From positions 130,184-194,183 of the forward strand of contig CCNB01000045.1 of NCBI GenBank assembly GCA_000824785.1: a stretch of DNA of 64,000 nucleotides, read 5' to 3'. A program made the position numbers and the translations under genes. A model generated the notes under the pieces. The model was not told where the DNA came from, searched no databases, and was given only the letters and a program-made list of their open reading frames with translations. This DNA comes from Mesorhizobium plurifarium (GTDB lineage Bacteria; Pseudomonadota; Alphaproteobacteria; Rhizobiales; Rhizobiaceae). Of the stretch, positions 1 to 64,000 are shown in pieces (position 1 is the first letter of the stretch; every line of letters starts with the position of its first letter).

Positions 1-270
1 GAGGATCCATTCCGTGACGTTGAGGCGTTGCGACGGTCCAGAATTCTGCTCCGCTGCGCTCTACGGTCAAGGTAACGGAATGGATCCTCGGGTCTCCGCG
101 CCGCTTTGCGTCGCTCTGCCCGTGGATGACGAAGTTCAGATGCTTCGCCTAATCTCCGATGTCGGTGATCGGTTCGTTTGGGCTAGGCGCCTCTTAATCT
201 ATGCGATTGGCCGAAACGCTCGCGACGTCGCTATCCTCGGGCTTCGCGCTGCGCTCGCGCTCCGCCGTCG
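1..270. repeat. Dispersed mosaic palindromic repeat, upstream of acyl-CoA dehydrogenase
   Basis: No credible gene lies before position 397. Bases 1-18 (GAGGATCCATTCCGTGAC) are inverted at 72-89 with one mismatch, making a long hairpin around a 53-base loop. The same arm design recurs at 10128-10147 and 10212-10232. Bases 94-135 and 208-268 also resemble parts of the copies near 10.2 kb and 45.5 kb (cgtcgct..gctccgc..gatgacga). I read the stretch as degenerate copies of a dispersed intergenic repeat. Reading frames across it are unlike known proteins. The left edge of the window may cut the element. Confidence 0.65.
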
Positions 271-396
271 ATGACGACCCCATGCAAAATCCGCGTGACA
301 AAGTTTGACGTTTACGTAAAAAGAAGGTGCGAAATCGACGCGTGGTTTCGCTTCGGCCATGCATTACGATCGGCCGGAACGGAAGGAGGAGCAGAC

Positions 397-2166
397 ATGT
401 ATCGCGCACCGGTCGAGGATATCGCCTTTACGCTCAAGCACGTGGCGGGGCTGAAGCCGGCGCTTGACGCCGGCATTTTCGGCGATCTCGGCGAGGACCT
501 GGTCGATGCGATCCTGGCCGAGGCCGGCCGCTTCGCCAGCGAGGAGGTGGCTCCGCTCTACAAGATCGGCGACGAGCACGGCGCGGTGCTGAAGGACGGT
601 TCCGTCACCACGCCGCCCGGCTGGAAGGAGCTCTACAGGCGCTGGATCGATGGCGGCTGGAACGCGCTGTCCGGTCCGGAGGAATTCGGCGGCCAGGGCC
701 TGCCGACGATGCTTGGCGTCGCCGCGCTCGAAATGTGGAACTCCGCCGCCATGGCCTTCGGCATCGGTCCGACGCTGACCATGGGCGCGGTCGAGGCGCT
801 CGACAAACACGCGTCCGAGGAACTCAAGGCCAAATACCTCGCAAAGCTCGTCTCGGGCGAGTGGATGGGCACGATGAACCTGACCGAGCCGCAGGCGGGT
901 TCCGACCTCGCGGCCTTGCGCAGCCGCGCCGAGCCGGTCGGCGACGGCACCTATCGCATCTTCGGCCAAAAGATCTTCATCACCTATGGCGAGCATGATT
1001 TCACCGACAACATCGTCCATCTGGTGCTGGCGCGGCTGCCCGACGCGCCCGCCGGCACGCGCGGCATCTCGCTGTTTCTGGTGCCGAAATTCTTCGTCAA
1101 TGACGATGGCTCGCTCGGCGCCCGCAACGACGTCTTCTGTTCCGGCCTCGAGCACAAGCTCGGCATCCATGCCTCGCCGACCTGCACCATGATCTATGGC
1201 GACGGCTTCCAGGACGCGACCCCCGGCGCAATCGGCTGGCTGATCGGCGAGGAGAACAAGGGGCTCGCCTGCATGTTCACGATGATGAACAACGCCCGCC
1301 TTGCCGTCGGCATGCAGGGCGTGGCCGTGGCCGAGACCGCTACCCAGAAGGCGGTCGCCTATGCCAATGAGCGCCGCCAGGGCAAGGCGTCCGACTATTC
1401 CGGCTCCGGCATGGCGCCGATCGTCCATCACCCGGACGTGCAGCGCAATCTCTTGACCATGAAGGCGCTGACCCAGATCGCCCGCTCGATCAGCTATTCC
1501 TGCGCGCATGCGATCGACCGCGCGCGCGTCGGCGAGGGCGAGGCCGGCGCCAAATGGCACGACCGCGCCAGCCTGCTGACGCCGCTCGCGAAAGCCTTCT
1601 CCACCGACGCCGGCGTCGAAGTCGCCTCGCTGGGCGTCCAGGTGCATGGCGGCATGGGCTTCATCGAGGAGACGGGTGCCGCCGCGCTTTATCGCGATGC
1701 GCGCATTGCGCCGATCTATGAAGGCACCAACGGCATCCAGGCGATCGACCTTGTGGCGCGAAAGCTGCCGCTCGGCGGCGGCGAGCATGTGCATTCCTAC
1801 ATCGGCGAATTAAAGGCCGTGGCCGACGCCGTGCGCACCTCCAACGTCGACGGCTTCGGTCGCACAGCCGACAATCTCGACCGCGCGCTGGCCGATCTCG
1901 ACGAGGCGACGCGCTTCCTGCAGAAGCTCATGGCCGAGGGCAAGGTCGACGCCGCGATGGCCGGCGCCACGCCCTATCTGCGCCTGATCTCGCTTGCCGC
2001 CGGCGGCGCCTATCTGGCGCAGGGCGGGCTCGCCGACCGCGGGCGCATCCCGCTTTGCCGCTTCTTCGCCGAAAACCTGCTCGGCGAGACGCGCGCCTTG
2101 AAGGAGCGCGTCATCGACGGCGCCGAAAGCCTCGCCGCCGCCGGCAAGGCGCTGATTTCCGCTTAA
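397..2166 (+). CDS. Acyl-CoA dehydrogenase, long form with C-terminal ACAD domain
   Basis: Flavoprotein of 589 residues that oxidises acyl-CoA thioesters to trans-2-enoyl-CoA, the first step of beta-oxidation; exact chain length cannot be told. The N-terminal, middle (MGTMNLTEPQAGSD, typical FAD/substrate-contact region) and C-terminal helical domains are all present, with the family signature IYEGTNGIQA followed by the extra C-terminal domain of the roughly 590-residue class. The start at 397 is chosen because GGAAGGAGGA lies just before it; an in-frame upstream start at 271 would add 42 residues that look nothing like the family. The next gene, an enoyl-CoA hydratase, starts 26 bases after the stop, so the two probably form an operon covering consecutive steps. 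Confidence 0.93.
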   Translation: MYRAPVEDIAFTLKHVAGLKPALDAGIFGDLGEDLVDAILAEAGRFASEEVAPLYKIGDEHGAVLKDGSVTTPPGWKELYRRWIDGGWNALSGPEEFGGQGLPTMLGVAALEMWNSAAMAFGIGPTLTMGAVEALDKHASEELKAKYLAKLVSGEWMGTMNLTEPQAGSDLAALRSRAEPVGDGTYRIFGQKIFITYGEHDFTDNIVHLVLARLPDAPAGTRGISLFLVPKFFVNDDGSLGARNDVFCSGLEHKLGIHASPTCTMIYGDGFQDATPGAIGWLIGEENKGLACMFTMMNNARLAVGMQGVAVAETATQKAVAYANERRQGKASDYSGSGMAPIVHHPDVQRNLLTMKALTQIARSISYSCAHAIDRARVGEGEAGAKWHDRASLLTPLAKAFSTDAGVEVASLGVQVHGGMGFIEETGAAALYRDARIAPIYEGTNGIQAIDLVARKLPLGGGEHVHSYIGELKAVADAVRTSNVDGFGRTADNLDRALADLDEATRFLQKLMAEGKVDAAMAGATPYLRLISLAAGGAYLAQGGLADRGRIPLCRFFAENLLGETRALKERVIDGAESLAAAGKALISA

Positions 2167-2192
2167 GCATCCTGACGTTCAAGGGACCAATC

Positions 2193-2948
2193 GTGACAGA
2201 CCATATCCTCGTCGAGCGCCAGGGCGCCGTGCAGATCATCCGCATCAACCGCCCCGACAAGAAGAACGCGCTGACCCGCGCCATGTATGCGAAAATGTCG
2301 GCGGCGCTCACCGAAGGCGATGCCGATCCGGCGGTTCGCGTGCATGTCTTCCTCGGCGTTCCAGGCGCCTTTTCCTCCGGCAATGACCTTGCCGATTTCC
2401 TGGTCATCGCCACAGGCGGCGAGGGCGGCAACGAGGTCTGGGATTTCCTGATGGCGCTGGCCAGGTCGCAAAAGCCGATGGTGTCGGGCGTCGACGGTAT
2501 TGCGGTGGGCATCGGCACCACGCTCAACCTGCATTGCGACCTGACCTTCGCCACGCCGCGCACGCTGTTCCGCACGCCCTTCGTCGATCTCGGTCTTGTG
2601 CCGGAGGCCGGCTCCAGCCTGATCGCGCCGCAGCTCCTGGGACGGCAGGGCGCCTTCGCGCTGCTCGGCCTCGGCGAGGGCTTCTCGGCCGAGCGCGCCA
2701 AGGCCGCCGGCATGATCTACGACGTCGTCGCGGAAGACGCGTTGGAAAGCACGGTGCTGGCCGCCGCCGACGGCATCGCCGCCAAGCCGCCGCAGGCGCT
2801 GAAGATCGCGCGCGACCTGATGCGCGAGCCGCGCGAAGCGCTCGTCGCCCGCATCAAGGTGGAAAGCGAGCATTTCCGCGAGCGGCTGACCTCCGAAGAG
2901 GCGCGCGCCGCGTTGACGGCTTTCATGACGCGCAAGAAGGCGAGCTGA
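2193..2948 (+). CDS. Enoyl-CoA hydratase/isomerase family protein
   Basis: Crotonase-fold protein of 251 residues, the second step of beta-oxidation or a related CoA reaction. It starts with GTG at 2193. The N-terminal INRPDKKNALT segment and the oxyanion-hole region PGAFSSGNDLADF match the crotonase family. The usual hydratase glutamates are not obvious: around residue 130 it reads PFVDLGLVPEAGSS, in which the glutamate of PEAG is the family's typical isomerase/hydratase acid. So isomerase or hydratase activity are both possible. It directly follows the acyl-CoA dehydrogenase and is probably co-transcribed with it. Confidence 0.88.
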   Translation: MTDHILVERQGAVQIIRINRPDKKNALTRAMYAKMSAALTEGDADPAVRVHVFLGVPGAFSSGNDLADFLVIATGGEGGNEVWDFLMALARSQKPMVSGVDGIAVGIGTTLNLHCDLTFATPRTLFRTPFVDLGLVPEAGSSLIAPQLLGRQGAFALLGLGEGFSAERAKAAGMIYDVVAEDALESTVLAAADGIAAKPPQALKIARDLMREPREALVARIKVESEHFRERLTSEEARAALTAFMTRKKAS

Positions 2949-3159
2949 TTTCACGACACTGTCAGGTTGTGGCAGGTTCGAACGAAACTCGCGTAAAACG
3001 CGATTTTCGGTCTGTACACTCGCGTCATGCCGCCCTATCTCACGAATTCGACGGGCGGGGGCCGAGTCGCCTGGAGAGGACATGGCCCGCAATATTGCCG
3101 CCCACGCGCAATCTTCCGAAATGATCAGAGGCCTGCATTGACGGATTGAAGCGTCCGAT

Positions 3160-4479
3160 ATGCTTGCCGTTGCCGTAAAACCGCTGGTTCTGACCCTGAG
3201 ACTCTGGTGGCGCTTCTGGCCGCAACTGGTCGCCATGGTGCTTCTGGGCATCGTGTTCGGCGACCTGTTCATGCAGGTCGCGGCACGCGCGGCCTTGCTC
3301 AACCACATGGCCGGCTTGGCCTTGCTGACGCTGGTGGCGCTGACACAGCTCATCGTCACCGTGGCCATGTTCCAGACGCTGCTGCCTGCCTTGCCGGCCG
3401 TGCGCGCCGCGCAGCAGGCGGCCCAGGGCGAAAGCGAAACCGGGCCTGCCGGCGGCAGCGCGCGGCTGGCGCGCATGATCACCGTCGCGCTGCTGCCCTT
3501 TTTCGCCTATTACGCCGCCTGGGGTTTTCTCGGCGACACGGTGCGGCAATATTCGCGCGTCGCGCTCGACATGGCGCCTTTCGGCGAGGGCGCCGGCAAT
3601 GTGCTCGATGTGCTGGATTCGCGCTGGCTGATCGTGTCGGTCGTCATCTCCTGGCTGATCAGGCGCTTCGCCACCGCCATGCAGAAGCGCGGCGGCTCGC
3701 GCTCCTTCTGGCAGATCGTCGTGGTCATATGCGAAACCAACTGGATCTTCATCGGTCTCTACGTGATCTCGCGCTGGAAGGACGAAGCCATCGCCTGGAT
3801 CATGAGCCGCAACATCTTTTCCGCGCTGCAGGCGGCGGCCGACGGCGCGACGCACCCCATCGCCGGCGCCTTTGCCGCCCCGATGGTGCCGGTCGAGGTC
3901 ACCTCCGTCGACACGACGACCAGGCTGGTGAACCTGTTCTTCTACATGCTCCTGCCGGTGATCTGGCTGGTTCTGGCGGCGCTGATCTATGGCTATGACG
4001 TGCGCGACGACAAGGAATTGATGCGCGTGCACCGGCGGGTCGAGCGCCTGGGCGAGCGCTATCGCGCCATCCCGAAATTCCTGCGCGACTTCGCCGAGCA
4101 TTTCATCTCCGGCTACCGATCGCGCTACCTGCCGATCGCCAACGGCGTGCGCATCACGTTGAGCTCGGGCGTGGTGCTGATCGTGACGCTCATCGTCGGC
4201 TACCGCCTGATCGACTGGCTGGCGGCGTGGGCGTGGCTCGGCATGACGCGGCTCATCGGCCCGCACGAGCTCGACACCTGGCAAGTGCTCTCCGAAGGTG
4301 TGTCGCTGCTGTTCGGCAGCCCATTCCAGGATTCCTCGACCGGCATCCTGGTCGAGCCGCTGCGCATCTCATTCCTCGCCGCGATCCTCGAAACCGCATT
4401 CGCGCTGCCCAAGCGCCAGGTCGGCGAGAGTGGGCAGCCTTCCGGACCGACGAGCCCGGCAGAGGCGCAGCATGCTTGA
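3160..4479 (+). CDS. Polytopic inner-membrane protein of unknown function, first gene of a four-gene cluster
   Basis: I do not recognise a characterised family. The 439-residue product has about seven hydrophobic segments (roughly residues 20-42, 50-75, 105-125, 155-170, 180-205, 260-283 and 330-365). Between the last two lies a charged cytoplasmic-looking loop (KELMRVHRRVERLGERYRAI), and the tail is polar and proline-rich. There is no ATP-binding motif and no obvious transporter signature. Its last eight bases overlap the start of the next gene (ATGCTTGA), and three small exported proteins follow within 10 bases of each other, so the four are almost certainly one operon. It may be a membrane anchor or channel for the exported partners, but that is only inference. 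Confidence 0.75.
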   Translation: MLAVAVKPLVLTLRLWWRFWPQLVAMVLLGIVFGDLFMQVAARAALLNHMAGLALLTLVALTQLIVTVAMFQTLLPALPAVRAAQQAAQGESETGPAGGSARLARMITVALLPFFAYYAAWGFLGDTVRQYSRVALDMAPFGEGAGNVLDVLDSRWLIVSVVISWLIRRFATAMQKRGGSRSFWQIVVVICETNWIFIGLYVISRWKDEAIAWIMSRNIFSALQAAADGATHPIAGAFAAPMVPVEVTSVDTTTRLVNLFFYMLLPVIWLVLAALIYGYDVRDDKELMRVHRRVERLGERYRAIPKFLRDFAEHFISGYRSRYLPIANGVRITLSSGVVLIVTLIVGYRLIDWLAAWAWLGMTRLIGPHELDTWQVLSEGVSLLFGSPFQDSSTGILVEPLRISFLAAILETAFALPKRQVGESGQPSGPTSPAEAQHA

Positions 4480-5065
4480 AAGCGCACGCTCACGGCTGAA
4501 GGCATGGACCGTCGCCGGTATCGGCACGGCGGCCGCAATCGCCGCTGCCGGCGTGCTCGGCGCTTTCGGCGCGAGGCATGAACCGCTGCCGGTTCTGGCG
4601 CCGGCAAGCCAGATCGATATAGGCGAGTGGCTGTTGCGGCCCTTGAAGGCCTATGTCACCGCGGAGAAATACGCCTACGGGACGTTGCTCAAGCCGGGCG
4701 GCAAGGCGCTGGTGCTCGAGGTCGAGATGACCAACCGCACGGCAAAATCCACCAAGGACTATTTCGACGTGCTGCAGGCAGGCTCGACGGTGGTCGATCC
4801 GGCGACCAAACCCTTCATCGTGCTGACGCGCGATTCCACCATGTCGCCCGAGTTGCATCCCGGCATGCCGGAGCGCATGGCCTATATCTGGCAATTGCGG
4901 GACGGAGCGGCCGTACCGGCAAGTTTCGACCTGACCGTCATCCGCAAGACCTACAAGCCGCGCGACAACCTCTACGGCCTGCCGGGTTGGTTCAATCCCA
5001 CGCCGGCCGGCACGCTGACCATTCCCGTCGGCGCCGGACCCGCCGGCGCGGATATCCAGCCATGA
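4472..5065 (+). CDS. Membrane-anchored exported protein, beta-rich, unknown function
   Basis: 197 residues. A signal-anchor helix spans about residues 12-32. The rest looks like a beta-sandwich domain: KALVLEVEMTNRTAKS followed by SPELHPGMPERMAYIWQL, a pattern like DUF4352/telokin-like proteins (a strand on regulated-ligand Asn, then a stabilising pitch around a PG turn). This resemblance is by eye only. The start ATG at 4472 overlaps the stop of the upstream membrane gene by 8 bases, indicating translational coupling. The next gene begins 7 bases after the stop. The domain would face the periplasm. Confidence 0.75.
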   Translation: MLESARSRLKAWTVAGIGTAAAIAAAGVLGAFGARHEPLPVLAPASQIDIGEWLLRPLKAYVTAEKYAYGTLLKPGGKALVLEVEMTNRTAKSTKDYFDVLQAGSTVVDPATKPFIVLTRDSTMSPELHPGMPERMAYIWQLRDGAAVPASFDLTVIRKTYKPRDNLYGLPGWFNPTPAGTLTIPVGAGPAGADIQP

Positions 5066-5072
5066 GGCGCCC

Positions 5073-5651
5073 ATGATGCGAAAATCGGCCAACATCGTCC
5101 TGCTGCTTCTCGCCGTGGTGTTCTGCTACGGCCTGCAGATATCGAAGCCGCATTATGGCGACCTGATCGGGCCGATCCCGGCGCGGGGCAAGCTGGCCGA
5201 CACGGTCGTCGGGCGCGCCTTCGAGGTCCATGCCGAAAAGATCGAGTTCGCCCGCAAGCTGAAGGTCGACCAGTTCGGCCGACAAAAGGTGCTGACCACC
5301 GGCGGCGTCTGGGCCGTGGTCACGGTCGCGTTCGCGGCGCGGGCAGAATCGACCGTGGTCTCCGTCGCGTCCTGGCGTGGGCCGACCGGTCTTACCTACG
5401 ACCAGACCGAGCGGCTGTCCTTCATGAACGGGCTTTTGCCGGTCGCGGTCGATCCCGGCCTGCCGAGGAAGGCGAGGCTGATCTTCGAAGTGCGGCCGGA
5501 CCAGGCGAACAACGCGACCTTGCTCATTTCGGAGAAGCTGGTGGCGGCGCTGGACTCGCAGGCCGAGATCTCGCTTGGGCCGGTGACGATCACGGCGGAC
5601 GGCCTGCCCGGCGGCGCGGTCGATACGCTGGATATGGCTGAGCCACTCTGA
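5073..5651 (+). CDS. Membrane-anchored exported protein, unknown function
   Basis: 192 residues, with an N-terminal hydrophobic helix at about residues 6-22 (ANIVLLLLAVVFCYGLQI) and then a soluble, probably periplasmic, region rich in alternating hydrophobic residues (TGGVWAVVTVAFAARAES). Together with the genes on either side it looks like a diverged version of the same anchor-plus-beta-domain layout. ATG at 5073 follows the previous stop by 7 bases, with GAGGCG as a weak ribosome site. No catalytic motif is visible. Confidence 0.75.
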   Translation: MMRKSANIVLLLLAVVFCYGLQISKPHYGDLIGPIPARGKLADTVVGRAFEVHAEKIEFARKLKVDQFGRQKVLTTGGVWAVVTVAFAARAESTVVSVASWRGPTGLTYDQTERLSFMNGLLPVAVDPGLPRKARLIFEVRPDQANNATLLISEKLVAALDSQAEISLGPVTITADGLPGGAVDTLDMAEPL

Positions 5652-5660
5652 GGAGAGCAA

Positions 5661-6230
5661 ATGACGGCAGAGGCTCTGGATCGGAACAATAGGGCAAGCG
5701 AGCGGAAATGGCGCCGCCGCAGCCTCTGGTCGCTTTTGGTCCTGATCCCGTTGGCCTTGGCCGTGGAGTCCTATGACAGCGTCAAGGCCCTGCTTGGGAA
5801 CAACGACCTGTTCCCGCGCCGCGTCGCCTGGGGCGAAAGCGCGCGTTTCGGCGGCAGCGACTGGAAGCTGACCGATTTGCGCGGCGCCTTCGGCATGTCG
5901 AACCTGCCGCCGGACTCGGTGCCCGTGCTGGCCGACTTCCAGGTGAAGATCGGCGATCCCGACCTGCAAAAGCTCTGGCTCGGCTGCAAGATCGTGCTGG
6001 TCGACAAGGACGGCCGGCGCTGGTCGCCGACCTCGATCGTCTCGCTGAAAACCCCCGACAATGTCGGCAACTGCATCTCGGCGATCTTCTCGGGCGCCAA
6101 GAGCGGCGACACGCTCGACCTGCGCGAGACGTTCCTGGTGCCGAAGGAAGCGACGAAGTCCGTACGCCCATCCGTCAGCGTCGCCAGCGAACGGCCGCGT
6201 TTCCTGCTGTTTCAGCTCGAGAAGGACTGA
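5661..6230 (+). CDS. Membrane-anchored exported protein, unknown function, last gene of the cluster
   Basis: 189 residues. A basic stretch (ASERKWRRRS) precedes a hydrophobic helix at about residues 23-37, then a periplasmic-looking domain with the pattern VPVLADFQVKIGDP ... LGCKIVLVDKDGRRW ... LRETFLVPKEA. Two cysteines (LGCK and GNCIS) could form a disulfide. A good ribosome site (GAGGAG) lies 6-10 bases before ATG. The gene ends 15 bases before the end of convergent pdxH, closing the operon. Same gross architecture as the two preceding genes. Confidence 0.75.
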   Translation: MTAEALDRNNRASERKWRRRSLWSLLVLIPLALAVESYDSVKALLGNNDLFPRRVAWGESARFGGSDWKLTDLRGAFGMSNLPPDSVPVLADFQVKIGDPDLQKLWLGCKIVLVDKDGRRWSPTSIVSLKTPDNVGNCISAIFSGAKSGDTLDLRETFLVPKEATKSVRPSVSVASERPRFLLFQLEKD

Positions 6231-6245
6231 TCTCCCGCCTCGAGG

Positions 6246-6863
6246 TCAGGGATAGAGTCGCGTCTTGTCCCAGCCGCCCTTGGCGTTGCGCGAAAAGACG
6301 ACACGGTCGTGCAGGCGGAACGGCCTGTCGTGCCAGAACTCGACCGTCTGCGGCAGGATGCGGAAGCCCGACCAGTGCTTCGGCCGTGGAATCTCGCCGA
6401 TGGCATAGCGCGCCGTGTATTCGGCCACCGCCTTCTCCAGCGCGAAGCGGCTCTCCAGCGGCCGCGACTGTTTCGAGGCCCAGGCGCCGATGCGGCTGCC
6501 GCGCGGCCGTGTCGCATAATAGGCGTCGGCCTCGGCGTCGCTGACGATCTCCACCGGCCCGCGCACGCGCACCTGGCGGCGCAGCGATTTCCAGTGGAAG
6601 CACATCGCCGCCTTCATGCTGCCAAGAATCTCGCGGCCCTTGGCGCTCTCGAAATTCGTGTAGAAGACAAACCCCTTTTCGTCGAACCCCTTGAGCAGCA
6701 CCATCCGCACATCCGGCATGCCGTCGGCGTCGACGGTTGCCAGCGCCACGCCGTTGGGATCGTTGGGCTCGCTTTTGCCGGCATCCTCCAGCCATGCGGC
6801 AAAGAGCCGGAACGGCTCCGCAGCTTCGGTGAAGTCACTGCTTGTTAACTCGGTTTCGTTCAT
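6246..6863 (-). CDS. pdxH: Pyridoxamine 5'-phosphate oxidase
   Basis: FMN enzyme of 205 residues that oxidises pyridoxine or pyridoxamine 5'-phosphate to pyridoxal 5'-phosphate, the last step of vitamin B6 salvage. Family features in order: [25 protein letters not shown] (FMN/PLP contact), [28 protein letters not shown] and the C-terminal [12 protein letters not shown] ending in TRLYP. The start at 6863 gives the usual length; a reading frame open to 7274 would add 137 unrelated residues that overlap the divergent gene. The convergent neighbour ends 15 bases away. Confidence 0.95.
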
Positions 6864-6903
6864 AGTTTTCCAAATTTTTAACATTGCGGGAGGAGTTCGC
6901 CGA

Positions 6904-7368
6904 TTGTCGCGTATCGCGCAAGCTTTTGACAGCAGGCAATGGAGCGTTATCGCTTCGGCCAGCGCCAAGGCTGCGCTGTTGACGTTGGCGCTTCCCCTTG
7001 CCGCCTGCGGCGCCGGCGGCTTCAGCCTCGAAAAGGTCGATGTCGACCGCTCCATCGTCACCTCCAGCACGCCGTACTCGCCTGCGGCGCCGGCTTCGGC
7101 CGACCAGGATTCCGACCAGACCACGATCGGCAACGCCGTTTCATCCGCCGACATCAAGGAGCTTGGCGGCCAGGCGGTGCCATGGGCCAATGCCGGCACC
7201 GGCTCGCGCGGTGCCATCACCGAACTGGTGGAGTTAAAGGACGGCGGCCTGACCTGCCGTCGTTTCAGCGCCACGCGCGAGAGCTTCGATGGCGTTGCCC
7301 TCTACAAGGGCGAGCTGTGCCTCGCCGGCGCCGGCGGCTGGCGCATGCAGGAATTCAAGGCGCTTTGA
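6904..7368 (+). CDS. Small envelope lipoprotein-like protein, RT0821/Lpp0805-type
   Basis: 154 residues from a TTG start at 6904, chosen because GGGAGGAG sits 8 bases upstream (6888-6895) whereas no site precedes earlier in-frame starts. The N-terminus carries a hydrophobic run ending in [10 protein letters not shown], a lipobox with the acylated cysteine at about residue 37, so the protein should be an outer-membrane or periplasmic lipoprotein. The C-terminal part ([24 protein letters not shown] ... [10 protein letters not shown]) resembles the short surface-protein family common in Rhizobiales; two cysteines there may pair. Function unknown. It diverges from pdxH with a 40-base gap. Confidence 0.78.
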
Positions 7369-7497
7369 TTATCGGATGCCGCGAATTCGGGCACTCTCAG
7401 TTTCGTGCGCTAATTGCCTTGCACTACTGGAATTTCTTCCTATGCGAGCGCATATAGGGGACGACTGTAAATCCATTCTCTCTTGCAGGCAGGAAGC

Positions 7498-8424
7498 ATG
7501 CGCGACCCCTATGAGGTGCTGGGCGTTGCCAAGAACGCATCGGCCAAGGACATAAAATCGGCTTACCGCAAGCTCGCCAAGAAGCATCATCCGGACCAGA
7601 ACCCGAATGATCCCAAGGCGAAGGACCGTTTTGCCGCCGCTAACCAGGCTTACGAGATCGTCGGCGACGAGAAGACGCGCGCCGCCTACGATCGCGGCGA
7701 GATCGACGCCGAGGGCAAGCCGAAATTCCAGGGTTTCGAGGGCGCGGCCGGCGGCGACCCGTTCGCGGGCTTCCGCCGTCAGCAGGGCCCGGGCGGCGCG
7801 CATTTCGAATTCCGCACCGGGCGCCCGGGCGGCGATCCGTTCGACGGCAACAGCGACATCTTCAGCCAGATCTTCGGCGAAGCCTTTTCCGGCGCCCGCG
7901 GCGCAGGCCGGGCCGACCGCCGCCAGCCGGTCCAGGCGGCCGACCTTAACGTCACCATGGATATCAGCGTCGAGGAGGCAGCCACCGCCGATAAGGTGAC
8001 GGCGATGTTCCCCGATGGCCGCAAGGTGGCGGTCAAGCTGCCGGCCTATGTCGAGGACGGCCAGACGATTCGCCTGAAGGGCCAGGGCGAGCAGGGGCCG
8101 GGCCAGCCGGGCGACGCGCTGGTCAAGATCCACATCCGCCGCCATCCGCGCTATCGTATCGAGGGGCGCGACCTGCATGTCGATCTGCCTGTCGATCTGG
8201 CCGACGCCGTGCTCGGCGCCAAGGTGGCGGTCGAGACGCCGACCGGCAAGCTCGCGGTCAACGTTCCGGCATGGTCGAGCTCGGACAAGGTGCTGCGCCT
8301 GAAGGGCAGGGGCCTGCCGGAAAAGGCCGGCGGCCGTGGCGATCTCTATGCCCATGTGCGGCTGATGCTGCCGGAAGGCGGCGATGCCGAGCTTGAGGCC
8401 CTGATGCGCCGCCAAAAAGGCTGA
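7498..8424 (+). CDS. DnaJ-type J-domain co-chaperone (CbpA-like, no zinc finger)
   Basis: 308 residues. Residues 1-65 are a J domain with the HPD motif (KKHHPDQNP) that stimulates DnaK ATPase. A Gly/Phe-rich linker follows ([19 protein letters not shown]), then the two beta-barrel C-terminal domains ([18 protein letters not shown] ... [19 protein letters not shown] ... [22 protein letters not shown]). The CxxCxGxG zinc repeats of true DnaJ are absent, placing it with class B/CbpA proteins. ATG at 7498 has AGGAAG just upstream. fabI follows about 110 bases later. Confidence 0.92.
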
Positions 8425-8531
8425 TTGGGGGAATTTTGTTCCTGTTGCAGTGTCTTTTGGGCGCTTGAAGGGGCTCTGTGCCTGTGCGATAGGCTCTCCA
8501 CAAAGCACATATTCTTGCGGAGAGCTTGCAC

Positions 8532-9350
8532 ATGGCAGGTGGACAGGGCCTGATGGCCGGTAAGCGAGGCCTGATCCTGGGCGTCGCCAACAATCGGTCG
8601 ATCGCTTTCGGCATCGCCAAGGCTTGCGTCGATCACGGCGCCGAAATCGCTCTGACCTATCAGGGCGAGGCCTTCAAGAAGCGCGTCGAGCCGCTGGCGG
8701 CCGAGCTCAATGCGCATGTCGCCGGCCATTGCGACGTCACCGACCCGGAAAGCCTCGACGCCGTCTTTGCCGATATCGCCAAGCACTGGGGCAAGCTCGA
8801 CTTCCTCGTCCATGCCATCGCCTTCTCCGACAAGGACGAGCTCACCGGCCGCTATGTCGAGACGACGCGCGACAATTTCCTGCGCACCATGGACATCTCG
8901 GTGTTTTCCTTCACCACCATCGCCAAGCGCGCCGAGCCGCTGATGAGCGAAGGCGGCTCGCTTCTGACGCTGACCTATTACGGCGCCGAGAAGGTGATGC
9001 CGCATTACAACGTCATGGGCGTTGCCAAGGCGGCGCTTGAGGCCAGCGTTCGCTATCTGGCCGTCGACCTCGGCGCCAAGAAGATCCGCGTCAACGCGAT
9101 CTCGGCCGGGCCGATCAAGACGCTTGCCGCTTCCGGCATCGGCGACTTCCGCTATATCCTGAAATGGAACGAGTACAATTCGCCGCTGAAGCAGACGGTC
9201 ACTCAGGAGGAGGTCGGCGATTCCGGCGTCTATTTCCTGTCGGACCTGTCGCGCGGCGTGACCGGCGAGGTCCACCACGTCGATTCCGGCTACCATGTCG
9301 TCGGCATGAAGGCCGTCGACGCGCCGGATATCTCGACCGTCAAGGACTGA
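8532..9350 (+). CDS. fabI: Enoyl-[acyl-carrier-protein] reductase (NADH)
   Basis: Short-chain dehydrogenase-fold enzyme of 272 residues that reduces enoyl-ACP in the last step of each type II fatty acid elongation cycle. The FabI-type nucleotide loop (GLILGVANNRSIAFGIAK), the TYQG segment, HAIAFSDK and the catalytic Tyr-x6-Lys (YNVMGVAK) are all seen. The C-terminus HVDSGYHVVGM is typical. ATG at 8532 is preceded by GCGGAGAG. FabI is the target of diazaborines and triclosan; nothing in the sequence speaks to resistance. Confidence 0.96.
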   Translation: MAGGQGLMAGKRGLILGVANNRSIAFGIAKACVDHGAEIALTYQGEAFKKRVEPLAAELNAHVAGHCDVTDPESLDAVFADIAKHWGKLDFLVHAIAFSDKDELTGRYVETTRDNFLRTMDISVFSFTTIAKRAEPLMSEGGSLLTLTYYGAEKVMPHYNVMGVAKAALEASVRYLAVDLGAKKIRVNAISAGPIKTLAASGIGDFRYILKWNEYNSPLKQTVTQEEVGDSGVYFLSDLSRGVTGEVHHVDSGYHVVGMKAVDAPDISTVKD

Positions 9351-9373
9351 TCCCCTCCGCTTAGCCTTCGTTC

Positions 9374-9421
9374 AAGCAATTCCAGGAAAAGTGCGAAGCG
9401 GTTTTCCGTCCGGAATTGCTT
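9374..9421. repeat. Rhizobiales-type palindromic repeat (AAAAGTG-N5-CGGTTTTC core), single palindrome
   Basis: AAGCAATTCC (9374-9383) is inverted exactly at 9412-9421. The internal core AAAAGTGCGAAGCGGTTTTC matches copies at 22.4, 31.9, 43.2 and 49.1 kb; a looser version lies at 15.2 kb. It sits between fabI and the phosphatase gene and could act as an mRNA hairpin. Confidence 0.85.
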
Positions 9422-9454
9422 GAAAAGCAATAGCGCCGACCTCCGGAAGACCTG

Positions 9455-10042
9455 ATGTACCCGCTCGTCTACATCGCGCGCCACGGCCAGACCGAGTGGA
9501 ATGCCGAGCACCGCCTGCAGGGGCAGGCCGACACCGACCTCAACGATTTCGGCCGCGAGCAGGCGAGGCTTAACGGCCGACGGTTGGCTGAGCTTGTCAG
9601 AAATCCTGCGGATTTCGATTTTGTCGCCAGCCCGATGCGGCGCACGCGCGAGACGATGGAATTGATGCGCGAAGCGATGGGGCTCGATCCCACCGCTTAC
9701 CGCACCGATGCGCGTCTGGTGGAGATAAGTTTCGGCGACTGGCAGGGTTTCACCTTCGCCGAGCTCGAGGAACGCGCCCCCGGCTCGACCGACGGCCGCC
9801 GCCACGCAAAGTGGGATTTCCAGCCGCCCGGCGAGGGCGCCGAAAGCTACGAGATGCTGCTTGAGCGGATAAAGCCATGGTTCGCCGAACTTCGGCAGCC
9901 GACCGTCTGCGTCACGCATGGCGGCGTCATCCGCTGCTTCTTCCGCTTCGTCGCCGGCCTTTCCAAGCAGCAAGCGGCCGGCCTCGATGTCCCTCAGGAC
10001 CGCCTGCTGCGGCTGGAGGGCCGCAGTTTGCAGTGGCTGTGA
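9455..10042 (+). CDS. Histidine phosphatase (phosphoglycerate mutase-like) family protein
   Basis: 195-residue member of the dPGM/acid phosphatase branch. The catalytic RHGQTEWN motif is near the N-terminus (ARHGQTEWNAEHRLQGQADTD) and the second catalytic histidine is in CVTHGGVIR near residue 150. These proteins transfer or hydrolyse phosphate through a phosphohistidine. Sequence alone does not tell a metabolic mutase from a broad phosphatase (GpmB-like); the short length favours phosphatase. The start at 9455 puts the histidine about residue 10, as usual. Cytoplasmic, probably monocistronic. Confidence 0.88.
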   Translation: MYPLVYIARHGQTEWNAEHRLQGQADTDLNDFGREQARLNGRRLAELVRNPADFDFVASPMRRTRETMELMREAMGLDPTAYRTDARLVEISFGDWQGFTFAELEERAPGSTDGRRHAKWDFQPPGEGAESYEMLLERIKPWFAELRQPTVCVTHGGVIRCFFRFVAGLSKQQAAGLDVPQDRLLRLEGRSLQWL

Positions 10043-10087
10043 GGCAGTGTCAAAGCCTACAGGAGAGCGGACGAAGCCACCTGAATT

Positions 10088-10275
10088 CGTCATCCTAGGG
10101 CGGAGCGACGCGAAGCGTCGCGTAGACCCTAGGATCCATGCCGTGACCCAGGTCGAATGGCAAAAGCGGTGCAGAACAAAGGTCGTTCTGCACCGCTGCA
10201 AAGCCTCGACGTAACGGCATGGATTCTAGGGTCTGCGCGCGTCGCTCCGCTCCTTGCTTCGCCCTAGAATGACGA
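10088..10275. repeat. Nested mosaic palindromic repeat filling the gap after the phosphatase gene
   Basis: The 310-base gap from 10043 to 10352 holds this element and no gene. Its outer arms are CGTCATCCTAGGGCGGAGC at the left and a near reverse complement ending TCGCCCTAGAATGACG at the right. Inside, CCTAGGATCCATGCCGTGAC (10128-10147) is inverted at 10212-10232. Related sequence lies at 1-270 and 45457-45513. Confidence 0.85.
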
Positions 10276-10352
10276 AGCTTCGGCGTTCCGGCCGGTTTCT
10301 AAGGTCGTCATGTACCCGGCTCAGTACAGCGGCCAAAACCCCGCGTCGTAGA

Positions 10353-10616
10353 CTAGTTCTGGTCGCTGTCGGGCAGCTGCATATCCGTCACGACATTCTC
10401 GCCGTTGGTCACATCATAGGCGATGACGATGTCCATGCCGGGCTTCAGCGAGTCGATATCGGTCTCGGCGTTGAGCTTGTAGGCCTTGCCGTCGTCAAGC
10501 GTCAGCGTCAGCGTGTCCTTGTCGACCTTCTTGATCAGGCCTTCGGTCTGGCCGGCGAACGCGGCGGCGGTGGAAATCATGAGCATGGCGCAGGCGGCGC
10601 CAATCAGGGTACGCAT
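10353..10616 (-). CDS. Small secreted DUF1344 protein
   Basis: 87 residues. A clear Sec signal peptide (AACAMLMISTAAAFAG, cleavage probably after AFA near residue 21) is followed by a compact acidic domain, TEGLIKKVDKDTLTLTLDDGKAYKLNAETDIDSLKPGMDIVIAYDV shortened here to its recognisable DUF1344 pattern of a KKVD...TLTLDDG strand pair. Function unknown; periplasmic. It is transcribed towards the repeat and away from aroC. Confidence 0.85.
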   Translation of the reverse strand: MRTLIGAACAMLMISTAAAFAGQTEGLIKKVDKDTLTLTLDDGKAYKLNAETDIDSLKPGMDIVIAYDVTNGENVVTDMQLPDSDQN

Positions 10617-10821
10617 CGTCGTCCTCTTTGGTCATTGCGCCGGCTGGTCAGCGGCGGATCCTCAACGGCGGATGGGAAGAGAGCAGAAACCAACCGAATG
10701 TGTCAAAACTAAATCCGCCACATCACAGTTTGATGCAGCCGATCACCGTTTGACCACTGTGGAAAACGCCAATAGAAGGCAGCCTTAACCGGGTTCCCTC
10801 ACCGGGGCAGGGCGTATTTTC

Positions 10822-11915
10822 ATGTCTCACAACACCTTCGGCCATCTCTTCCGTGTCACCACCTGGGGTGAAAGCCATGGTGCGGCGCTCGGCTGCGTTG
10901 TCGACGGCTGCCCGCCCGGCATCCGCTTCAAGCGCGAGGACATCCAGGCCGAGCTCGACCGCCGCCGCCCTGGACAGTCGCGCTTCGTCACCCAGCGCCG
11001 CGAGCCGGACGAGGTCAAGATCCTGTCCGGCTTCATCCTCGACGAGGACGGCGAGACCATGATCACCACCGGCACGCCGGTGTCGATGCTGATCGACAAT
11101 GTCGACCAGCGCTCCAAGGATTACGGCGAGATCGCGCGCCAGTACCGGCCCGGCCATGCCGACTACACCTATGACGTCAAATACGGCCTGCGCGACCACC
11201 GCGGCGGCGGCCGCTCCTCTGCGCGCGAGACGGCGGCCAGAGTGGCGGCGGGCGCGCTCGCCCGCAGGATAGTGCCCGGCATGGTGGTGCGCGGCGCGCT
11301 GGTTTCGATGGGCGAGAAACAAATAGATCGCGCCAACTGGAACTGGAATTTCGTCGGCGACGCCGAAAACCCGTTCTTCACGCCTGATCCAGCCTCGGTT
11401 CCGGTGTTCACCGCCTATCTCGACGGCATCCGTAAGGCCGGCTCCTCGGTCGGCGCGGTGATCGAGATCGTCGCCGACGGCGTGCCGGCCGGCCTTGGGG
11501 CGCCGATCTACGCCAAGCTCGACCAAGACATCGCGTCCGGCCTGATGTCGATCAACGCCGTCAAGGGCGTCGAGATCGGCAATGGCTTCGAGGCGGCCCG
11601 CATCACTGGCGAACAGAATGCCGACGAGATGCGCATGGGCAATGACGGCAAGCCGGTGTTTTTGTCCAACCATGCCGGCGGTATCCTGGGCGGCATCTCG
11701 ACCGGACAGCCGATCGTCGCCCGCTTCGCCGTCAAGCCGACGTCTTCGATCCTCACGCCCCGCAAGTCGATCGACAAGGACGGCAAGGATGTCGAGGTGA
11801 TGACCAAGGGCCGCCACGACCCGTGCGTCGGCATACGCGCCGTTCCGATCGGCGAGGCGATGGTTGCCTGCGCGATCGCAGACCATTATCTGCGGCATAG
11901 AGGACAGACAGGGAA

Positions 11916-11937
<22 letters not shown>
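10822..11937 (+). CDS. aroC: Chorismate synthase
   Basis: 371 residues; converts 5-enolpyruvylshikimate-3-phosphate to chorismate with reduced FMN, the end of the shikimate pathway. Family signatures are seen: [18 protein letters not shown] at the N-terminus and [21 protein letters not shown] in the middle, plus the C-terminal [11 protein letters not shown]. The last residues (AVGSRE) and the stop codon are encoded by the GGCAGTA heptamer repeat that begins at 11916, so the C-terminus has been rewritten by the repeat; the core enzyme ends before it. ATG at 10822. Confidence 0.96.
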
Positions 11938-12003
<66 letters not shown>

Positions 12004-12029
12004 ATTCCTGCGAGCGAAGCGAGCGCCCC

Positions 12030-13130
12030 ATGCCTTACGACCAGAAGAAGATCGTCGAAGCGATCCGCGCCTTCGAGCGCGGCGAGATCGTCGTCGTCAT
12101 GGACGATGACGGGCGCGAGAACGAGGGCGACCTGATCGTCGCCGCCGTGCATTGCACGCCGGAGAAGATGGCCTTCATCGTGCGCAACACCTCCGGCATC
12201 GTCTGTACGCCAATGCTCCGCGAGGACGCGAGGCGCCTGAATCTCGCGCCGATGGTGGCGGACAATGATTCCGCCCACACCACGGCCTTCACGGTCAGCG
12301 TCGACTTCAAGCACGGCACGACAACAGGCATTTCCGCCGACGACCGCACGCTGACCGTGCGCAACCTCGCCAACGGCAATGTCGGCCCGTCGGATTTCGT
12401 GCGCCCCGGCCACATCTTCCCGCTGATCGCGCGCGAAGGCGGCGTCTTGATGCGCTCCGGCCATACCGAAGCCGCGGTCGATCTCTGCAAGCTCGCCGGC
12501 CTGCCGCCGGTCGGTGTCATCTCCGAGCTGGTCAACGACGACGGCACGGTCAAGCGCGGACCGGAAGTGCAGGCCTTCGCCGAGGAACACGGCCTGAAGC
12601 AGGTTTCGGTCGCCGATCTCATCGCCTACCGCCAGCGCAAGGAAACGCTGGTCCAGCGCGTCGCCTGTTCCGACATCGAAACGCCCGGCGGCAAGGCGCA
12701 GGCTTTCACCTACACGCTGCCATGGGATTCCATGCACCACCTGGCGGTCGTCTTCGGCGACATCCGTGACGGTGAGGACGTGCCGGTGCGCCTGCATCCG
12801 GAAGATGTCGTCACCGACGTCTTCGGCACCAGCCACCGGCTCGACGGCATCATGAAGGCGATGGGCGAGCGCCGGCGCGGCGTCATCGTCTATCTGCGCG
12901 AGGGCTCGGTCGGCGTCGCCCACCAGGAGCGCAAGCGGCCGCAGAGCGGCGACCGCGAGGACCACGAGGAAGCCCGCCGCCGCGAGAACGAATGGCGCGA
13001 GATCGGCCTCGGCGCCCAGATCCTCAAGGACCTCGGCATTTCCTCGATCAACCTGATCGCCTCGCGCGAGCGCCATTATGTCGGCCTCGAGGGCTTTGGC
13101 ATCCACATCGCGAAGACGGAAATTCTGTAG
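12030..13130 (+). CDS. ribB: 3,4-dihydroxy-2-butanone 4-phosphate synthase with degenerate GTP cyclohydrolase II-like C-terminal domain
   Basis: 366 residues. Residues 1-205 form DHBP synthase (riboflavin pathway, makes the four-carbon unit from ribulose 5-phosphate), with MDDDGRENEGDLIVAA and RPGHIFPLIAREGGVLMRSGHTEAAVD, including the catalytic Asp/Glu and His. Residues 206-366 have the shape of GTP cyclohydrolase II, but the three zinc cysteines are gone: VRLHPEDVVTDVFGTSHRLDG (about 253-273) stands where HSECLTGD...LRCDCG would be. The C-terminal part can therefore not be a working cyclohydrolase; it resembles the RibB-X variant of Proteobacteria. A separate ribA is expected elsewhere. Confidence 0.93.
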   Translation: MPYDQKKIVEAIRAFERGEIVVVMDDDGRENEGDLIVAAVHCTPEKMAFIVRNTSGIVCTPMLREDARRLNLAPMVADNDSAHTTAFTVSVDFKHGTTTGISADDRTLTVRNLANGNVGPSDFVRPGHIFPLIAREGGVLMRSGHTEAAVDLCKLAGLPPVGVISELVNDDGTVKRGPEVQAFAEEHGLKQVSVADLIAYRQRKETLVQRVACSDIETPGGKAQAFTYTLPWDSMHHLAVVFGDIRDGEDVPVRLHPEDVVTDVFGTSHRLDGIMKAMGERRRGVIVYLREGSVGVAHQERKRPQSGDREDHEEARRRENEWREIGLGAQILKDLGISSINLIASRERHYVGLEGFGIHIAKTEIL

Positions 13131-13148
13131 GTCGACGAGCGGTTAGCG

Positions 13149-14369
13149 TCACTGCGCCGGGGCCGCTGCCTCGCGCCTGTCCACGTCGCAATCGCCTGTC
13201 GCCAGCCGGCATTGTCCGGCGAGCACGGTGGCCAGCGCAATCGCGCCGGCTGCCACCGATACCCAGAACCCGTTCTGCGGTCCGAACGTGTCGACCATCC
13301 AGCCGGCGGCGAAGGAGCCCAGCGCCATGCCGATGCCGATGCCGGTCGTCACCCAGGTGACGCCTTCGGTGAGCATCGCCGGCGGCACGTGGCGCTCGAT
13401 CAGGCCGAAGGCGGTGATGAAGGTCGGAGAGATCGCGACGCCGCTGACGAACACCGCCAGCGCCAGCGTCGGCACCGTGTCGGCAAAAAGCAGCGGCAGC
13501 GTGGTGAGCGCGATCACGGTGACCGCGACCGCCAGTTGCCGCTGCAGCGGCGCCTTCAGGCTGAGCGCGCCGACGATGATGCCGAGCACGAAGGAGCCGA
13601 GCGCGTAGACGCCGATGACCAGGCTTGCCGCCTCAGGCTGGCCAAGCGCCTTGGTGATGGCGACTGTCGTGACTTCCGTGGTGGCGAAGGTCGCCCCGAC
13701 GAAGATCAGCGCGAAGGTGATGATCTGCACCGGCCGCAGGCGGATCGCCGAGCCGGTCGCCCCATGTTCCGCCGGGCGGATGGGCGGCTCGGAGGAACGC
13801 TGCAACAGGAATGCCGCCGAACCGAGCGCCAGCAGCAATGTGCTGACCACCATGCCGGCCTCGGGAAACAGTGCCGCGCTCAAGCCAACCGACAGCGAGG
13901 CGCCGGCGACGTAGACCAGCTCGTCGGCGGCGGATTCGAAGGCGAAGGCGGTGTTCAGCTCGGGGCGATCGCGAAAAATCTCGGTCCAGCGCGCCCTGAC
14001 CAGCGCCGGGATGCTGGGCATGGCGGCGGCAAGCAGCGCCGATCCGAACAGGGTCCAGGCCGGCCAGTGCTGGTTGGCCGCGACGATCAACGTCGCGAAG
14101 GCAAGCACCGAGACGAGCGTGGTCGGCAGGGCAATCGTGGTTTGGCCGCGCTGATCCACCCATCGCGAGATCTGCGGCGACAAAACTGCATTCACAAGGG
14201 CATAGGTCGCTGAGACTGCTCCGGCCAGCCAGTATTCGCCATGTGTCTGCGACAGCATCGCCACGATGCCGATCGGCGCCATGGCGATCGGTAGCCGCGC
14301 GATGAAGGCGGCCGCTGCGAAGCCTTTGGTGCCGGGAGCCCGAAAGATGTCCGCATAGGGGTTTCGCAT
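13149..14369 (-). CDS. MFS transporter, probable drug or metabolite exporter
   Basis: 406 residues with about 12 hydrophobic segments and a loop between helices 2 and 3 reading SPQISRWVDQRGQT, the MFS motif-A position. Start at 14369 (MRNPYADIF) is chosen over an upstream start at 14402 because GAGGAGCAGG precedes it and the upstream segment overlaps the operator. It is divergent from a TetR gene whose three operators lie between, the typical arrangement of an exporter repressed by its regulator. The substrate is unknown. Confidence 0.88.
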   Translation of the reverse strand: MRNPYADIFRAPGTKGFAAAAFIARLPIAMAPIGIVAMLSQTHGEYWLAGAVSATYALVNAVLSPQISRWVDQRGQTTIALPTTLVSVLAFATLIVAANQHWPAWTLFGSALLAAAMPSIPALVRARWTEIFRDRPELNTAFAFESAADELVYVAGASLSVGLSAALFPEAGMVVSTLLLALGSAAFLLQRSSEPPIRPAEHGATGSAIRLRPVQIITFALIFVGATFATTEVTTVAITKALGQPEAASLVIGVYALGSFVLGIIVGALSLKAPLQRQLAVAVTVIALTTLPLLFADTVPTLALAVFVSGVAISPTFITAFGLIERHVPPAMLTEGVTWVTTGIGIGMALGSFAAGWMVDTFGPQNGFWVSVAAGAIALATVLAGQCRLATGDCDVDRREAAAPAQ

Positions 14370-14405
14370 GATCCTGCTCCTCGACAAGGGTGAATACCAC
14401 AATTA

Positions 14406-14472
14406 CATACGTCACGTATGAATGTCAGATAATTCATACGCCGCGTATGTCAATTGGCATACGACGCGTATG
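14406..14472. promoter_or_regulatory. Three TetR-type operators, CATACGNNNCGTATG
   Basis: Three 15-base palindromes with exact 6-base arms: 14406-14420 (spacer TCA), 14435-14449 (CCG) and 14458-14472 (ACG). Centre-to-centre spacing is 29 and 23 bases. They fill the 120-base gap between the MFS start (14369) and the TetR start (14490), so they should control both divergent promoters. Confidence 0.88.
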
Positions 14473-14489
14473 TGAGTAGGGCCAGAGCC

Positions 14490-15083
14490 ATGCACAGACC
14501 GCGCAAGGAGATGATCGCCGAAACGCGCGCCAAGCTGATCGCGGCTGCCCGCCACGCCTTCGGCACGGTCGGCTATGCCGAGGCTTCGATGGACGATTTC
14601 ACCGCCTCGGCCGGTCTGACGCGCGGCGCGCTCTACCATCATTTCGGCGACAAGAAGGGGCTGCTGCAGGCGGTGATCGCCGAGATCGACGGCGAAATGG
14701 CCGTGCGGGTGAACGAGGTGGCCTCGAAGGCGCCGACCCGCTGGCAGCATTTCGTCGACGAATGCACCACCTATATCGAGATGGCGCTGGAGCCGGAGAT
14801 CCAGCGCATCATGTTCCGCGACGGCCCGGCCGTGCTCGGCGACCCGGCGCAATGGCCGAATGCCAGCGCCTGCACGGCCTCGATGACCGAGCATCTGACC
14901 AGGCTGCAGGAAGAGGGCGTGGTCGTCGCCGATGTCGATCCCGAGACGGCCTCGCGGCTGATCAATGGCGCCAGCAGCCAGGCCGCGCAGCGCATCGCCA
15001 ATTCGAAGGATCCGGAAGCCACCTCGAAGAAGGCGATCGCGGCGTTCAAGCAGCTGCTCGAAGGCTTGCGCAAGAAGCCTTGA
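14490..15083 (+). CDS. TetR family transcriptional repressor
   Basis: 197 residues. The N-terminal helix-turn-helix is plain: RAKLIAAARHAFGTVGYAEASMDDFTASAGLTRGALYHHFGDKKGLL (about residues 12-57), with the recognition helix TRGALYHHFGDK. The remaining alpha-helical ligand/dimerisation domain has no recognisable ligand signature. Start ATG at 14490; an in-frame ATG at 14460 would begin inside the third operator. Probably represses the divergent exporter and itself; the inducer is unknown. Confidence 0.92.
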   Translation: MHRPRKEMIAETRAKLIAAARHAFGTVGYAEASMDDFTASAGLTRGALYHHFGDKKGLLQAVIAEIDGEMAVRVNEVASKAPTRWQHFVDECTTYIEMALEPEIQRIMFRDGPAVLGDPAQWPNASACTASMTEHLTRLQEEGVVVADVDPETASRLINGASSQAAQRIANSKDPEATSKKAIAAFKQLLEGLRKKP

Positions 15084-15194
15084 GGGCACGCTTGGGTAAC
15101 CAGGCCACCGCGTTGTGCACTGGTTTCAGGCCGGTGCAACCCTGCCGTGATTGACAATCAATAGGGCGAGCGCATCCTCCCCAGCCATTCTCTT

Positions 15195-15295
15195 ACAGCG
15201 CCGCGCGTTCTTTGAACGCGCAAAGGACGCTGTAAAACTTTGATTTGGCGCATGATCCTTTCCGAAAATCGCTTCCGATTTTCGGGGTCATGCGC
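15195..15295 (-). repeat. Bipartite palindromic element (short palindrome plus long palindrome)
   Basis: Short palindrome 15195-15233 (ACAGCG...CGCTGT with inner GCGCGTTC/GAACGCGC) and long palindrome 15248-15295 (GCGCATGA...TCATGCGC with inner CCGAAAATCG/CGATTTTCGG). On the minus strand the order is long, A-rich 14-base spacer, short, the same order as the copies at 22433-22538 and 43216-43317. The 233-base gap 15084-15316 holds nothing else. Confidence 0.85.
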
Positions 15296-15316
15296 GGGGT
15301 ATGGGGAGTCGGGGCC

Positions 15317-16300
15317 ATGTGGGACTTCAGCATTGGCCGGTCTGTGTCGATCATGATGCGGACATGGCCGTTCATCGTCTTTCGCATGATCGTCTATTTC
15401 GGCATCACGGTCGCCTACATCATGGCGACAGGCACGGGCGCCAGCGTCGGCTACGGCGTCGGCCACATCTCGACCGATCCCGACGGCCCGATGTCCTTCG
15501 CGCTCTGGGGCGGCGTGGTCGGCTTCGGCATCGTCTCGATCGCCGTCTACTGGATCCGCGAATACATCCTCTACGTGCTGAAAGCGGGCCATATCGCCGT
15601 CATGGTGCATCTGATCGACGGCCATGACGTGCCCGGCGGCCAGGGCCAGATCGCCTATGCCAAGGAAGTCGTCACCCAGCGTTTCGCCGAGGCCAACATC
15701 CTTTTCGTCGTCGATCAGCTGGTCAAGGGCGCCATCCGCGCCATCACCGGCCTGATCGGCGGCATCGCCGCCTTCCTGCCCATTCCGGGCCTGAGCGGCA
15801 TCGTCAGTTTCATCAACACGGTCATCCGCATCTCGCTGACCTATGTCGACGAGATCATCCTGGGCTACAACATCCACGTCAATTCGAGCTCGCCCTTCGA
15901 GACGGCGCGGCAAGGCGTGGTGCTCTACGCGCAGAACGGCAAGCACATGGTAAAGAACGCCGTCTGGCTTGCGGTGATCATGTGGGGCGTGTCCTTCGTC
16001 ATCTTCCTGCTGATGCTGGCGCCTGCCGCCGCCATCCTGTGGGTCATGCCCGGACAATTGGCCGGCTGGGCCTTCGTGCTGGCGATCGTCTTTGCCTGGG
16101 CCTTCAAGGCAGCCTTCATCGAGCCGTTCGCCATCGCGTCCTTGATGCAGGTCTATTTCGAAGCCATCGAAGGGCAAGTGCCCAACCCCGAATGGGACAT
16201 GAGGCTCGCCGAGGCCTCGTCCAAATTCAGGGAACTGCGCGACAAGGCGCTGGGCTCCTTCGGCGGCGGATCGCGCTGGGACACGCCCCGGGCCGCTTGA
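15317..16300 (+). CDS. Polytopic membrane protein of unknown function
   Basis: 327 residues with about five or six hydrophobic segments, including a glycine-rich pair (ITGLIGGIAAFLPIPGLSGIVSF) and a long C-terminal hairpin (WGVSFVIFLLMLAPAAAILWVM ... GWAFVLAIVFAWAFKAAF). No family is recognised. The start at 15317 (MWDFSIGR) is preferred: the frame is open back to 15245, but that stretch is the palindromic repeat. It ends 13 bases before the end of convergent bluB. The C-terminal 50 residues are polar and cytoplasmic-looking. Confidence 0.78.
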   Translation: MWDFSIGRSVSIMMRTWPFIVFRMIVYFGITVAYIMATGTGASVGYGVGHISTDPDGPMSFALWGGVVGFGIVSIAVYWIREYILYVLKAGHIAVMVHLIDGHDVPGGQGQIAYAKEVVTQRFAEANILFVVDQLVKGAIRAITGLIGGIAAFLPIPGLSGIVSFINTVIRISLTYVDEIILGYNIHVNSSSPFETARQGVVLYAQNGKHMVKNAVWLAVIMWGVSFVIFLLMLAPAAAILWVMPGQLAGWAFVLAIVFAWAFKAAFIEPFAIASLMQVYFEAIEGQVPNPEWDMRLAEASSKFRELRDKALGSFGGGSRWDTPRAA

Positions 16301-16312
16301 TCGGCGGCCTGA

Positions 16313-17044
16313 TCAGAGCTTCGGCGCGCCGCCAAGCCTTGCGATCGCCGATTTCAGCGGCGCCTCGCCTGCGCCGCTGAAAGTCTCGCTCATCACCAGC
16401 TCGGGCAGCGGCAGGCGCTTGCCCCAGCCATGCGCCTCGAGGTCCGGCCTCGGTGCGAAGTCCGAGACGCGGCCGACGCACAGATAGGCGATCGGCGTGA
16501 CATGCTCCGGGATCGACAACAGCCGCTTCAGCGCCTCCGTATCGATGATGCTGACCCAGCCGACGCCGACGCCTTCCGCGCGTGCCGCCAGCCAGAAATT
16601 CTGCACCGCGCAGACGGTGCTGTAGAGATCCATCTCCGGATTGTGCCAGCGCCCGAGCGGCGAGTCCTTCGAGCGCTGCCGGTCGCAGGTGATGCAGAGG
16701 TTGAGCGCGCTTTCGCAGATGCCTTCGAGCTTCAGCTTGCGGTAGAGCGCCTGCCGCTCCGCCTCGATCGCCGGCATTTCCTGCTCGCGCGCGGCGAGGA
16801 ACAGGTCGCGCACTTGTCTGCGCCGCTCGGCATCGCGGATAACGATGAAATTCCACGGCTGCATGTAGCCGACCGACGGCGCGTGATGCGCGGCGGTGAG
16901 AAGCCGCGCCAGCACATGGTCGTCGAGATCATCGGGGACGAAATGGCTGCGCACGTCACGCCTGGTGAAGATAGCCCGGTAGACCGCGTCGCGCGCCAAT
17001 TGGTCGAAGTCGTCGCCGCCCGCGGCGATCGCTGCTGCCGTCAT
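16313..17044 (-). CDS. bluB: 5,6-dimethylbenzimidazole synthase
   Basis: 243-residue flavin destructase of the nitroreductase fold that breaks reduced FMN down to dimethylbenzimidazole, the lower ligand of vitamin B12. Features: RAIFTRRDVRSHF, then AAHHAPSVGYMQPWNFIVI, the ARPxxxxxMxxPW-like BluB block, and WHNPEMDLYSTVCAVQN, with the aspartate (MD) expected at the active site, and VGWVSIID. Its leader contains a cobalamin riboswitch, so expression should fall when coenzyme B12 is abundant. This agrees with the role and is known for rhizobial bluB. Confidence 0.95.
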   Translation of the reverse strand: MTAAAIAAGGDDFDQLARDAVYRAIFTRRDVRSHFVPDDLDDHVLARLLTAAHHAPSVGYMQPWNFIVIRDAERRRQVRDLFLAAREQEMPAIEAERQALYRKLKLEGICESALNLCITCDRQRSKDSPLGRWHNPEMDLYSTVCAVQNFWLAARAEGVGVGWVSIIDTEALKRLLSIPEHVTPIAYLCVGRVSDFAPRPDLEAHGWGKRLPLPELVMSETFSGAGEAPLKSAIARLGGAPKL

Positions 17045-17099
17045 CGCTTTTCCCCTTGCGACAAGCAGTCATTCGCCTGACCAAGCGGACGACCATGTC

Positions 17100-17252
17100 T
17101 GCCAGGCCGGTCTTCTGGCTCGGGATCGTCCCGCCCCGGCGCCTTCCCGTCATGGACAGTGGCGTTTGCCGGCGCGGTCCCCCTCACAGCGTTGGGCACG
17201 CCACGGAGTTCAACCGTGTTCCCGATTCTCCCGCGTCGCGGGCACCAGGCAG
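17100..17252 (-). ncRNA. Cobalamin (B12) riboswitch controlling bluB
   Basis: Read on the minus strand, the leader has P1 5' side GCCTGGTGCC (17241-17250), then GGGAA with CACGG near 17217, the conserved GCCACTG (17158-17164), GACGGGAAGG, and the 3' hallmark GAGCCAGAAGACCGGCC (17103-17119), which closes P1. This is the class I cobalamin aptamer order. It ends about 55 bases before the bluB ATG, leaving room for a ribosome-site sequestering stem. An apparent plus-strand reading frame across it (from 17056) is an artefact. The rest of the 335-base gap, 17253-17379, should hold the two divergent promoters. Confidence 0.93.
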
Positions 17253-17379
17253 CGAAGTGACCTTACCGCGAAGTTGGGCACCCGCCAATGGCGCGGACGA
17301 CACCGGCTGGCGCAATTTCCCCAGCCATTCGGCTTTTCAAACATGGTCATTACGGTCGCGGGTGCCTAGATTAGGCGCC

Positions 17380-18306
17380 ATGGCCACCCGTCTCTACACG
17401 CATCCGATCTTCCTCGAACACCTCACGCCGCCCGGTCACCCCGAGCGGCCCGACCGCCTGCGCGCCATCGAGCGCGTGCTGGACGACGAGGCTTTTTCGG
17501 CGCTCGACCGCGTCAAGGCGCCGGAAGGCGACGAGAAAACCATCCTCTATGCGCATCCCGAGGATTTCGTCGAGCGCGTGCGCGCGGCGATCCCGCAGAG
17601 CGGGATTGTCTCGATCGATGCCGACACCAGCGCCAGCCCGAAAAGCTGGCAGGCGGCGGTGACGGCGATCGGCGCGGCGAACGCCGCCGTCGACGATGTC
17701 TTCGAGGGCCGTGCCGCCAATGTCTTCGTCGCCGCCCGCCCGCCGGGACATCACGCCGAAAAGACCACGGCGATGGGGTTCTGCCTGTTCAATACGGCGG
17801 CGATCGCCGCCCGCTATGCGCAGAAGAAGCACCAGGCCGAGCGCGTCGCCATCGTCGATTGGGACGTTCATCACGGCAACGGCACGCAGGACATTTTTTG
17901 GGACGATCCGTCGGTGCTCTACTGCTCGACGCATCAGATGCCGCTTTACCCGGGTACCGGGGCGAAGAGCGAGACAGGCGCGGGCAACATCGTCAACGCG
18001 CCGCTCGCGCCGCGGACCGGCAGCGACATGTTCCGCGACGCCTTCCTGTCGCGCGTGCTGCCGTCGATCGATGCCTTCGCGCCGGACCTGATCATCATTT
18101 CCGCCGGCTTCGACGCGCATCACCGCGATCCGCTGGCCGAGATCAACCTGACCGAGGACGATTTCGACTGGGCGACCGGCAAGCTGATGGAGCGCGCCGG
18201 GCGCCACAGCTCCAACAGGCTCGTCAGCCTGCTGGAAGGCGGCTACGATCTGCAGGGGCTGGCATTTTCAGTCGCCGCCCATGTCGGGCGGCTGATGAAG
18301 GGATAG
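17380..18306 (+). CDS. Histone deacetylase-like amidohydrolase (acetylpolyamine amidohydrolase family)
   Basis: 308-residue zinc hydrolase that removes acetyl groups from small amines or lysine-like substrates. Seen in order: HPERPDRL, ARPPGHHAE (catalytic His pair), DWDVHHGNGTQDIFWDDPSV (zinc Asp/His), ISAGFDAHHRDPL (zinc Asp) and LEGGYD. All zinc ligands appear intact. Start ATG at 17380 is chosen; the frame is open to 17056 but that segment crosses the bluB riboswitch. The xseB gene starts 3 bases after the stop, a pairing common in Rhizobiales. Confidence 0.92.
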   Translation: MATRLYTHPIFLEHLTPPGHPERPDRLRAIERVLDDEAFSALDRVKAPEGDEKTILYAHPEDFVERVRAAIPQSGIVSIDADTSASPKSWQAAVTAIGAANAAVDDVFEGRAANVFVAARPPGHHAEKTTAMGFCLFNTAAIAARYAQKKHQAERVAIVDWDVHHGNGTQDIFWDDPSVLYCSTHQMPLYPGTGAKSETGAGNIVNAPLAPRTGSDMFRDAFLSRVLPSIDAFAPDLIIISAGFDAHHRDPLAEINLTEDDFDWATGKLMERAGRHSSNRLVSLLEGGYDLQGLAFSVAAHVGRLMKG

Positions 18307-18309
18307 GGT

Positions 18310-18561
18310 ATGGCAGTGGAAGGCAATGAGGACGTCAAGGCGATGAGCTTCGAACAGGCGCTCGACGCGCTGGAGAAGATCGTCGATGATCTGGAGCGCG
18401 GCGATGTTCCGCTCGACCAGTCGATCCGGATCTACGAGCGTGGCGAGGCGCTGAAGGCGCATTGCGATCGGCTGCTGAAGGCCGCCGAAGACAAGGTCGA
18501 GAAGATCAGGCTGTCGCGCGACGGCAAGCCGGTGGGAACGGAGCCGCTCGACGCGGAATAA
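18310..18561 (+). CDS. xseB: Exodeoxyribonuclease VII small subunit
   Basis: 83 residues, the normal length. The coiled-coil helical hairpin [34 protein letters not shown] is diagnostic. XseB binds XseA in multiple copies to form the single-strand-specific exonuclease that trims DNA in repair; xseA is not in this window. Starts 3 bases after the deacetylase stop, so the two are co-transcribed. Confidence 0.95.
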
Positions 18562-18597
18562 ATTGGGGGCAGAGCAAGCAGGTAAGGAGTTCAAGCC

Positions 18598-18864
18598 ATG
18601 TGCCGCAACATCAAGACCCTGGCCAATTTCGAGCCGCCGGCGACCAATGACGAAGTGCATGACGCAGCGCTTCAGTTCGTGCGCAAGCTGAGCGGCTCGA
18701 CGAAACCGTCCAAGCGCAACGAGCATGCTTTCCACCACGCCGTCGAGGCAATCGCGGCCGCCGCGCGCGAACTGATCGATTCGCTCGAAACCAGCCAGGA
18801 GCCGCGCAACCGCGAGGTCGAGGCGGCAAAGGCGAAGGCCAGGTCGGCGCTGCGTTTCGCCTGA
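18598..18864 (+). CDS. DUF2277 family small protein
   Basis: 88 residues beginning MCRNIKTLANFEPPATNDEVH, the DUF2277 signature. Predicted small helical cytoplasmic protein; function not known. The ribosome site TAAGGAG lies 8 bases upstream of ATG. It sits 36 bases after xseB and 9 bases before the pirin gene, so it is probably part of the same transcript. Confidence 0.88.
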   Translation: MCRNIKTLANFEPPATNDEVHDAALQFVRKLSGSTKPSKRNEHAFHHAVEAIAAAARELIDSLETSQEPRNREVEAAKAKARSALRFA

Positions 18865-18873
18865 GGGATAGTC

Positions 18874-19794
18874 ATGAGCTTCTTTCCCGGAAACGATCCT
18901 GAACCCGGCGATGCCTTCGCCTGCGACCAGATCGAACTGATGGTCATCCCCAACGCCAAGGACATCGGCGGCTTCGAGGTGCGCCGCGCGCTGCCGACGG
19001 CAAAGCGCCGTCTGGTCGGGCCGTTCATCTTCTTCGACCGCATGGGGCCTGCGATCCTGCGCGCCGGCCATGCGCTCGACGTGCGCCCGCATCCGCATAT
19101 CGGCCTTTCCACCGTCACCTATCTGTTCGACGGCAAGATCAGGCATCGCGACTCGCTCGGCACCGAAATGGTGATCGCGCCCGGGGACGTGAACCTTATG
19201 ACCGCGGGGCGCGGCATCGTCCATTCCGAGCGCACCCCGGAAGAGCTTCGCGGCGCGCCGATGTCGGTCTCCGGCCTGCAGACCTGGCTCGCGCTGCCCG
19301 ACGGCAAGGAGGAAATCGCCCCGGTGTTCGCGAACACGTCGGTGGCCCGCCTGCCTGAGATCGACGCCGAAGGCGTCAGCGGCCGCGTCGTCATCGGCGA
19401 ATTCTCAGGCCTGCGCTCGCCGGTCGCGACCGCTTCGGACACGCTTTACGCTGATCTGCGCCTGGCGGCGGGCGCCAGCGTGCAGATCCCCGCCGACGCC
19501 GAGGAACGCGCCATCTACACGCTGGAAGGCGAAGTCTCGATCGCCGGCGATGTCTTCCCGGCCGAGCGGCTTCTGGTGTTCAAGCCGGGCGAGGAGATCG
19601 TCGTCTCCTCCGAGCGCGGCGCGCATTTCATGCTGTTCGGCGGCGCTTCGCTCGGTTCCCAGCGCTATATCTGGTGGAATTTCGTCTCGTCCTCGAAGGA
19701 ACGCATCGAGCAGGCCAAGCAGGAATGGAAGACAGGCCGCTTCGATATCGTTCCCGGCGATGAGGAAGAGTTTATTCCGCTGCCGGAAGGCTAA
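18874..19794 (+). CDS. Pirin family protein
   Basis: 306-residue bicupin. N-terminal cupin with RPHPHIGLSTVTYLFDGKIRHRDSLG (metal-binding histidines) and DVNLMTAGRGIVHSER; C-terminal cupin GASVQIPADAEERAIYTLEGEVSI. The glutamate and histidines of the iron-binding site look present. Pirins are redox-sensing or quercetinase-like proteins; the bacterial role varies and is not shown by the sequence. Starts 9 bases after DUF2277. Confidence 0.9.
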   Translation: MSFFPGNDPEPGDAFACDQIELMVIPNAKDIGGFEVRRALPTAKRRLVGPFIFFDRMGPAILRAGHALDVRPHPHIGLSTVTYLFDGKIRHRDSLGTEMVIAPGDVNLMTAGRGIVHSERTPEELRGAPMSVSGLQTWLALPDGKEEIAPVFANTSVARLPEIDAEGVSGRVVIGEFSGLRSPVATASDTLYADLRLAAGASVQIPADAEERAIYTLEGEVSIAGDVFPAERLLVFKPGEEIVVSSERGAHFMLFGGASLGSQRYIWWNFVSSSKERIEQAKQEWKTGRFDIVPGDEEEFIPLPEG

Positions 19795-19835
19795 GGCGGA
19801 TCGATATTCAGGTGAGGCCGGCCTGCAAATGATGG

Positions 19836-19945
19836 TTTCCTGCGCTTCCGGTGCTCACGTACTTAAAGTACGCTCCGCTCCGGTTCTCGGAGACCGCCTT
19901 GTTTGGTCGCTTCGCGCCCGTCTTCGACTCCGACTCGGCCTGACT
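19836..19945. repeat. Intergenic palindrome-containing stretch upstream of dxs
   Basis: The gap 19795-20090 (296 bases) has no gene. It contains the perfect palindrome GTACTTAAAGTAC (19859-19871) within CTTCCGGTGCTCAC...GCTCCGCTCCGGTTCTCGGAG, in which CTCCGGTTCTCGGAG gives a second small stem. The composition and symmetry suggest another dispersed repeat; a loose echo (ACTTAAAGTACGC) occurs at 36070-36082. The dxs promoter should be in the remaining 19950-20090. Confidence 0.5.
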
Positions 19946-20090
19946 TGAATCTCGACCGCCTTAGGTGGCGAAGGAATGCGCGTCACCGGCGCGCATTTAC
20001 ATTCGCCCGGCGGCGGCCTATTCCGCGCATGATTATGGCGCAATTTGCTGGTAGCGCCGTGTTCGATCAATTGAGGCAGGACGCGCCCGA

Positions 20091-21998
20091 GTGAAGCCAG
20101 ACACGCCGCTGCTCGACAAGGTTCGCATCCCGGCGGACCTGCGGGCGCTCGATGAAAGCGCGCTGCCGCAGCTCGCCGCGGAACTCCGCGCCGAGCTCAT
20201 CGACGCCGTGTCGCAGACGGGCGGCCATCTCGGCGCCGGCCTCGGGGTCGTCGAGCTGACCGTCGCGCTGCATTATGTCTTCAACACCCCGGACGACCGG
20301 CTGATCTGGGATGTCGGCCACCAGGCCTATCCGCACAAGATTCTGACCGGCCGTCGCGACCGCATCCGCACGCTGCGCCAGGAGGGCGGCCTTTCCGGCT
20401 TCACCCGGCGCGCCGAGAGCGAATACGATCCGTTCGGCGCCGCGCATTCCTCGACCTCCATTTCGGCCGGCCTCGGCATGGCCATGGGCCGCGACCTGTC
20501 GGGCGGCCGCAACAATGTCATTTCCGTCATCGGCGACGGCTCGATGTCGGCCGGCATGGCCTTCGAGGCGCTGAACAATGCCGGCGCGCTCGATGCCCGC
20601 CTGATCGTCATCCTCAACGACAATGACATGTCGATCGCGCCGCCGACCGGCGCGATGAGCGCCTATCTGGCCAGGCTAGCCTCCGGCAAGGCCTATCTCG
20701 GCCTGCGCGATTTCGGCAAGAAGCTGACCTCCTATCTCGGCAAGCGCGCCGACCGCGCCATCACCCGCGCCGTCGAGCATGCGCGCGGCTACGTGACCGG
20801 CGGCACCTTGTTCGAGGAGCTCGGCTTCTATCACATCGGCCCCATCGACGGGCACAATCTCGAGCATCTGATCCCGGTGCTGAAGAACGTGCGCGACAAC
20901 GGCAAGGGCCCGGTGCTGATCCATGTCGTGACCCAGAAGGGCAAGGGCTACGCGCCGGCCGAGGCCGCGGCCGACAAATATCACGGCGTCAACAAGTTCG
21001 ATGTCATCACCGGCGCGCAGGCCAAGGCGCCGGCCAACGCGCCCGCCTATACCAAGGTCTTCGCCGAAAGCCTGATCCAGGAAGCGCGCGAGGACAACCG
21101 CATCGTCGCCATCACCGCCGCCATGCCGAGCGGCACCGGCCTCGACCTGTTCGGCGAGGTGTTTCCCAAGCGAACCTTCGATGTCGGCATCGCCGAGCAG
21201 CACGCGGTGACCTTCGCGGCGGGGCTCGCCACCGAAGGTTACAAGCCCTTCGCCGCCATCTATTCCACTTTCCTGCAGCGCGCCTACGACCAGGTCGTCC
21301 ACGACGTTGCGATCCAGAAGCTGCCGGTGCGTTTTCCCATCGACCGCGCCGGCTTCGTCGGGGCTGACGGCGCCACCCATTGCGGCGCCTTCGACACGAC
21401 CTTTCTCGCGACGCTGCCGGGCTTCGTCGTCATGGCCGCGGCCGACGAGGCGGAGCTTCGCCACATGGTGCGCACGGCGGCGTCCTATGATGACGGCCCG
21501 ATCGCCTTCCGCTATCCGCGCGGCAACGGCGTCGGCGTGGACATGCCGGAGCGCGGCTCGGTGCTCGAGATCGGCAAGGGCCGCGTTGTGAGAGAGGGTA
21601 CCAAGGTCGCGCTGCTTTCCTTCGGCACGCGGCTGCAGGATTGCCTGCTTGCGGCCGAGGAACTCGGCGCCGCAGGCCTTTCCACCACCGTCGCCGACGC
21701 CCGTTTCGCCAAGCCGTTGGACGGGGATCTCATCCGGCGTCTCGCCCGTTCGCACGAGGTGCTGGTGACCGTGGAGGAAGGCGCCATCGGCGGCTTCGCT
21801 GCCCAAGTGCTGCATTTCCTCGCCCGTGAAGGCCTCTTGGAAAGCGGCCTCAAGGTGCGCCCGCTGGTGCTGCCGGATGTGTTCACAGACCATGCCAAGC
21901 CCGAAAAGATGTATGCCGACGCCGGCCTGGATGCGGCGGGCATCGTGCGCACGGTCTTCGCGACGCTTGGCCATGGCGTGCAGGCGCAGCGCGCCTGA
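20091..21998 (+). CDS. dxs: 1-deoxy-D-xylulose-5-phosphate synthase
   Basis: 635-residue thiamine-diphosphate enzyme joining pyruvate and glyceraldehyde 3-phosphate, the first step of the MEP isoprenoid pathway (ispH of the same pathway is at 40 kb). Seen: [15 protein letters not shown], the ThDP motif [36 protein letters not shown] (catalytic Glu) and [18 protein letters not shown]. Full length. It starts with GTG at 20091 giving the normal N-terminus ([23 protein letters not shown]). Confidence 0.96.
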
Positions 21999-22041
21999 AT
22001 CAAGACGTTAGCTCTTTGAATCAGTTTGCCGGCTTTTTACG

Positions 22042-22056
22042 CTAACCATTTGTTAA
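22042..22056. promoter_or_regulatory. CtrA-like binding site (CTAA-N7-TTAA)
   Basis: CTAACCATTTGTTAA matches the alphaproteobacterial cell-cycle regulator CtrA consensus TTAA-N7-TTAA in 7 of 8 positions and carries the common TAACCAT core. It lies 93 bases before the ATG of the small secreted protein at 22149, a plausible promoter position. Confidence 0.6.
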
Positions 22057-22148
22057 CGCTTCCGTTTGGCGGTTCGCTTACCCTGTCTCTTGGCCGATTT
22101 TCAACGGCACCCTGCTAAGACCTTGGTCCTAGGCAGGGGATAGGAACC

Positions 22149-22436
22149 ATGAAGTCGTTCATTTGCGGTATGGCCTTTTTGGCGGCCATGATTGCGCCGG
22201 CGACAGCCGAAACGCGTTACGACCGCAATATCGAAAAGGCGGCAATGGACATCGTCGCCGGCAAGATGGGCAGCATCCGCGGCGGCTTCTCCTACAAGCA
22301 GAAGCCTCAACTCGTCGTGCTGCCGGACACTCCGCCGTCCGCACCGGCGCCTGTTGAGCCGCCGCGCGAGGAGGCCTCCGGCAATGATGGCCTGACGCCG
22401 GCCGTCGAGCGCCAGGTTTCGCGAACCGTATTCTAG
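22149..22436 (+). CDS. Small secreted protein of unknown function
   Basis: 95 residues. A signal peptide (FICGMAFLAAMIAPATA, cleavage after ATA-E about residue 20) precedes a short domain (RYDRNIEKAAMDIVAGKMGSIRGGFSY) and a proline-rich acidic tail. AGGGGATAGGAACC precedes ATG. Its stop codon TAG (22434-22436) is the left edge of a palindromic element. A CtrA-like box lies upstream, suggesting cell-cycle control. No family recognised. Confidence 0.72.
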   Translation: MKSFICGMAFLAAMIAPATAETRYDRNIEKAAMDIVAGKMGSIRGGFSYKQKPQLVVLPDTPPSAPAPVEPPREEASGNDGLTPAVERQVSRTVF

Positions 22437-22538
22437 AGCAATTCCAGGAAAAGTGCGACGCGGTTTTCCGTCAGGAATTGCGTCAAAACAAAGAGATAGA
22501 GCGGTTCGCCGTTTCCGTGAAACGGTGAAACGCTCTAG
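22433..22538 (+). repeat. Bipartite palindromic element bounded by CTAGAGC/GCTCTAG, carrying two stop codons
   Basis: Outer ends CTAGAGC (22433-22439) and GCTCTAG (22532-22538) are exact inverts. Inside: long palindrome 22438-22481 (GCAATTCC...GGAATTGC, core AAAAGTGCGACGCGGTTTTC), a 16-base A-rich spacer, and short palindrome 22498-22536 (AGAGCG...CGCTCT with CCGTTTC/GAAACGG). The left CTAG gives the stop of the gene at 22149; the right CTAG gives, on the other strand, the stop of the convergent GFA gene. It probably also works as a two-way transcript end. Confidence 0.88.
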
Positions 22539-22936
22539 AACCACATATCGCGCACGCAGCGGCCGTCGCGCGGCAGGTCGTCGAATGTGTCGAGGCCGTC
22601 GAAATGGTCGATCGGCAGGTCGGCGACGTCCTGCGGCGGCGCCAGCCTGACATTGACGGCGATGCGCGTGCGCCCGCTCTTGGCCGCGCGCAGGCCACGC
22701 CAGGCGACCACGCAGGCGCAGGTCGGACAGAACAGGATCTCTAGCGCGGGTTCCGCCACCTCGGCGCGCGTGTAGGACTTCAGCGGCCCGGCTATGCGTA
22801 TGCGTTCGTCGACATAGTCATAAGCCCAGAGCGTGCCGTAGCGGCGGCAAAGCGTGCAATTGCAGGCGGTGATCCCACCGGGATCGCCTTCCAGCGTCCA
22901 GTGAGCCGAGCCGCAATGGCAGGTCCCCTTCAGCAT
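22535..22936 (-). CDS. GFA family protein (glutathione-dependent formaldehyde-activating enzyme-like)
   Basis: 133 residues with the CENP-V/GFA zinc fold: TCHCGSAHW, CNCTLCRRYG and FCPTCAC supply the expected cysteines for two zinc sites. Most such proteins have no proven role; formaldehyde-glutathione condensation is known only for Gfa itself. Start at 22936 (MLKGTCHCG) is chosen because GGAGGT lies 5 bases upstream; longer frames run to 23224 but overlap the divergent tlyA. Its stop codon lies in the palindromic element. Confidence 0.85.
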   Translation of the reverse strand: MLKGTCHCGSAHWTLEGDPGGITACNCTLCRRYGTLWAYDYVDERIRIAGPLKSYTRAEVAEPALEILFCPTCACVVAWRGLRAAKSGRTRIAVNVRLAPPQDVADLPIDHFDGLDTFDDLPRDGRCVRDMWF

Positions 22937-23045
22937 TGCCACCTCCACCGGCTGATGAACGGCCTGTTCCTTCGGGCATTCTGCAGCCTCTTGCCCGATA
23001 TTCAAACCCATTGCGTTCGCGCCCGGCTTTCGCCAATGAAGGCCG

Positions 23046-23819
23046 ATGAGTCCCCCTTTGCCATTAAGCCAGCGCCAGCGGCTCGATGAATTGCTCGTCG
23101 GGCGCGGCCTGTTCGCCAGCCGTTCGCGCGCCCGCGATGCGATCGAGCGCGGCACGGTGACGGTCGATGGCATCGTTGCCCGCAAACCCGGCCAGTCCGT
23201 CGCGCCGGGCTGCCTGGTCGCCATCGACGATCCGGCGCGGGCCTATGTGTCGCGCGCGGCACTGAAGCTGATCGCCGGCCTCGACCATTTCGGCCTGGAT
23301 CCTTCCGGCAGCGAAGCGCTCGATGTCGGCGCCTCGACCGGCGGCTTCACCCAAGTGCTGCTCGAGCGCGGCGCGGCCCATGTCTCGTCCATCGATGTCG
23401 GCCACGGCCAGATGCATCCCGACATTGCCGGCGACCCGCGCGTGACGGTGATCGAAGGGCTGAACGCCCGCGATCTGACGGCAGCCGATCTCGGCGGCCG
23501 CATCCCCGGTTTCCTGGTCTGCGACGTCTCCTTCATCTCGCTCAAGCTCGCGCTGCCGCCGGCGCTGGAATTGGCGGGTGAGGGCGCCAGCGCGATTCTC
23601 CTGGTCAAGCCGCAATTCGAGGCCGGTCGCGAGGCCATCGGCAAGGGCGGCCTGCTGAAGGAGCCGGCGGATGCCGAACGCATCGCTGCTGAGCTGCGCG
23701 ATTGGCTGTCCTCCATTCCCGGTTGGCGTGTGCTCGGACTCCACCCGTCGCCGCTCGAAGGCGGCGACGGCAACCGCGAGTTCCTCCTCGCCGCCGTAAA
23801 GGATGCGGGTTCGCGATGA
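23046..23819 (+). CDS. tlyA: TlyA family rRNA (cytidine-2'-O)-methyltransferase
   Basis: 257 residues: N-terminal S4 RNA-binding domain (RLDELLVGRGLFASRSRARDAIERG, residues about 13-70) and an FtsJ-like SAM domain with ALDVGASTGGFTQVLLERGA and the FLVCDVSFISL motif. TlyA methylates 16S and/or 23S rRNA and affects capreomycin sensitivity in mycobacteria; the short form seen here probably acts on 23S rRNA, but haemolysin-like annotations are also given. Stop overlaps the next start (ATGA). Confidence 0.92.
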   Translation: MSPPLPLSQRQRLDELLVGRGLFASRSRARDAIERGTVTVDGIVARKPGQSVAPGCLVAIDDPARAYVSRAALKLIAGLDHFGLDPSGSEALDVGASTGGFTQVLLERGAAHVSSIDVGHGQMHPDIAGDPRVTVIEGLNARDLTAADLGGRIPGFLVCDVSFISLKLALPPALELAGEGASAILLVKPQFEAGREAIGKGGLLKEPADAERIAAELRDWLSSIPGWRVLGLHPSPLEGGDGNREFLLAAVKDAGSR

Positions 23820-25057
23820 GCACACGCTTCACCATCGCCAGGCTCGGCTCGCAGGGCGACGGCATCGCCAGTGCCGAGGGCGGAGAGGTCTTCGTCCCCT
23901 TCACGCTGCCCGGCGAAATGGTTACGGCCGCGCGCCAGAAGGATCGCGCCACGCTGATCTCGGTGCTGGAAGCCTCGCCGCTCAGGATCGACCCGGCCTG
24001 CCGCCATTTCACCCAATGCGGCGGCTGCGCGCTGCAGCATTACGAAGCGGAAGCCTACCAGCAATGGAAGCGCGAGAAGGTCGTGCAGGCGCTGAAGGCC
24101 AAGGGCATCGCTGGCGAGATCGCCGCGCTGGTGCCTTGCGCGCCGCACACCCGCCGTCGCGTCACGTTCAGCGCCAGGCGTACCGAAGCCGGCATGCTGC
24201 TCGGCTTCGTGCGCGCGCTGTCTTCCGAGATCATCCCGATCGAGGAATGCCCGATCTCGCTGCCGGCGATCGTCTCGGCGCTCGATAAGTTGCGCGCCCT
24301 GGCCGGTCTGGTCTGCGCCACGCCGAAGGCGTTCCATATGACGGTGACCGTGACCGCCTCTGGCCTCGACATTGCCGTCCATGATGCCGGCAAGCTTGGC
24401 GACCACCAGCGCCGCATCGCCTCGAACTTCGTCATGGCCGAGGGCCTGGCGCGGCTTTCCGTCGACGGCGAGATCGTCGTCGAGCCGAAGAAGCCGGTGG
24501 TGCAATTCGGATCGGTTGCTGTCGCCATGCCGCCCGGCGCCTTCCTGCAGGCGACGGAAGCCGCCGAGCAGGCGATGGCTGGTCTTGTCGGCCAGCATCT
24601 GTCGCGCGCCAAAAAGGTCGCGGACCTGTTCGCAGGCTGCGGCAGCTTCGCGCTGCGGCTTGGCGCGAAGTCGGAGGTCCATGCCGTGGAAGGCGATGCG
24701 CCGGCGCTCGCCGCGCTCGACCGCGCCTACCGCTTTGCCACCGGCCTGAAGCGGGTGACCAGCGAACGCCGCGACCTGTTCCGCCGGCCGCTGACCTTCA
24801 AGGAGTTGAACGCCTTCGACGGCCTGGTCTTCGATCCGCCGCGCGCCGGCGCCGAGGACCAGTCGAAGCAGATCGCCCGTTCCGACGTGCCGCTGGTCGC
24901 CGCCGTCTCCTGCAATCCGGTGACGCTCGCGCGTGACCTGCGAATCCTCCTCGATGGCGGCTACACGCTGAAGAGTGTCACGCCGATCGACCAGTTCCTG
25001 TGGTCGCCGCATGTCGAGGCCGTGGCGCTGCTGGAGAAGCCGAAACGGCGGCGGTAG
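23816..25057 (+). CDS. 23S rRNA (uracil-5-)-methyltransferase, RlmD/RumA family
   Basis: 413 residues from ATG at 23816, which overlaps the tlyA stop by 4 bases. An N-terminal TRAM-like strand (FTIARLGSQGDGIAS) is followed by an iron-sulfur cluster motif (CRHFTQCGGCALQH), the SAM domain (KVADLFAGCGSFALRLG), FDPPRAGAEDQSKQ and the catalytic cysteine in AVSCNPVTLARD. All features of the RumA/RlmD class are present; whether the target is U1939 or another uracil is not shown. Coupled with tlyA, consistent with both modifying ribosomal RNA. Confidence 0.9.
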   Translation: MSTRFTIARLGSQGDGIASAEGGEVFVPFTLPGEMVTAARQKDRATLISVLEASPLRIDPACRHFTQCGGCALQHYEAEAYQQWKREKVVQALKAKGIAGEIAALVPCAPHTRRRVTFSARRTEAGMLLGFVRALSSEIIPIEECPISLPAIVSALDKLRALAGLVCATPKAFHMTVTVTASGLDIAVHDAGKLGDHQRRIASNFVMAEGLARLSVDGEIVVEPKKPVVQFGSVAVAMPPGAFLQATEAAEQAMAGLVGQHLSRAKKVADLFAGCGSFALRLGAKSEVHAVEGDAPALAALDRAYRFATGLKRVTSERRDLFRRPLTFKELNAFDGLVFDPPRAGAEDQSKQIARSDVPLVAAVSCNPVTLARDLRILLDGGYTLKSVTPIDQFLWSPHVEAVALLEKPKRRR

Positions 25058-25103
25058 GTATCCAGCCGTCCGTTGCGCTTGAATTGCGCTTGGATTGGGC
25101 ATA

Positions 25104-25125
25104 TTTTGATGTGATCGTATCAAAA
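25104..25125. promoter_or_regulatory. Palindrome upstream of the RES-Xre module, probable autoregulatory operator
   Basis: TTTTGAT, eight bases, ATCAAAA, exact 7-base arms, 18 bases before the antitoxin ATG. Antitoxins of this class carry a helix-turn-helix and usually repress their own promoter, so this is the likely site. Confidence 0.65.
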
Positions 25126-25142
25126 CACGCTGGAAAATAGTC

Positions 25143-25514
25143 ATGAGTTCCGCAATGCTTGAAATTCCGGCGTCGCGCTTCGGCGAAGAGCGGTCTCCAT
25201 ACCTGTCCGCCCGGCGTGTCGCCGAATTGCTCGGCGTCAACCTGACTGAACTGGCTGGCCTGATTGGCGTTGCGCGCAACACGCTCGCCGCCAAGACCGG
25301 TGCGCGCAAGGTCGATGCCGCGCTGAGCCCCGTCGTTCGCATTCTGGCGATGGCAGGCGAAATGGCCGGCGGCGAGCAGCGCGCGGCGATCTGGTTCAAG
25401 CATCAGCCCATCCCGGGCTGGGCCGGAAAGACTGCTTACGATCTCGTTCGCGAGGGCAAGACGGACAAGGTGCTTGCCTATCTGGAGGCCGTCCGCTCCG
25501 GCGTCTATGCGTGA
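25143..25514 (+). CDS. Xre/MbcA/ParS-type antitoxin of a RES-Xre module
   Basis: 123 residues. N-terminal helix-turn-helix (YLSARRVAELLGVNLTELAGLIGVARNTLAAK, about residues 20-52) and the C-terminal DUF2384 antitoxin domain (IWFKHQPIPGWAGKTAYDLVREGKTDKVLAYLEAV), the usual order for RES partners. The gene ends 8 bases into the RES toxin gene, so the two are translationally coupled, antitoxin first. Composition is similar to flanking genes apart from lower-GC upstream DNA. Confidence 0.92.
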   Translation: MSSAMLEIPASRFGEERSPYLSARRVAELLGVNLTELAGLIGVARNTLAAKTGARKVDAALSPVVRILAMAGEMAGGEQRAAIWFKHQPIPGWAGKTAYDLVREGKTDKVLAYLEAVRSGVYA

Positions 25515-26013
25515 AATCAGGCTGACGCTGTGGCGTGCCTTCGTGCCACGCTGGGCCTATCTGCCGCTTTCCGGCGAGGGCGCGGCCCGATTTGGCGGCC
25601 GTTGGAACCCCCTGGGCGCTCCGACCATCTATGCGGCGCAAGAACTGTCCACCGCCTGGGCCGAGTATAATCAGGGTTTTGTCCAGCACCCGGCTTTGAT
25701 CGCTCAATTGGAACTTTCTGGCGCCCGGCTGGCCGACCTGACCGACGCTGCGACTCTGGCCGGACTTGGTGTCACGACGGATATTCATCGATGTGAGTGG
25801 CGGGACTTGTTGGATCGGGGACTGGGGCCCGAGACGCACCAGCTCCGCGATCGCCTGCTGGCCGATGGGCTACATGGCGTGATCTATCCATCATTTATGT
25901 CGCCCGGCGGCACCTGTGTTGCGCTCTGGCGCTGGAACGGGAACGGCGCGCCGCACCTCGACGTCGTCGATCCCGAGCATCGCCTGCCGGAGACGCCAGC
26001 ATCGTGGCTATAG
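25507..26013 (+). CDS. RES-domain toxin (NAD+-degrading family)
   Basis: 168 residues, the full RES domain: LWRAFVPRW with the conserved arginine, GGRWNPLGAPTIYAAQELSTAWAEY (Gly-Arg-Trp-Asn, Tyr and Glu positions), and the conserved serine in FMSPGGTCVALW, all active-site positions of characterised RES toxins, which deplete NAD+. ATG at 25507 overlaps the antitoxin by 8 bases. The motif residues look intact, so the toxin is probably functional. Confidence 0.92.
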   Translation: MREIRLTLWRAFVPRWAYLPLSGEGAARFGGRWNPLGAPTIYAAQELSTAWAEYNQGFVQHPALIAQLELSGARLADLTDAATLAGLGVTTDIHRCEWRDLLDRGLGPETHQLRDRLLADGLHGVIYPSFMSPGGTCVALWRWNGNGAPHLDVVDPEHRLPETPASWL

Positions 26014-26197
26014 AACGGTTTTAAAACGGAGGCACCGGACGCGCCCGGCGCTATCACATTTCGTTGAAGCGGTCGCTTGCGCGCAAGCCGCCGGAATCGC
26101 GCCGCAAAGCCGCCGTTTTGCATGGTCTAGGCTGGATCCGCTGGAGGAGGGGAAGGGCCTCGACAGCATCGGTTGCTCTTAACAGAGGTGGCCTGAA

Positions 26198-28720
26198 ATG
26201 CGGATGCTCCAGAAATTCCTTGGTTTTGTCGTCCTCTTCCTCCTTTTCGTCGCCGTCACGGCGACCGGCGCGCTCGCGCAGCAGCAAAAGCGGCTGGCCT
26301 TCGTCATCGGCAACGCCGCCTATCCGTCCGGCGCCCTCGCGACGCCGGCCAACGACGCCGGCCTGATCGCGCAGACTTTGCAGGCGGCCGGCTTCGACGT
26401 CGTCGGCGCCCGCGACGTTGACCAGGAATCGCTGCGCGGGGCGTATCGCGATTTTCTCGCCAAGGTTTCGGCAGCCGGTCCTGACGCGGTCGTCTTCGTC
26501 TATCTGGCCGGCCACGGCGCGCAGTTCGAGGGCGAGAACTATTTCCTGCCCGTCGACGCCAAGATCGCCAATCCGGCCGATGTGCCGATCCAGGCGGTGC
26601 GCATTTCCGATTTGACGCGGCCGCTTGCCGCTCTGCCGACGAAGGTCAACATCGTCGTGCTCGACGCGGCGCGGCCGAATGACTTCCCCCAGTGGGACCA
26701 GCCGCTGGCAGGGGGCCTCGCGCTGGTCGATCCTGACCCGAACATGCTGATAGCTTTCAACGCCGCGCCCGGCACCGCGGCGCCGGAAGGCAAGGGGCCA
26801 TATGGCGCTTACGCCCAGTCGCTCGCCGAGATGATGCGCGATGGCGGCCTGTCGCTCGAGGATGTGTTCGACCGCACGCGCCTGCGCGTCAATGAGGTGA
26901 CGCAAGGCGCTGAGGTGCCGTGGGACGCTTCGAAGATCGATGCGCCCTTCGTCTTCTTCGACCGCGCGCCGGATGCGCCGGCGCCGAAGGTTTCCGAAGC
27001 CGAATCCCAGGCCGACCGCACCAGGGAAATCCGCGATTTCGACGCCCATGACGCCTATGTCGCGGCGCTCGACCGCGACATGATGCGCGGCTATGAGGAT
27101 TTCCTCGTCGCCTATCCGCACGATCCAATGGCCAGGCGCGTGCGCGCCATCATCGCGGCGCGGCGTGAGGCGATCACCTGGCGCGAGACATGGCTGCGGG
27201 ACACGCCCGAGGCCTATTGGTCCTACCTCGAACGCTATCCGCACGGGCCGCATGCCTGGGACGCTCGTCGCCGGCTGGAGCATTTCGACGCCGAGCTGGA
27301 GCCACCGACGAGCTTCACCGTTATCGTCTACGATGTGCCGCCGCCGCCGCCGGAGGAAATCATCTATGTCGACAGGCCGGTGCTCTATTTCGACGATCCC
27401 GACTTCGATTTCGAGCCGCCGCCGCCGGTCGCGGTGATATTCCTGCCGCCCCCGCCGCGAGATTTCGTCGTGCTGCCGCCGCCCCCGCCGCCGGTCGACG
27501 TTTACGTCCTGCCGACGCCGGTCTTCGTCCCCGTGCCGGTCTGGGTCAGGCCGCCGCGTGATATTGTGCCGCCGCCGAACGACATCATCTTCAACAACAT
27601 TCACAACACGACCGTCATCAACAACATCAACAACACGACGATCAACAACGAGACGGCCAATCAGGCCGGACAGCCAAACGCCAATGCACCGAGAGGCCTC
27701 ACCACGGGTCAGAAGATGGCGGTTGGCGCGGGCGCGGCCGCGCTGGCGGCCAAGGTGGCGTTGCCGCCGTTGCTGCAGAAAAGGGCGGCGCTATTCAAGC
27801 AAAATCGGGGCGGCCAGCCGCTGAAGCCGGGCCAGGCTGCCACGCAGGGCCAGCAGCCGGTTGCGACCCCGCAGGCGAGGACGATGGGCAAGCTCTCGAC
27901 CGATCACGCCTTGCCGGGAGCTGACGGCAAGGCGCTGCCGCTCGTCAACGGCAAGCCGGCGTTCAACGGCCAGAATGCGACCAACAGGAAGGTGTTGGGC
28001 AAGCAAGGCACGGTGAGTGGTAACCAGCAGGCTACCGGAAATACCGGCGCCGGCGTTACCGGCAACAGCCAGCAGAACGGAGCCGTCAACGGTCAGAGCG
28101 CAAACGGCAGGCTGCGCAAGCTGCCGACCGTCAATGGCGCGCCGGGCGAGAATGGGCAGAACCCTCAGCAGAGGTTCGGGAAGAACAATCCGAATGCGTT
28201 CTCCGGCCAGAACGGAGGCAAGCAGAGGAAGCTGACACGCAAGGATCTGTCGGGAGGACAGACAGCTGTCGGCCCGAGCGATCAAGACTCGGCGAACGGA
28301 GCAGCCGGGGGCAAGAAGCTCCGCAAGCTGCCGACCGTCAATGGCGCGCCGGCCGACAACCGGCCGAGCGTGCAGGAACGGCTCAGGAAGAACAATCCGA
28401 ACGCGTTCTCCGACCAGAATCCGGCCAATGCGAACAGGAAGCTCCGCAGGCAGCCGAATGGCGAAGAGGGTTCCGCCAGCGCTAACCTTCAGCGCAACTC
28501 CAAGCAGGAAAGGCCGAACGTGCAGGTGCTTAGGCCGCAAAGACCGGAATTCCAGGCGCAGCCAAAGCCCCAGATGCAGGAGAGACGCCTGCAACAGCAA
28601 CCGAGGCCTCAGCCTCAGATACAGGAGCGGCGTTTGCAGCAGCAGCCCAAGGAGCAGTCTCCGCAAGGAAACAAGAGGCCGACCTGCGGGCATCCTGGCG
28701 AGCCACCCTGCAAGCAGTAG
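26198..28720 (+). CDS. Secreted caspase-fold protein lacking the catalytic cysteine, with long low-complexity tail
   Basis: 840 residues. Signal peptide about 1-27; caspase (peptidase C14) domain about 31-265 with KRLAFVIGNAAY, the catalytic-histidine loop YLAGHGAQF (H106) and VVLDAARPND. In active members that last motif is DACR; here the cysteine position is alanine (A158), so it should not be a protease. Residues about 270-370 are helical; 375-450 are proline-rich; then come an asparagine-rich linker (INNINNTTINN), a short hydrophobic Ala-rich segment and a Gln/Asn/Arg-rich tail. Two tail blocks repeat: RKLPTVNGAP...KNNPNAFS twice, then ERRLQQQP twice. Expected to be exported. The partner and function are unknown. 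Confidence 0.88.
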   Translation: MRMLQKFLGFVVLFLLFVAVTATGALAQQQKRLAFVIGNAAYPSGALATPANDAGLIAQTLQAAGFDVVGARDVDQESLRGAYRDFLAKVSAAGPDAVVFVYLAGHGAQFEGENYFLPVDAKIANPADVPIQAVRISDLTRPLAALPTKVNIVVLDAARPNDFPQWDQPLAGGLALVDPDPNMLIAFNAAPGTAAPEGKGPYGAYAQSLAEMMRDGGLSLEDVFDRTRLRVNEVTQGAEVPWDASKIDAPFVFFDRAPDAPAPKVSEAESQADRTREIRDFDAHDAYVAALDRDMMRGYEDFLVAYPHDPMARRVRAIIAARREAITWRETWLRDTPEAYWSYLERYPHGPHAWDARRRLEHFDAELEPPTSFTVIVYDVPPPPPEEIIYVDRPVLYFDDPDFDFEPPPPVAVIFLPPPPRDFVVLPPPPPPVDVYVLPTPVFVPVPVWVRPPRDIVPPPNDIIFNNIHNTTVINNINNTTINNETANQAGQPNANAPRGLTTGQKMAVGAGAAALAAKVALPPLLQKRAALFKQNRGGQPLKPGQAATQGQQPVATPQARTMGKLSTDHALPGADGKALPLVNGKPAFNGQNATNRKVLGKQGTVSGNQQATGNTGAGVTGNSQQNGAVNGQSANGRLRKLPTVNGAPGENGQNPQQRFGKNNPNAFSGQNGGKQRKLTRKDLSGGQTAVGPSDQDSANGAAGGKKLRKLPTVNGAPADNRPSVQERLRKNNPNAFSDQNPANANRKLRRQPNGEEGSASANLQRNSKQERPNVQVLRPQRPEFQAQPKPQMQERRLQQQPRPQPQIQERRLQQQPKEQSPQGNKRPTCGHPGEPPCKQ

Positions 28721-28866
28721 GTCGCGAGACCTGCTTGGCCGCGGGCGCTGACGCCAGTCTTGCCGGACTTTCCGGCCCAAGAATTTGCGAGGTAAGGCTA
28801 TCTGGTTCGCGGCGCGTCAGGCGGTCGAAGTAGACCGCTCCGATCGCGGCGAGAACGCTCTGGTCT

Positions 28867-29550
28867 CTACGAGCTTGGAGACAGCCGTTTCGCCGTGCCG
28901 CCGCGCTGGTTGAGCGAAACCCAGATATTCGGATTCTGCTGCGACTGGCGTTTCAGGAAATAATAGCCGGTCGCATTCCAGGGCCGGATTTCATCGACCA
29001 GATTGTCCAGCACGAGATCGCCCTTGTCGGTCTTCACCGTCAGGATGGTGTGGCCCTCATTGTGAAGGTCGCGCACCACCGTCATCAGCAGCGCCTGCCG
29101 GGGAAATCCCGCTTCCTGGAGAAGCTTGCGCTTGTAGAGCGCGTAGATCTTGCAATCGCCCTTGCCGTCCACGGGATAGTCCCAGTGGTCCATCGTCGTG
29201 CCCCAGTGGTCGTAGTTGCTGACCGGCTTGATGGAACGGTTCGCCTTCTGGTTTATCCGCTTGAGGATGCTCATGTTTTGCGCGGTCAGCTTGACGCTCG
29301 CGGCCGGCAGGGCGGGCACCTTGCACTCCTTCGGCCGGCGATGACAGAAATCGAGCCAGCCATATGGGACGCTGGTGCTGCCGCCAACCGAGGCGGAACT
29401 AGCAGCAGGCCGCGTCGACGCCAGCTTGAGCAGCGACGACTGCGCCGCCGCTGGGCTGGCTTGCAGCGACGAAGCGCCTACCAGCGAAACAAGGCCAAGG
29501 AGGAGAGAGGAGGTCGGGACACCAGGGGATCGCTTCACTGCCAACACCAC
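28867..29550 (-). CDS. Bacterial transglutaminase-like cysteine peptidase (BTLCP)
   Basis: 227 residues with an N-terminal signal sequence (about residues 1-37). The catalytic triad fits the family: C133 in GKGDCKIYALYKR, H167 in NEGHTILTV and D182 in LVLDNL. The start is GTG at 29550; the ribosome site is weak, so a nearby start is possible. Family members process surface proteins (LapG-type) or have unknown periplasmic roles. No LapD or adhesin gene lies nearby. It faces, convergently, the pseudo-caspase gene, so an intact peptidase and an inactive one are adjacent. Confidence 0.88.
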   Translation of the reverse strand: MVLAVKRSPGVPTSSLLLGLVSLVGASSLQASPAAAQSSLLKLASTRPAASSASVGGSTSVPYGWLDFCHRRPKECKVPALPAASVKLTAQNMSILKRINQKANRSIKPVSNYDHWGTTMDHWDYPVDGKGDCKIYALYKRKLLQEAGFPRQALLMTVVRDLHNEGHTILTVKTDKGDLVLDNLVDEIRPWNATGYYFLKRQSQQNPNIWVSLNQRGGTAKRLSPSS

Positions 29551-29726
29551 CGCAACGAGGAGACTGGCGACAGGCTAATGCGCAAACGCCGGCCCAGCCA
29601 ATTAAACAATTAATAATGTCCTAACACGATTGTGTTCAGTTCAAGGTCGAGGATGCCTTCAAGTCGGAATGCGAGCATCAACTTGGCGGGACACTGCGGC
29701 TGGTCGTAGCCCCGACCGCGCTGGCT

Positions 29727-30116
29727 TCATGCCTCCCGCACGCCTTCAGACCCGGCCCTTTTTGCGGCTTTCACGAAATTGCGGTCAAAGGTTGCAAAGC
29801 TGGTACAGTGGGATGATTTGCCGAGATGCAGCGCATCCGCGAAATCCACGCCGGCCTCGACCAGATCGAGCGCTGAAGCGACAACAGGGGCATCTTCGAT
29901 CTCGACCGTAGGAAGTCCGCCGAACTGCCGCAGCGCCCTGACGATATCAGCCTGGTCATAGCCATAGGCGCTGCGCAGCACCCACTCGGTTTCCAGGATC
30001 ACCGTGACGGCGGCAAAAACCTGTTGGCCGTCGATCAACCGCCGGGCGCGCTCCGATTGTTCGGGGTGGTCGTTCGTCAGGTAGCGAACAACAACATTCG
30101 TATCAATCGCGAGCAT
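29727..30116 (-). CDS. vapC: VapC-type PIN-domain toxin
   Basis: 129-residue PIN-domain ribonuclease. The four acidic residues that bind magnesium are at AIDTN (D5), ILETEWV (Glu), VDFADALHL (Asp) and ATFDRNF (Asp), all intact. The start MLAIDTNVV at 30116 is used; it overlaps the end of the antitoxin by 14 bases. Known relatives cleave tRNA or rRNA; the target here is not known. The 176-base gap at 29551-29726 has no gene. Confidence 0.92.
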   Translation of the reverse strand: MLAIDTNVVVRYLTNDHPEQSERARRLIDGQQVFAAVTVILETEWVLRSAYGYDQADIVRALRQFGGLPTVEIEDAPVVASALDLVEAGVDFADALHLGKSSHCTSFATFDRNFVKAAKRAGSEGVREA

Positions 30117-30378
30117 GGCGCCGCCGTGCCTCGGCGAGGACACCCGCGTCCATTTCTTCCAGTGTCTTCGGCGCGCCGCGGGATGGCAGGGAGCCGAACA
30201 CGTCTTTCGGTTGCGTCGCCGCGAATGCGGGCGCGAGCTTCAAAAGCACGCCTTCCGGCGTTTCCTGAACTTCAAGCCGCGTTCCAGCGCTCCAATCTCT
30301 CCGTTTCCGGATGGCACTGGGTAGAATCACCTGCCCCTTGGTGGAGACAGTGGTCGTGAGCTTTTCAGAAGCGGACAT
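30103..30378 (-). CDS. vapB: VapB-type AbrB/MazE-fold antitoxin
   Basis: 91 residues. The N-terminal SpoVT-AbrB swapped-hairpin DNA-binding domain is clear: LTTTVSTKGQVILPSAIRKRRDW (residues 7-29). The C-terminus (LEEMDAGVLAEARRRHARD) would wrap the toxin. It precedes and overlaps vapC by 14 bases, the standard order. Confidence 0.92.
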   Translation of the reverse strand: MSASEKLTTTVSTKGQVILPSAIRKRRDWSAGTRLEVQETPEGVLLKLAPAFAATQPKDVFGSLPSRGAPKTLEEMDAGVLAEARRRHARD

Positions 30379-30420
30379 GGCACCTTACCTGTGTAAGACA
30401 AAGGTAAGATAATCGGTGCC
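30379..30420. promoter_or_regulatory. Nested palindromes before vapB, probable VapBC operator
   Basis: CTTACC (30384-30389) is inverted at 30403-30408 (GGTAAG), and GGCACC (30379-30384) is inverted at 30415-30420 (GGTGCC). The region directly precedes the vapB start on the minus strand. AbrB-fold antitoxins usually repress their own operon from such sites. Confidence 0.55.
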
Positions 30421-30450
30421 AAGGCCGAATTCAAGCCTATGGGTCAGATC

Positions 30451-31863
30451 TCAAACCCTGGTGCCGCCCACCGTCATCTGGTTCATCCTGAGATGCGGCT
30501 GACCGACGCCGACGGGCACGCCCTGTCCGGCCTTGCCGCACATGCCGATGCCGTTGTCGAGCTTCATGTCGTTGCCGACCATGCTGACGCGGTGCATGGC
30601 GTCCGGTCCGTTGCCGATCAGCATCGCGCCCTTGATCGGCTGCGTCACCTTGCCGTTCTCGATCATGTAGGCCTCGGTGCAGCCGAACACGAATTTGCCG
30701 GACGTGATGTCGACCTGGCCGCCGCCGAAGGAGACGGCGTAGATGCCGTTCTTGACCGAGGCGATGATCTCTTCCGGCTGCATGTCGCCCGCGGTCATGT
30801 AGGTGTTGGTCATGCGCGGCATCGGCTGGTGCGCATAGCCCTCGCGCCTTCCGTTGCCGGTCGCCTTCATGCCCATCAGCCGGGCGTTCTGGCGGTCCTG
30901 CATATAGCCGACCAGTTTGCCGTCCTCGATCAGCACGTTGCGCGCCGAAGGCGTGCCTTCGTCGTCGACGGTGAGCGAGCCGCGCCGCTCGGGGATCGTG
31001 CCGTCATCGACGACGGTGACGCCCTTTGCCGCCACCTGTTGGCCCATCAGTCCGGCGAAAGCCGACGTCTTCTTGCGGTTGAAATCGCCTTCGAGCCCGT
31101 GGCCGACCGCTTCATGCAGCATCACGCCCGGCCAGCCGCTGGACAGCACGATGTCGAACGTGCCGGCCGGCGCCGGAACCGCTTCCAGATTGACCAGTGC
31201 CTGCCGCAGCGCCTCGCTGGCCGCATGCTTCCAGCTTTCCTCGCTGACGAACTCGCCGAAGCTCTTGCGGCCGCCCATGCCGTAGGAGCCGCTCTCCTGC
31301 CGGTCGCCGCTGCCGACCACGACCGACACGTTGATGCGGACCAGCGGGCGGATGTCGCGCACGATCTGGCCGTCGCCGCGCACGATCTCGACATGCTGCC
31401 AGGAGGCGGCGAGCGAGGCTGTCACCTGCCGCACGCGCGGATCCTTGGCTCGCAGCCAGCCGTCGATCTCCTGCAGCAGCTTGGCCTTGGCCTCGAAGCT
31501 GGGCGAGGGGATGGGGTTCTCGTCGCCATAGAGGTGGCGGTTGGTGCGGGCGGGTGCTGCGGCGAGCGTTCCGGAATAGCCGCCCTTGACCGCCGAGACG
31601 GCATCGGCCGCGCGCAGCAGTGAGGCCTCGGAAAGGTCGCTCGAATGCGCATAGCCGCTGGCTTCGCCGGCCACGGCGCGCAGGCCAAAACCCTGGTCGG
31701 TGTTGAAATTGGCCGTCTTGAGCCGGCCGTTGTCGAACATCAGCGCTTCGCTTTCGCTGTATTCAAGGAACAGTTCGCCGTCGTCGGCGCCCTTGATGGT
31801 CTCGGTGACGATCTCTTTGACGCGATCGTCGGAAATGTCGAATTGGCCGATCAGGCTGTTCAT
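30451..31863 (-). CDS. tldD: Metalloprotease TldD
   Basis: 470 residues, PmbA/TldD family. The zinc motif HEAVGHGLEGDF (HExxxH) lies near residue 250, and GRRGSLTVDDEGTP-like sequence follows with ERRGSLTVDDEGTPS. With TldE (PmbA) it forms a heterodimeric peptidase that trims small proteins such as antitoxin CcdA or microcin precursors. A tldE gene is not in this window. The adjacency to VapBC is suggestive but may be chance. Start ATG at 31863. Confidence 0.95.
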   Translation of the reverse strand: MNSLIGQFDISDDRVKEIVTETIKGADDGELFLEYSESEALMFDNGRLKTANFNTDQGFGLRAVAGEASGYAHSSDLSEASLLRAADAVSAVKGGYSGTLAAAPARTNRHLYGDENPIPSPSFEAKAKLLQEIDGWLRAKDPRVRQVTASLAASWQHVEIVRGDGQIVRDIRPLVRINVSVVVGSGDRQESGSYGMGGRKSFGEFVSEESWKHAASEALRQALVNLEAVPAPAGTFDIVLSSGWPGVMLHEAVGHGLEGDFNRKKTSAFAGLMGQQVAAKGVTVVDDGTIPERRGSLTVDDEGTPSARNVLIEDGKLVGYMQDRQNARLMGMKATGNGRREGYAHQPMPRMTNTYMTAGDMQPEEIIASVKNGIYAVSFGGGQVDITSGKFVFGCTEAYMIENGKVTQPIKGAMLIGNGPDAMHRVSMVGNDMKLDNGIGMCGKAGQGVPVGVGQPHLRMNQMTVGGTRV

Positions 31864-31893
31864 GGCAGGTCCATTCGTGGAAACAAAATCGTT

Positions 31894-31946
31894 CTAGAGC
31901 ATGATGCCGAAAAGTGTGTAGCGGTTTTCGGACGACATCATGCTCT
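31894..31946. repeat. Rhizobiales-type palindromic repeat (AAAAGTG core), single palindrome
   Basis: CTAGAGC edge at 31894; AGAGCATGAT (31896-31905) is inverted exactly at 31937-31946. The core AAAAGTGTGTAGCGGTTTTC is as in the other copies. It lies upstream of tldD; no short companion palindrome follows. Confidence 0.85.
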
Positions 31947-32025
31947 CTTTGCACTAGGGGATGTAGGCGCGAAGCGGCCGCCAGACAATCGCTAGCGGGA
32001 TCGAGGCCGGCAAGCGCCGCCGCCT

Positions 32026-32493
32026 TCACTTGCCGTTGATAAAGTCCTTGATGTTGCCGGCCATCGCGTTCCAGTTGGAGAACTGCTCCTCGAGATTGGC
32101 CCTGGTGATGCCGCCGGCGAAGGAGACATCCATCTTGAAGTTCGAGCCGTCGCCGGAATAGGCCTTGACCCAGCGGTATTTTGCGTTCCAGGCATTGGCC
32201 TGGTCGGCGGTCAGCGGATCGCTGTAGCCGGCCGAGAACTGCAGCGACTTGCAGTTCTCGTGGTTTTCGCAGCCGTAGAAATAGATCACGTATTTGACGC
32301 CCTCGATCCGCCCCGAAATCATCGGATCGCCATTGTCGTCCTTGTCCATCCTGGCCGAGCCGTAGCCCTTGGCGATATCGAGGATCGCCGCCGGCTCGGG
32401 CTTCTGGAGGATTTCGTCATCCTCGGCCCGTGCGGCCGAAACCGCGGCGAGCAGCGCCAGACCGGTGATGGAAGCGGGTAAATTCGCGCGCAT
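32026..32493 (-). CDS. Secreted YbjN-domain protein
   Basis: 155 residues from 32493, with CCAGGAGG upstream. Signal peptide ITGLALLAAVSAARA (cleaved about residue 21). The rest fits the YbjN fold: ILQKPEPAAILDIAKGYGSARMDKDDNGDP ... VKYVIYFYGCENHENCKSLQFSAGY ... WNAKYRWVKAY, with a pair of cysteines (GCENHENC) that may form a disulfide. YbjN proteins are type III-chaperone-like in fold; the function of the exported form is unknown. Confidence 0.85.
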   Translation of the reverse strand: MRANLPASITGLALLAAVSAARAEDDEILQKPEPAAILDIAKGYGSARMDKDDNGDPMISGRIEGVKYVIYFYGCENHENCKSLQFSAGYSDPLTADQANAWNAKYRWVKAYSGDGSNFKMDVSFAGGITRANLEEQFSNWNAMAGNIKDFINGK

Positions 32494-32565
32494 TGAGCCT
32501 CCTGGCCGCCAAACGCGCATTCGCCACCGGACCTCAGCGTCGGGAGCGGCGCATGGGCAAGAAGA

Positions 32566-33105
32566 TCAAGGTAGGGCGGCGAAACCTTCCGCAAAGCCCT
32601 TGAGGTCGACGGGAATACCGATGCCTTCCTCGGGCGTCTGGAAGACGATGAAGGTGGCCGAGGTGCCGCTCTTCAACGTGTCGAGCAACGGCTTTTCGAG
32701 GATCACCTCGGCGTAGCAGCCGTCCTGGAAGCAGCGCACGAAATAAGCGCGGCCGATATCCTTGCCGTCGACATTGAGACCGAGGCCGTTGGGGAGCAGC
32801 ACGCCGAGCGGCGCCAGCACGCGCAGGATCTCGGCCTTGTTGTCGGCGGTGCGCAGCACCACGACCGAAAGCCCCATTTCAGGACGGTCCTCGGCAACGA
32901 CATTCTGCATCATGACGCATTGTTCGGAGGTCGCGCCCGCCGGCGTGTCGCAGATGATCGACCACGCGCCATGCGTCGACTTCACCGTGCCGCTCGGGGG
33001 CGAGGCATTGTTCGGCGAGGCGGCGGCGCCAACGGCTACGCCGACGCCGAGCAAGGCGACGGCAAGCACGACCCTCGCCAGGGTTCTCGAAAGCCAGGAA
33101 GTCAT
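32566..33105 (-). CDS. Invasion-associated locus B (IalB) family secreted protein
   Basis: 179 residues. Signal/anchor segment ARVVLAVALLGVGVAVGAAA, then the IalB pattern: HGAWSIICDTP, SEQCVMMQNV, ILRVLAPLGVLLPNGLGLNVDGKDIGRAYFVRCFQDGCYAE with the paired cysteines typical of the family. First seen as a Bartonella invasion factor, it is widespread in non-pathogenic Rhizobiales, so no virulence role should be read from it. The start at 33105 lies 7 codons inside a longer frame and gives a normal signal peptide. Confidence 0.92.
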   Translation of the reverse strand: MTSWLSRTLARVVLAVALLGVGVAVGAAASPNNASPPSGTVKSTHGAWSIICDTPAGATSEQCVMMQNVVAEDRPEMGLSVVVLRTADNKAEILRVLAPLGVLLPNGLGLNVDGKDIGRAYFVRCFQDGCYAEVILEKPLLDTLKSGTSATFIVFQTPEEGIGIPVDLKGFAEGFAALP

Positions 33106-33433
33106 AACGGCTCCATTGCGAATCACGGCACTTTAAGCCGCGCCGGGGCCAAGTAAAGGACGAGACCGTCGCCGGCCCGCCCCGATACCGGCAATTCCAT
33201 GCTTTTCCAAAGCAAATTCGCCCGAATTGCGACCGTTGCGTATATAGCGCGGCGGGGCCTGAAGACGGCCTTCGGCCTGCGCGCAAAAATGCCGCACGGT
33301 TTCCTCCGCTCCTTTCTTGCGGAGGGAAATAGAGTATGGTTTGAACCACCCTAGGGACAGACCGGGATTCCCAATCCCGGCAGTGTCCGTTATTGGTGCG
33401 ACCAGATCGCGGGAAGTGGGAGACGAGAGGGCG
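33106..33433 (+). promoter_or_regulatory. Leader and promoter region of the cytochrome oxidase operon, with two hairpins
   Basis: No gene in these 328 bases. Two strong stem-loops lie in the probable coxB leader: 33300-33329 (TTTCCTCCGC ... GCGGAGGGAAA) and 33355-33388, where CCGGGATT/AATCCCGG is extended by outer GGACA/TGTCC. An upstream TATATA (33241-33246) could be a -10 element. No FNR/FixK box (TTGAT-N4-ATCAA) is seen. These hairpins may regulate coxB expression or simply shape the leader. Confidence 0.5.
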
Positions 33434-34318
33434 ATGAGGAAATTCCTGGCAAGCGCTGAATTCTTGGCAGGTGCGGCAGCGTCGGCCGTGCTCTTCTCCA
33501 GTGCGGCGGCCCGTGCCGACCAGCCGCGGGAATGGGAGGTGACCTTCCAGGCTCCGGCGACCGATATGATGCGGCAGATCGAGCGGTTCGGGAACTACAC
33601 CATGTGGTTCATCGTCCCGATCACCATCCTCGTGCTGGCGCTTCTGCTGGTCTGCATCGTCAGGTTTCGCGCCAGCGCCAATCCGGTGCCGTCCAGGACC
33701 AGCCACAACACGCTGATCGAGGTGATCTGGACGGTCGGGCCGGTGATCGTGCTTCTGCTCATCGCCATTCCCTCCTTTCAGCTGCTCACCGCACAATACA
33801 CCCCGCCGGAAGAAGCCAAGCTCACCGTCAAGGCGACCGGCAACCAGTGGAACTGGGATTATGAATACCAGGTCGACAAGAGCTTCTCCTTCAACTCGGC
33901 GGTTCTCCAGGATGCCGACCGCGCCAAGGCCGGCAAGGAAGATCGCGCGCTCTATCCGCGCCTGCTGGCGGTCGACAACGAGCTGGTCGTGCCGGTCAAC
34001 ACCACGACCCGCGTGCTGATCACCGCCACCGACGTCATCCACTCCTTCGCCGTGCCGTCTTTCGGCATCAAGATGGACGCCGTGCCCGGCCGCACCAACG
34101 AGACCTGGTTCAAGGCGGAGAAGGAAGGCCTCTATTACGGCCAGTGCTCGCAGCTCTGCGGCAAGGACCACGCCTTCATGCCGATCGCCGTGCGCGTCGT
34201 GTCCGATGCGCAGTTCAAGACCTGGCTGGAGACGGCCAAGACCGACGTGCCTGCCGCCAACAAGGCGCTGATGGCCGAGATCGATGGTACCAACAAGGTA
34301 GCGGCCGCCGGCAATTGA
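33434..34318 (+). CDS. coxB: Cytochrome c oxidase subunit II
   Basis: 294 residues. A signal peptide, two transmembrane helices (MWFIVPITILVLALLLVCIV and WTVGPVIVLLLIAIPSF), the aromatic segment GNQWNWDYEY and the CuA site YGQCSQLCGKDHAFMPI (Cys-x3-Cys-x3-His ... Met) are seen. It receives electrons from cytochrome c and passes them to subunit I. Start ATG at 33434 (MRKFLASAE). First gene of the aa3 oxidase operon. Confidence 0.96.
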   Translation: MRKFLASAEFLAGAAASAVLFSSAAARADQPREWEVTFQAPATDMMRQIERFGNYTMWFIVPITILVLALLLVCIVRFRASANPVPSRTSHNTLIEVIWTVGPVIVLLLIAIPSFQLLTAQYTPPEEAKLTVKATGNQWNWDYEYQVDKSFSFNSAVLQDADRAKAGKEDRALYPRLLAVDNELVVPVNTTTRVLITATDVIHSFAVPSFGIKMDAVPGRTNETWFKAEKEGLYYGQCSQLCGKDHAFMPIAVRVVSDAQFKTWLETAKTDVPAANKALMAEIDGTNKVAAAGN

Positions 34319-34341
34319 TGCCGCGGGTTAGCAAGATTTAG

Positions 34342-36006
<1,665 letters not shown>

Positions 36007-36082
36007 GCAGCGTTCCGACTTATACGAGGCCGCCGGCTTGCCCGGCGGTCTTGGCCAACGGAATGATGGACTTAAAGTACGC

Positions 36083-37027
36083 ATGGCCCTTGCCGAAGAC
36101 AGATTGATGGAGGAAGCGGGCTTTCGCATGTCGGAAGCGACCGCGGGTGATTTCTTCGCCCTCCTGAAGCCCCGCGTCATGTCGCTGGTCGTCTTCACGG
36201 CCTTTGTCGGCCTGGTCGCGGCGCCCGTCGCCATCAACCCGTTGCTGGCGATGATCGCCATATTGGCAATTGCCATCGGCGCCGGCGCTTCCGGCGCGCT
36301 CAATATGTGGTACGACGCCGATATCGACGCGGTGATGACCAGAACCGCCGGCCGCCCGGTGCCGGCCGGGCGCGTCACGCCGGGCGAGGCGTTGAGCTTC
36401 GGCCTGGTGCTCTCGGTGCTGTCGGTGATGACGCTCGGCGTGCTGGTCAACTGGCTGTCGGCATCGCTTCTCGCCTTCACTATCTTCTTCTACGCCGTCA
36501 TCTACACCATGTGGCTCAAGCGCTGGACGCCACAGAACATCGTCATCGGCGGCGCCGCCGGCGCCATCCCGCCGGTGATCGGCTGGGCCGCGGTGACCGG
36601 TTCGGTCAGCCTCGAAAGCGTGATCCTGTTCCTGATCATCTTCCTGTGGACTCCGCCGCATTTCTGGGCGCTGGCTCTCTTCAAGTCCGACGACTACGCC
36701 CGCGCCGGCATCCCGATGATGCCGAATGTCGCCGGCCAGGCCTCGACCCGTCGGCAGATCTTCGCTTATGCGCTGATCCTGGCGCCGGTCGGCGTGCTGC
36801 CCTGGGCGCTCGGCTACACCACGGCCGGCTATGGCGTCGTCTCGGCGGTCCTCGGCGCGGGCTTCGTCTGGTACGCCTGGAAAGTGCTTGCCATGGCCGC
36901 CGACGATCGCGCGATGAAGCCGGCAAAGGCCTTGTTCGGCTATTCGTTGCTCTATCTCTTCGCCATCTTCGCCGCCTATCTCGTCGATTGCGTCGTCGGG
37001 CGCGCGCTGATGATGGGGGGGATATGA
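36083..37027 (+). CDS. ctaB: Protoheme IX farnesyltransferase (heme O synthase)
   Basis: 314-residue UbiA-family membrane prenyltransferase adding farnesyl to heme B, giving heme O for the oxidase. N-terminal [18 protein letters not shown], the Asp-rich [20 protein letters not shown] motif and the second [10 protein letters not shown] region match. About nine hydrophobic segments. ATG at 36083 gives the normal N-terminus ([20 protein letters not shown]); a frame open to 35930 overlaps ctaD. The stop overlaps the coxF start (ATGA). Confidence 0.95.
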
Positions 37028-37215
37028 TCGTGGCCGACAAGAACCTCGAACTGGTCACGCTGACCGAGCGTCAGCGCAAGGCGCGCCGCAACCGTTCCAT
37101 CGCCATCGCCGTCGCGCTGGCCGCGTTGGTCATCATCTTCTATGCCGCCACCATCGTGCGTTTCGGTCACCATGGCGCCAGCCTGACCAGTTCGGGTCTG
37201 TTGGGGGGCGGCTGA
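37024..37215 (+). CDS. Small CoxF-like single-helix protein of the oxidase operon
   Basis: 63 residues, easily missed because it lies in another frame of longer spurious readings. Basic N-terminus ([14 protein letters not shown]) and one transmembrane helix ([22 protein letters not shown]). Its start overlaps the ctaB stop (ATGA) and its stop overlaps the ctaG start (TGATG), so three genes are translated in a chain. Position between ctaB and ctaG matches CoxF of other alphaproteobacteria; its exact job in assembly is not known. Confidence 0.85.
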
Positions 37216-37841
37216 TGGATGGCAGCGTCAGCAAGCCCCGCAAGGTGAACAACGGCATCGTCGCCGCCGTTTGCCTTGCCTTCTTCACCGGCATGGTCGG
37301 CATGGCCTATGCGGCGGTGCCGCTTTACAAGATGTTCTGCCAGGTCACGGGTTATGGCGGCACCACGCAGCGCGCCGAAAAGCAGTATGCCGGCCGCGTG
37401 CTCGACCGCGACATCACCGTCCGCTTCGATGCCAACACCAACGGCATTCCATGGCAATTCGAACCGGTCGCCCGTTCGGTGACGATCAAGATCGGCGAGA
37501 CGACCCAGGCGCATTACAGCGCCACCAACAAGTTCGACCGCCCCATCACCGGTCGCGCGTCGTTCAACGTGCAGCCTGAAATGGCCGGTGCCTATTTCAA
37601 CAAGGTGGAGTGCTTCTGCTTCACCGACACGACGCTGAAGCCCGGCGAGACGCTGGACATGCCGGTCGTGTTCTATGTCGATCCAGACATCGTCAATGTG
37701 CCGGAACTCAAGGACTTGAAGACGATCACCCTGTCCTACACGATGTTCCCGGTCGAAAAGAAACAGCCGGTCGCCTCGTCGGCGCCGGCCGCTGGCAGCA
37801 GCAAAAAAGTTCCAGATTCCGAAGCAAGCCTCGGGGGTTGA
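37215..37841 (+). CDS. ctaG: Cytochrome c oxidase assembly protein CtaG/Cox11
   Basis: 208 residues, a copper chaperone that delivers CuB to subunit I. One N-terminal membrane helix ([35 protein letters not shown]) and a periplasmic immunoglobulin-like domain with the copper-binding CFCF motif ([16 protein letters not shown]). Start ATG at 37215 shares a base with the coxF stop. The tail after residue 185 is Ser/Ala-rich and variable. Confidence 0.95.
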
Positions 37842-37842
37842 T

Positions 37843-38724
37843 ATGGCAGACGCGCACGCAAAACCACACCACGACTACCATCTCGTCAACCCGAGCCCCT
37901 GGCCCTTCCTGGGTTCGGTCGGCGCGCTGGTCACCGCCATCGGCGGCGTCTGCCTGATGCAATATCTGAAGGGCGGCAACTTCCCGGTCTTCGGCCACAA
38001 CATCGCCAATCCGTGGCTGTTCTTCATCGGCATGATCATCGTGCTCTATACGATGTTCGCCTGGTGGTCGGACACCATCAAGGAAGCGCATGAGGGGCAC
38101 CACACGCGCGTCGTGTCGCTGCATCTGCGCTACGGCATGATCATGTTCATCGCCTCCGAGGTGATGTTCTTCGTCGCCTGGTTCTGGGCCTTCTTCGACG
38201 CCAGCCTGTTCCCGGGCGAAGCCGCGCAATACGCCCGCACCGCCTTCACCGGCGGCGTCTGGCCGCCGAAGGGGCTCGAAGTCCTCGATCCCTTCCACCT
38301 GCCGCTCTACAACACCATCATCCTGCTTCTGTCGGGCACGACGGTGACCTGGGCGCACCACGCGCTGCTGCATGGCGACCGCAAGGGCCTGATCAATGGC
38401 CTGGTGCTGACCGTCGGTCTCGGCATGCTGTTCACCATGGTGCAGGCCTACGAGTACATGCACGCTCCCTTCGGCTTCAGGGATTCGATCTACGGCGCTA
38501 CCTTCTTCATGGCGACTGGCTTCCACGGCTTCCATGTCATCATCGGTACCATCTTCCTGCTGGTCTGCCTGGTGCGCGCGATGCGCGGCGACTTCACGCC
38601 GAAGCAGCATTTCGGCTTCGAGGCAGCCGCCTGGTACTGGCACTTCGTCGACGTGGTCTGGCTGTTCCTGTTCAGCGCCATCTATGTCTGGGCCTCGAAC
38701 GGCGCACTAATCGAAGGCCATTGA
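37843..38724 (+). CDS. ctaE: Cytochrome c oxidase subunit III
   Basis: 293 residues with seven transmembrane helices: N-terminal [69 protein letters not shown] and [19 protein letters not shown], all characteristic. Stabilises the subunit I centre. Begins 1 base after the ctaG stop, completing the structural genes. Confidence 0.97.
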
Positions 38725-38745
38725 GCCGACGGTTTTCGGGCATCC

Positions 38746-38782
38746 AAAGGGCGGCTGCGGCGACGTGGCCGCCTTATCTTTT
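38746..38782 (+). terminator. Possible terminator after the oxidase structural genes
   Basis: AAAGGGCGGC pairs with GGCCGCCTT (38767-38775) with one bulge, followed by ATCTTTTG. Partial read-through to the DUF983 gene 27 bases later is likely. Confidence 0.45.
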
Positions 38783-38808
38783 GGGGCGAAAGGGTCTACG
38801 GTGCGGAC

Positions 38809-39195
38809 ATGAGTGAAGATAAGGCGATCTGGCCCCCCATCGATCCGATTTCGGCCGGCCTGCATGGCCGCTGCCCGCGCTGCGGCGAAGGCAAGCTGTT
38901 CTCGAGTTTCCTCACCGTCGGCAAGCGCTGCTACAATTGCGGGCTCGACTATTCCTTCGCCGATGCAGGCGATGGACCGGCGGTGTTCGTCATCCTGATC
39001 ATCGGCTTCGTCGTCGTCGGCCTGGCATTGTGGATGGAGGTGACGTTCAGCCCCCCGCTCTGGCTGCACTTCATCCTGTGGATACCGCTGGCGCTGGTGC
39101 TCTGCCTGACGGCGCTGCGCCTCATCAAGGGTGTGCTGATCACCTTGCAATATTCGAAGAAGGCCTCCGAAGGCAGGCTGGAATCCAACGAATGA
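38809..39195 (+). CDS. DUF983 zinc-ribbon membrane protein
   Basis: 128 residues: two CxxC pairs in a zinc ribbon (RCPRCGEGKL ... CYNCGLDYSF) and two transmembrane helices (AVFVILIIGFVVVGLALWMEV and LWLHFILWIPLALVLCLTALRL). DUF983 is frequent in alphaproteobacterial oxidase clusters, between subunit III and SURF1, suggesting an assembly or membrane-protein role; this is inferred from gene order. The stop overlaps the surf1 start (ATGA). Confidence 0.92.
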   Translation: MSEDKAIWPPIDPISAGLHGRCPRCGEGKLFSSFLTVGKRCYNCGLDYSFADAGDGPAVFVILIIGFVVVGLALWMEVTFSPPLWLHFILWIPLALVLCLTALRLIKGVLITLQYSKKASEGRLESNE

Positions 39196-39947
39196 ACGAA
39201 ACGACCCGTCTGGCTGCCGGCCGTTCGCGGCCGCGCTCGGCGTTGCTCATCGGTCTCGGCCTTGTCCTGTTCGCCGTCCTGATCGGGCTCGGCACCTGGC
39301 AGGTCCAGCGCCTGCACTGGAAGGAAGACCTGCTCGCGACCATCGACAAGCGCACGCATTCCGCGCCGTTGCCGCTGGCTGATGTCGAGAGGGAGTTCGC
39401 CGCTTCCCATGACGTCGATTACACGCCGGTGACGGTGACCGGCACTTTCCTTCACCAGGGCGAGCGGCATTTCTTTTCCACTTGGCAAGGCGACAGCGGC
39501 TTCAACGTCTACACGCCCCTGCAACTTGAGGACGGCCGCTTCGTGCTCGTCAACCGCGGCTTTGTTCCCTACGAGCTCAAGGACCCCGCCAAGCGGCCGA
39601 AAGGCGAAGTAGCCGGCAAGGTGACGGTGACCGGGCTTGCGCGCAATCCGCTGCCGGGAAAACCGTCGATGATGCTTCCCGACAATGATGTCGCCAAGAA
39701 CATCTTCTACTGGAAGGACCGTGACGTCATGGCGGCGACCGCCGGTCTGCCTGCCGGTTTCGTGCTGGTGCCGTTCTTCATCGATGCCGACAAGACGCCG
39801 AATCCCGGCGGCCTGCCGGTCGGTGGCGTCACCATCATCGACCTGCCGAACAACCACCTGCAATATGCCGTCACCTGGTACGGGCTGGCCGCCGCCCTTG
39901 CAGCCGTGCTGATCCTGAGGCTGCGCCGCCCGGCGAAGGAAGGCTGA
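39192..39947 (+). CDS. SURF1 family cytochrome oxidase assembly protein
   Basis: 251 residues: a membrane helix at each end (ALLIGLGLVLFAVLIGLGTWQVQRL and YAVTWYGLAAALAAVLIL) around a periplasmic domain with YTPVTVTGTFLHQGE and VLVNRGFVPYELK, the SURF1 signature. Shy1/Surf1 helps heme a reach subunit I. Starts in the DUF983 stop. Confidence 0.95.
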   Translation: MNETTRLAAGRSRPRSALLIGLGLVLFAVLIGLGTWQVQRLHWKEDLLATIDKRTHSAPLPLADVEREFAASHDVDYTPVTVTGTFLHQGERHFFSTWQGDSGFNVYTPLQLEDGRFVLVNRGFVPYELKDPAKRPKGEVAGKVTVTGLARNPLPGKPSMMLPDNDVAKNIFYWKDRDVMAATAGLPAGFVLVPFFIDADKTPNPGGLPVGGVTIIDLPNNHLQYAVTWYGLAAALAAVLILRLRRPAKEG

Positions 39948-40024
39948 GGCTGGGTCGCTCTTGACAGGGCAGGGGTGCGCACCTCATTTCGCCACAGGAT
40001 TCCGACTGAACCGGCTTCGCATTC

Positions 40025-41029
40025 ATGACCGAGAAAAAGCCACCGCTGACGATCAGGCTCTGCCAACCACGCGGCTTCTGCGCCGGCGTCGACCGTGCCA
40101 TACAGATCGTCGTGCTGGCGCTGAAGAAATACGGCGCGCCGGTCTATGTCCGCCACGAGATCGTGCACAACCGCTATGTCGTCGAAGGGCTGCAGAGCCT
40201 CGGCGCCGTCTTCATCGAGGAACTCTCCGAGATTCCGCCGGAGCATCGGCAGTCGCCGGTGGTCTTTTCCGCGCATGGCGTGCCGAAATCGGTGCCGGCG
40301 GATGCCGAGGCGCGCAATCTCTTCTACCTCGACGCCACCTGTCCGCTCGTCTCCAAGGTGCACAAGCAGGCGATGCGCCACCAGCGGCTCGGTCGTCATG
40401 TGCTTTTGATCGGCCACGCCGGGCACCCGGAGGTGATCGGCACGATGGGCCAGTTGCCGGAAGGCGCCGTGACGCTGATCGAGACCGAGGCCGACGCCGC
40501 GCGCTTCGTGCCCGTCGACGCTTCGGCGCTGGGCTTCGTCACCCAGACGACCTTGTCGGTCGAGGACACCGCCGGCATCATCCGGGCGCTGCAGGAGCGG
40601 TTTCCCGAACTGCACGCGGCCGCGGCCGAATCGATCTGCTACGCCACCACCAACCGCCAGGAAGCGGTGAAGGAGACCGCGGCGGGCGCTGATCTTTTCC
40701 TCATCGTCGGCGCTCCCAATTCGTCCAATTCGCGTCGTCTTGTCGAAGTGGCGGAGCGTGCTGGCGCCACGATGTCGCTTCTCGTGCAGCGCGCCGCCGA
40801 AATTCCGTGGGATGAGATCGCCGGGATCAGGACACTCGGCCTGTCGGCCGGCGCCTCGGCGCCGGAAATCATTGTCGATGAGATCATCGACGCATTCCGG
40901 CTGCGTTTCGACGTCACCATCGATCTGGCCATCACGGCCACGGAAACGGAGGATTTTCCGGTGATGCGGGTGCTGCGCGATGTCGAACTGACGGCGGCCG
41001 ACATGGCTTTCGTCAACGGAGCGGCGTGA
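40025..41029 (+). CDS. ispH: 4-hydroxy-3-methylbut-2-enyl diphosphate reductase
   Basis: 334-residue iron-sulfur enzyme, last step of the MEP pathway, making IPP and DMAPP (dxs of the same pathway is at 20 kb). Cluster cysteines in [26 protein letters not shown] and [13 protein letters not shown]; the proton-donor Glu in TLSVEDT region and [14 protein letters not shown] are present. The usual position near 98 bases downstream of surf1. thrB begins 5 bases after its stop. Confidence 0.96.
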
Positions 41030-41034
41030 ACCGC

Positions 41035-41997
41035 ATGGCCGTCTACACCGACGTCAACGAAGGCGAGCTGACTGCGTTCCTCAAAGCCTATCCGGTGGGT
41101 GAGCTGCTCTCCTACAAGGGCATCGCCGAAGGCACCGAGAATTCCAACTTCCTGGTCCACGCCTCGACCGGTTCCTATATCCTGACGCTCTACGAGAAGC
41201 GCGTCGACAAGGCCGACCTGCCGTTCTTTCTCGGCCTGATGGGCCACCTCGCCAGGAAGGGCATTTCCTGTCCGCTGCCGGTCACCGCGCATGACGGCTC
41301 CGTCATCGGCACGCTGGCCGGCCGGCCTGCGGTCATCATCACTTTCCTCGAGGGCCTGTCGCTCAGGCGCCCGACCGCCGCGCATTGCGCGGAAGTGGGC
41401 AAGGCACTCGCCGGGCTCCATCTTGCCGGTCAGGATTTTCAGATGAGAAGGCCGAATGCGCTGGCGATCGACGGCTGGCGCAAGCTCTGGGCGGCATCGC
41501 GCGAGCGCGCCGACGAGGTCGAGCCGGGCTTGGCGGCCGAGGTCGATGCCGACTTTACCGATTTCGAACGCAACTGGCCGACCGGCCTGCCGCAAGGCAT
41601 CATCCACGCCGATCTGTTCCCGGACAATGTCTTCTTCCTCGGCGAGAAACTGTCCGGGCTGATCGACTTTTATTTCGCCTGTGACGATCTCTACGCTTAC
41701 GATGTCGCCACCTGCCTCAACGCCTGGTGCTTCGAGAAGGATTTTTCCTTCAATCTCACGAAGGGGGCCGCGCTGCTTTCCGGCTATCAGTCGGTGCGGC
41801 CGCTTCAGGGTGACGAGAAGGCGGCGCTGCCTATGCTGGCGCGCGGCTCGGCGCTGCGCTTCATGCTGACAAGGCTCTATGACTGGCTGACCGTTCCGGA
41901 TGGCGGGCTAGTGATGAAGCGCGACCCGACCGAGTATATCCGCCGCATGCGCTTCCACCGCGCCATCAAGTCGCCATCCGAATATGGGCTGACATGA
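41035..41997 (+). CDS. thrB: Homoserine kinase (ThrB, choline-kinase-like family)
   Basis: 320 residues of the aminoglycoside phosphotransferase-like homoserine kinase found in alpha- and gammaproteobacteria. GTENSNFLV (nucleotide-binding), the catalytic [11 protein letters not shown] (HxDxxxxN) and [12 protein letters not shown] (Asp for Mg) are seen. Start at 41035 ([12 protein letters not shown]) matches family N-termini; a GTG at 41026 is a second option. Makes O-phosphohomoserine for thrC at 50.5 kb. Stop overlaps rnhA start. Confidence 0.94.
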
Positions 41998-42524
41998 ACA
42001 AAAAGATCGAGATCTTCACCGACGGCGCCTGCTCGGGCAATCCCGGGCCGGGCGGCTGGGGCGCGGTGCTGCGCTACAACGGCGTCACCAAGGAACTGTC
42101 CGGCGGCGAGGCGGAGACCACCAACAATCGCATGGAGCTGCTCGCCGCCATCACCGCGCTCAACGCGCTGAAAGAATCTTGCACGGTCGACCTCTACACC
42201 GACAGCAAATACGTCATGGACGGCATCTCCAAATGGATCCATGGCTGGAAGAAGAACGGCTGGAAGACCGGCGACAGGAAGCCGGTCAAGAATGGCGAGC
42301 TCTGGCAGGCGCTCGACGAGGCCAACCGGCGCCACAAGGTGACCTGGTACTGGGTCAAGGGCCACGCCGGCCACCCGGAGAACGAGCGCGCCGACGAGCT
42401 GGCCCGGCAAGGCATGGCGCCGTTCAAGCCGAAGCTGGCAAGGCCTGCGGCGGTTGCGGCTGCGCCACAGAAAGCCGCTCCAACAGGCAAACGCGCACCC
42501 CGGCGCTCTACGCAGAGCTATTGA
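41994..42524 (+). CDS. rnhA: Ribonuclease HI with basic C-terminal tail
   Basis: 176 residues. RNase H motif [20 protein letters not shown] with Asp, RMELLAAI (Glu), YTDSKYV (Asp) and the [16 protein letters not shown] end; all four acidic residues are present. The catalytic domain ends about residue 145 and a basic Ala/Pro-rich tail of about 30 residues follows. Cuts RNA in RNA-DNA hybrids. The start overlaps thrB (ATGA). Confidence 0.95.
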
Positions 42525-42525
42525 G

Positions 42526-42705
42526 ATGCGCTCACCGTTGGCAGATTGGTCAGGTACGCGCGAACTGAAGCAAGAAGACGTGCGCCGGCTGCGGCGACTC
42601 TGGGATGAGGGCAAGGCGAGCGGGAGACCGGGGCCTTTGGATTTTCACGCCCTCCGAAAAGAGGCTCGGAGGAAGTTGGCGGAAGCGGCGCCGAAGAGCT
42701 GTTAG
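42526..42705 (+). CDS. Orphan ParD-like antitoxin C-terminal fragment
   Basis: 59 residues starting 2 bases after the rnhA stop. The middle ([23 protein letters not shown]) looks like the toxin-binding C-terminal half of ParD antitoxins, in which a Gly-x-Pro-x-Phe/Asp-Phe pattern follows an Asp/Glu-rich helix. The ribbon-helix-helix DNA-binding half is missing and no ParE toxin is next to it. It may be a remnant or a small stand-alone antitoxin. A terminator-like hairpin follows directly. Confidence 0.55.
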
Positions 42706-42730
42706 CTCCTGAACGGGAGCTGCCCCTTTT
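42704..42730 (+). terminator. Probable terminator after rnhA and the ParD-like gene
   Basis: AGCTCC (42704-42709), short loop, GGAGCT (42716-42721), then GCCCCTTTT. Lies between convergent genes (the DUF2938 gene ends at 42737). Confidence 0.55.
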
Positions 42731-42736
42731 GCCGCT

Positions 42737-43213
42737 TCAGCGGATCAGCAGCGCCGTCGAGAACATGCCGAGCGCGAACACCGTGTGCGCCACCAGGTTG
42801 AGCGCGCGCACCTTCGTCGGATTGGGCAGTTTTGACGCCGCCCAGCCGGCGCCCATGCCCGGCGCCAGCAGGAACCAGCCGGCCCCGACGGTGACGATGC
42901 CGAGGATGAAGGCCGGCAGGAAGGTCGGCGCCGCCAGCCAGCCCGCGCCGGCGAGCACCACAAGGATCACGCCGTAGAGGATGCCGACCAGATAGTGGAA
43001 GGCCCAGCCCAGCGCCTTTTCATGCGCATAGGGCGCCGCCTTGCCGATGTCGTCGTGAAAGACCTTCTCGGGCAAATGCCGGACCCAGCGTCCGACCATG
43101 CCCCAATTTGGCAAGGGCTGGCCGATCGTCTTGTTGAGGATGATCGCCCAGATATCCATGAACACCGTGGCGCCGATGCCGATCGCCACCGCGCGCCAGA
43201 GGATGTCCAGCAT
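42737..43213 (-). CDS. DUF2938 family membrane protein
   Basis: 158 residues with four hydrophobic segments (ILWRAVAIGIGATVFMDIWAIILN, YLVGILYGVILVVLAGAGWLA, AFILGIVTVGAGWFLLAPGMG, LNLVAHTVFALGMFSTALLI). DUF2938 proteins have no known role. The start at 43213 (MLDILWRAV) is chosen because the frame upstream (to 43270) is the palindromic element. Confidence 0.85.
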   Translation of the reverse strand: MLDILWRAVAIGIGATVFMDIWAIILNKTIGQPLPNWGMVGRWVRHLPEKVFHDDIGKAAPYAHEKALGWAFHYLVGILYGVILVVLAGAGWLAAPTFLPAFILGIVTVGAGWFLLAPGMGAGWAASKLPNPTKVRALNLVAHTVFALGMFSTALLIR

Positions 43214-43215
43214 CA

Positions 43216-43317
43216 GAGCATGATCCCGAAAAGTGGGAACCGGTTTTCGGACAAGATCATGCTCCAACAAAAAGTCAGATCGGGATGACGGGTCAACGAA
43301 ACGTCATCCTGATCTAG
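43216..43317 (+). repeat. Bipartite palindromic element ending in a stop codon of the peroxiredoxin gene
   Basis: Long palindrome 43216-43264 (GAGCATGATC ... GATCATGCTC; core AAAAGTGGGAACCGGTTTTC), 12-base A-rich spacer, short palindrome 43277-43315 (AGATCGGGATGACG ... CGTCATCCTGATCT, one mismatch). It ends in CTAG at 43314-43317; CTA there is the TAG stop of the minus-strand peroxiredoxin gene. Confidence 0.88.
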
Positions 43318-43796
43318 AGCTGCTCGAGGATCTTGGCGGCGCCGCTTTCGTTGACGCCAGGCTTGGTCTCGACATTGAGCGCCACGACCTTGCCGTCGTC
43401 GACGATCATCGAAAAGCGCTTGGAGCGCAGGCCCATGCCGGCCGCGGAAAGATCGTTGTCGAGCCCCACGGCCTTGGCGAAATCACCGCTGCCATCGGCG
43501 AGATAGAGGATCTTGCCCTCGCCGCCGGAGAAGCGCGCCCAGGCGCCCATGACATGCACGTCGTTGACCGAGACGACGGCGATCGTGTCGACGCCACGCG
43601 CGAGAATGGCGTCGTGGTTTTCCAGATAGCCCGGCAAATGGTTGTTGCTGCAGGTCGGCGTGAAGGCGCCGGGAACACCGAACAACACCACCTTCTTGCC
43701 AGCGAAGATTTCGTTGCCGTTTATATCCTTCGCGCCGTCGGCGGTCATCGTCTTGAAGGTCACGTCGGGCAGTTTTTCGCCAACCGAAATGGTCAT
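43314..43796 (-). CDS. Peroxiredoxin of the Prx5/hybrid family
   Basis: 160-residue thiol peroxidase. The peroxidatic cysteine is C49 in PGAFTPTCSNNHLPGY, with the conserved Thr and Pro. It is the only cysteine, so there is no internal resolving cysteine; turnover must use an outside thiol such as glutathione/glutaredoxin. The arginine near residue 125 (LRSKRFSM) supports the active site. Cytoplasmic. The stop codon is supplied by the adjacent repeat. Confidence 0.93.
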   Translation of the reverse strand: MTISVGEKLPDVTFKTMTADGAKDINGNEIFAGKKVVLFGVPGAFTPTCSNNHLPGYLENHDAILARGVDTIAVVSVNDVHVMGAWARFSGGEGKILYLADGSGDFAKAVGLDNDLSAAGMGLRSKRFSMIVDDGKVVALNVETKPGVNESGAAKILEQL

Positions 43797-43883
43797 GGGG
43801 AGCCTCGTTTACGGGAGATGGGAAGGACCGACGCCTTCGATATCGGACCGGACGCTTTCCCGCAACCTTGACCACATGCTGGA

Positions 43884-44690
43884 TCAAGGGAAAGGCAGCA
43901 ACCCGTCCACCGAACCCTCGGCGCTGGTCAGCGTGTAGTACAGCCCGCCATCGGTCGGCGTCGCCGACGGCCGGTCGAGGATCGGCACGGTGAAGACGAG
44001 CTTGCCGTCCTTTTGGCTGCGCACCGGCGCGCCGAACATATAGTCGCGCTCGCCGGCGATGAAGAAATCGACGGATGCCGGATCGCCGGGCGACTGCGCC
44101 TGGACGATAAGGTTTTCATGGTCGCCGGGCAGCACGCTGATGCCGAAATCGGGCCGGGCCGGGAAAGGCAGCGTCGCCAGCGCGGTCTTCACCAGTGCGG
44201 CGTCGGTCGCGTTATCCGGATCGGAGCCGGGGTCGACGCTGAGCCGGGTCTGCACCGGAATGCAGATCGTCTCGCAGATGCCGAGGAAGACATGGGCGTC
44301 GATGGTCGCCGGTTGGCCGGGCGAAGACAGCGTGAAGGTCACCGGCAGTGAGACCGGACGATCGTAGCCGGCCCATTTGCCGTAGCCGTCGTCATGCCGC
44401 TGAGGCGGCGGGAACGACAGTTGCGCGTCTGCGATGTTGGTGCTGCCGGATATGTCGAGCTGCGGCGGCACGCCGGCATCGCCCGGATCGCGCCAATAGG
44501 TCTTCCAGCCGGGCTTCAACGCGATGTCGAGCACACCGTGGATCTTGCCGGCCTGGTCGGGCCTGCCGGTGGTCACCAGCCGAACCTTGCCGCCTTCCGA
44601 ATTGTACCAATCCGAGGAAGAGGCCTCGGCCGGGAGGCTTGCAGCCCACCCCAAAACGACGCCGAGAACCAGTATTTTCATGTATCGCAT
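43884..44690 (-). CDS. DsbD alpha-domain-like secreted protein
   Basis: 268 residues. Signal peptide ([18 protein letters not shown]), then a domain matching the N-terminal periplasmic part of DsbD-like reductases: [28 protein letters not shown] and [16 protein letters not shown], with the ICETIC cysteine pair. The membrane and thioredoxin domains of DsbD are absent, so it must exchange electrons with another protein. A second in-frame ATG at 44681 is also possible. The partner is not in the window. Confidence 0.86.
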
Positions 44691-44815
44691 GCGGTGATTT
44701 GACCGTCCGTTCTTGGCCGCGCAATGACTTCGTCAGCCTCCGGGTATCATATTTGCGTGACATAGGGGACCGTCACCATCTTTTCGGCGCTGCCGAAACG
44801 CGTTACGCTCAAGCC

Positions 44816-45424
44816 ATGGACTTGCTGCGCCACAAGAAGGCGGCCGCCGGACGCGGCTTTCTCGACGACCAGTTCCTGATTGCCATGCCTGGCATGAAGG
44901 ACGACCGTTTCGCGCGCTCCGTTATCTACGTCTGCGCCCACAGCGACGAAGGCGCGATGGGGCTGATCATCAACCAGACGCAGCAGATGCTGTTTCCGGA
45001 CCTGCTGGTGCAGCTCGGCATCATGAACGAGCAGGAAGCGATCCGCCTGCCGGCGCATACGCGCGATTTCGTCGTGCGCAATGGCGGGCCGGTCGACCGC
45101 AGCCGCGGCTTCGTGCTGCATTCGGGCGACTATCGCGTGGAATCCTCGCTCACCGTCTCCGACGACATCTGCCTGACGGCAACCGTCGACATCCTGCGCG
45201 CCATCTCAACCGGCCGCGGCCCACGCCATGCGCTGATGGCGCTCGGCTATTCCGGCTGGGGCGCCGGCCAGCTCGAGACGGAGATCGCCGAGAACGGCTG
45301 GCTCACCTGTCCGGCCACGCAGGAACTTCTGTTCGACGCCGATATCGAGCGCAAATACGATCGTATCTTGGCTTCGATCGGCATCGACCTTGCTCATTTG
45401 AGTGCGGCTGCGGGGCATGCTTGA
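44816..45424 (+). CDS. YqgE/AlgH family protein (UPF0301)
   Basis: 202 residues with the AlgH signature: [40 protein letters not shown] and [20 protein letters not shown], ending in [20 protein letters not shown]. Related AlgH proteins affect alginate control in Pseudomonas but the activity is unknown. The start ATG at 44816 is chosen; a frame open to 44348 crosses the divergent gene. Confidence 0.92.
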
Positions 45425-45456
45425 CGCTCGCGATTTGGCGCGAACGCCCGCGACGT

Positions 45457-45513
45457 CGTCATCCTAGGGTCTGCGCCGCGTCGCTGCGCTCCTTGCTCCG
45501 CCCCAGGATGACG
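45457..45513. repeat. Short copy of the CGTCATCCTAGGG mosaic repeat
   Basis: CGTCATCCTAGGGTCT...GCGTCGCTGCGCTCCTTGCTCCGCCCCAGGATGACG is an imperfect inverted repeat that matches the outer arms of the copy at 10088-10275. It fills the gap after the AlgH gene. Confidence 0.8.
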
Positions 45514-45547
45514 AACTGAGAGGCGCAATCGCCGAAGCGACAGGCCT

Positions 45548-48436
45548 CTAAGCCTGCGTCAGCGGGTACTGCTCCCTCAGCGTCTTCAGCACCTGGTCGC
45601 CGGGCATCGGCGCGCCGAACATGAAGCTCTGGACATATTCGCAGCCCATCTGGCGCAGCTCCAGCGCGTCGCTCTCGTCCGAAATGCCTTCCGCCACGAC
45701 CGAAAGCCCCAGCTCATGCGCCATGTTGACCATGGATTTGAGCAACACGGCGCGCTTGGGCGTCGCGTCGTCAACAAAACTCTTGTCGATCTTGATCGTG
45801 TCGAAGGGGAAGCGCGTCAGATAAGAGAGCGAGGAATAGCCGGTGCCGAAATCGTCGAGTGACAGGCCGATGCCGAGCTGCTTCAGCTTGGTCAGCACAT
45901 GCGCGGTCTGCTCGGGATTGTCCATCACCAGGGATTCGGTGAGCTCTAGCCGGAAGCAGCGCGGTTTCAGATTGGCTCGCGCGATGACCGACCGGACGTC
46001 GCTGACCAGGTCGCGGCGGATGAGCTGACGGCTGGAGAGGTTGACCGAGACCGACAGCGGCGCGTCGCCGATCTGCTTTTGCCACGCAGCCAGGTCCTCG
46101 GCCGCCTGCTGCATGGCGAACAGGCCGAGCTGCACGATCAGCCCGCAATTCTCGGCCACCGGGATGAAGTCCCCCGGCGGGATCATGCCGCGGCGCGGAT
46201 GGTCCCACCGCAGCAGCGCCTCGAAGCCGGCGACGCTGCCGTCCTCCAGCCGCACGATCGGCTGGTAGGCAAGCGTGAACTCACGCCGCTCGATGGCGCG
46301 GCGAAGGTCGGATTCGAATTGCAGCCGGTCGGTGCCGACGGTGCGGAAGGCGGGCCGGAATGGCTCGATCCTGTCGCCGCCGAAGCGCTTGGCCTGGTGC
46401 ATGGCAAGCTCGGCGTCCTTGACCATGTCTTCGGCCGAGGTCTGCGCCGTCGTCCAGGTGATCAGGCCGATCGAGGCGGTCAGCACGATCTCGCGCTTGG
46501 CGAAGGTGATCGGATTGTTGATCGCGTGCTTGATGGCGTCGGCGATGGCCGCGATGCGGGCCGGGTCCTGCTCCGAAAGCAGCATCAAGGCGAACTGGTC
46601 GCCGGCGAAGCGCGACAGCGAATCCTTCGGCTTCAGGAGCCGGTGCAGCCGGCGCGCGACCGTCAGAAGAATGGTGTCGCCGGCGGAAATGCCCAGGCCG
46701 TCATTGACCTGCTTGAAGCGGTCGATGTCGATGATGAAGACCGTCGGGCGCACCTTGTCCTCGGTGCGGGCGATCGAGATGATCGCCTCCAGCCGGTTCA
46801 TGAACAATTCGCGGTTCGGGAGGCCGGTCAAATTGTCGTGCACGGCGTCGTGCAGCAGCCTTTCCTCGGATTTCTTCTGCTCGGTCACGTCGACCATGGT
46901 GCCGACGCAGCGGATCACCTCGCCGTCGGACCCGATCACCGGGCGGGCGCGCAGCGAGAACCAGTGATAGTGGCCGTCGGCGCCGCGCAGGCGGAAGTTC
47001 TGCGCCACCTTGCCGCGCCGGTGCTCCAGCACCACGTCGAGCGTGGTGCGGAACGTGTCGCGGTCGTCGGCATGCAGCGCCGGCAGCCAGTTGCGGGCAG
47101 CACCGCCGAGGCTGTTCGGCGCAAGGCCGAGCTGCAGGCTGATGTCCGGTTTGGTCACCACGCGGTCACGCAGCACGTCCCAGTCCCAGACGATGTCGCC
47201 CGAGCCCGCGACGGCGAGCGCCTGGCGCTCGAGGTCGGAGAACAGGCCCTGATGCAGCGCGCCGCCGGCAAAGGCATGCTGCATGACGGTGAAGCCGATG
47301 AGCAGGATGATGAGGATCAGCCCGCCGCCCAGAGCCGGCTGGGCGATGTCGTTGTCCAGCATGCCGGTGATCGCCATCCACGAGCCGCATAGCCATAGGA
47401 GCACCATGACCCAGCTCGGAACCAGCATGATCGCGCGATCATAACCACGAATCCCGAGGAAGATGATGAGGCCGAGGCCGGTGAGCGCGGTGGCGGCGAA
47501 CGAGATGCGCGCGATGCCGGCGGCGACCGCCGGATCGACGATGGCCACCCCCGCGATCAAGAGCAGTCCGAGAATCCAGACCAGGGCGCCATAGCTGAAA
47601 TGGCCATGCCAACGGTTGAGGTTGAGATAGGCGAACAGGAACACCACGAAGGTTCCGGCAAGCGCCACCTCAGTGCCGGCCCGCCATATCTGTTCGTTGC
47701 CGGGCGAGATCTCGATGATCTTGTTGAGGAAGCCGAAGTCGACGCAGATATAGGCGAGCACGGCCCAGGCGAGCGCCGCTGTCGCCGGAAACATCGAGGT
47801 TCCCTTGACCACGAAAAGAATCGTCAGGAACAGCGCCAGAAGCCCCGAAATGCCGATAACGATGCCGCGGAACAGCGTGTAGGAATTGACCGAGTCCTTG
47901 TAGGAATCCGGCTCCCAGAGATAGACCTGCGGCAGCTTCGGCGAGGCGAGCTCGGCGATGAAGGTCACCACCGTTCCGGGGTTCAGCGTCACGCGGAACA
48001 CGTCGGCGTCGGGGCTTGTCTGGCGGTCGAGCGCAAAACCTTCGCTGGGCGTGATCGCGGCGATGCGCGTCGAGCCGAGATCGGGCCAGAAGATGCCGGA
48101 ATTCACCAGGCGGAAATGCGGCGCGACGATCAGCCGGTCGAGCTGCTGGTCGGTGGTGTTGGCGAGCGCGAAGACGGCCCAGTCGCCGCTGGAGCGCGCG
48201 TCATTGGCCTCCACCTCGATGCGCCGCACGATGCCGTCGGGGCCGGGCGCGGTCGAAACCTGGAAATTCTCACCCTGGTTCCGGTAGATCTCCACGGCGC
48301 CGGAGAGGTCCAGCGCCTTGTCGTCACGCGCGATCTTGATCGGCTCGACGGCGAAAGCCGGCATCGCCGAAAAAAGCGTGACGACGACCGTCATGATGAG
48401 GGCGAACAGCGACGCTAATCGCGGAGAATTCGTCAC
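45548..48436 (-). CDS. Membrane 7TMR-DISM / PAS / degenerate GGDEF / EAL cyclic-di-GMP phosphodiesterase
   Basis: 962 residues. Signal peptide about 1-29, periplasmic DISM-like beta domain about 30-185, seven or eight membrane helices 185-390, a PAS/PAC domain 400-525 (WDWDVLRDRVVTKPDISLQLG ... FSLRARPVIGSDG), GGDEF about 530-690, EAL 700-955. In the GGDEF domain the motif reads AGDQF (611-615), so cyclase activity is unlikely. The EAL domain keeps its ligands: FEALLRWDHP, NLSSRQL, ELTES, LDDFGTGYSSL, KIDKSFV and VVAEGIS. So it is probably a phosphodiesterase with a regulatory GGDEF domain. The ligand is unknown. Confidence 0.93.
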   Translation of the reverse strand: MTNSPRLASLFALIMTVVVTLFSAMPAFAVEPIKIARDDKALDLSGAVEIYRNQGENFQVSTAPGPDGIVRRIEVEANDARSSGDWAVFALANTTDQQLDRLIVAPHFRLVNSGIFWPDLGSTRIAAITPSEGFALDRQTSPDADVFRVTLNPGTVVTFIAELASPKLPQVYLWEPDSYKDSVNSYTLFRGIVIGISGLLALFLTILFVVKGTSMFPATAALAWAVLAYICVDFGFLNKIIEISPGNEQIWRAGTEVALAGTFVVFLFAYLNLNRWHGHFSYGALVWILGLLLIAGVAIVDPAVAAGIARISFAATALTGLGLIIFLGIRGYDRAIMLVPSWVMVLLWLCGSWMAITGMLDNDIAQPALGGGLILIILLIGFTVMQHAFAGGALHQGLFSDLERQALAVAGSGDIVWDWDVLRDRVVTKPDISLQLGLAPNSLGGAARNWLPALHADDRDTFRTTLDVVLEHRRGKVAQNFRLRGADGHYHWFSLRARPVIGSDGEVIRCVGTMVDVTEQKKSEERLLHDAVHDNLTGLPNRELFMNRLEAIISIARTEDKVRPTVFIIDIDRFKQVNDGLGISAGDTILLTVARRLHRLLKPKDSLSRFAGDQFALMLLSEQDPARIAAIADAIKHAINNPITFAKREIVLTASIGLITWTTAQTSAEDMVKDAELAMHQAKRFGGDRIEPFRPAFRTVGTDRLQFESDLRRAIERREFTLAYQPIVRLEDGSVAGFEALLRWDHPRRGMIPPGDFIPVAENCGLIVQLGLFAMQQAAEDLAAWQKQIGDAPLSVSVNLSSRQLIRRDLVSDVRSVIARANLKPRCFRLELTESLVMDNPEQTAHVLTKLKQLGIGLSLDDFGTGYSSLSYLTRFPFDTIKIDKSFVDDATPKRAVLLKSMVNMAHELGLSVVAEGISDESDALELRQMGCEYVQSFMFGAPMPGDQVLKTLREQYPLTQA

Positions 48437-48438
48437 AT

Positions 48439-49035
48439 TCAGCCCTTCGTTCCGTCGCTCGGCGGATCGTCCGCGATCCGGGCGTAGAGGTAGTGATCCT
48501 GCCAGATGCCGTTGATTCTCAGATAGGATCGCAGCAGTCCTTCGCGCCGGAATCCGGCTTTTTCAAGCACGCGGATCGACCGGGCGTTTTCGGGGATACA
48601 GGCAGCTTCGATCCGGTGCAACCTGAGCGTATCGAAGGCGAAGCGCGACACCAGCTTGACCGCCTCGGTCATCAGTCCGCGTCCGCCGAAGCGTTCGCCG
48701 ATCCAGTAGCCGATATGGCCGCTCTGCGCGACGCCGTGGCGGATGTTGCCGAGCGTGATGCCGCCGGCGAGCTTGCCGCTCGATTTTTCGAAGATGAAGA
48801 AGGCGATGGCCGTGCCCTGCGCGTAATCCTCGCGGTAGCGGCTGATGCGCAACCGCCAGGCGGTGCGGTCGAGCTCGTCCGGCTGCCAGCGCGGCTCCCA
48901 GGGCTCGAGGAAGGCGCGGCTTTCGCCGCGCACCGCCGCCCATTCGCGGTAGTCATTGGTCAAGGGCACGCGCAGCGTGACTTTTTCGCCTCTCAGTGCC
49001 GGCAGGTCGCGGCGAAAGAAAGGGAGCGCGAACAC
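48439..49035 (-). CDS. GNAT-family N-acetyltransferase, RimJ-like
   Basis: 198 residues. The GNAT fold and acetyl-CoA loop are visible (IGYWIGERFGGRGLMTEAVKLVSRFAF, then RIEAACIPENARSIRVLEKAGFRREG, the usual end of Ala-N-acetyltransferases). These enzymes acetylate ribosomal protein N-termini or similar. The start is GTG at 49035; the ribosome site is weak, so the exact start is unsure. It ends 2 bases before the GGDEF-EAL gene's start, so they may be co-transcribed. Confidence 0.88.
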   Translation of the reverse strand: MFALPFFRRDLPALRGEKVTLRVPLTNDYREWAAVRGESRAFLEPWEPRWQPDELDRTAWRLRISRYREDYAQGTAIAFFIFEKSSGKLAGGITLGNIRHGVAQSGHIGYWIGERFGGRGLMTEAVKLVSRFAFDTLRLHRIEAACIPENARSIRVLEKAGFRREGLLRSYLRINGIWQDHYLYARIADDPPSDGTKG

Positions 49036-49052
49036 GGCGCTGGTTCTAAGCG

Positions 49053-49080
49053 GATATTCGTGGGATGCCCCACGAATATC
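49053..49080. repeat. Perfect 12-bp inverted repeat in front of the acetyltransferase gene
   Basis: GATATTCGTGGG (49053-49064), loop ATGC, CCCACGAATATC (49069-49080). No U-run follows on either strand, so a simple terminator is unlikely; a DNA operator or mRNA hairpin is possible. Confidence 0.6.
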
Positions 49081-49102
49081 TGCCTAGATTCCCTGGTTGC
49101 TC

Positions 49103-49147
49103 GCAGGTTCTGATCGCAAAACCGTGGGGCACTTTTGCGGAACCTGC
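49103..49147 (-). repeat. Palindromic repeat of the AAAAGTG family, diverged
   Basis: GCAGGTTC (49103-49110) is inverted at 49140-49147, and CGCAAAA (49115-49121) at 49133-49139. On the minus strand the core reads CAAAAGTGCCCCACGGTTTTG, matching the AAAAGTG-N5-CGGTTTT core of the other copies. It lies just after the M16 peptidase gene. Confidence 0.75.
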
Positions 49148-49153
49148 TTAGGG

Positions 49154-50446
49154 TCAAACGGCGAGCCGGCGAGCCGTCGTCTGCGGGCCCGCAAGCGATT
49201 CGAGGATCGCCTCGTAGGGCGCAAGCGTGCCCACGGGGCCGACCGCGGTGAGCGTCGGCTTGGTCGAGAACAGCCGCGAGGAGAGGTCGGTCAGCCGGTC
49301 GACGGTCAGTGCCGAAAGCCGCTCCATCAATTCCTCCTTGGCGATCGGCCGTCCGAACAGAAGCAACTGCCTGGCGATCTGCGAGGCGCGGCTGGCCGGG
49401 CTTTCGGCCGACATGATGAGGCCGGCGCGATATTGCGCGCGGGCGCGGTCGAGCTCTTCCTGCTGGATGCTCTCGCCGGCCTTCTGCAATTCGTCGATGA
49501 TCACCGGCACCAGCTTGGCGATGTCGCTTTGCCCTGTCGCCGCGTGCACGCCGAAGATGCCGGTGTCGGAAAAACCCCAGTGGAAGGCATAGACCGAATA
49601 GCAGAGGCCGCGCTTCTCGCGCACCTCCTGGAACAGCCTCGACGACATACCGCCGCCGAGGATCATCGACAGCACCTGCGAGGCGTAGAAATCGCGCACA
49701 TGGTAGGCGCGGCCCTCGAAGCCGAGCACGATCTGCGCGTCCATAAGGTCGCGGTCCTCGCGGAAATCGCCGCCGACATATTGCGCGTATTGCGGGATAT
49801 TGCCCGCCGCCTTGGCGCGGAAGCCGCCGAGCTGCTTCTCGACCTCGCGCACGAAGTTGTCGTGTTTGACGTCGCCGGCCGCCACGATCACCATCCGCTC
49901 GGCGTCGTATTGCCGCTCGATGAAGCCGTGCAGCTGCTTGGAGGTGAAGGATTTGACCGTCTCCGGCGTGCCCAGGATCGAGCGGCCGATGGTCTGATGG
50001 CGGAAGGCCGTTTCGGTGAAGCGGTCGAAGACGATGTCGTCGGGCGTGTCGTGCGCGGCGCCGATCTCCTGCAGGATCACATGCTGCTCGCGCTCCAGCT
50101 CTTCGGGATCGAATTCGGATTGCTGCAGGATGTCGGCCAGGATATCGACCGCCAGCGGCACGTCGTCGGAAAGCACCCTGGCATAGTAGGATGTCGTCTC
50201 GACGCTGGTGGCGGCGTTGATCTCGCCGCCGACATTCTCGATTTCCGAGGCGATCTCGAAGGCGCTGCGGCGCTTGGTGCCCTTGAACGCCATGTGCTCG
50301 AGCAGATGGGCCATGCCATGCTCTTCGTCCCGCTCGTTGCGGGCGCCTGACTTGACCCAGGCCCCAAGGGCAACCGATTCGATGCTTGGAAGGGTTTCGG
50401 TGGCGACTGTCAGGCCGTTCGACAGACGGCTTACCTCAACACCCAT
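49154..50446 (-). CDS. M16 family zinc peptidase (pitrilysin / mitochondrial processing peptidase beta-like)
   Basis: 430 residues from 50446 (MGVEVSRLSNGLTV). Zinc motif HLLEH at 47-51 (inverted HxxEH) with the downstream glutamate in EINAATSVETTSYYARVL. The second, inactive half-domain follows (YGxxxSSRLF: GGGMSSRLFQEVREKRGLCYSVYAF). Such enzymes degrade signal or transit peptides. The gene starts 15 bases after thrC's stop, and the pair thrC-M16 is common in Rhizobiales. Confidence 0.94.
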   Translation of the reverse strand: MGVEVSRLSNGLTVATETLPSIESVALGAWVKSGARNERDEEHGMAHLLEHMAFKGTKRRSAFEIASEIENVGGEINAATSVETTSYYARVLSDDVPLAVDILADILQQSEFDPEELEREQHVILQEIGAAHDTPDDIVFDRFTETAFRHQTIGRSILGTPETVKSFTSKQLHGFIERQYDAERMVIVAAGDVKHDNFVREVEKQLGGFRAKAAGNIPQYAQYVGGDFREDRDLMDAQIVLGFEGRAYHVRDFYASQVLSMILGGGMSSRLFQEVREKRGLCYSVYAFHWGFSDTGIFGVHAATGQSDIAKLVPVIIDELQKAGESIQQEELDRARAQYRAGLIMSAESPASRASQIARQLLLFGRPIAKEELMERLSALTVDRLTDLSSRLFSTKPTLTAVGPVGTLAPYEAILESLAGPQTTARRLAV

Positions 50447-50460
50447 ATGGCAAGTACTCC

Positions 50461-51858
50461 CTAACGCGCCGCCCGCGAGTGGCGGCTCACGTAATCTTCC
50501 ACCATTTTCAAGTCGGATGGAAGTATCGTGTATTTTTCGTCGGCTGTCATCAAGCCGCCTAGCCATGCGGGCAGGGCAGGGGTGATGCCGCTCGCCGCCT
50601 CCACCGCCGCCGGGAATTTCGCCGGATGCGCGGTGCCAAGCACCACCATGGGCACCGGGCCGGAGGCACGGACGGTGGCGACATGAACGGCGGCGGCGGT
50701 GTGCGGGTCGAGCAGGTAACTGCTTTTCTCCAGCGTCGCGCGGATGGTGGCGGCGACCTCCTCGACAGTGGCGCGGCCGGCGTCGAATTCGCTGCGGATG
50801 CGTGCCATCTCGGCGGCTTCGATGGCGAAGGCGCCGGACTGCTTCAGTCCGTTCATGTAGCGTCTGACCGTCTCGGCATTGCGCCCCGCGGCCTCGAACA
50901 GCAGGCGCTCGAAATTCGACGATACCTGGATGTCCATCGACGGCGAGGTCGTGGCGAACACGCCCTTGGTGCGGTATTCGCCCGTTGCAAGCGTGCGCGC
51001 CAGGATGTCGTTGTCGTTGGTGGCGATGATCAGCCGCTCGATCGGCAGCCCCATGCGTTTGGCGGCGTAACCGGCGAAGATATCGCCGAAATTGCCGGTC
51101 GGCACGGTGAAGGAGACCGGCCGGTCGGGCGCGCCGAGCGACAACGCCGAGGAGAAATAATAGACGATCTGGGCCATGATGCGGGCCCAGTTGATCGAGT
51201 TGACGCCCGACAGCGACACCCGGTCGCGAAAGGCATGGTCGTTGAACATGTCCTTCACCAGGCCCTGGCAGTCGTCGAAATTACCCTCGACCGACAGCGC
51301 ATGGACGTTGGCGGCCGAAGATGTCGTCATCTGGCGCTGCTGCACCGGCGAGACCTTGCCGTTGGGGAAAAGGATGAAGATGTCGGTGCGGTCGCGCCCG
51401 GCGAAGGCGTCGATTGCCGCGCCGCCGGTGTCGCCGGAGGTGGCGCCGACGATCGTGGCGCGCTGGCCCCGTTCGGCAAGCACATGGTCCATCAGCCGCG
51501 CCAGCAATTGCATCGCCACGTCCTTGAAGGCCAGCGTCGGGCCGTGAAACAATTCGAGAATGAAGGTGTTTTTCCCGGTCTGCACCAGCGGGCAGACGGC
51601 CTCATGCCGGAACGTCGCATAGGCTTCGCGCACCAGCCGTTCGAAGACGGGCGCCGCGATCTCGCCGCCAAGGAATGGCGTCAAGACGCGGATGGCGAGG
51701 TCCGGATAGGCAAGCCCGCGCATGGCACGGATGTCGGCGGCGGAAAACTGCGGCCATTCGCGGGGCACGTAAAGCCCGCCGTCGCGCGCCAGGCCGGCCA
51801 GCACCGCGTCTGAAAATCCAAGCGCGGGCGCTTCCCCGCGGGTACTCACATATTGCAT
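50461..51858 (-). CDS. thrC: Threonine synthase
   Basis: 465-residue PLP enzyme converting O-phosphohomoserine to threonine. MQYVSTRGEAPALGFSDAVLAGLARDGGLYVP at the start, the PLP lysine in LTFKDVAMQLL and the glycine-rich GATSGDTGGAAIDAF match. Start at 51858 (MQYVST) gives the normal length; a longer frame reaches 51894. Companion of thrB at 41 kb. Confidence 0.95.
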   Translation of the reverse strand: MQYVSTRGEAPALGFSDAVLAGLARDGGLYVPREWPQFSAADIRAMRGLAYPDLAIRVLTPFLGGEIAAPVFERLVREAYATFRHEAVCPLVQTGKNTFILELFHGPTLAFKDVAMQLLARLMDHVLAERGQRATIVGATSGDTGGAAIDAFAGRDRTDIFILFPNGKVSPVQQRQMTTSSAANVHALSVEGNFDDCQGLVKDMFNDHAFRDRVSLSGVNSINWARIMAQIVYYFSSALSLGAPDRPVSFTVPTGNFGDIFAGYAAKRMGLPIERLIIATNDNDILARTLATGEYRTKGVFATTSPSMDIQVSSNFERLLFEAAGRNAETVRRYMNGLKQSGAFAIEAAEMARIRSEFDAGRATVEEVAATIRATLEKSSYLLDPHTAAAVHVATVRASGPVPMVVLGTAHPAKFPAAVEAASGITPALPAWLGGLMTADEKYTILPSDLKMVEDYVSRHSRAAR

Positions 51859-51986
51859 CGTCAAAGGCCCATTGCTGCCGGTCGCGTCATCCACGGCAAT
51901 TGGTTAATTTTCCGAGCCGGCTCAGTCGCATTTTTGCCGCGCGGTTGCTATACGTCACCGGCTTTGTGAGAGGGAAGTGCAGTTTC

Positions 51987-52733
51987 ATGGCGTTTTATTC
52001 GGTCAACCGTCGTTTTGTCGCGGGTCTGGCGCTCACCGGCTTTATGCTTGCCGCCGCCGGCTGCCAATCGAGCGACAATGGCATCCTGGACCTCGGTTTC
52101 GGCAAGAAGAGCGACCCGACCGCGCCGCCGCCGCCGCAGGATCCCAAGATCCTCGCCAGCCAGTTGCGCGCCTATTGCCCGAAGGTGACGCTGCGCGACG
52201 GCACCGCCTATTTCAACACCTATGCCAAGGGCGCAACGGCGAAGCCCAAGAAAAAGAAGCTTGATCCCGCGGCGCAAGCCGAGGCCGAGGCAGCCGCCGC
52301 GGCCGCCCAGACCGGCCCCAACGGCCAGCCGATCGATCCCGATCACGACCCGTCGAAGATCATCTACCAGGCCTCGATCACCGATGTGACGCGCGATTGC
52401 ACCCATGCCAACGGTCAGATGTCGATGAAGATCGCCGTGGCGGGCAAGATCGTGCCAGGCCCGATGTTCGCGCCCGGCACCGTCACCATGCCGATCCGCA
52501 TCGCGGTCCAGCACGGCGACGAGGTGCTTTATTCTCAATTGCATCCGTATCAGGTGCAGGTCACCGACCCCTCGGCCGCTACTCAGTTCGCCTTCGTCGA
52601 CACCAATGTCGTGGTGCCGGAGCCGACCGCGCGCGACTACCAGGCCTATGCCGGCTATGACGAGAACACGCCGGCCGCCACCGGGGACAAGTCGAAGGGC
52701 AAGCGGAAGAAGCGCGCTCCGGCAACGAACTGA
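51987..52733 (+). CDS. Predicted outer-membrane lipoprotein of unknown function
   Basis: 248 residues with a signal peptide and lipobox (AGLALTGFMLAAAGCQSS, lipid Cys about residue 27). A low-complexity linker of Ala/Glu (AAQAEAEAAAAAAQTG) separates an N-terminal part with a Lys cluster from the C-terminal domain (ASITDVTRDCTHANGQMSMKIAVAGKIVPGP), ending in basic residues. No enzyme motif. It is divergent from thrC; a frame open to 51675 overlaps thrC. Function unknown. Confidence 0.82.
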   Translation: MAFYSVNRRFVAGLALTGFMLAAAGCQSSDNGILDLGFGKKSDPTAPPPPQDPKILASQLRAYCPKVTLRDGTAYFNTYAKGATAKPKKKKLDPAAQAEAEAAAAAAQTGPNGQPIDPDHDPSKIIYQASITDVTRDCTHANGQMSMKIAVAGKIVPGPMFAPGTVTMPIRIAVQHGDEVLYSQLHPYQVQVTDPSAATQFAFVDTNVVVPEPTARDYQAYAGYDENTPAATGDKSKGKRKKRAPATN

Positions 52734-52818
52734 GGCGGCAGCTGGCGATCTGCTTGGCGAGGCGCCGATCGCAAGGCGCAGCGGGTTCGCTAGATTTCCG
52801 GATTAGCGGCTCAGGTTA

Positions 52819-52872
52819 TTTTTGTATATACAAAAATTTCCTTGCGCTTTTCCCGTAATTTATGTATATACA
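52819..52872. promoter_or_regulatory. Twin TGTATATACA operators upstream of brnT
   Basis: TTTTTGTATATACAAAAA (52819-52836) is a perfect 18-base palindrome. Its centre TGTATATACA (52823-52832) recurs exactly at 52863-52872, 40 bases on, close to four helical turns. The second copy is 15 bases before the brnT start. BrnA antitoxins bind DNA, so these are the probable autoregulatory sites. Confidence 0.75.
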
Positions 52873-52886
52873 GTAATTCGGGTGGC

Positions 52887-53180
52887 ATGGAGCCCGTCGT
52901 GAATTTCGAGTGGGACGAGAGCAAAGCCAAACGAAATAAGCTCAAGCATGGCGTATCGTTCGATCTCGCACGGGGATTCGATTTCGACGGTGCAATGGTC
53001 TTTGAGGATGCAACCGAGGATTACGGTGAGGAGCGATTTGTTGGCATCGGTTTCATCGGCAGCAAGATCCATGTCATCATTTACACGATGCGTGACGGCA
53101 ACGTCCGGGTGATTTCCCTGAGGCGCGCTACCAACGAGGAGATCAAGAGCTATGTCACCTACATCGAAAGGGGCTACTAA
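52887..53180 (+). CDS. brnT: BrnT family toxin
   Basis: 97 residues of the RelE-like BrnT fold: NFEWDESKAKRNKLKHGVSFDLARGFDF and the C-terminal ERFVGIGFIGSKIHVIIYTMRDGNVRVISLRRATNEE, both family signatures. BrnT cleaves RNA when free. The start ATG at 52887 is preferred; a GTG at 52899 is possible. It precedes its antitoxin (29-base overlap), the normal BrnTA order. Confidence 0.9.
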   Translation: MEPVVNFEWDESKAKRNKLKHGVSFDLARGFDFDGAMVFEDATEDYGEERFVGIGFIGSKIHVIIYTMRDGNVRVISLRRATNEEIKSYVTYIERGY

Positions 53181-53490
53181 GCGGCGTCCCATCGACGAGG
53201 CAGGCCGAAATCCGGTTCGTTCCGCCAAGGAAGACCGGACTGCTCTGCTGGACAGAATTAAGGCAGCTTTCAATAGTGATGAAGAAGACGCTGCTATAAC
53301 CGCAGCAGCGCGGACCGATCCGGATGCTCAGCCGAATCTGATTAAGCGAGGTCGCCCCCGGCTATCGAACGCCAAACTGGCGGTCCTTCTTCGACTCGAT
53401 CCTGACGTTGTTGAGCGTTTCAAGGCGGGCGGCACCGGGTGGCAAACACGCATGAACGATGCTCTTCGGAGAGCGGCAGGTCTGGATTGA
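53152..53490 (+). CDS. brnA: BrnA family antitoxin
   Basis: 112 residues. The C-terminal half is the BrnA ribbon-helix-helix-like segment: NLIKRGRPRLSNAKLAVLLRLDPDVVERFKAGGTGWQTRMNDALRRAAGL. The N-terminal half is polar and probably binds BrnT. It overlaps brnT by 29 bases. Confidence 0.9.
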   Translation: MSPTSKGATKRRPIDEAGRNPVRSAKEDRTALLDRIKAAFNSDEEDAAITAAARTDPDAQPNLIKRGRPRLSNAKLAVLLRLDPDVVERFKAGGTGWQTRMNDALRRAAGLD

Positions 53491-53541
53491 AAGACGGCGT
53501 TTAGTTTGCTGCCCGCGAAATCATAAAGAAGCGACAGTACC

Positions 53542-54231
53542 TCAAGCGTCTTCCGACCACTCCGACAGCGCCGCGATCGTGCTGCTCAGCTCCGCCCAGC
53601 GGCGGATGACCGTCTCGGCGCCCGCCTCGGTCAGCGCATCGGCGTGGCCCGGATAGCTATGACCCGCGCCGGTGAAGCCGATGACGCGCATCCCGGCCGC
53701 CCTGGCGCCTGCGATGCCATGCACGGAATCCTCGATGACGAAGGTGTTCTTCGGGTTGGCGCCGAGCTTCTCTGCGGCGTAGAGGAAGACGTCCGGCGCC
53801 GGCTTGGTCTTCTTGCTGGGTATGTCCAGCCCCGAAAAGATGCGACCGGCGAAGAACGGCAGCAGTCGCACCTTCTCCAGCATGAATTCGACCCGCTCGG
53901 TGCGCGAGTTGGAGCAGACGGCGCGCGGTGCCGTGACGGCGGCGACCGCCTCGCGGGCGCCGTCGATGATGCGCACGTCTGCGCGCAGCTTGCGGTCGAC
54001 CAGTTCCTCGGCGCGGTCGATCAGCGAGGCCTGGAACGGAATCTCGGACTTCTCCTCGAGCCGCAGCATGATGTCCTTGAACGTCAGCCCCGCATAGGTC
54101 TCGAAAATCTCCTCCGCCGAGATCTCGAAGCCGGCCGACGTCAGAAGCTCGGCCTCGACGCGCGCGGCGACGATTTCGGAATCGACGAGTACGCCGTCGC
54201 AATCGAAGATGACAAGGTCTGGCTGGGGCAT
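53542..54231 (-). CDS. HAD-IA family phosphatase (6-phosphogluconate phosphatase YieH-like)
   Basis: 229 residues. Nucleophile motif VIFDCDGVLVDSE, then a helical cap, motif II SNSRTE, motif III (PDVFLYAAEKLG) and motif IV ENTFVIEDSVHG. The sequence resembles the sugar-phosphate phosphatase group (YieH, YqaB); substrate is not known. Start at 54231 (MPQPDLVIFDCDG); a frame open to 54342 adds an unsupported extension. Confidence 0.9.
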   Translation of the reverse strand: MPQPDLVIFDCDGVLVDSEIVAARVEAELLTSAGFEISAEEIFETYAGLTFKDIMLRLEEKSEIPFQASLIDRAEELVDRKLRADVRIIDGAREAVAAVTAPRAVCSNSRTERVEFMLEKVRLLPFFAGRIFSGLDIPSKKTKPAPDVFLYAAEKLGANPKNTFVIEDSVHGIAGARAAGMRVIGFTGAGHSYPGHADALTEAGAETVIRRWAELSSTIAALSEWSEDA

Positions 54232-54338
54232 GGCAATCCGAAGCGTGGGAGGAAATGGCCTGACTGGCCCAAGCGGCGCGGCATACACCAATGGGCCGGT
54301 CTTCGCAAACGACCTCAAGTATGGGGTCAGGCAGGCAT

Positions 54339-54560
54339 TCACACTTTCTCGTCACGAATGAGTGTGTCCAAGGTATCGGGACGCATCCGCTTGATCTCGG
54401 CTTCGATCTCGCGATCATAGCGTCTATCGTTAGGCTCGGTATTCCGTTGAGCCTTCCGACCATACTGCTTGGCAAAGAGCTGTACCTGTGGGGCCCTTAG
54501 AGCCCGCTTTTCACTCCGGTTGAGCCGGCGTTTGGCTGGTTTGCCTGTCTCGTCTGGCAC
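54339..54560 (-). CDS. Small basic protein of unknown function
   Basis: 73 residues from a GTG start at 54560 that has GCAGGAGAGG upstream. Highly charged: KRRLNRSEKRALRAPQVQLF, then KQYGRKAQRNTEPNDRRYDRE and KRMRPDTLDTLIRDEKV. It may bind RNA or DNA by charge only. It lies in front of divergent ccrM. I believe it is real on the ribosome site and composition; it is not a recognised family. Confidence 0.6.
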   Translation of the reverse strand: MPDETGKPAKRRLNRSEKRALRAPQVQLFAKQYGRKAQRNTEPNDRRYDREIEAEIKRMRPDTLDTLIRDEKV

Positions 54561-54731
54561 CCGTCCTCTCCTGCTTTACGGCAAGCATATAGGAATTAGG
54601 TGCGTGGCGCGACGGCCGGCTGCTATCGGACGGGCCTCGAGGATTTCGATTGCCTGTTGCAAGACGATGAAGATTTGACCGGCGTCGCCTAAAGCGCCTT
54701 TATCCGCGCCTTCACCGAATGTTTACGCTGA

Positions 54732-55916
<1,185 letters not shown>

Positions 55917-55970
55917 GCGGCCGTCCGCTCTTGAATCAAGACTTCAACGGATCGCCGCAAGCGATTCAGT

Positions 55971-56582
55971 TCAAGCCGCAATCCCGAACCGTTCAAGATC
56001 GGCTTTAAGCGTCCCGGTGTCGGTGAACAGCACCGCCTGCCAACCGGCGGCCTTGGCGCCGTCGACATTCTTCTGGCTGTCGTCGATGAACAACGAGGCT
56101 GCGGGATCGAGCCCAAACGACGCCACGTGATGGTCGTAGATCGCGCGGTCCGGCTTGATCAGGCCGATATCGCCGGAGACGGTGACACCGCGCGGTTTCT
56201 CCAGGAACGGAAAACGGGCGCGCGCCTCTCGGAACGTGTCCGAGGCCCAGTTGGTGAGCAGCGTCACGTCGTGGCCGTCATCGATCAGGCCTTCGAGCAG
56301 GGCGACGCTGTCTTCATAGGCGTGCGGCGCCATCTCGTGCCAGTGCCGGCGGAAGTTGCGGATGTTTTCGGCGTGATCGGGATGCTCGGCGATCAGCAAT
56401 GATTCGGCTTCTTCCCAGGTTCGGCCGCGATCCTGCTCGAGGTTCCAGGCGCTGGTGCAGACATTGTCGAAGAACCACTTCCGCTCCGTGGCGTCCGGGA
56501 TCAGGCGGCTGAACGGGATGTCCGGGTCGTAATGGACCAGCACCTTGCCGATGTCGAAGACGATGTGGCGAATTTCGGTCAT
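55971..56582 (-). CDS. HAD-IA family hydrolase, YihX-like
   Basis: 203 residues. Nucleophile motif HIVFDIGKVLVHYDP (residue about 9 is Asp), motif II LLTNWASD, motif III KPDRAIYDHH and motif IV FIDDSQKNVDGAKAAG. The cap is small and helical. The closest look is to alpha-glucose-1-phosphate phosphatase YihX; the exact substrate is not certain. Convergent with ccrM. Confidence 0.9.
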   Translation of the reverse strand: MTEIRHIVFDIGKVLVHYDPDIPFSRLIPDATERKWFFDNVCTSAWNLEQDRGRTWEEAESLLIAEHPDHAENIRNFRRHWHEMAPHAYEDSVALLEGLIDDGHDVTLLTNWASDTFREARARFPFLEKPRGVTVSGDIGLIKPDRAIYDHHVASFGLDPAASLFIDDSQKNVDGAKAAGWQAVLFTDTGTLKADLERFGIAA

Positions 56583-56592
56583 TGCGGGCCTT

Positions 56593-57714
56593 TCAGCGGG
56601 TAGGTTGCTTTTTGGTCGCCCCCGGTATGGCCGCCTCGATTACCTTTTTCATGACGGTGGGCAACGCTTCCCCGGGAATTTGATGGGCCAGCGACCAGAA
56701 ATGTCCTGCCGGCGCATCGCCTTTGATCCGGGCATGGAAGATGTCGAGCTCTAGCGCGAAATGGGTGAAGACATGCCCGATCTGCCCGGCGCGACGCCAA
56801 TCGGCTGGAAAGGGCGCGGCGTCGGCCGTCGTGGCGCCGTCTACGCGGGCGGTCCAAGCCGTGGTCGGCACCTCGGTCATGCCGCCGAGCAGGCCCTTCT
56901 CAGGCCGCTTGCGCAGAAGGATGGCGCCGTCGTCGCGCTCGGCGACGAAGGCAGCGCCCTTGCGAAGCGGCTTGTCGTCTTTCGGCAGGCGGACCGGGAA
57001 ACGCTCGGGATCGCCCGAAAGAATGGCGCTGCAATCCTCGCGCACCGGGCAGAGCATGCAGCGCGGGCGTTTCGGCGTGCAGATCGTCGCGCCGAGATCC
57101 ATCATCGCCTGGGCGAAATCGCCGGGTCGCGTCTCCGGCACCAGCGTTTCGACCAGCGCGCGGATTTGCGGCTTGGCCTCGCTGAGCGGCGTTTCGATCG
57201 AATAAAGCCGGGTCACGACCCGCTCGACATTGCCGTCGACGACCGCGGCCGGCCGGTCGAAAGCGATCGCCGCAATCGCCGCTGCGGTATAGGCGCCGAC
57301 TCCCGGTAGTTCGCGCAACCCGGCCTCGGTGTCGGGAAAGCGGCCGCCCTTATGCGCCACGAGGTCGGCGCAGGCCTTCAGGTTGCGCGCCCTGGAATAA
57401 TAGCCGAGCCCGGCCCAGGCCTTCATCACGTCCTCGGCCGGTGCCGCCGCCAGCGCCTCGACCGTCGGCCATTTCTCGACGAAATCGCGGAAATAGGCTT
57501 TCACCGCCTCGACCGTGGTCTGCTGCAGCATCACCTCGGACATCCACACCCGATAGGGATCGGCACGCACGCCGCGCGCAAACGCGACCGGCGTCACGCG
57601 CCAGGGTAGGTCGCGATGATGCGCGTCGTACCAGGTAAGCAGGCGGGATGCGATGCCCGTATCGCCGGATGCGGCCTGCTGTGATGCCTTGCGGGTCTGG
57701 TCTAGCGGTGCCAT
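56593..57714 (-). CDS. mutY: A/G-specific adenine DNA glycosylase
   Basis: 373 residues. Catalytic Glu in WMSEVMLQQTTV, helix-hairpin-helix LPGVGAYTAAAIAAIAFDRP with the following VVDGNVERV (catalytic Asp), iron-sulfur cysteines CTPKRPRCMLCPVREDC and a C-terminal NUDIX-like domain (LLRKRPEKGLLGGMTEVP). It removes adenine opposite 8-oxoguanine. Start at 57714 (MAPLDQ). It diverges from the DUF721 gene. Confidence 0.95.
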   Translation of the reverse strand: MAPLDQTRKASQQAASGDTGIASRLLTWYDAHHRDLPWRVTPVAFARGVRADPYRVWMSEVMLQQTTVEAVKAYFRDFVEKWPTVEALAAAPAEDVMKAWAGLGYYSRARNLKACADLVAHKGGRFPDTEAGLRELPGVGAYTAAAIAAIAFDRPAAVVDGNVERVVTRLYSIETPLSEAKPQIRALVETLVPETRPGDFAQAMMDLGATICTPKRPRCMLCPVREDCSAILSGDPERFPVRLPKDDKPLRKGAAFVAERDDGAILLRKRPEKGLLGGMTEVPTTAWTARVDGATTADAAPFPADWRRAGQIGHVFTHFALELDIFHARIKGDAPAGHFWSLAHQIPGEALPTVMKKVIEAAIPGATKKQPTR

Positions 57715-57764
57715 TGATCGAAAGAGCTGGGGGATCGGATGAACTGGGGGACTGGAGAACGCAC

Positions 57765-58274
57765 ATGGCAGGGAAAAGGGCCTTCGGCAATCCCGTTCCG
57801 GTGAGCGATCTCGCGACCGAGATCCTCGATCCGGTGCTGAGGAAGCGCGCCGGCATCTCGATCGGGCTGGTGCAGTCCTGGGAAGAGATTGCCGGGCCGC
57901 GCCTTGCCACCCATTCGCGCCCGGAAAAGATCCAGTGGCCGCGCCGCCTGCACGAGGACGATCCGTTCGAGCCGGCGACACTGATCATCGCCTGCGAAGG
58001 CATGGCGGCGCTGCATCTGCAGCATGAGGCCGGCGAGGTCATCAACCGCGTCAACGCCTTCCTGGGCTTCAACGCGATCGGCCGCATCAAGATCCTGCAA
58101 AAGCCGGTGCTTTCGCAGAAGGCGCGGCCGAAGCCGGCGCCGCTGCCCTTGAGCGAGGCAGAGAAATCGAAGCTTTCGCATCTGGTCGGCAAGATCGAGG
58201 ACGACGGCCTGCGCGCTTCGCTGGAGCGGCTCGGCGCCACGATTATGGGTGAAAGGAAGCGCAAAGGGTCGTAA
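57765..58274 (+). CDS. DUF721 (DciA-like) family protein
   Basis: 169 residues; DPVLRKRAGISIGLVQSWEEIAGPRLATHSRPEKIQWPR matches the DUF721/DciA fold, whose members in some bacteria load the replicative helicase. Which role applies here is not proven. It begins at ATG 57765 and lies 50 bases from divergent mutY. Confidence 0.88.
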   Translation: MAGKRAFGNPVPVSDLATEILDPVLRKRAGISIGLVQSWEEIAGPRLATHSRPEKIQWPRRLHEDDPFEPATLIIACEGMAALHLQHEAGEVINRVNAFLGFNAIGRIKILQKPVLSQKARPKPAPLPLSEAEKSKLSHLVGKIEDDGLRASLERLGATIMGERKRKGS

Positions 58275-58428
58275 GAAGCGTCATGAATGCGTCACCAATC
58301 TCGCGCATTCGTGATGCTTATGATCAAGTTTCGCGATTGGATTGGGGATCGCGATGCCTTAATTCGCGCCAACTCTCGCCTTTTCTAGCTCTTGCATTGC
58401 AAAATCCAACCGATATCAGGTGATTCGC

Positions 58429-59175
58429 ATGAACCGCGCCCCGTTTGGCAAAAGTCTGTCCCGCAGAAACGTTCTGACCACGCTGGCCGCTGTTCCCGCG
58501 GTGGCGCTGCTTGCTGCGTGCAGCGACTCCGGCGAAGAGGCGAAGGCCGCCGATGTGAAGCCTGCCGACCCGTCGACGCCTGCCAAGCCGGCCGCGACCC
58601 CGGCCGCGGTCCAGGTGCCGGAGGCGCAAGGCACCGTCGACATGGCGGAACTGCTGAAGCCCGGCGCGCTGCCCGACAAGCAGCTCGGCAAGGACGATGC
58701 CAAGGTCACCATCGTCGAGTATGCGTCGATGACCTGCCCGCATTGCGCGCATTTCAACGACACGACCTTTCCTGAGTTGAAGAAGAAGTATATCGACACC
58801 GGCAAGGTTCGTTACATCCTGCGCGAATTTCCCTTCGACCCAAGCGCCGAGGCGGGCTTCATGCTGGCACGCTGCTCCAAGGACAATTACTTCGCCATGG
58901 TCGACGTGCTGTTCAAGCAGCAGCCGAGCTGGGTCGGCGTCAACAACACCAAGGAAGCGCTGCTGCAGATATCGAAGCTGGCCGGTTTTACACAGGAGTC
59001 CTTTGAGTCCTGCTTGACGGACCAGAAACTTCTGGACGATGTGAGAGCAGTCCAGAAACGCGGAGCGGACGAGTTCAAGGTCGACTCGACGCCGACCTTC
59101 TTCATCAACGGAAAGACCTACAAAGGGGCGATGTCGATTGAGGAAATGTCGGCCATCATCGACCCTCTGCTTTGA
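58429..59175 (+). CDS. DsbA-family thiol-disulfide oxidoreductase, Tat-type signal and lipobox
   Basis: 248 residues. An N-terminal twin-arginine-like signal (SRRNVLTTLAAVPAVALLAAC) ends in a lipobox cysteine near residue 32. Then an Ala/Pro linker and a thioredoxin-fold domain with the CPHC active site (YASMTCPHCAHFN) and cis-proline in VDSTPTFFING. It resembles the Com1/BdbD-type DsbA of Rhizobiales, which oxidises periplasmic protein thiols. Start at 58429 with CAGGTG before it; a GTG at 58420 is the alternative. Confidence 0.93.
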   Translation: MNRAPFGKSLSRRNVLTTLAAVPAVALLAACSDSGEEAKAADVKPADPSTPAKPAATPAAVQVPEAQGTVDMAELLKPGALPDKQLGKDDAKVTIVEYASMTCPHCAHFNDTTFPELKKKYIDTGKVRYILREFPFDPSAEAGFMLARCSKDNYFAMVDVLFKQQPSWVGVNNTKEALLQISKLAGFTQESFESCLTDQKLLDDVRAVQKRGADEFKVDSTPTFFINGKTYKGAMSIEEMSAIIDPLL

Positions 59176-59238
59176 CATCCAGGCCGCGCCGAAGCGGTCG
59201 GGCTTCGGCGCCATGGCCTGTAGTGTGGGGCGGCGCGA

Positions 59239-62200
59239 ATGAAATTTTCGCGCCTTCGCCTCCTCGGTTTCAAATCCTTCGTCGAGCCCGGCGAGTTCGT
59301 CATCGAACGCGGGCTGACCGGCATTGTCGGGCCGAACGGCTGCGGCAAGTCGAACCTCGTCGAAGCTTTGCGCTGGGTGATGGGCGAAAGCTCTTACAAG
59401 AACATGCGCGCGTCCGGCATGGACGACGTGATCTTCTCCGGCTCAGGCGCGCGCCCGGCGCGCAACACCGCCGAAGTCACGCTTTTCCTCGACAACACCG
59501 ACCGCACCGCGCCCGCCGCCTTCAACGATGCCGATGAGCTGCAGGTATCGCGCCGCATCGAGCGTGAGGCGGGCTCGCTCTATCGCATCAACGGCAAGGA
59601 AGCGCGCGCCAAGGACGTGCAGCTTCTGTTCGCCGACCAGTCGACCGGCGCGCGCTCGCCGTCCATGGTCGGCCAGGGCCGCATCGGCGAGCTGATCCAG
59701 GCAAAGCCGCAGGCCCGCCGAGCGCTGCTCGAGGAAGCCGCCGGCATTTCCGGCCTGCACACGCGCCGGCACGAGGCGGAACTCCGGCTCAAGGCCGCCG
59801 AGCAGAACCTGGAACGGTTGGACGATGTCGTCGGCGAGTTGGAAGGCCAGATCGACAGCCTGAAGCGCCAGGCGCGCCAGGCCTCGCGCTTCAAGAACTT
59901 GTCGGCCGACATCCGCAAGGCGGAAGCGACGCTCTTGCATCTGCGCTGGACGCTGGCCAAGACCCAGGAAGGCGAGGCGCGTTCAGCGCTTGCCGTCGCC
60001 ACCACGCTGGTCGGTGACCGCGCCGCCGCCCAGATGGCGGCCGCCAGGGAGCAGGGCATCGCGGCGCACCGGCTGCCGGACCTGCGCGACGCCGAAGCCG
60101 CCGCGGCCGCCGCCTTCCAGCGCCTGTCGATCGCCAAGACGCAGATCGAGGAAGAGGCCGGCCGCATCCGTGCGCGCCAGACCGAGCTCGAACGCCGCCT
60201 GCAGCAGCTCGACGCCGACATCGCCCGCGAGGAGCGGATGGTGCGCGACAATGCTGACATCCTCGAACGCCTGCGCGCCGAGGAAGCCGAGCTCAACTCG
60301 GACAATGCAGGCGCCGCCGAGCGCGAGGCGACCACGCGCGCCGCCTTCGAGCAGGCCGGTGCGACGCTGTCGCAAAGCGAGGCAAAACTTGCCGCGCTGA
60401 CCGCCGAACGCGCCGAGGCGGCCGCCTCGCGCCACCAGATCGAGCGCAGCCTGCGCGAGACCGCCGAGCGCCGCGATCGCTTCGCCCGCCAGCTCGCCGA
60501 GGTCGACCGCGAGCTTTCCGACATCGTCGCGCGCATTTCCGGCCTGCCGGATCCGGCCGAGAAGCGGCTGCTGGTCGAGGATGCGCTCGCCCGGCTGGAA
60601 GAGAGCGAGGCAGGCGCCATTGCCGCCGAGCAGGCCGTCGCCGAGGCGCGCGCGGCCGAAAGCGCCGCAAGGCCGCCCCTGCAGGACGCCAGGGCGGAGC
60701 TGGCGCGCATCGAGACCGAAGCGCGCACATTGGCGAAAATCCTCAACGCCACCAGCGGCGGCGATCTTTTCCCATCGGTGCTTGAGCAGATCAGCGTCGA
60801 GCGCGGCTACGAAACCGCGCTTGGCGCGGCCCTTGGCGAGGACCTCGATGTCCCGCTCGACCGCAGCGCTCCGGTGCATTGGGGCGAGAGCGCGGTGCAG
60901 CCCAGCGATGCGGCGCTGCCCGAAGGCGTGAAGAGCCTGGCAAGCGTCGTGCGCGCGCCGGCGCAGCTTGCGCGCCGCCTGGCGCAGATCGGCATCGTCG
61001 AGGCCGCCGACGGACGCCGTCTTCAAGCGTTGCTGGCGCCCGGTCAGCGGCTGGTGAGCCGCGATGGCGCGCTCTGGCGCTGGGACGGCCTGACCGCGAG
61101 CGCCGACGCGCCGACTGCCGCGGCGCTGCGGCTGGCGCAGAAGAACCGCCTGGCCGAGCTCGATGCCGAAGCCGTGCAGGCGACGCGCGTCGTGCGCGAG
61201 GCTGAGGAAGCATTGGCGCGCGCCGAACAGGCGATGCGCCAGGCAAGCGAGGCCGAGCGCAATGCGCGTCAGGCCGGACGCGAGGCCCAGCATGCGCTGG
61301 ATGCCGCCCGCGACGCGCTGGCCGAGGCCGAGAAGGCCGGCGGCGAACTGGTGAGCCGCCGCGCTGCTCTGGACGAAGCCCGTGCCCGCATCGTCGACAG
61401 CCACGAGGAGACACAGGCCGCTTTCCTCGAAGCCGAGGAGATGCTGAAGGACGCGCCCGATCTCGGCGACCTGCAGCTGCAGCTCGAACAGGCCTCCGCC
61501 AACGTCTCGCGAGACCGGGCCACGCTCGCCGACGCGCGCGCCGTGCATGATGGACTGCGGCGCGAGGCCGAGGCGCGGATGCGCCGGCTGGACGCTATCG
61601 GCGCCGAGCGCAAGAACTGGCTGGAGCGCGCCGAAAACGCCTCGACGCAGATTGCCGCCCTCGGCGAGCGCAAGGCCGAGGCCGAAGCCGAGCGCGAGCG
61701 GCTGGCCGATGCGCCGGACGAGATCGACGCCAAGCGCCGCGCGCTCTTGACGCAACTTTCCGAGGCCGAGGCGCTGCGCCACGCGGCAAGCGATCGCCTG
61801 CAGGAAGCGGAAAACCAGCAGGCCGAATTCGACAAGGCGGCCACCGCCGCCATCCAGTCGCTTGCCGAGGCGCGCGAGACGCGAGTCCGCGCCGAGGAGC
61901 GGCTCACCGCCGCCGACGAGCGCCGCGCCGAGGTCGAGGCGCGCATCCAGGAAGCGCTGAACACGCCGCCGCATCTCGTTATCCAGCACACCGGCCTCAA
62001 AGCCGACGATCCGATGCCCGACATGGCCGAGATCGAGCGCCAACTCGACCGGCTGAAGATCGAGCGCGAGCGGCTCGGCGCCGTCAATCTGCGCGCCGAG
62101 GAAGAGCAGAAGGAGCTGTCCGACAGGCTGGAGACCATCGTTTCCGAGCGTGAGGACATCATCGAGGCGATCAGGAAACTGCGCCAGGCGATCCAGAGCC

Positions 62201-62700
62201 TCAACCGCGAGGGCCGCGAGCGGCTGCTGTCGGCCTTCGAGGTCGTCAACGGCCATTTCCAGCGGCTGTTCTCGCACCTCTTCGGCGGCGGCACGGCCGA
62301 GCTGCAGCTGATCGAGTCTGAAGACCCGCTCGAAGCCGGTCTCGAAATCCTCGCCCGTCCGCCCGGCAAGAAGCCGCAGACCATGACGCTGCTGTCCGGT
62401 GGCGAGCAGGCGCTGACGGCGATGTCGCTGATCTTCGCCGTCTTCCTCACCAACCCGGCGCCGATTTGCGTGCTCGACGAGGTCGACGCGCCGCTCGACG
62501 ACCACAATGTTGAGCGCTTCTGCAATCTGATGGAAGAGATGGCCAAGACGACCGAGACGCGCTTCGTCATCATCACCCACAACCCGATCACCATGGCGCG
62601 CATGGACCGGCTGTTCGGCGTCACCATGGCCGAGCAGGGCGTCAGCCAGCTGGTCTCGGTCGACCTGCAGGCGGCTGAGGCGATGCGCGAGGCGAGCTGA
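59239..62700 (+). CDS. smc: Chromosome segregation protein SMC
   Basis: 1153 residues. N-terminal Walker A GPNGCGKSNLVEAL, long Ala/Glu/Arg coiled coils about 170-480 and 670-1000, the hinge near residues 490-650 (LASVVRAPAQLARRLAQIG ... ALLAPGQRLVSRDGALWRWDGL), the signature LSGGEQALTAMSLIFA and Walker B PICVLDEVDAPLDD. Two antiparallel arms join the ATPase head and help condense the chromosome. ScpA and ScpB are not in this window. ATG at 59239, 64 bases after the DsbA gene. Confidence 0.96.
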   Translation: MKFSRLRLLGFKSFVEPGEFVIERGLTGIVGPNGCGKSNLVEALRWVMGESSYKNMRASGMDDVIFSGSGARPARNTAEVTLFLDNTDRTAPAAFNDADELQVSRRIEREAGSLYRINGKEARAKDVQLLFADQSTGARSPSMVGQGRIGELIQAKPQARRALLEEAAGISGLHTRRHEAELRLKAAEQNLERLDDVVGELEGQIDSLKRQARQASRFKNLSADIRKAEATLLHLRWTLAKTQEGEARSALAVATTLVGDRAAAQMAAAREQGIAAHRLPDLRDAEAAAAAAFQRLSIAKTQIEEEAGRIRARQTELERRLQQLDADIAREERMVRDNADILERLRAEEAELNSDNAGAAEREATTRAAFEQAGATLSQSEAKLAALTAERAEAAASRHQIERSLRETAERRDRFARQLAEVDRELSDIVARISGLPDPAEKRLLVEDALARLEESEAGAIAAEQAVAEARAAESAARPPLQDARAELARIETEARTLAKILNATSGGDLFPSVLEQISVERGYETALGAALGEDLDVPLDRSAPVHWGESAVQPSDAALPEGVKSLASVVRAPAQLARRLAQIGIVEAADGRRLQALLAPGQRLVSRDGALWRWDGLTASADAPTAAALRLAQKNRLAELDAEAVQATRVVREAEEALARAEQAMRQASEAERNARQAGREAQHALDAARDALAEAEKAGGELVSRRAALDEARARIVDSHEETQAAFLEAEEMLKDAPDLGDLQLQLEQASANVSRDRATLADARAVHDGLRREAEARMRRLDAIGAERKNWLERAENASTQIAALGERKAEAEAERERLADAPDEIDAKRRALLTQLSEAEALRHAASDRLQEAENQQAEFDKAATAAIQSLAEARETRVRAEERLTAADERRAEVEARIQEALNTPPHLVIQHTGLKADDPMPDMAEIERQLDRLKIERERLGAVNLRAEEEQKELSDRLETIVSEREDIIEAIRKLRQAIQSLNREGRERLLSAFEVVNGHFQRLFSHLFGGGTAELQLIESEDPLEAGLEILARPPGKKPQTMTLLSGGEQALTAMSLIFAVFLTNPAPICVLDEVDAPLDDHNVERFCNLMEEMAKTTETRFVIITHNPITMARMDRLFGVTMAEQGVSQLVSVDLQAAEAMREAS

Positions 62701-62721
62701 GCCTGCCCGGCCCGGCCGAGG

Positions 62722-63654
62722 CTATCGCGCCGAGATCGTTTCCGACGGCATGAAGCGGACGCTTGCCGACCGGCTCTCGCCGGGTGCAAGCACCATGCAA
62801 CCTGCGTCTTCCTCCAACCGATTGAAGGCGTCGGTGATGTTGCTGACCGGCTCGGCGCAGAAGAAGGGCTCGCCCGGTGGTGTGTAGAGCACCAGGAAAT
62901 CGAGCGGCGCTTCCGCCTCGATGTCCAGCAGCCGTTGTTCATCCGGCCAGGTGATGCGCGCTCGGCGTGTCCATCCGGTGAAGACGGTGTCGAACGCGGC
63001 CTCGGCGACGTCGAAGCCTGTGGTCGGATCAGCGCCCGCGGGCGGCGGAACGTGGCGTGTGGGCAGAACCTCGGCGTCGGTTTCCCACATCCCCGTGACA
63101 CCGGCCTGGATACGCGTCCATGGGTTAGCGGGAAAGTAGGGATGAAGCCCGAAACCGGCCGGCATGGGCGTATCCGAGAGGTTGCGCATCGAGATCCGGA
63201 TGCTCAGGCAGCCCCGTACGAGTCCGATCCTCTGCTCGGCCTCGTAGCTCCATGGCCAGGAATCGGCATCATGACGATAGCGCAGGACCGCGCTGGCTTG
63301 CTGGTGCCCTGCCAGCGTCCACGGCCGGCGCCAGCCATGGCCGTGCTCATAATGCGGATCGTCGGGCCGCGTCGGCAACTCGATGGTCCGGCCTGCAAAG
63401 CTGAAACGGCCGCCCCTTATGCGATTGGAATAGGGGACGAGCGGGAAGCAGGCCATGGCGCCGGCGTCGCGGCCGGCGAGCGCGGCGGGGCCGGCGGGAC
63501 GCAGCCAGTCGATGGCATGCCCGTTATTCTCCCCGCGATACGACGCCAGCGCGCCGCCGACGGCCGGGGCGATCTCTACCGTCGCCAGGCCATCGGCGAT
63601 CATGACCAGCCCTTCGCGCCCGCCGGCGCCGCTTATTTCAAAATTCCCGTCCAT
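62722..63654 (-). CDS. Aldose 1-epimerase family protein
   Basis: 310 residues, galactose mutarotase-like fold: GGALASYRGENNGHAIDWLRP at the start, ACFPLVPYSNRIRGGRF (typical NR motif) and HGHGWRRPWTL with the conserved histidine, GFGLHPYF with a second histidine and glutamate in GEPFFCAEPVSNITDAFN. Start at 63654 (MDGNFEIS), with GGGGAG just upstream; the frame is open to 63795 but overlaps the divergent gene. The substrate sugar is not known; the neighbouring regulator suggests a sugar operon. Confidence 0.9.
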   Translation of the reverse strand: MDGNFEISGAGGREGLVMIADGLATVEIAPAVGGALASYRGENNGHAIDWLRPAGPAALAGRDAGAMACFPLVPYSNRIRGGRFSFAGRTIELPTRPDDPHYEHGHGWRRPWTLAGHQQASAVLRYRHDADSWPWSYEAEQRIGLVRGCLSIRISMRNLSDTPMPAGFGLHPYFPANPWTRIQAGVTGMWETDAEVLPTRHVPPPAGADPTTGFDVAEAAFDTVFTGWTRRARITWPDEQRLLDIEAEAPLDFLVLYTPPGEPFFCAEPVSNITDAFNRLEEDAGCMVLAPGESRSASVRFMPSETISAR

Positions 63655-63705
63655 CTTCTCCCCGATGCCTTGACTCTCGTCGCCGCCTGGATAAAGACAT
63701 ATCAT

Positions 63706-64000
63706 ATGAATAGTATGAAGAATACAAAATCCTTCAGCATCGCCCGCACGTCGCGGGTCGTCGCCGCGGTTGCCAGCGGCTCGACGGCGCTGCATGCGAC
63801 GGTCGTCGAGCAGATCGGTTTGCGCATCGTGCAGGGCGATTTCCTGCCCGGCGAGGCGCTCCCCAATGCCGACGATTCCAGCGAGATGCTGGGCGTCAGC
63901 CGCACCGTGCTGCGCGAGGCGATCAAGGTGCTGGCGGGCAAGGGGCTGGTCGAGTCACGGCCGAAGACCGGCACGCGGGTGCGTCCCCGCTCCGACTGGA
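63706..64000 (+). CDS. GntR-family transcriptional regulator (FadR/DgoR-like), cut by the window end
   Basis: Partial; ATG at 63706 and open to the end at 64000 (98 codons). The translated part is a winged helix-turn-helix: VEQIGLRIVQGDFLPGEALP ... SEMLGVSRTVLREAIKVLAGKGLVESRPKTGTRVRPR. The LREAIKVLAGKGLVE helix and the RPKTGTRV wing are those of the FadR subfamily; the ligand domain lies beyond the window. Divergent from the aldose-1-epimerase gene with a 51-base gap, so it probably controls it. The gap has AT-rich repeats (ATCATATGAA, TAGTATGAA). Confidence 0.85.
   Translation, partial: MNSMKNTKSFSIARTSRVVAAVASGSTALHATVVEQIGLRIVQGDFLPGEALPNADDSSEMLGVSRTVLREAIKVLAGKGLVESRPKTGTRVRPRSDW

Follow-up and report, generated by a model that had tools for sequence, protein, structure and literature searches.

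A four-gene set of Mesorhizobium plurifarium that probably encodes one undescribed membrane complex

Four adjacent genes of Mesorhizobium plurifarium, called here g1 to g4, almost always occur together in scattered bacteria despite changes of order and orientation, and on this ground we conclude that they probably encode one undescribed membrane complex. They lie on the forward strand of the window, that is, the whole 64,000-nucleotide stretch that was analysed. The first, g1 (3160..4479), encodes a polytopic membrane protein of 439 amino acids with eight hydrophobic regions. It is followed by g2 (4472..5065, 197 aa), whose product has a single anchor and presumably an extracytoplasmic beta domain, by g3 (5073..5651, 192 aa), single-anchored and DUF4352-like, and by g4 (5661..6230, 189 aa), modelled as an anchor helix with a beta-sandwich. 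The sequence-only reading had called these four ORFs, with an overlap of 8 bases between g1 and g2 and gaps of 7 bases between g2 and g3 and 9 bases between g3 and g4; the junctions are exact, and the ORFs are real, with homologues in many genera. All four genes are under purifying selection, as dN/dS was 0.13-0.31 in 16 of 16 comparisons (four genes, four relatives each). A promoter scan of 2900-6300 found no sigma-70-like site, and four terminator-like sites were counted there against a shuffled mean of 1.7. Two neighbours outside the module mark the edges of an insertion described below: on the left an ORF on the forward strand (2193..2948, start codon chosen by eye from the ORFs of relatives), which we take to be an enoyl-CoA hydratase-like gene, and on the right an ORF on the reverse strand (6246..6866), presumably a pyridoxamine-phosphate oxidase-like gene (pdxH).

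A scan of genome contigs with g1 gave 152 confirmed relatives, and the best 80 loci were used, so that the sample leans to close relatives. Profile HMMs, built from alignments containing many of the scored loci, detected all four genes together in 76 of these best 80 of 152 loci. Two loci (L039 and L066) stop at a contig edge and another (L040) holds only g1; in all three genomes g2, g3 and g4 are present on another contig (g4 being truncated by the contig end in the L066 genome), and 79 of the 80 thus keep all four genes. The L040 genome has g2-g4 on a contig of 44,295 bases and g1 on one of 45,901 bases, and no g1 was found in 40,000 bases of the g2-g4 contig: g1 is unlinked from g2-g4 in this genome, yet all four are retained. 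In Mesorhizobium sp. B2-7-1 (L074:6001-7105), a shortened g1 abuts part of g4, g2 and g3 are missing from the locus, and no g3 was found elsewhere in the genome; this locus looks like a remnant of the module. When 249 genomes of the order were sampled, the g1, g2 and g4 profiles matched the identical six genomes, and g3 matched the same six plus a weak partial match in genome G234 (E 1.1e-6, profile positions 74-153); these positive genomes belong to only two genera and hence represent few independent events. The module is patchily distributed, being present in 10 of 151 genomes of the family, in 6 of 249 of the order and in 6 of 398 of the phylum; these samples overlap, and each includes the genome of the window. 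Between the four proteins, the distance matrices show correlations of r 0.87-0.91 over 72 rows, whereas permutations reached at most 0.245; linked genes that are simply transferred together would also give such a correlation. The co-conservation on which the earlier idea of an undescribed system depended is thus strong, and the searches made here gave no described function for any of the four genes; this idea therefore stands.

The order and orientation of the set vary. Among the 76 complete loci, taken from the best 80 of 152, 60 are convergent (g1> <g4<g3<g2), 15 are co-directional in the order of the window, and one, in Reyranella (L080), reads g2>g3>g4>g1>. A tree of g1 with 79 rows, made by a quick method and having long branches and a very distant outgroup (Nonomuraea), requires at least four changes of arrangement, with the set kept. 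Absent from this tree are L001-L010 (the window standing for L001), L039, L040, L049, L066, L074 and L087, as well as L023, L026 and L046, which have a stop within the ORF. Since the outgroup and most branches are convergent, the one-operon order of the window is probably derived. The translational coupling of all four genes, from which a single complex had been argued, is likewise probably derived and does not support the complex in the way proposed, g1 being a separate convergent unit in 60 of the 76 loci.

The module is an insertion in the clade of the window. In the 15 loci of this clade (L011-L022, L049, L070 and L074), the module or its remnant lies between the enoyl-CoA hydratase-like and pdxH-like genes, and all six of the other genomes of the same genus that were compared have this site without the module. 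The two flanking genes are adjacent in four of the six, with matched ends 16-31 bases apart, and another small gene lies between them in the other two. G355 and G394, which are among the six, carry a convergent module elsewhere. The four genes travel between genomes as a set. In two congeners (L100:770-1500 and L105:776-1500), the site itself holds small genes, which we take to encode a LysE-like exporter and a BA14K-like protein, and small genes may be gained there repeatedly. A separate observation concerns a Mesorhizobium locus (L031:7860-8532) in which the g4 match lies about 670 bases from the g3 match, against fewer than 100 in L025, L027, L030 and L035.

The module was found in Rhizobiales, Rhodobacterales, Burkholderiales and one actinobacterium, and it also occurs on plasmids. 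In a tblastn search of plasmid records, g1 matched 42 records (E <= 10) and g3 matched 37 (E <= 1). Judging from the per-genus counts and the rows listed, the records of Nonomuraea, four Paracoccus and Sinorhizobium garamanticum were matched by the g1 query only, and that of Paracoccus yeei by g3 only; Nonomuraea and the two of these four Paracoccus records that were scanned by HMM have all four genes. Convergent sets are present in plasmids of Paracoccus, Sinorhizobium, Shinella and Agrobacterium, where the genes are annotated 'hypothetical protein', and a second Shinella plasmid carries a co-directional set. The P. yeei plasmid (L137:3612-5651) has an IS6-like transposase next to g3 and to partial g2 and g4, with no g1 match, and the S. 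garamanticum plasmid (L138:3720-4381) holds two g1 pieces, with no annotated gene and no g3 match; both look like remnants. Nine pattern matches in viral contigs included no relative.

The actinobacterium is Nonomuraea gerenzanensis (Actinomycetota), first seen in the plasmid records as a weak g1 tblastn match (E 2e-3). Among its 14,099 ORFs, the profiles matched g1 at 2.5e-21, g3 at 3.2e-15, g2 at 7.4e-3 and g4 at 6.0e-3, in convergent order; the E-values of g2 and g4 are weak, and these two calls rest partly on position. A co-occurrence in Actinobacteria, raised by the sequence-only reading, is borne out by this one genome only. Next to g2 in the same locus (L091:11006-14703) are divergent genes for a 657-aa protein without a Pfam family and for a HerA-like ATPase. 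Another locus, titled Mycobacterium sp. KBS0706 (L073), is probably misidentified, since the g1 tree places it with Inquilinus (L075) and the two have flanking ORFs in common.

These data bear on whether the four genes act together at all. Were g1 and g2-g3-g4 functionally separate units, merely co-carried on a mobile islet, one could understand the mostly convergent orientation, which suggests separate transcripts, the presence of the set at different sites within one genus, and the two plasmid remnants that each retain just one of the two units. However, both units are retained in the L040 genome although they are unlinked, the order is kept or reshuffled with no loss in alphaproteobacteria, betaproteobacteria and Nonomuraea, and the incomplete sets appear decayed rather than intact halves. 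We consider such a mere co-carriage unlikely, and favour a single complex, whose predicted parts are described below.

Searches of Pfam and NCBIfam at E <= 1 gave no match for any of the four window proteins. The earlier statement that none matches a known family holds for these proteins, but some relatives of g3 show weak matches to DUF4352, and the g4 model adopts the DUF4352 fold. In scans of all members of the alignments, DUF4352 (PF11611) was the sole repeated signal with a good E-value, other families being weak and scattered. It was matched by 9 of 53 members of the g3 family (best E 2.2e-5), the g3 of the window not being among them, and weakly by 2 of 49 g2 relatives (best E 0.11); it was not among the families listed for the 55 g4 alignment rows, and no protein of the genome of the window matched it at E <= 10. 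The alignments were thinned at 85% identity to 36 g1, 49 g2, 53 g3 and 55 g4 rows, after cut, stop-bearing or off-length ORFs (9 of 90 g1, 12 of 86 g2, 0 of 86 g3 and 5 of 87 g4) were left out and the short g1 row of L049 was removed by hand.

The predicted g4 model (pLDDT 91.1) shows a long anchor helix and a beta-sandwich. Foldseek matched it to YxkC (9a4z, itself an integrative model) at E 5.9e-8, and VIA-align gave Z 12.8 with YxkC (rmsd 2.5, 124 aligned), 11.7 with YjhA and 10.1 with MPT63, so that the modelled g4 has a fold of the DUF4352/MPT63 type. From the sequence matches of its relatives, g3 appears to be of the DUF4352 kind too. The g2 and g3 profiles match each other (probability 86.8, pairwise E 4.3e-6), which would tie g2 to the same kind through g3, and beta-sandwich folds are accordingly predicted for both. 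In profile comparison g4 scored 0.2% against g3 and 4% against g2, with no likeness to the former and next to none to the latter; a shared origin of all three would thus rest on fold. Sequence-profile searches of the PDB yielded no credible match, those of g3 to an ApaG chain (E 1) and of g4 to a RuBisCO chain (E 0.47) being taken as chance.

One N-terminal helix had been claimed for each of the three proteins. Kyte-Doolittle analysis agrees for g2, with one segment, and for the N-terminal segment of g3, which has in addition two overlapping, weaker peaks at residues 73-99, inside its beta domain. For g4 no Kyte-Doolittle peak exceeded the threshold, but the model opens with one long helix (residues 3-47). 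Two residues of the g2 anchor, G18 and A22, are invariant in the 49-row alignment and would fit helix packing. In g4, C109 and C138 are invariant in the 55-row alignment and would fit a disulphide outside the cytoplasm; the Nonomuraea g4 is without any cysteine. The module has in common with the secreted and lipoprotein domains of B. subtilis YxkC, YjhA and YcdA and M. tuberculosis MPT63 the beta-sandwich of the g4 model and the weak DUF4352 match of g3 relatives. Unlike these DUF4352/MPT63 proteins, it would comprise three different tethered copies tied genetically to one polytopic membrane protein, and the window proteins fall short of the Pfam model that DUF4352 members match.

For g1, about seven helices had been counted, and we find instead eight hydrophobic regions after merging overlapping Kyte-Doolittle peaks. 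No family was found for it in Pfam, NCBIfam or PDB sequence-profile searches. Its predicted model is of middling confidence (pLDDT 75.6) and places short helices (123-138, 219-231 and 371-385) between pairs of long ones. With VIA-align, human CTL1 (9qu3) came out on top at Z 11.5 (rmsd 4.9, 230 aligned), the second row having Z 6.5, although for helical bundles a Z under about 13, as here, may be chance. According to PMC13160678, the fold of CTL proteins is unusual and threefold pseudosymmetric, with three amphipathic helices that are described for both CTL1 and PNS1, and their function is unestablished and possibly other than transport. The three short helices of the g1 model resemble those amphipathic helices. 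One could accordingly picture g1 as a bacterial protein of the CTL/SLC44 fold (transmembrane helix, amphipathic helix, transmembrane helix, three times), perhaps with a lipid-like ligand and with beta-sandwich partners. Against this, Foldseek found nothing at E <= 0.001 for the g1 model (best E 1.5); PF04515 was absent from the matches of 36 g1 members (E <= 1, with HMMER filters that drop most weak ones) and from the genome of the window at E <= 10; and profile comparison of the three segments of g1 gave no sign of an internal repeat, since shuffled columns scored as high in 18, 22 and 6 of 60 cases. Moreover, g1 has eight hydrophobic regions against ten transmembrane helices in human CTL1 and yeast PNS1, with no sequence match, and is bacterial with three partner genes. 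A possible common helix arrangement notwithstanding, we hold this assignment of g1 to be distinctly improbable. The more specific picture, an obligate heteromeric envelope machine in which a bacterial core of this fold, so far known from eukaryotes, is capped by three different DUF4352 domains, is a long shot; if true, it would offer a genetically tractable route to the function of the CTL/SLC44 fold.

No constant partner of the four genes was found in the neighbourhood of the module. None of the 18 widest neighbour clusters is a fifth gene common to all clades, the two widest being antisense or shifted-frame shadows of the module (one example of each was read). In 27 of 87 loci, under five clade labels only, a broad ABC-ATPase cluster lies no more than about 6 kb from g1; apart from the shadows, no neighbour cluster spans all clades, and no ATPase belongs to the gene set in the annotated plasmids that were read. 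The annotated neighbours in plasmids are varied, with many metabolic or transport genes, and nothing in the neighbourhood names a substrate. In Bordetella, the same gene (77% identical), which we take to be TonB-dependent-receptor-like, lies between g1 and g4 in one locus (L063:7431-9548) and upstream of g1 in another (L050:2760-4865). It was dropped as a fifth module gene: apart from a weak partial match in L046, none of the other fetched loci had it by tblastn, and it stands by the module in the two Bordetella loci only.

A patchy presence and movement as a set would also fit an anti-phage defence module, and a HerA-like ATPase is near the module in Nonomuraea. That gene is known from the single actinobacterial locus examined, however, none of the four proteins of the window matched a PADLOC model at E <= 0.1, the module has no enzyme-like effector, and its annotated neighbours are varied as described; a role in defence is thus extremely improbable. 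The available portions of the literature on DUF4352, YxkC, MPT63 and B. subtilis structural proteomics contained no description of the module, and YxkC, DacA, YjhA and YcdA were not found in the main text of PMC11383924 and PMC10090944.

We therefore return to a single membrane complex as the preferred explanation. The four genes would encode one obligate inner-membrane complex, with g1 as a multi-helix core and g2, g3 and g4 as three subunits of the DUF4352-type beta-sandwich, each held by its N-terminal helix over the outer face of the core. The three outer domains would bind an envelope or small-molecule ligand, which would be passed through the g1 core or signalled to it. ABC transporters likewise combine a membrane core with accessory outer subunits; unlike them, the module has no ATPase gene in its set. 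As neither a conserved ATPase nor a fifth gene was found, the ligand would most likely be handled without ATP hydrolysis of the complex's own. We judge it likely that the four proteins form such a complex, which would handle a ligand at the outer face with no ATPase of its own; that the ligand would be transferred rather than sensed seems to us doubtful.

No known system fitted the module, and its function could be ordinary transport. A four-gene set that is conserved through rearrangement and transfer is, in any case, very unlikely to be idle, yet no family library that was searched contains its core protein, g1. In addition, DUF4352, a domain of unknown function, would acquire through the module a defined partner in the membrane, which makes the role of this domain testable.
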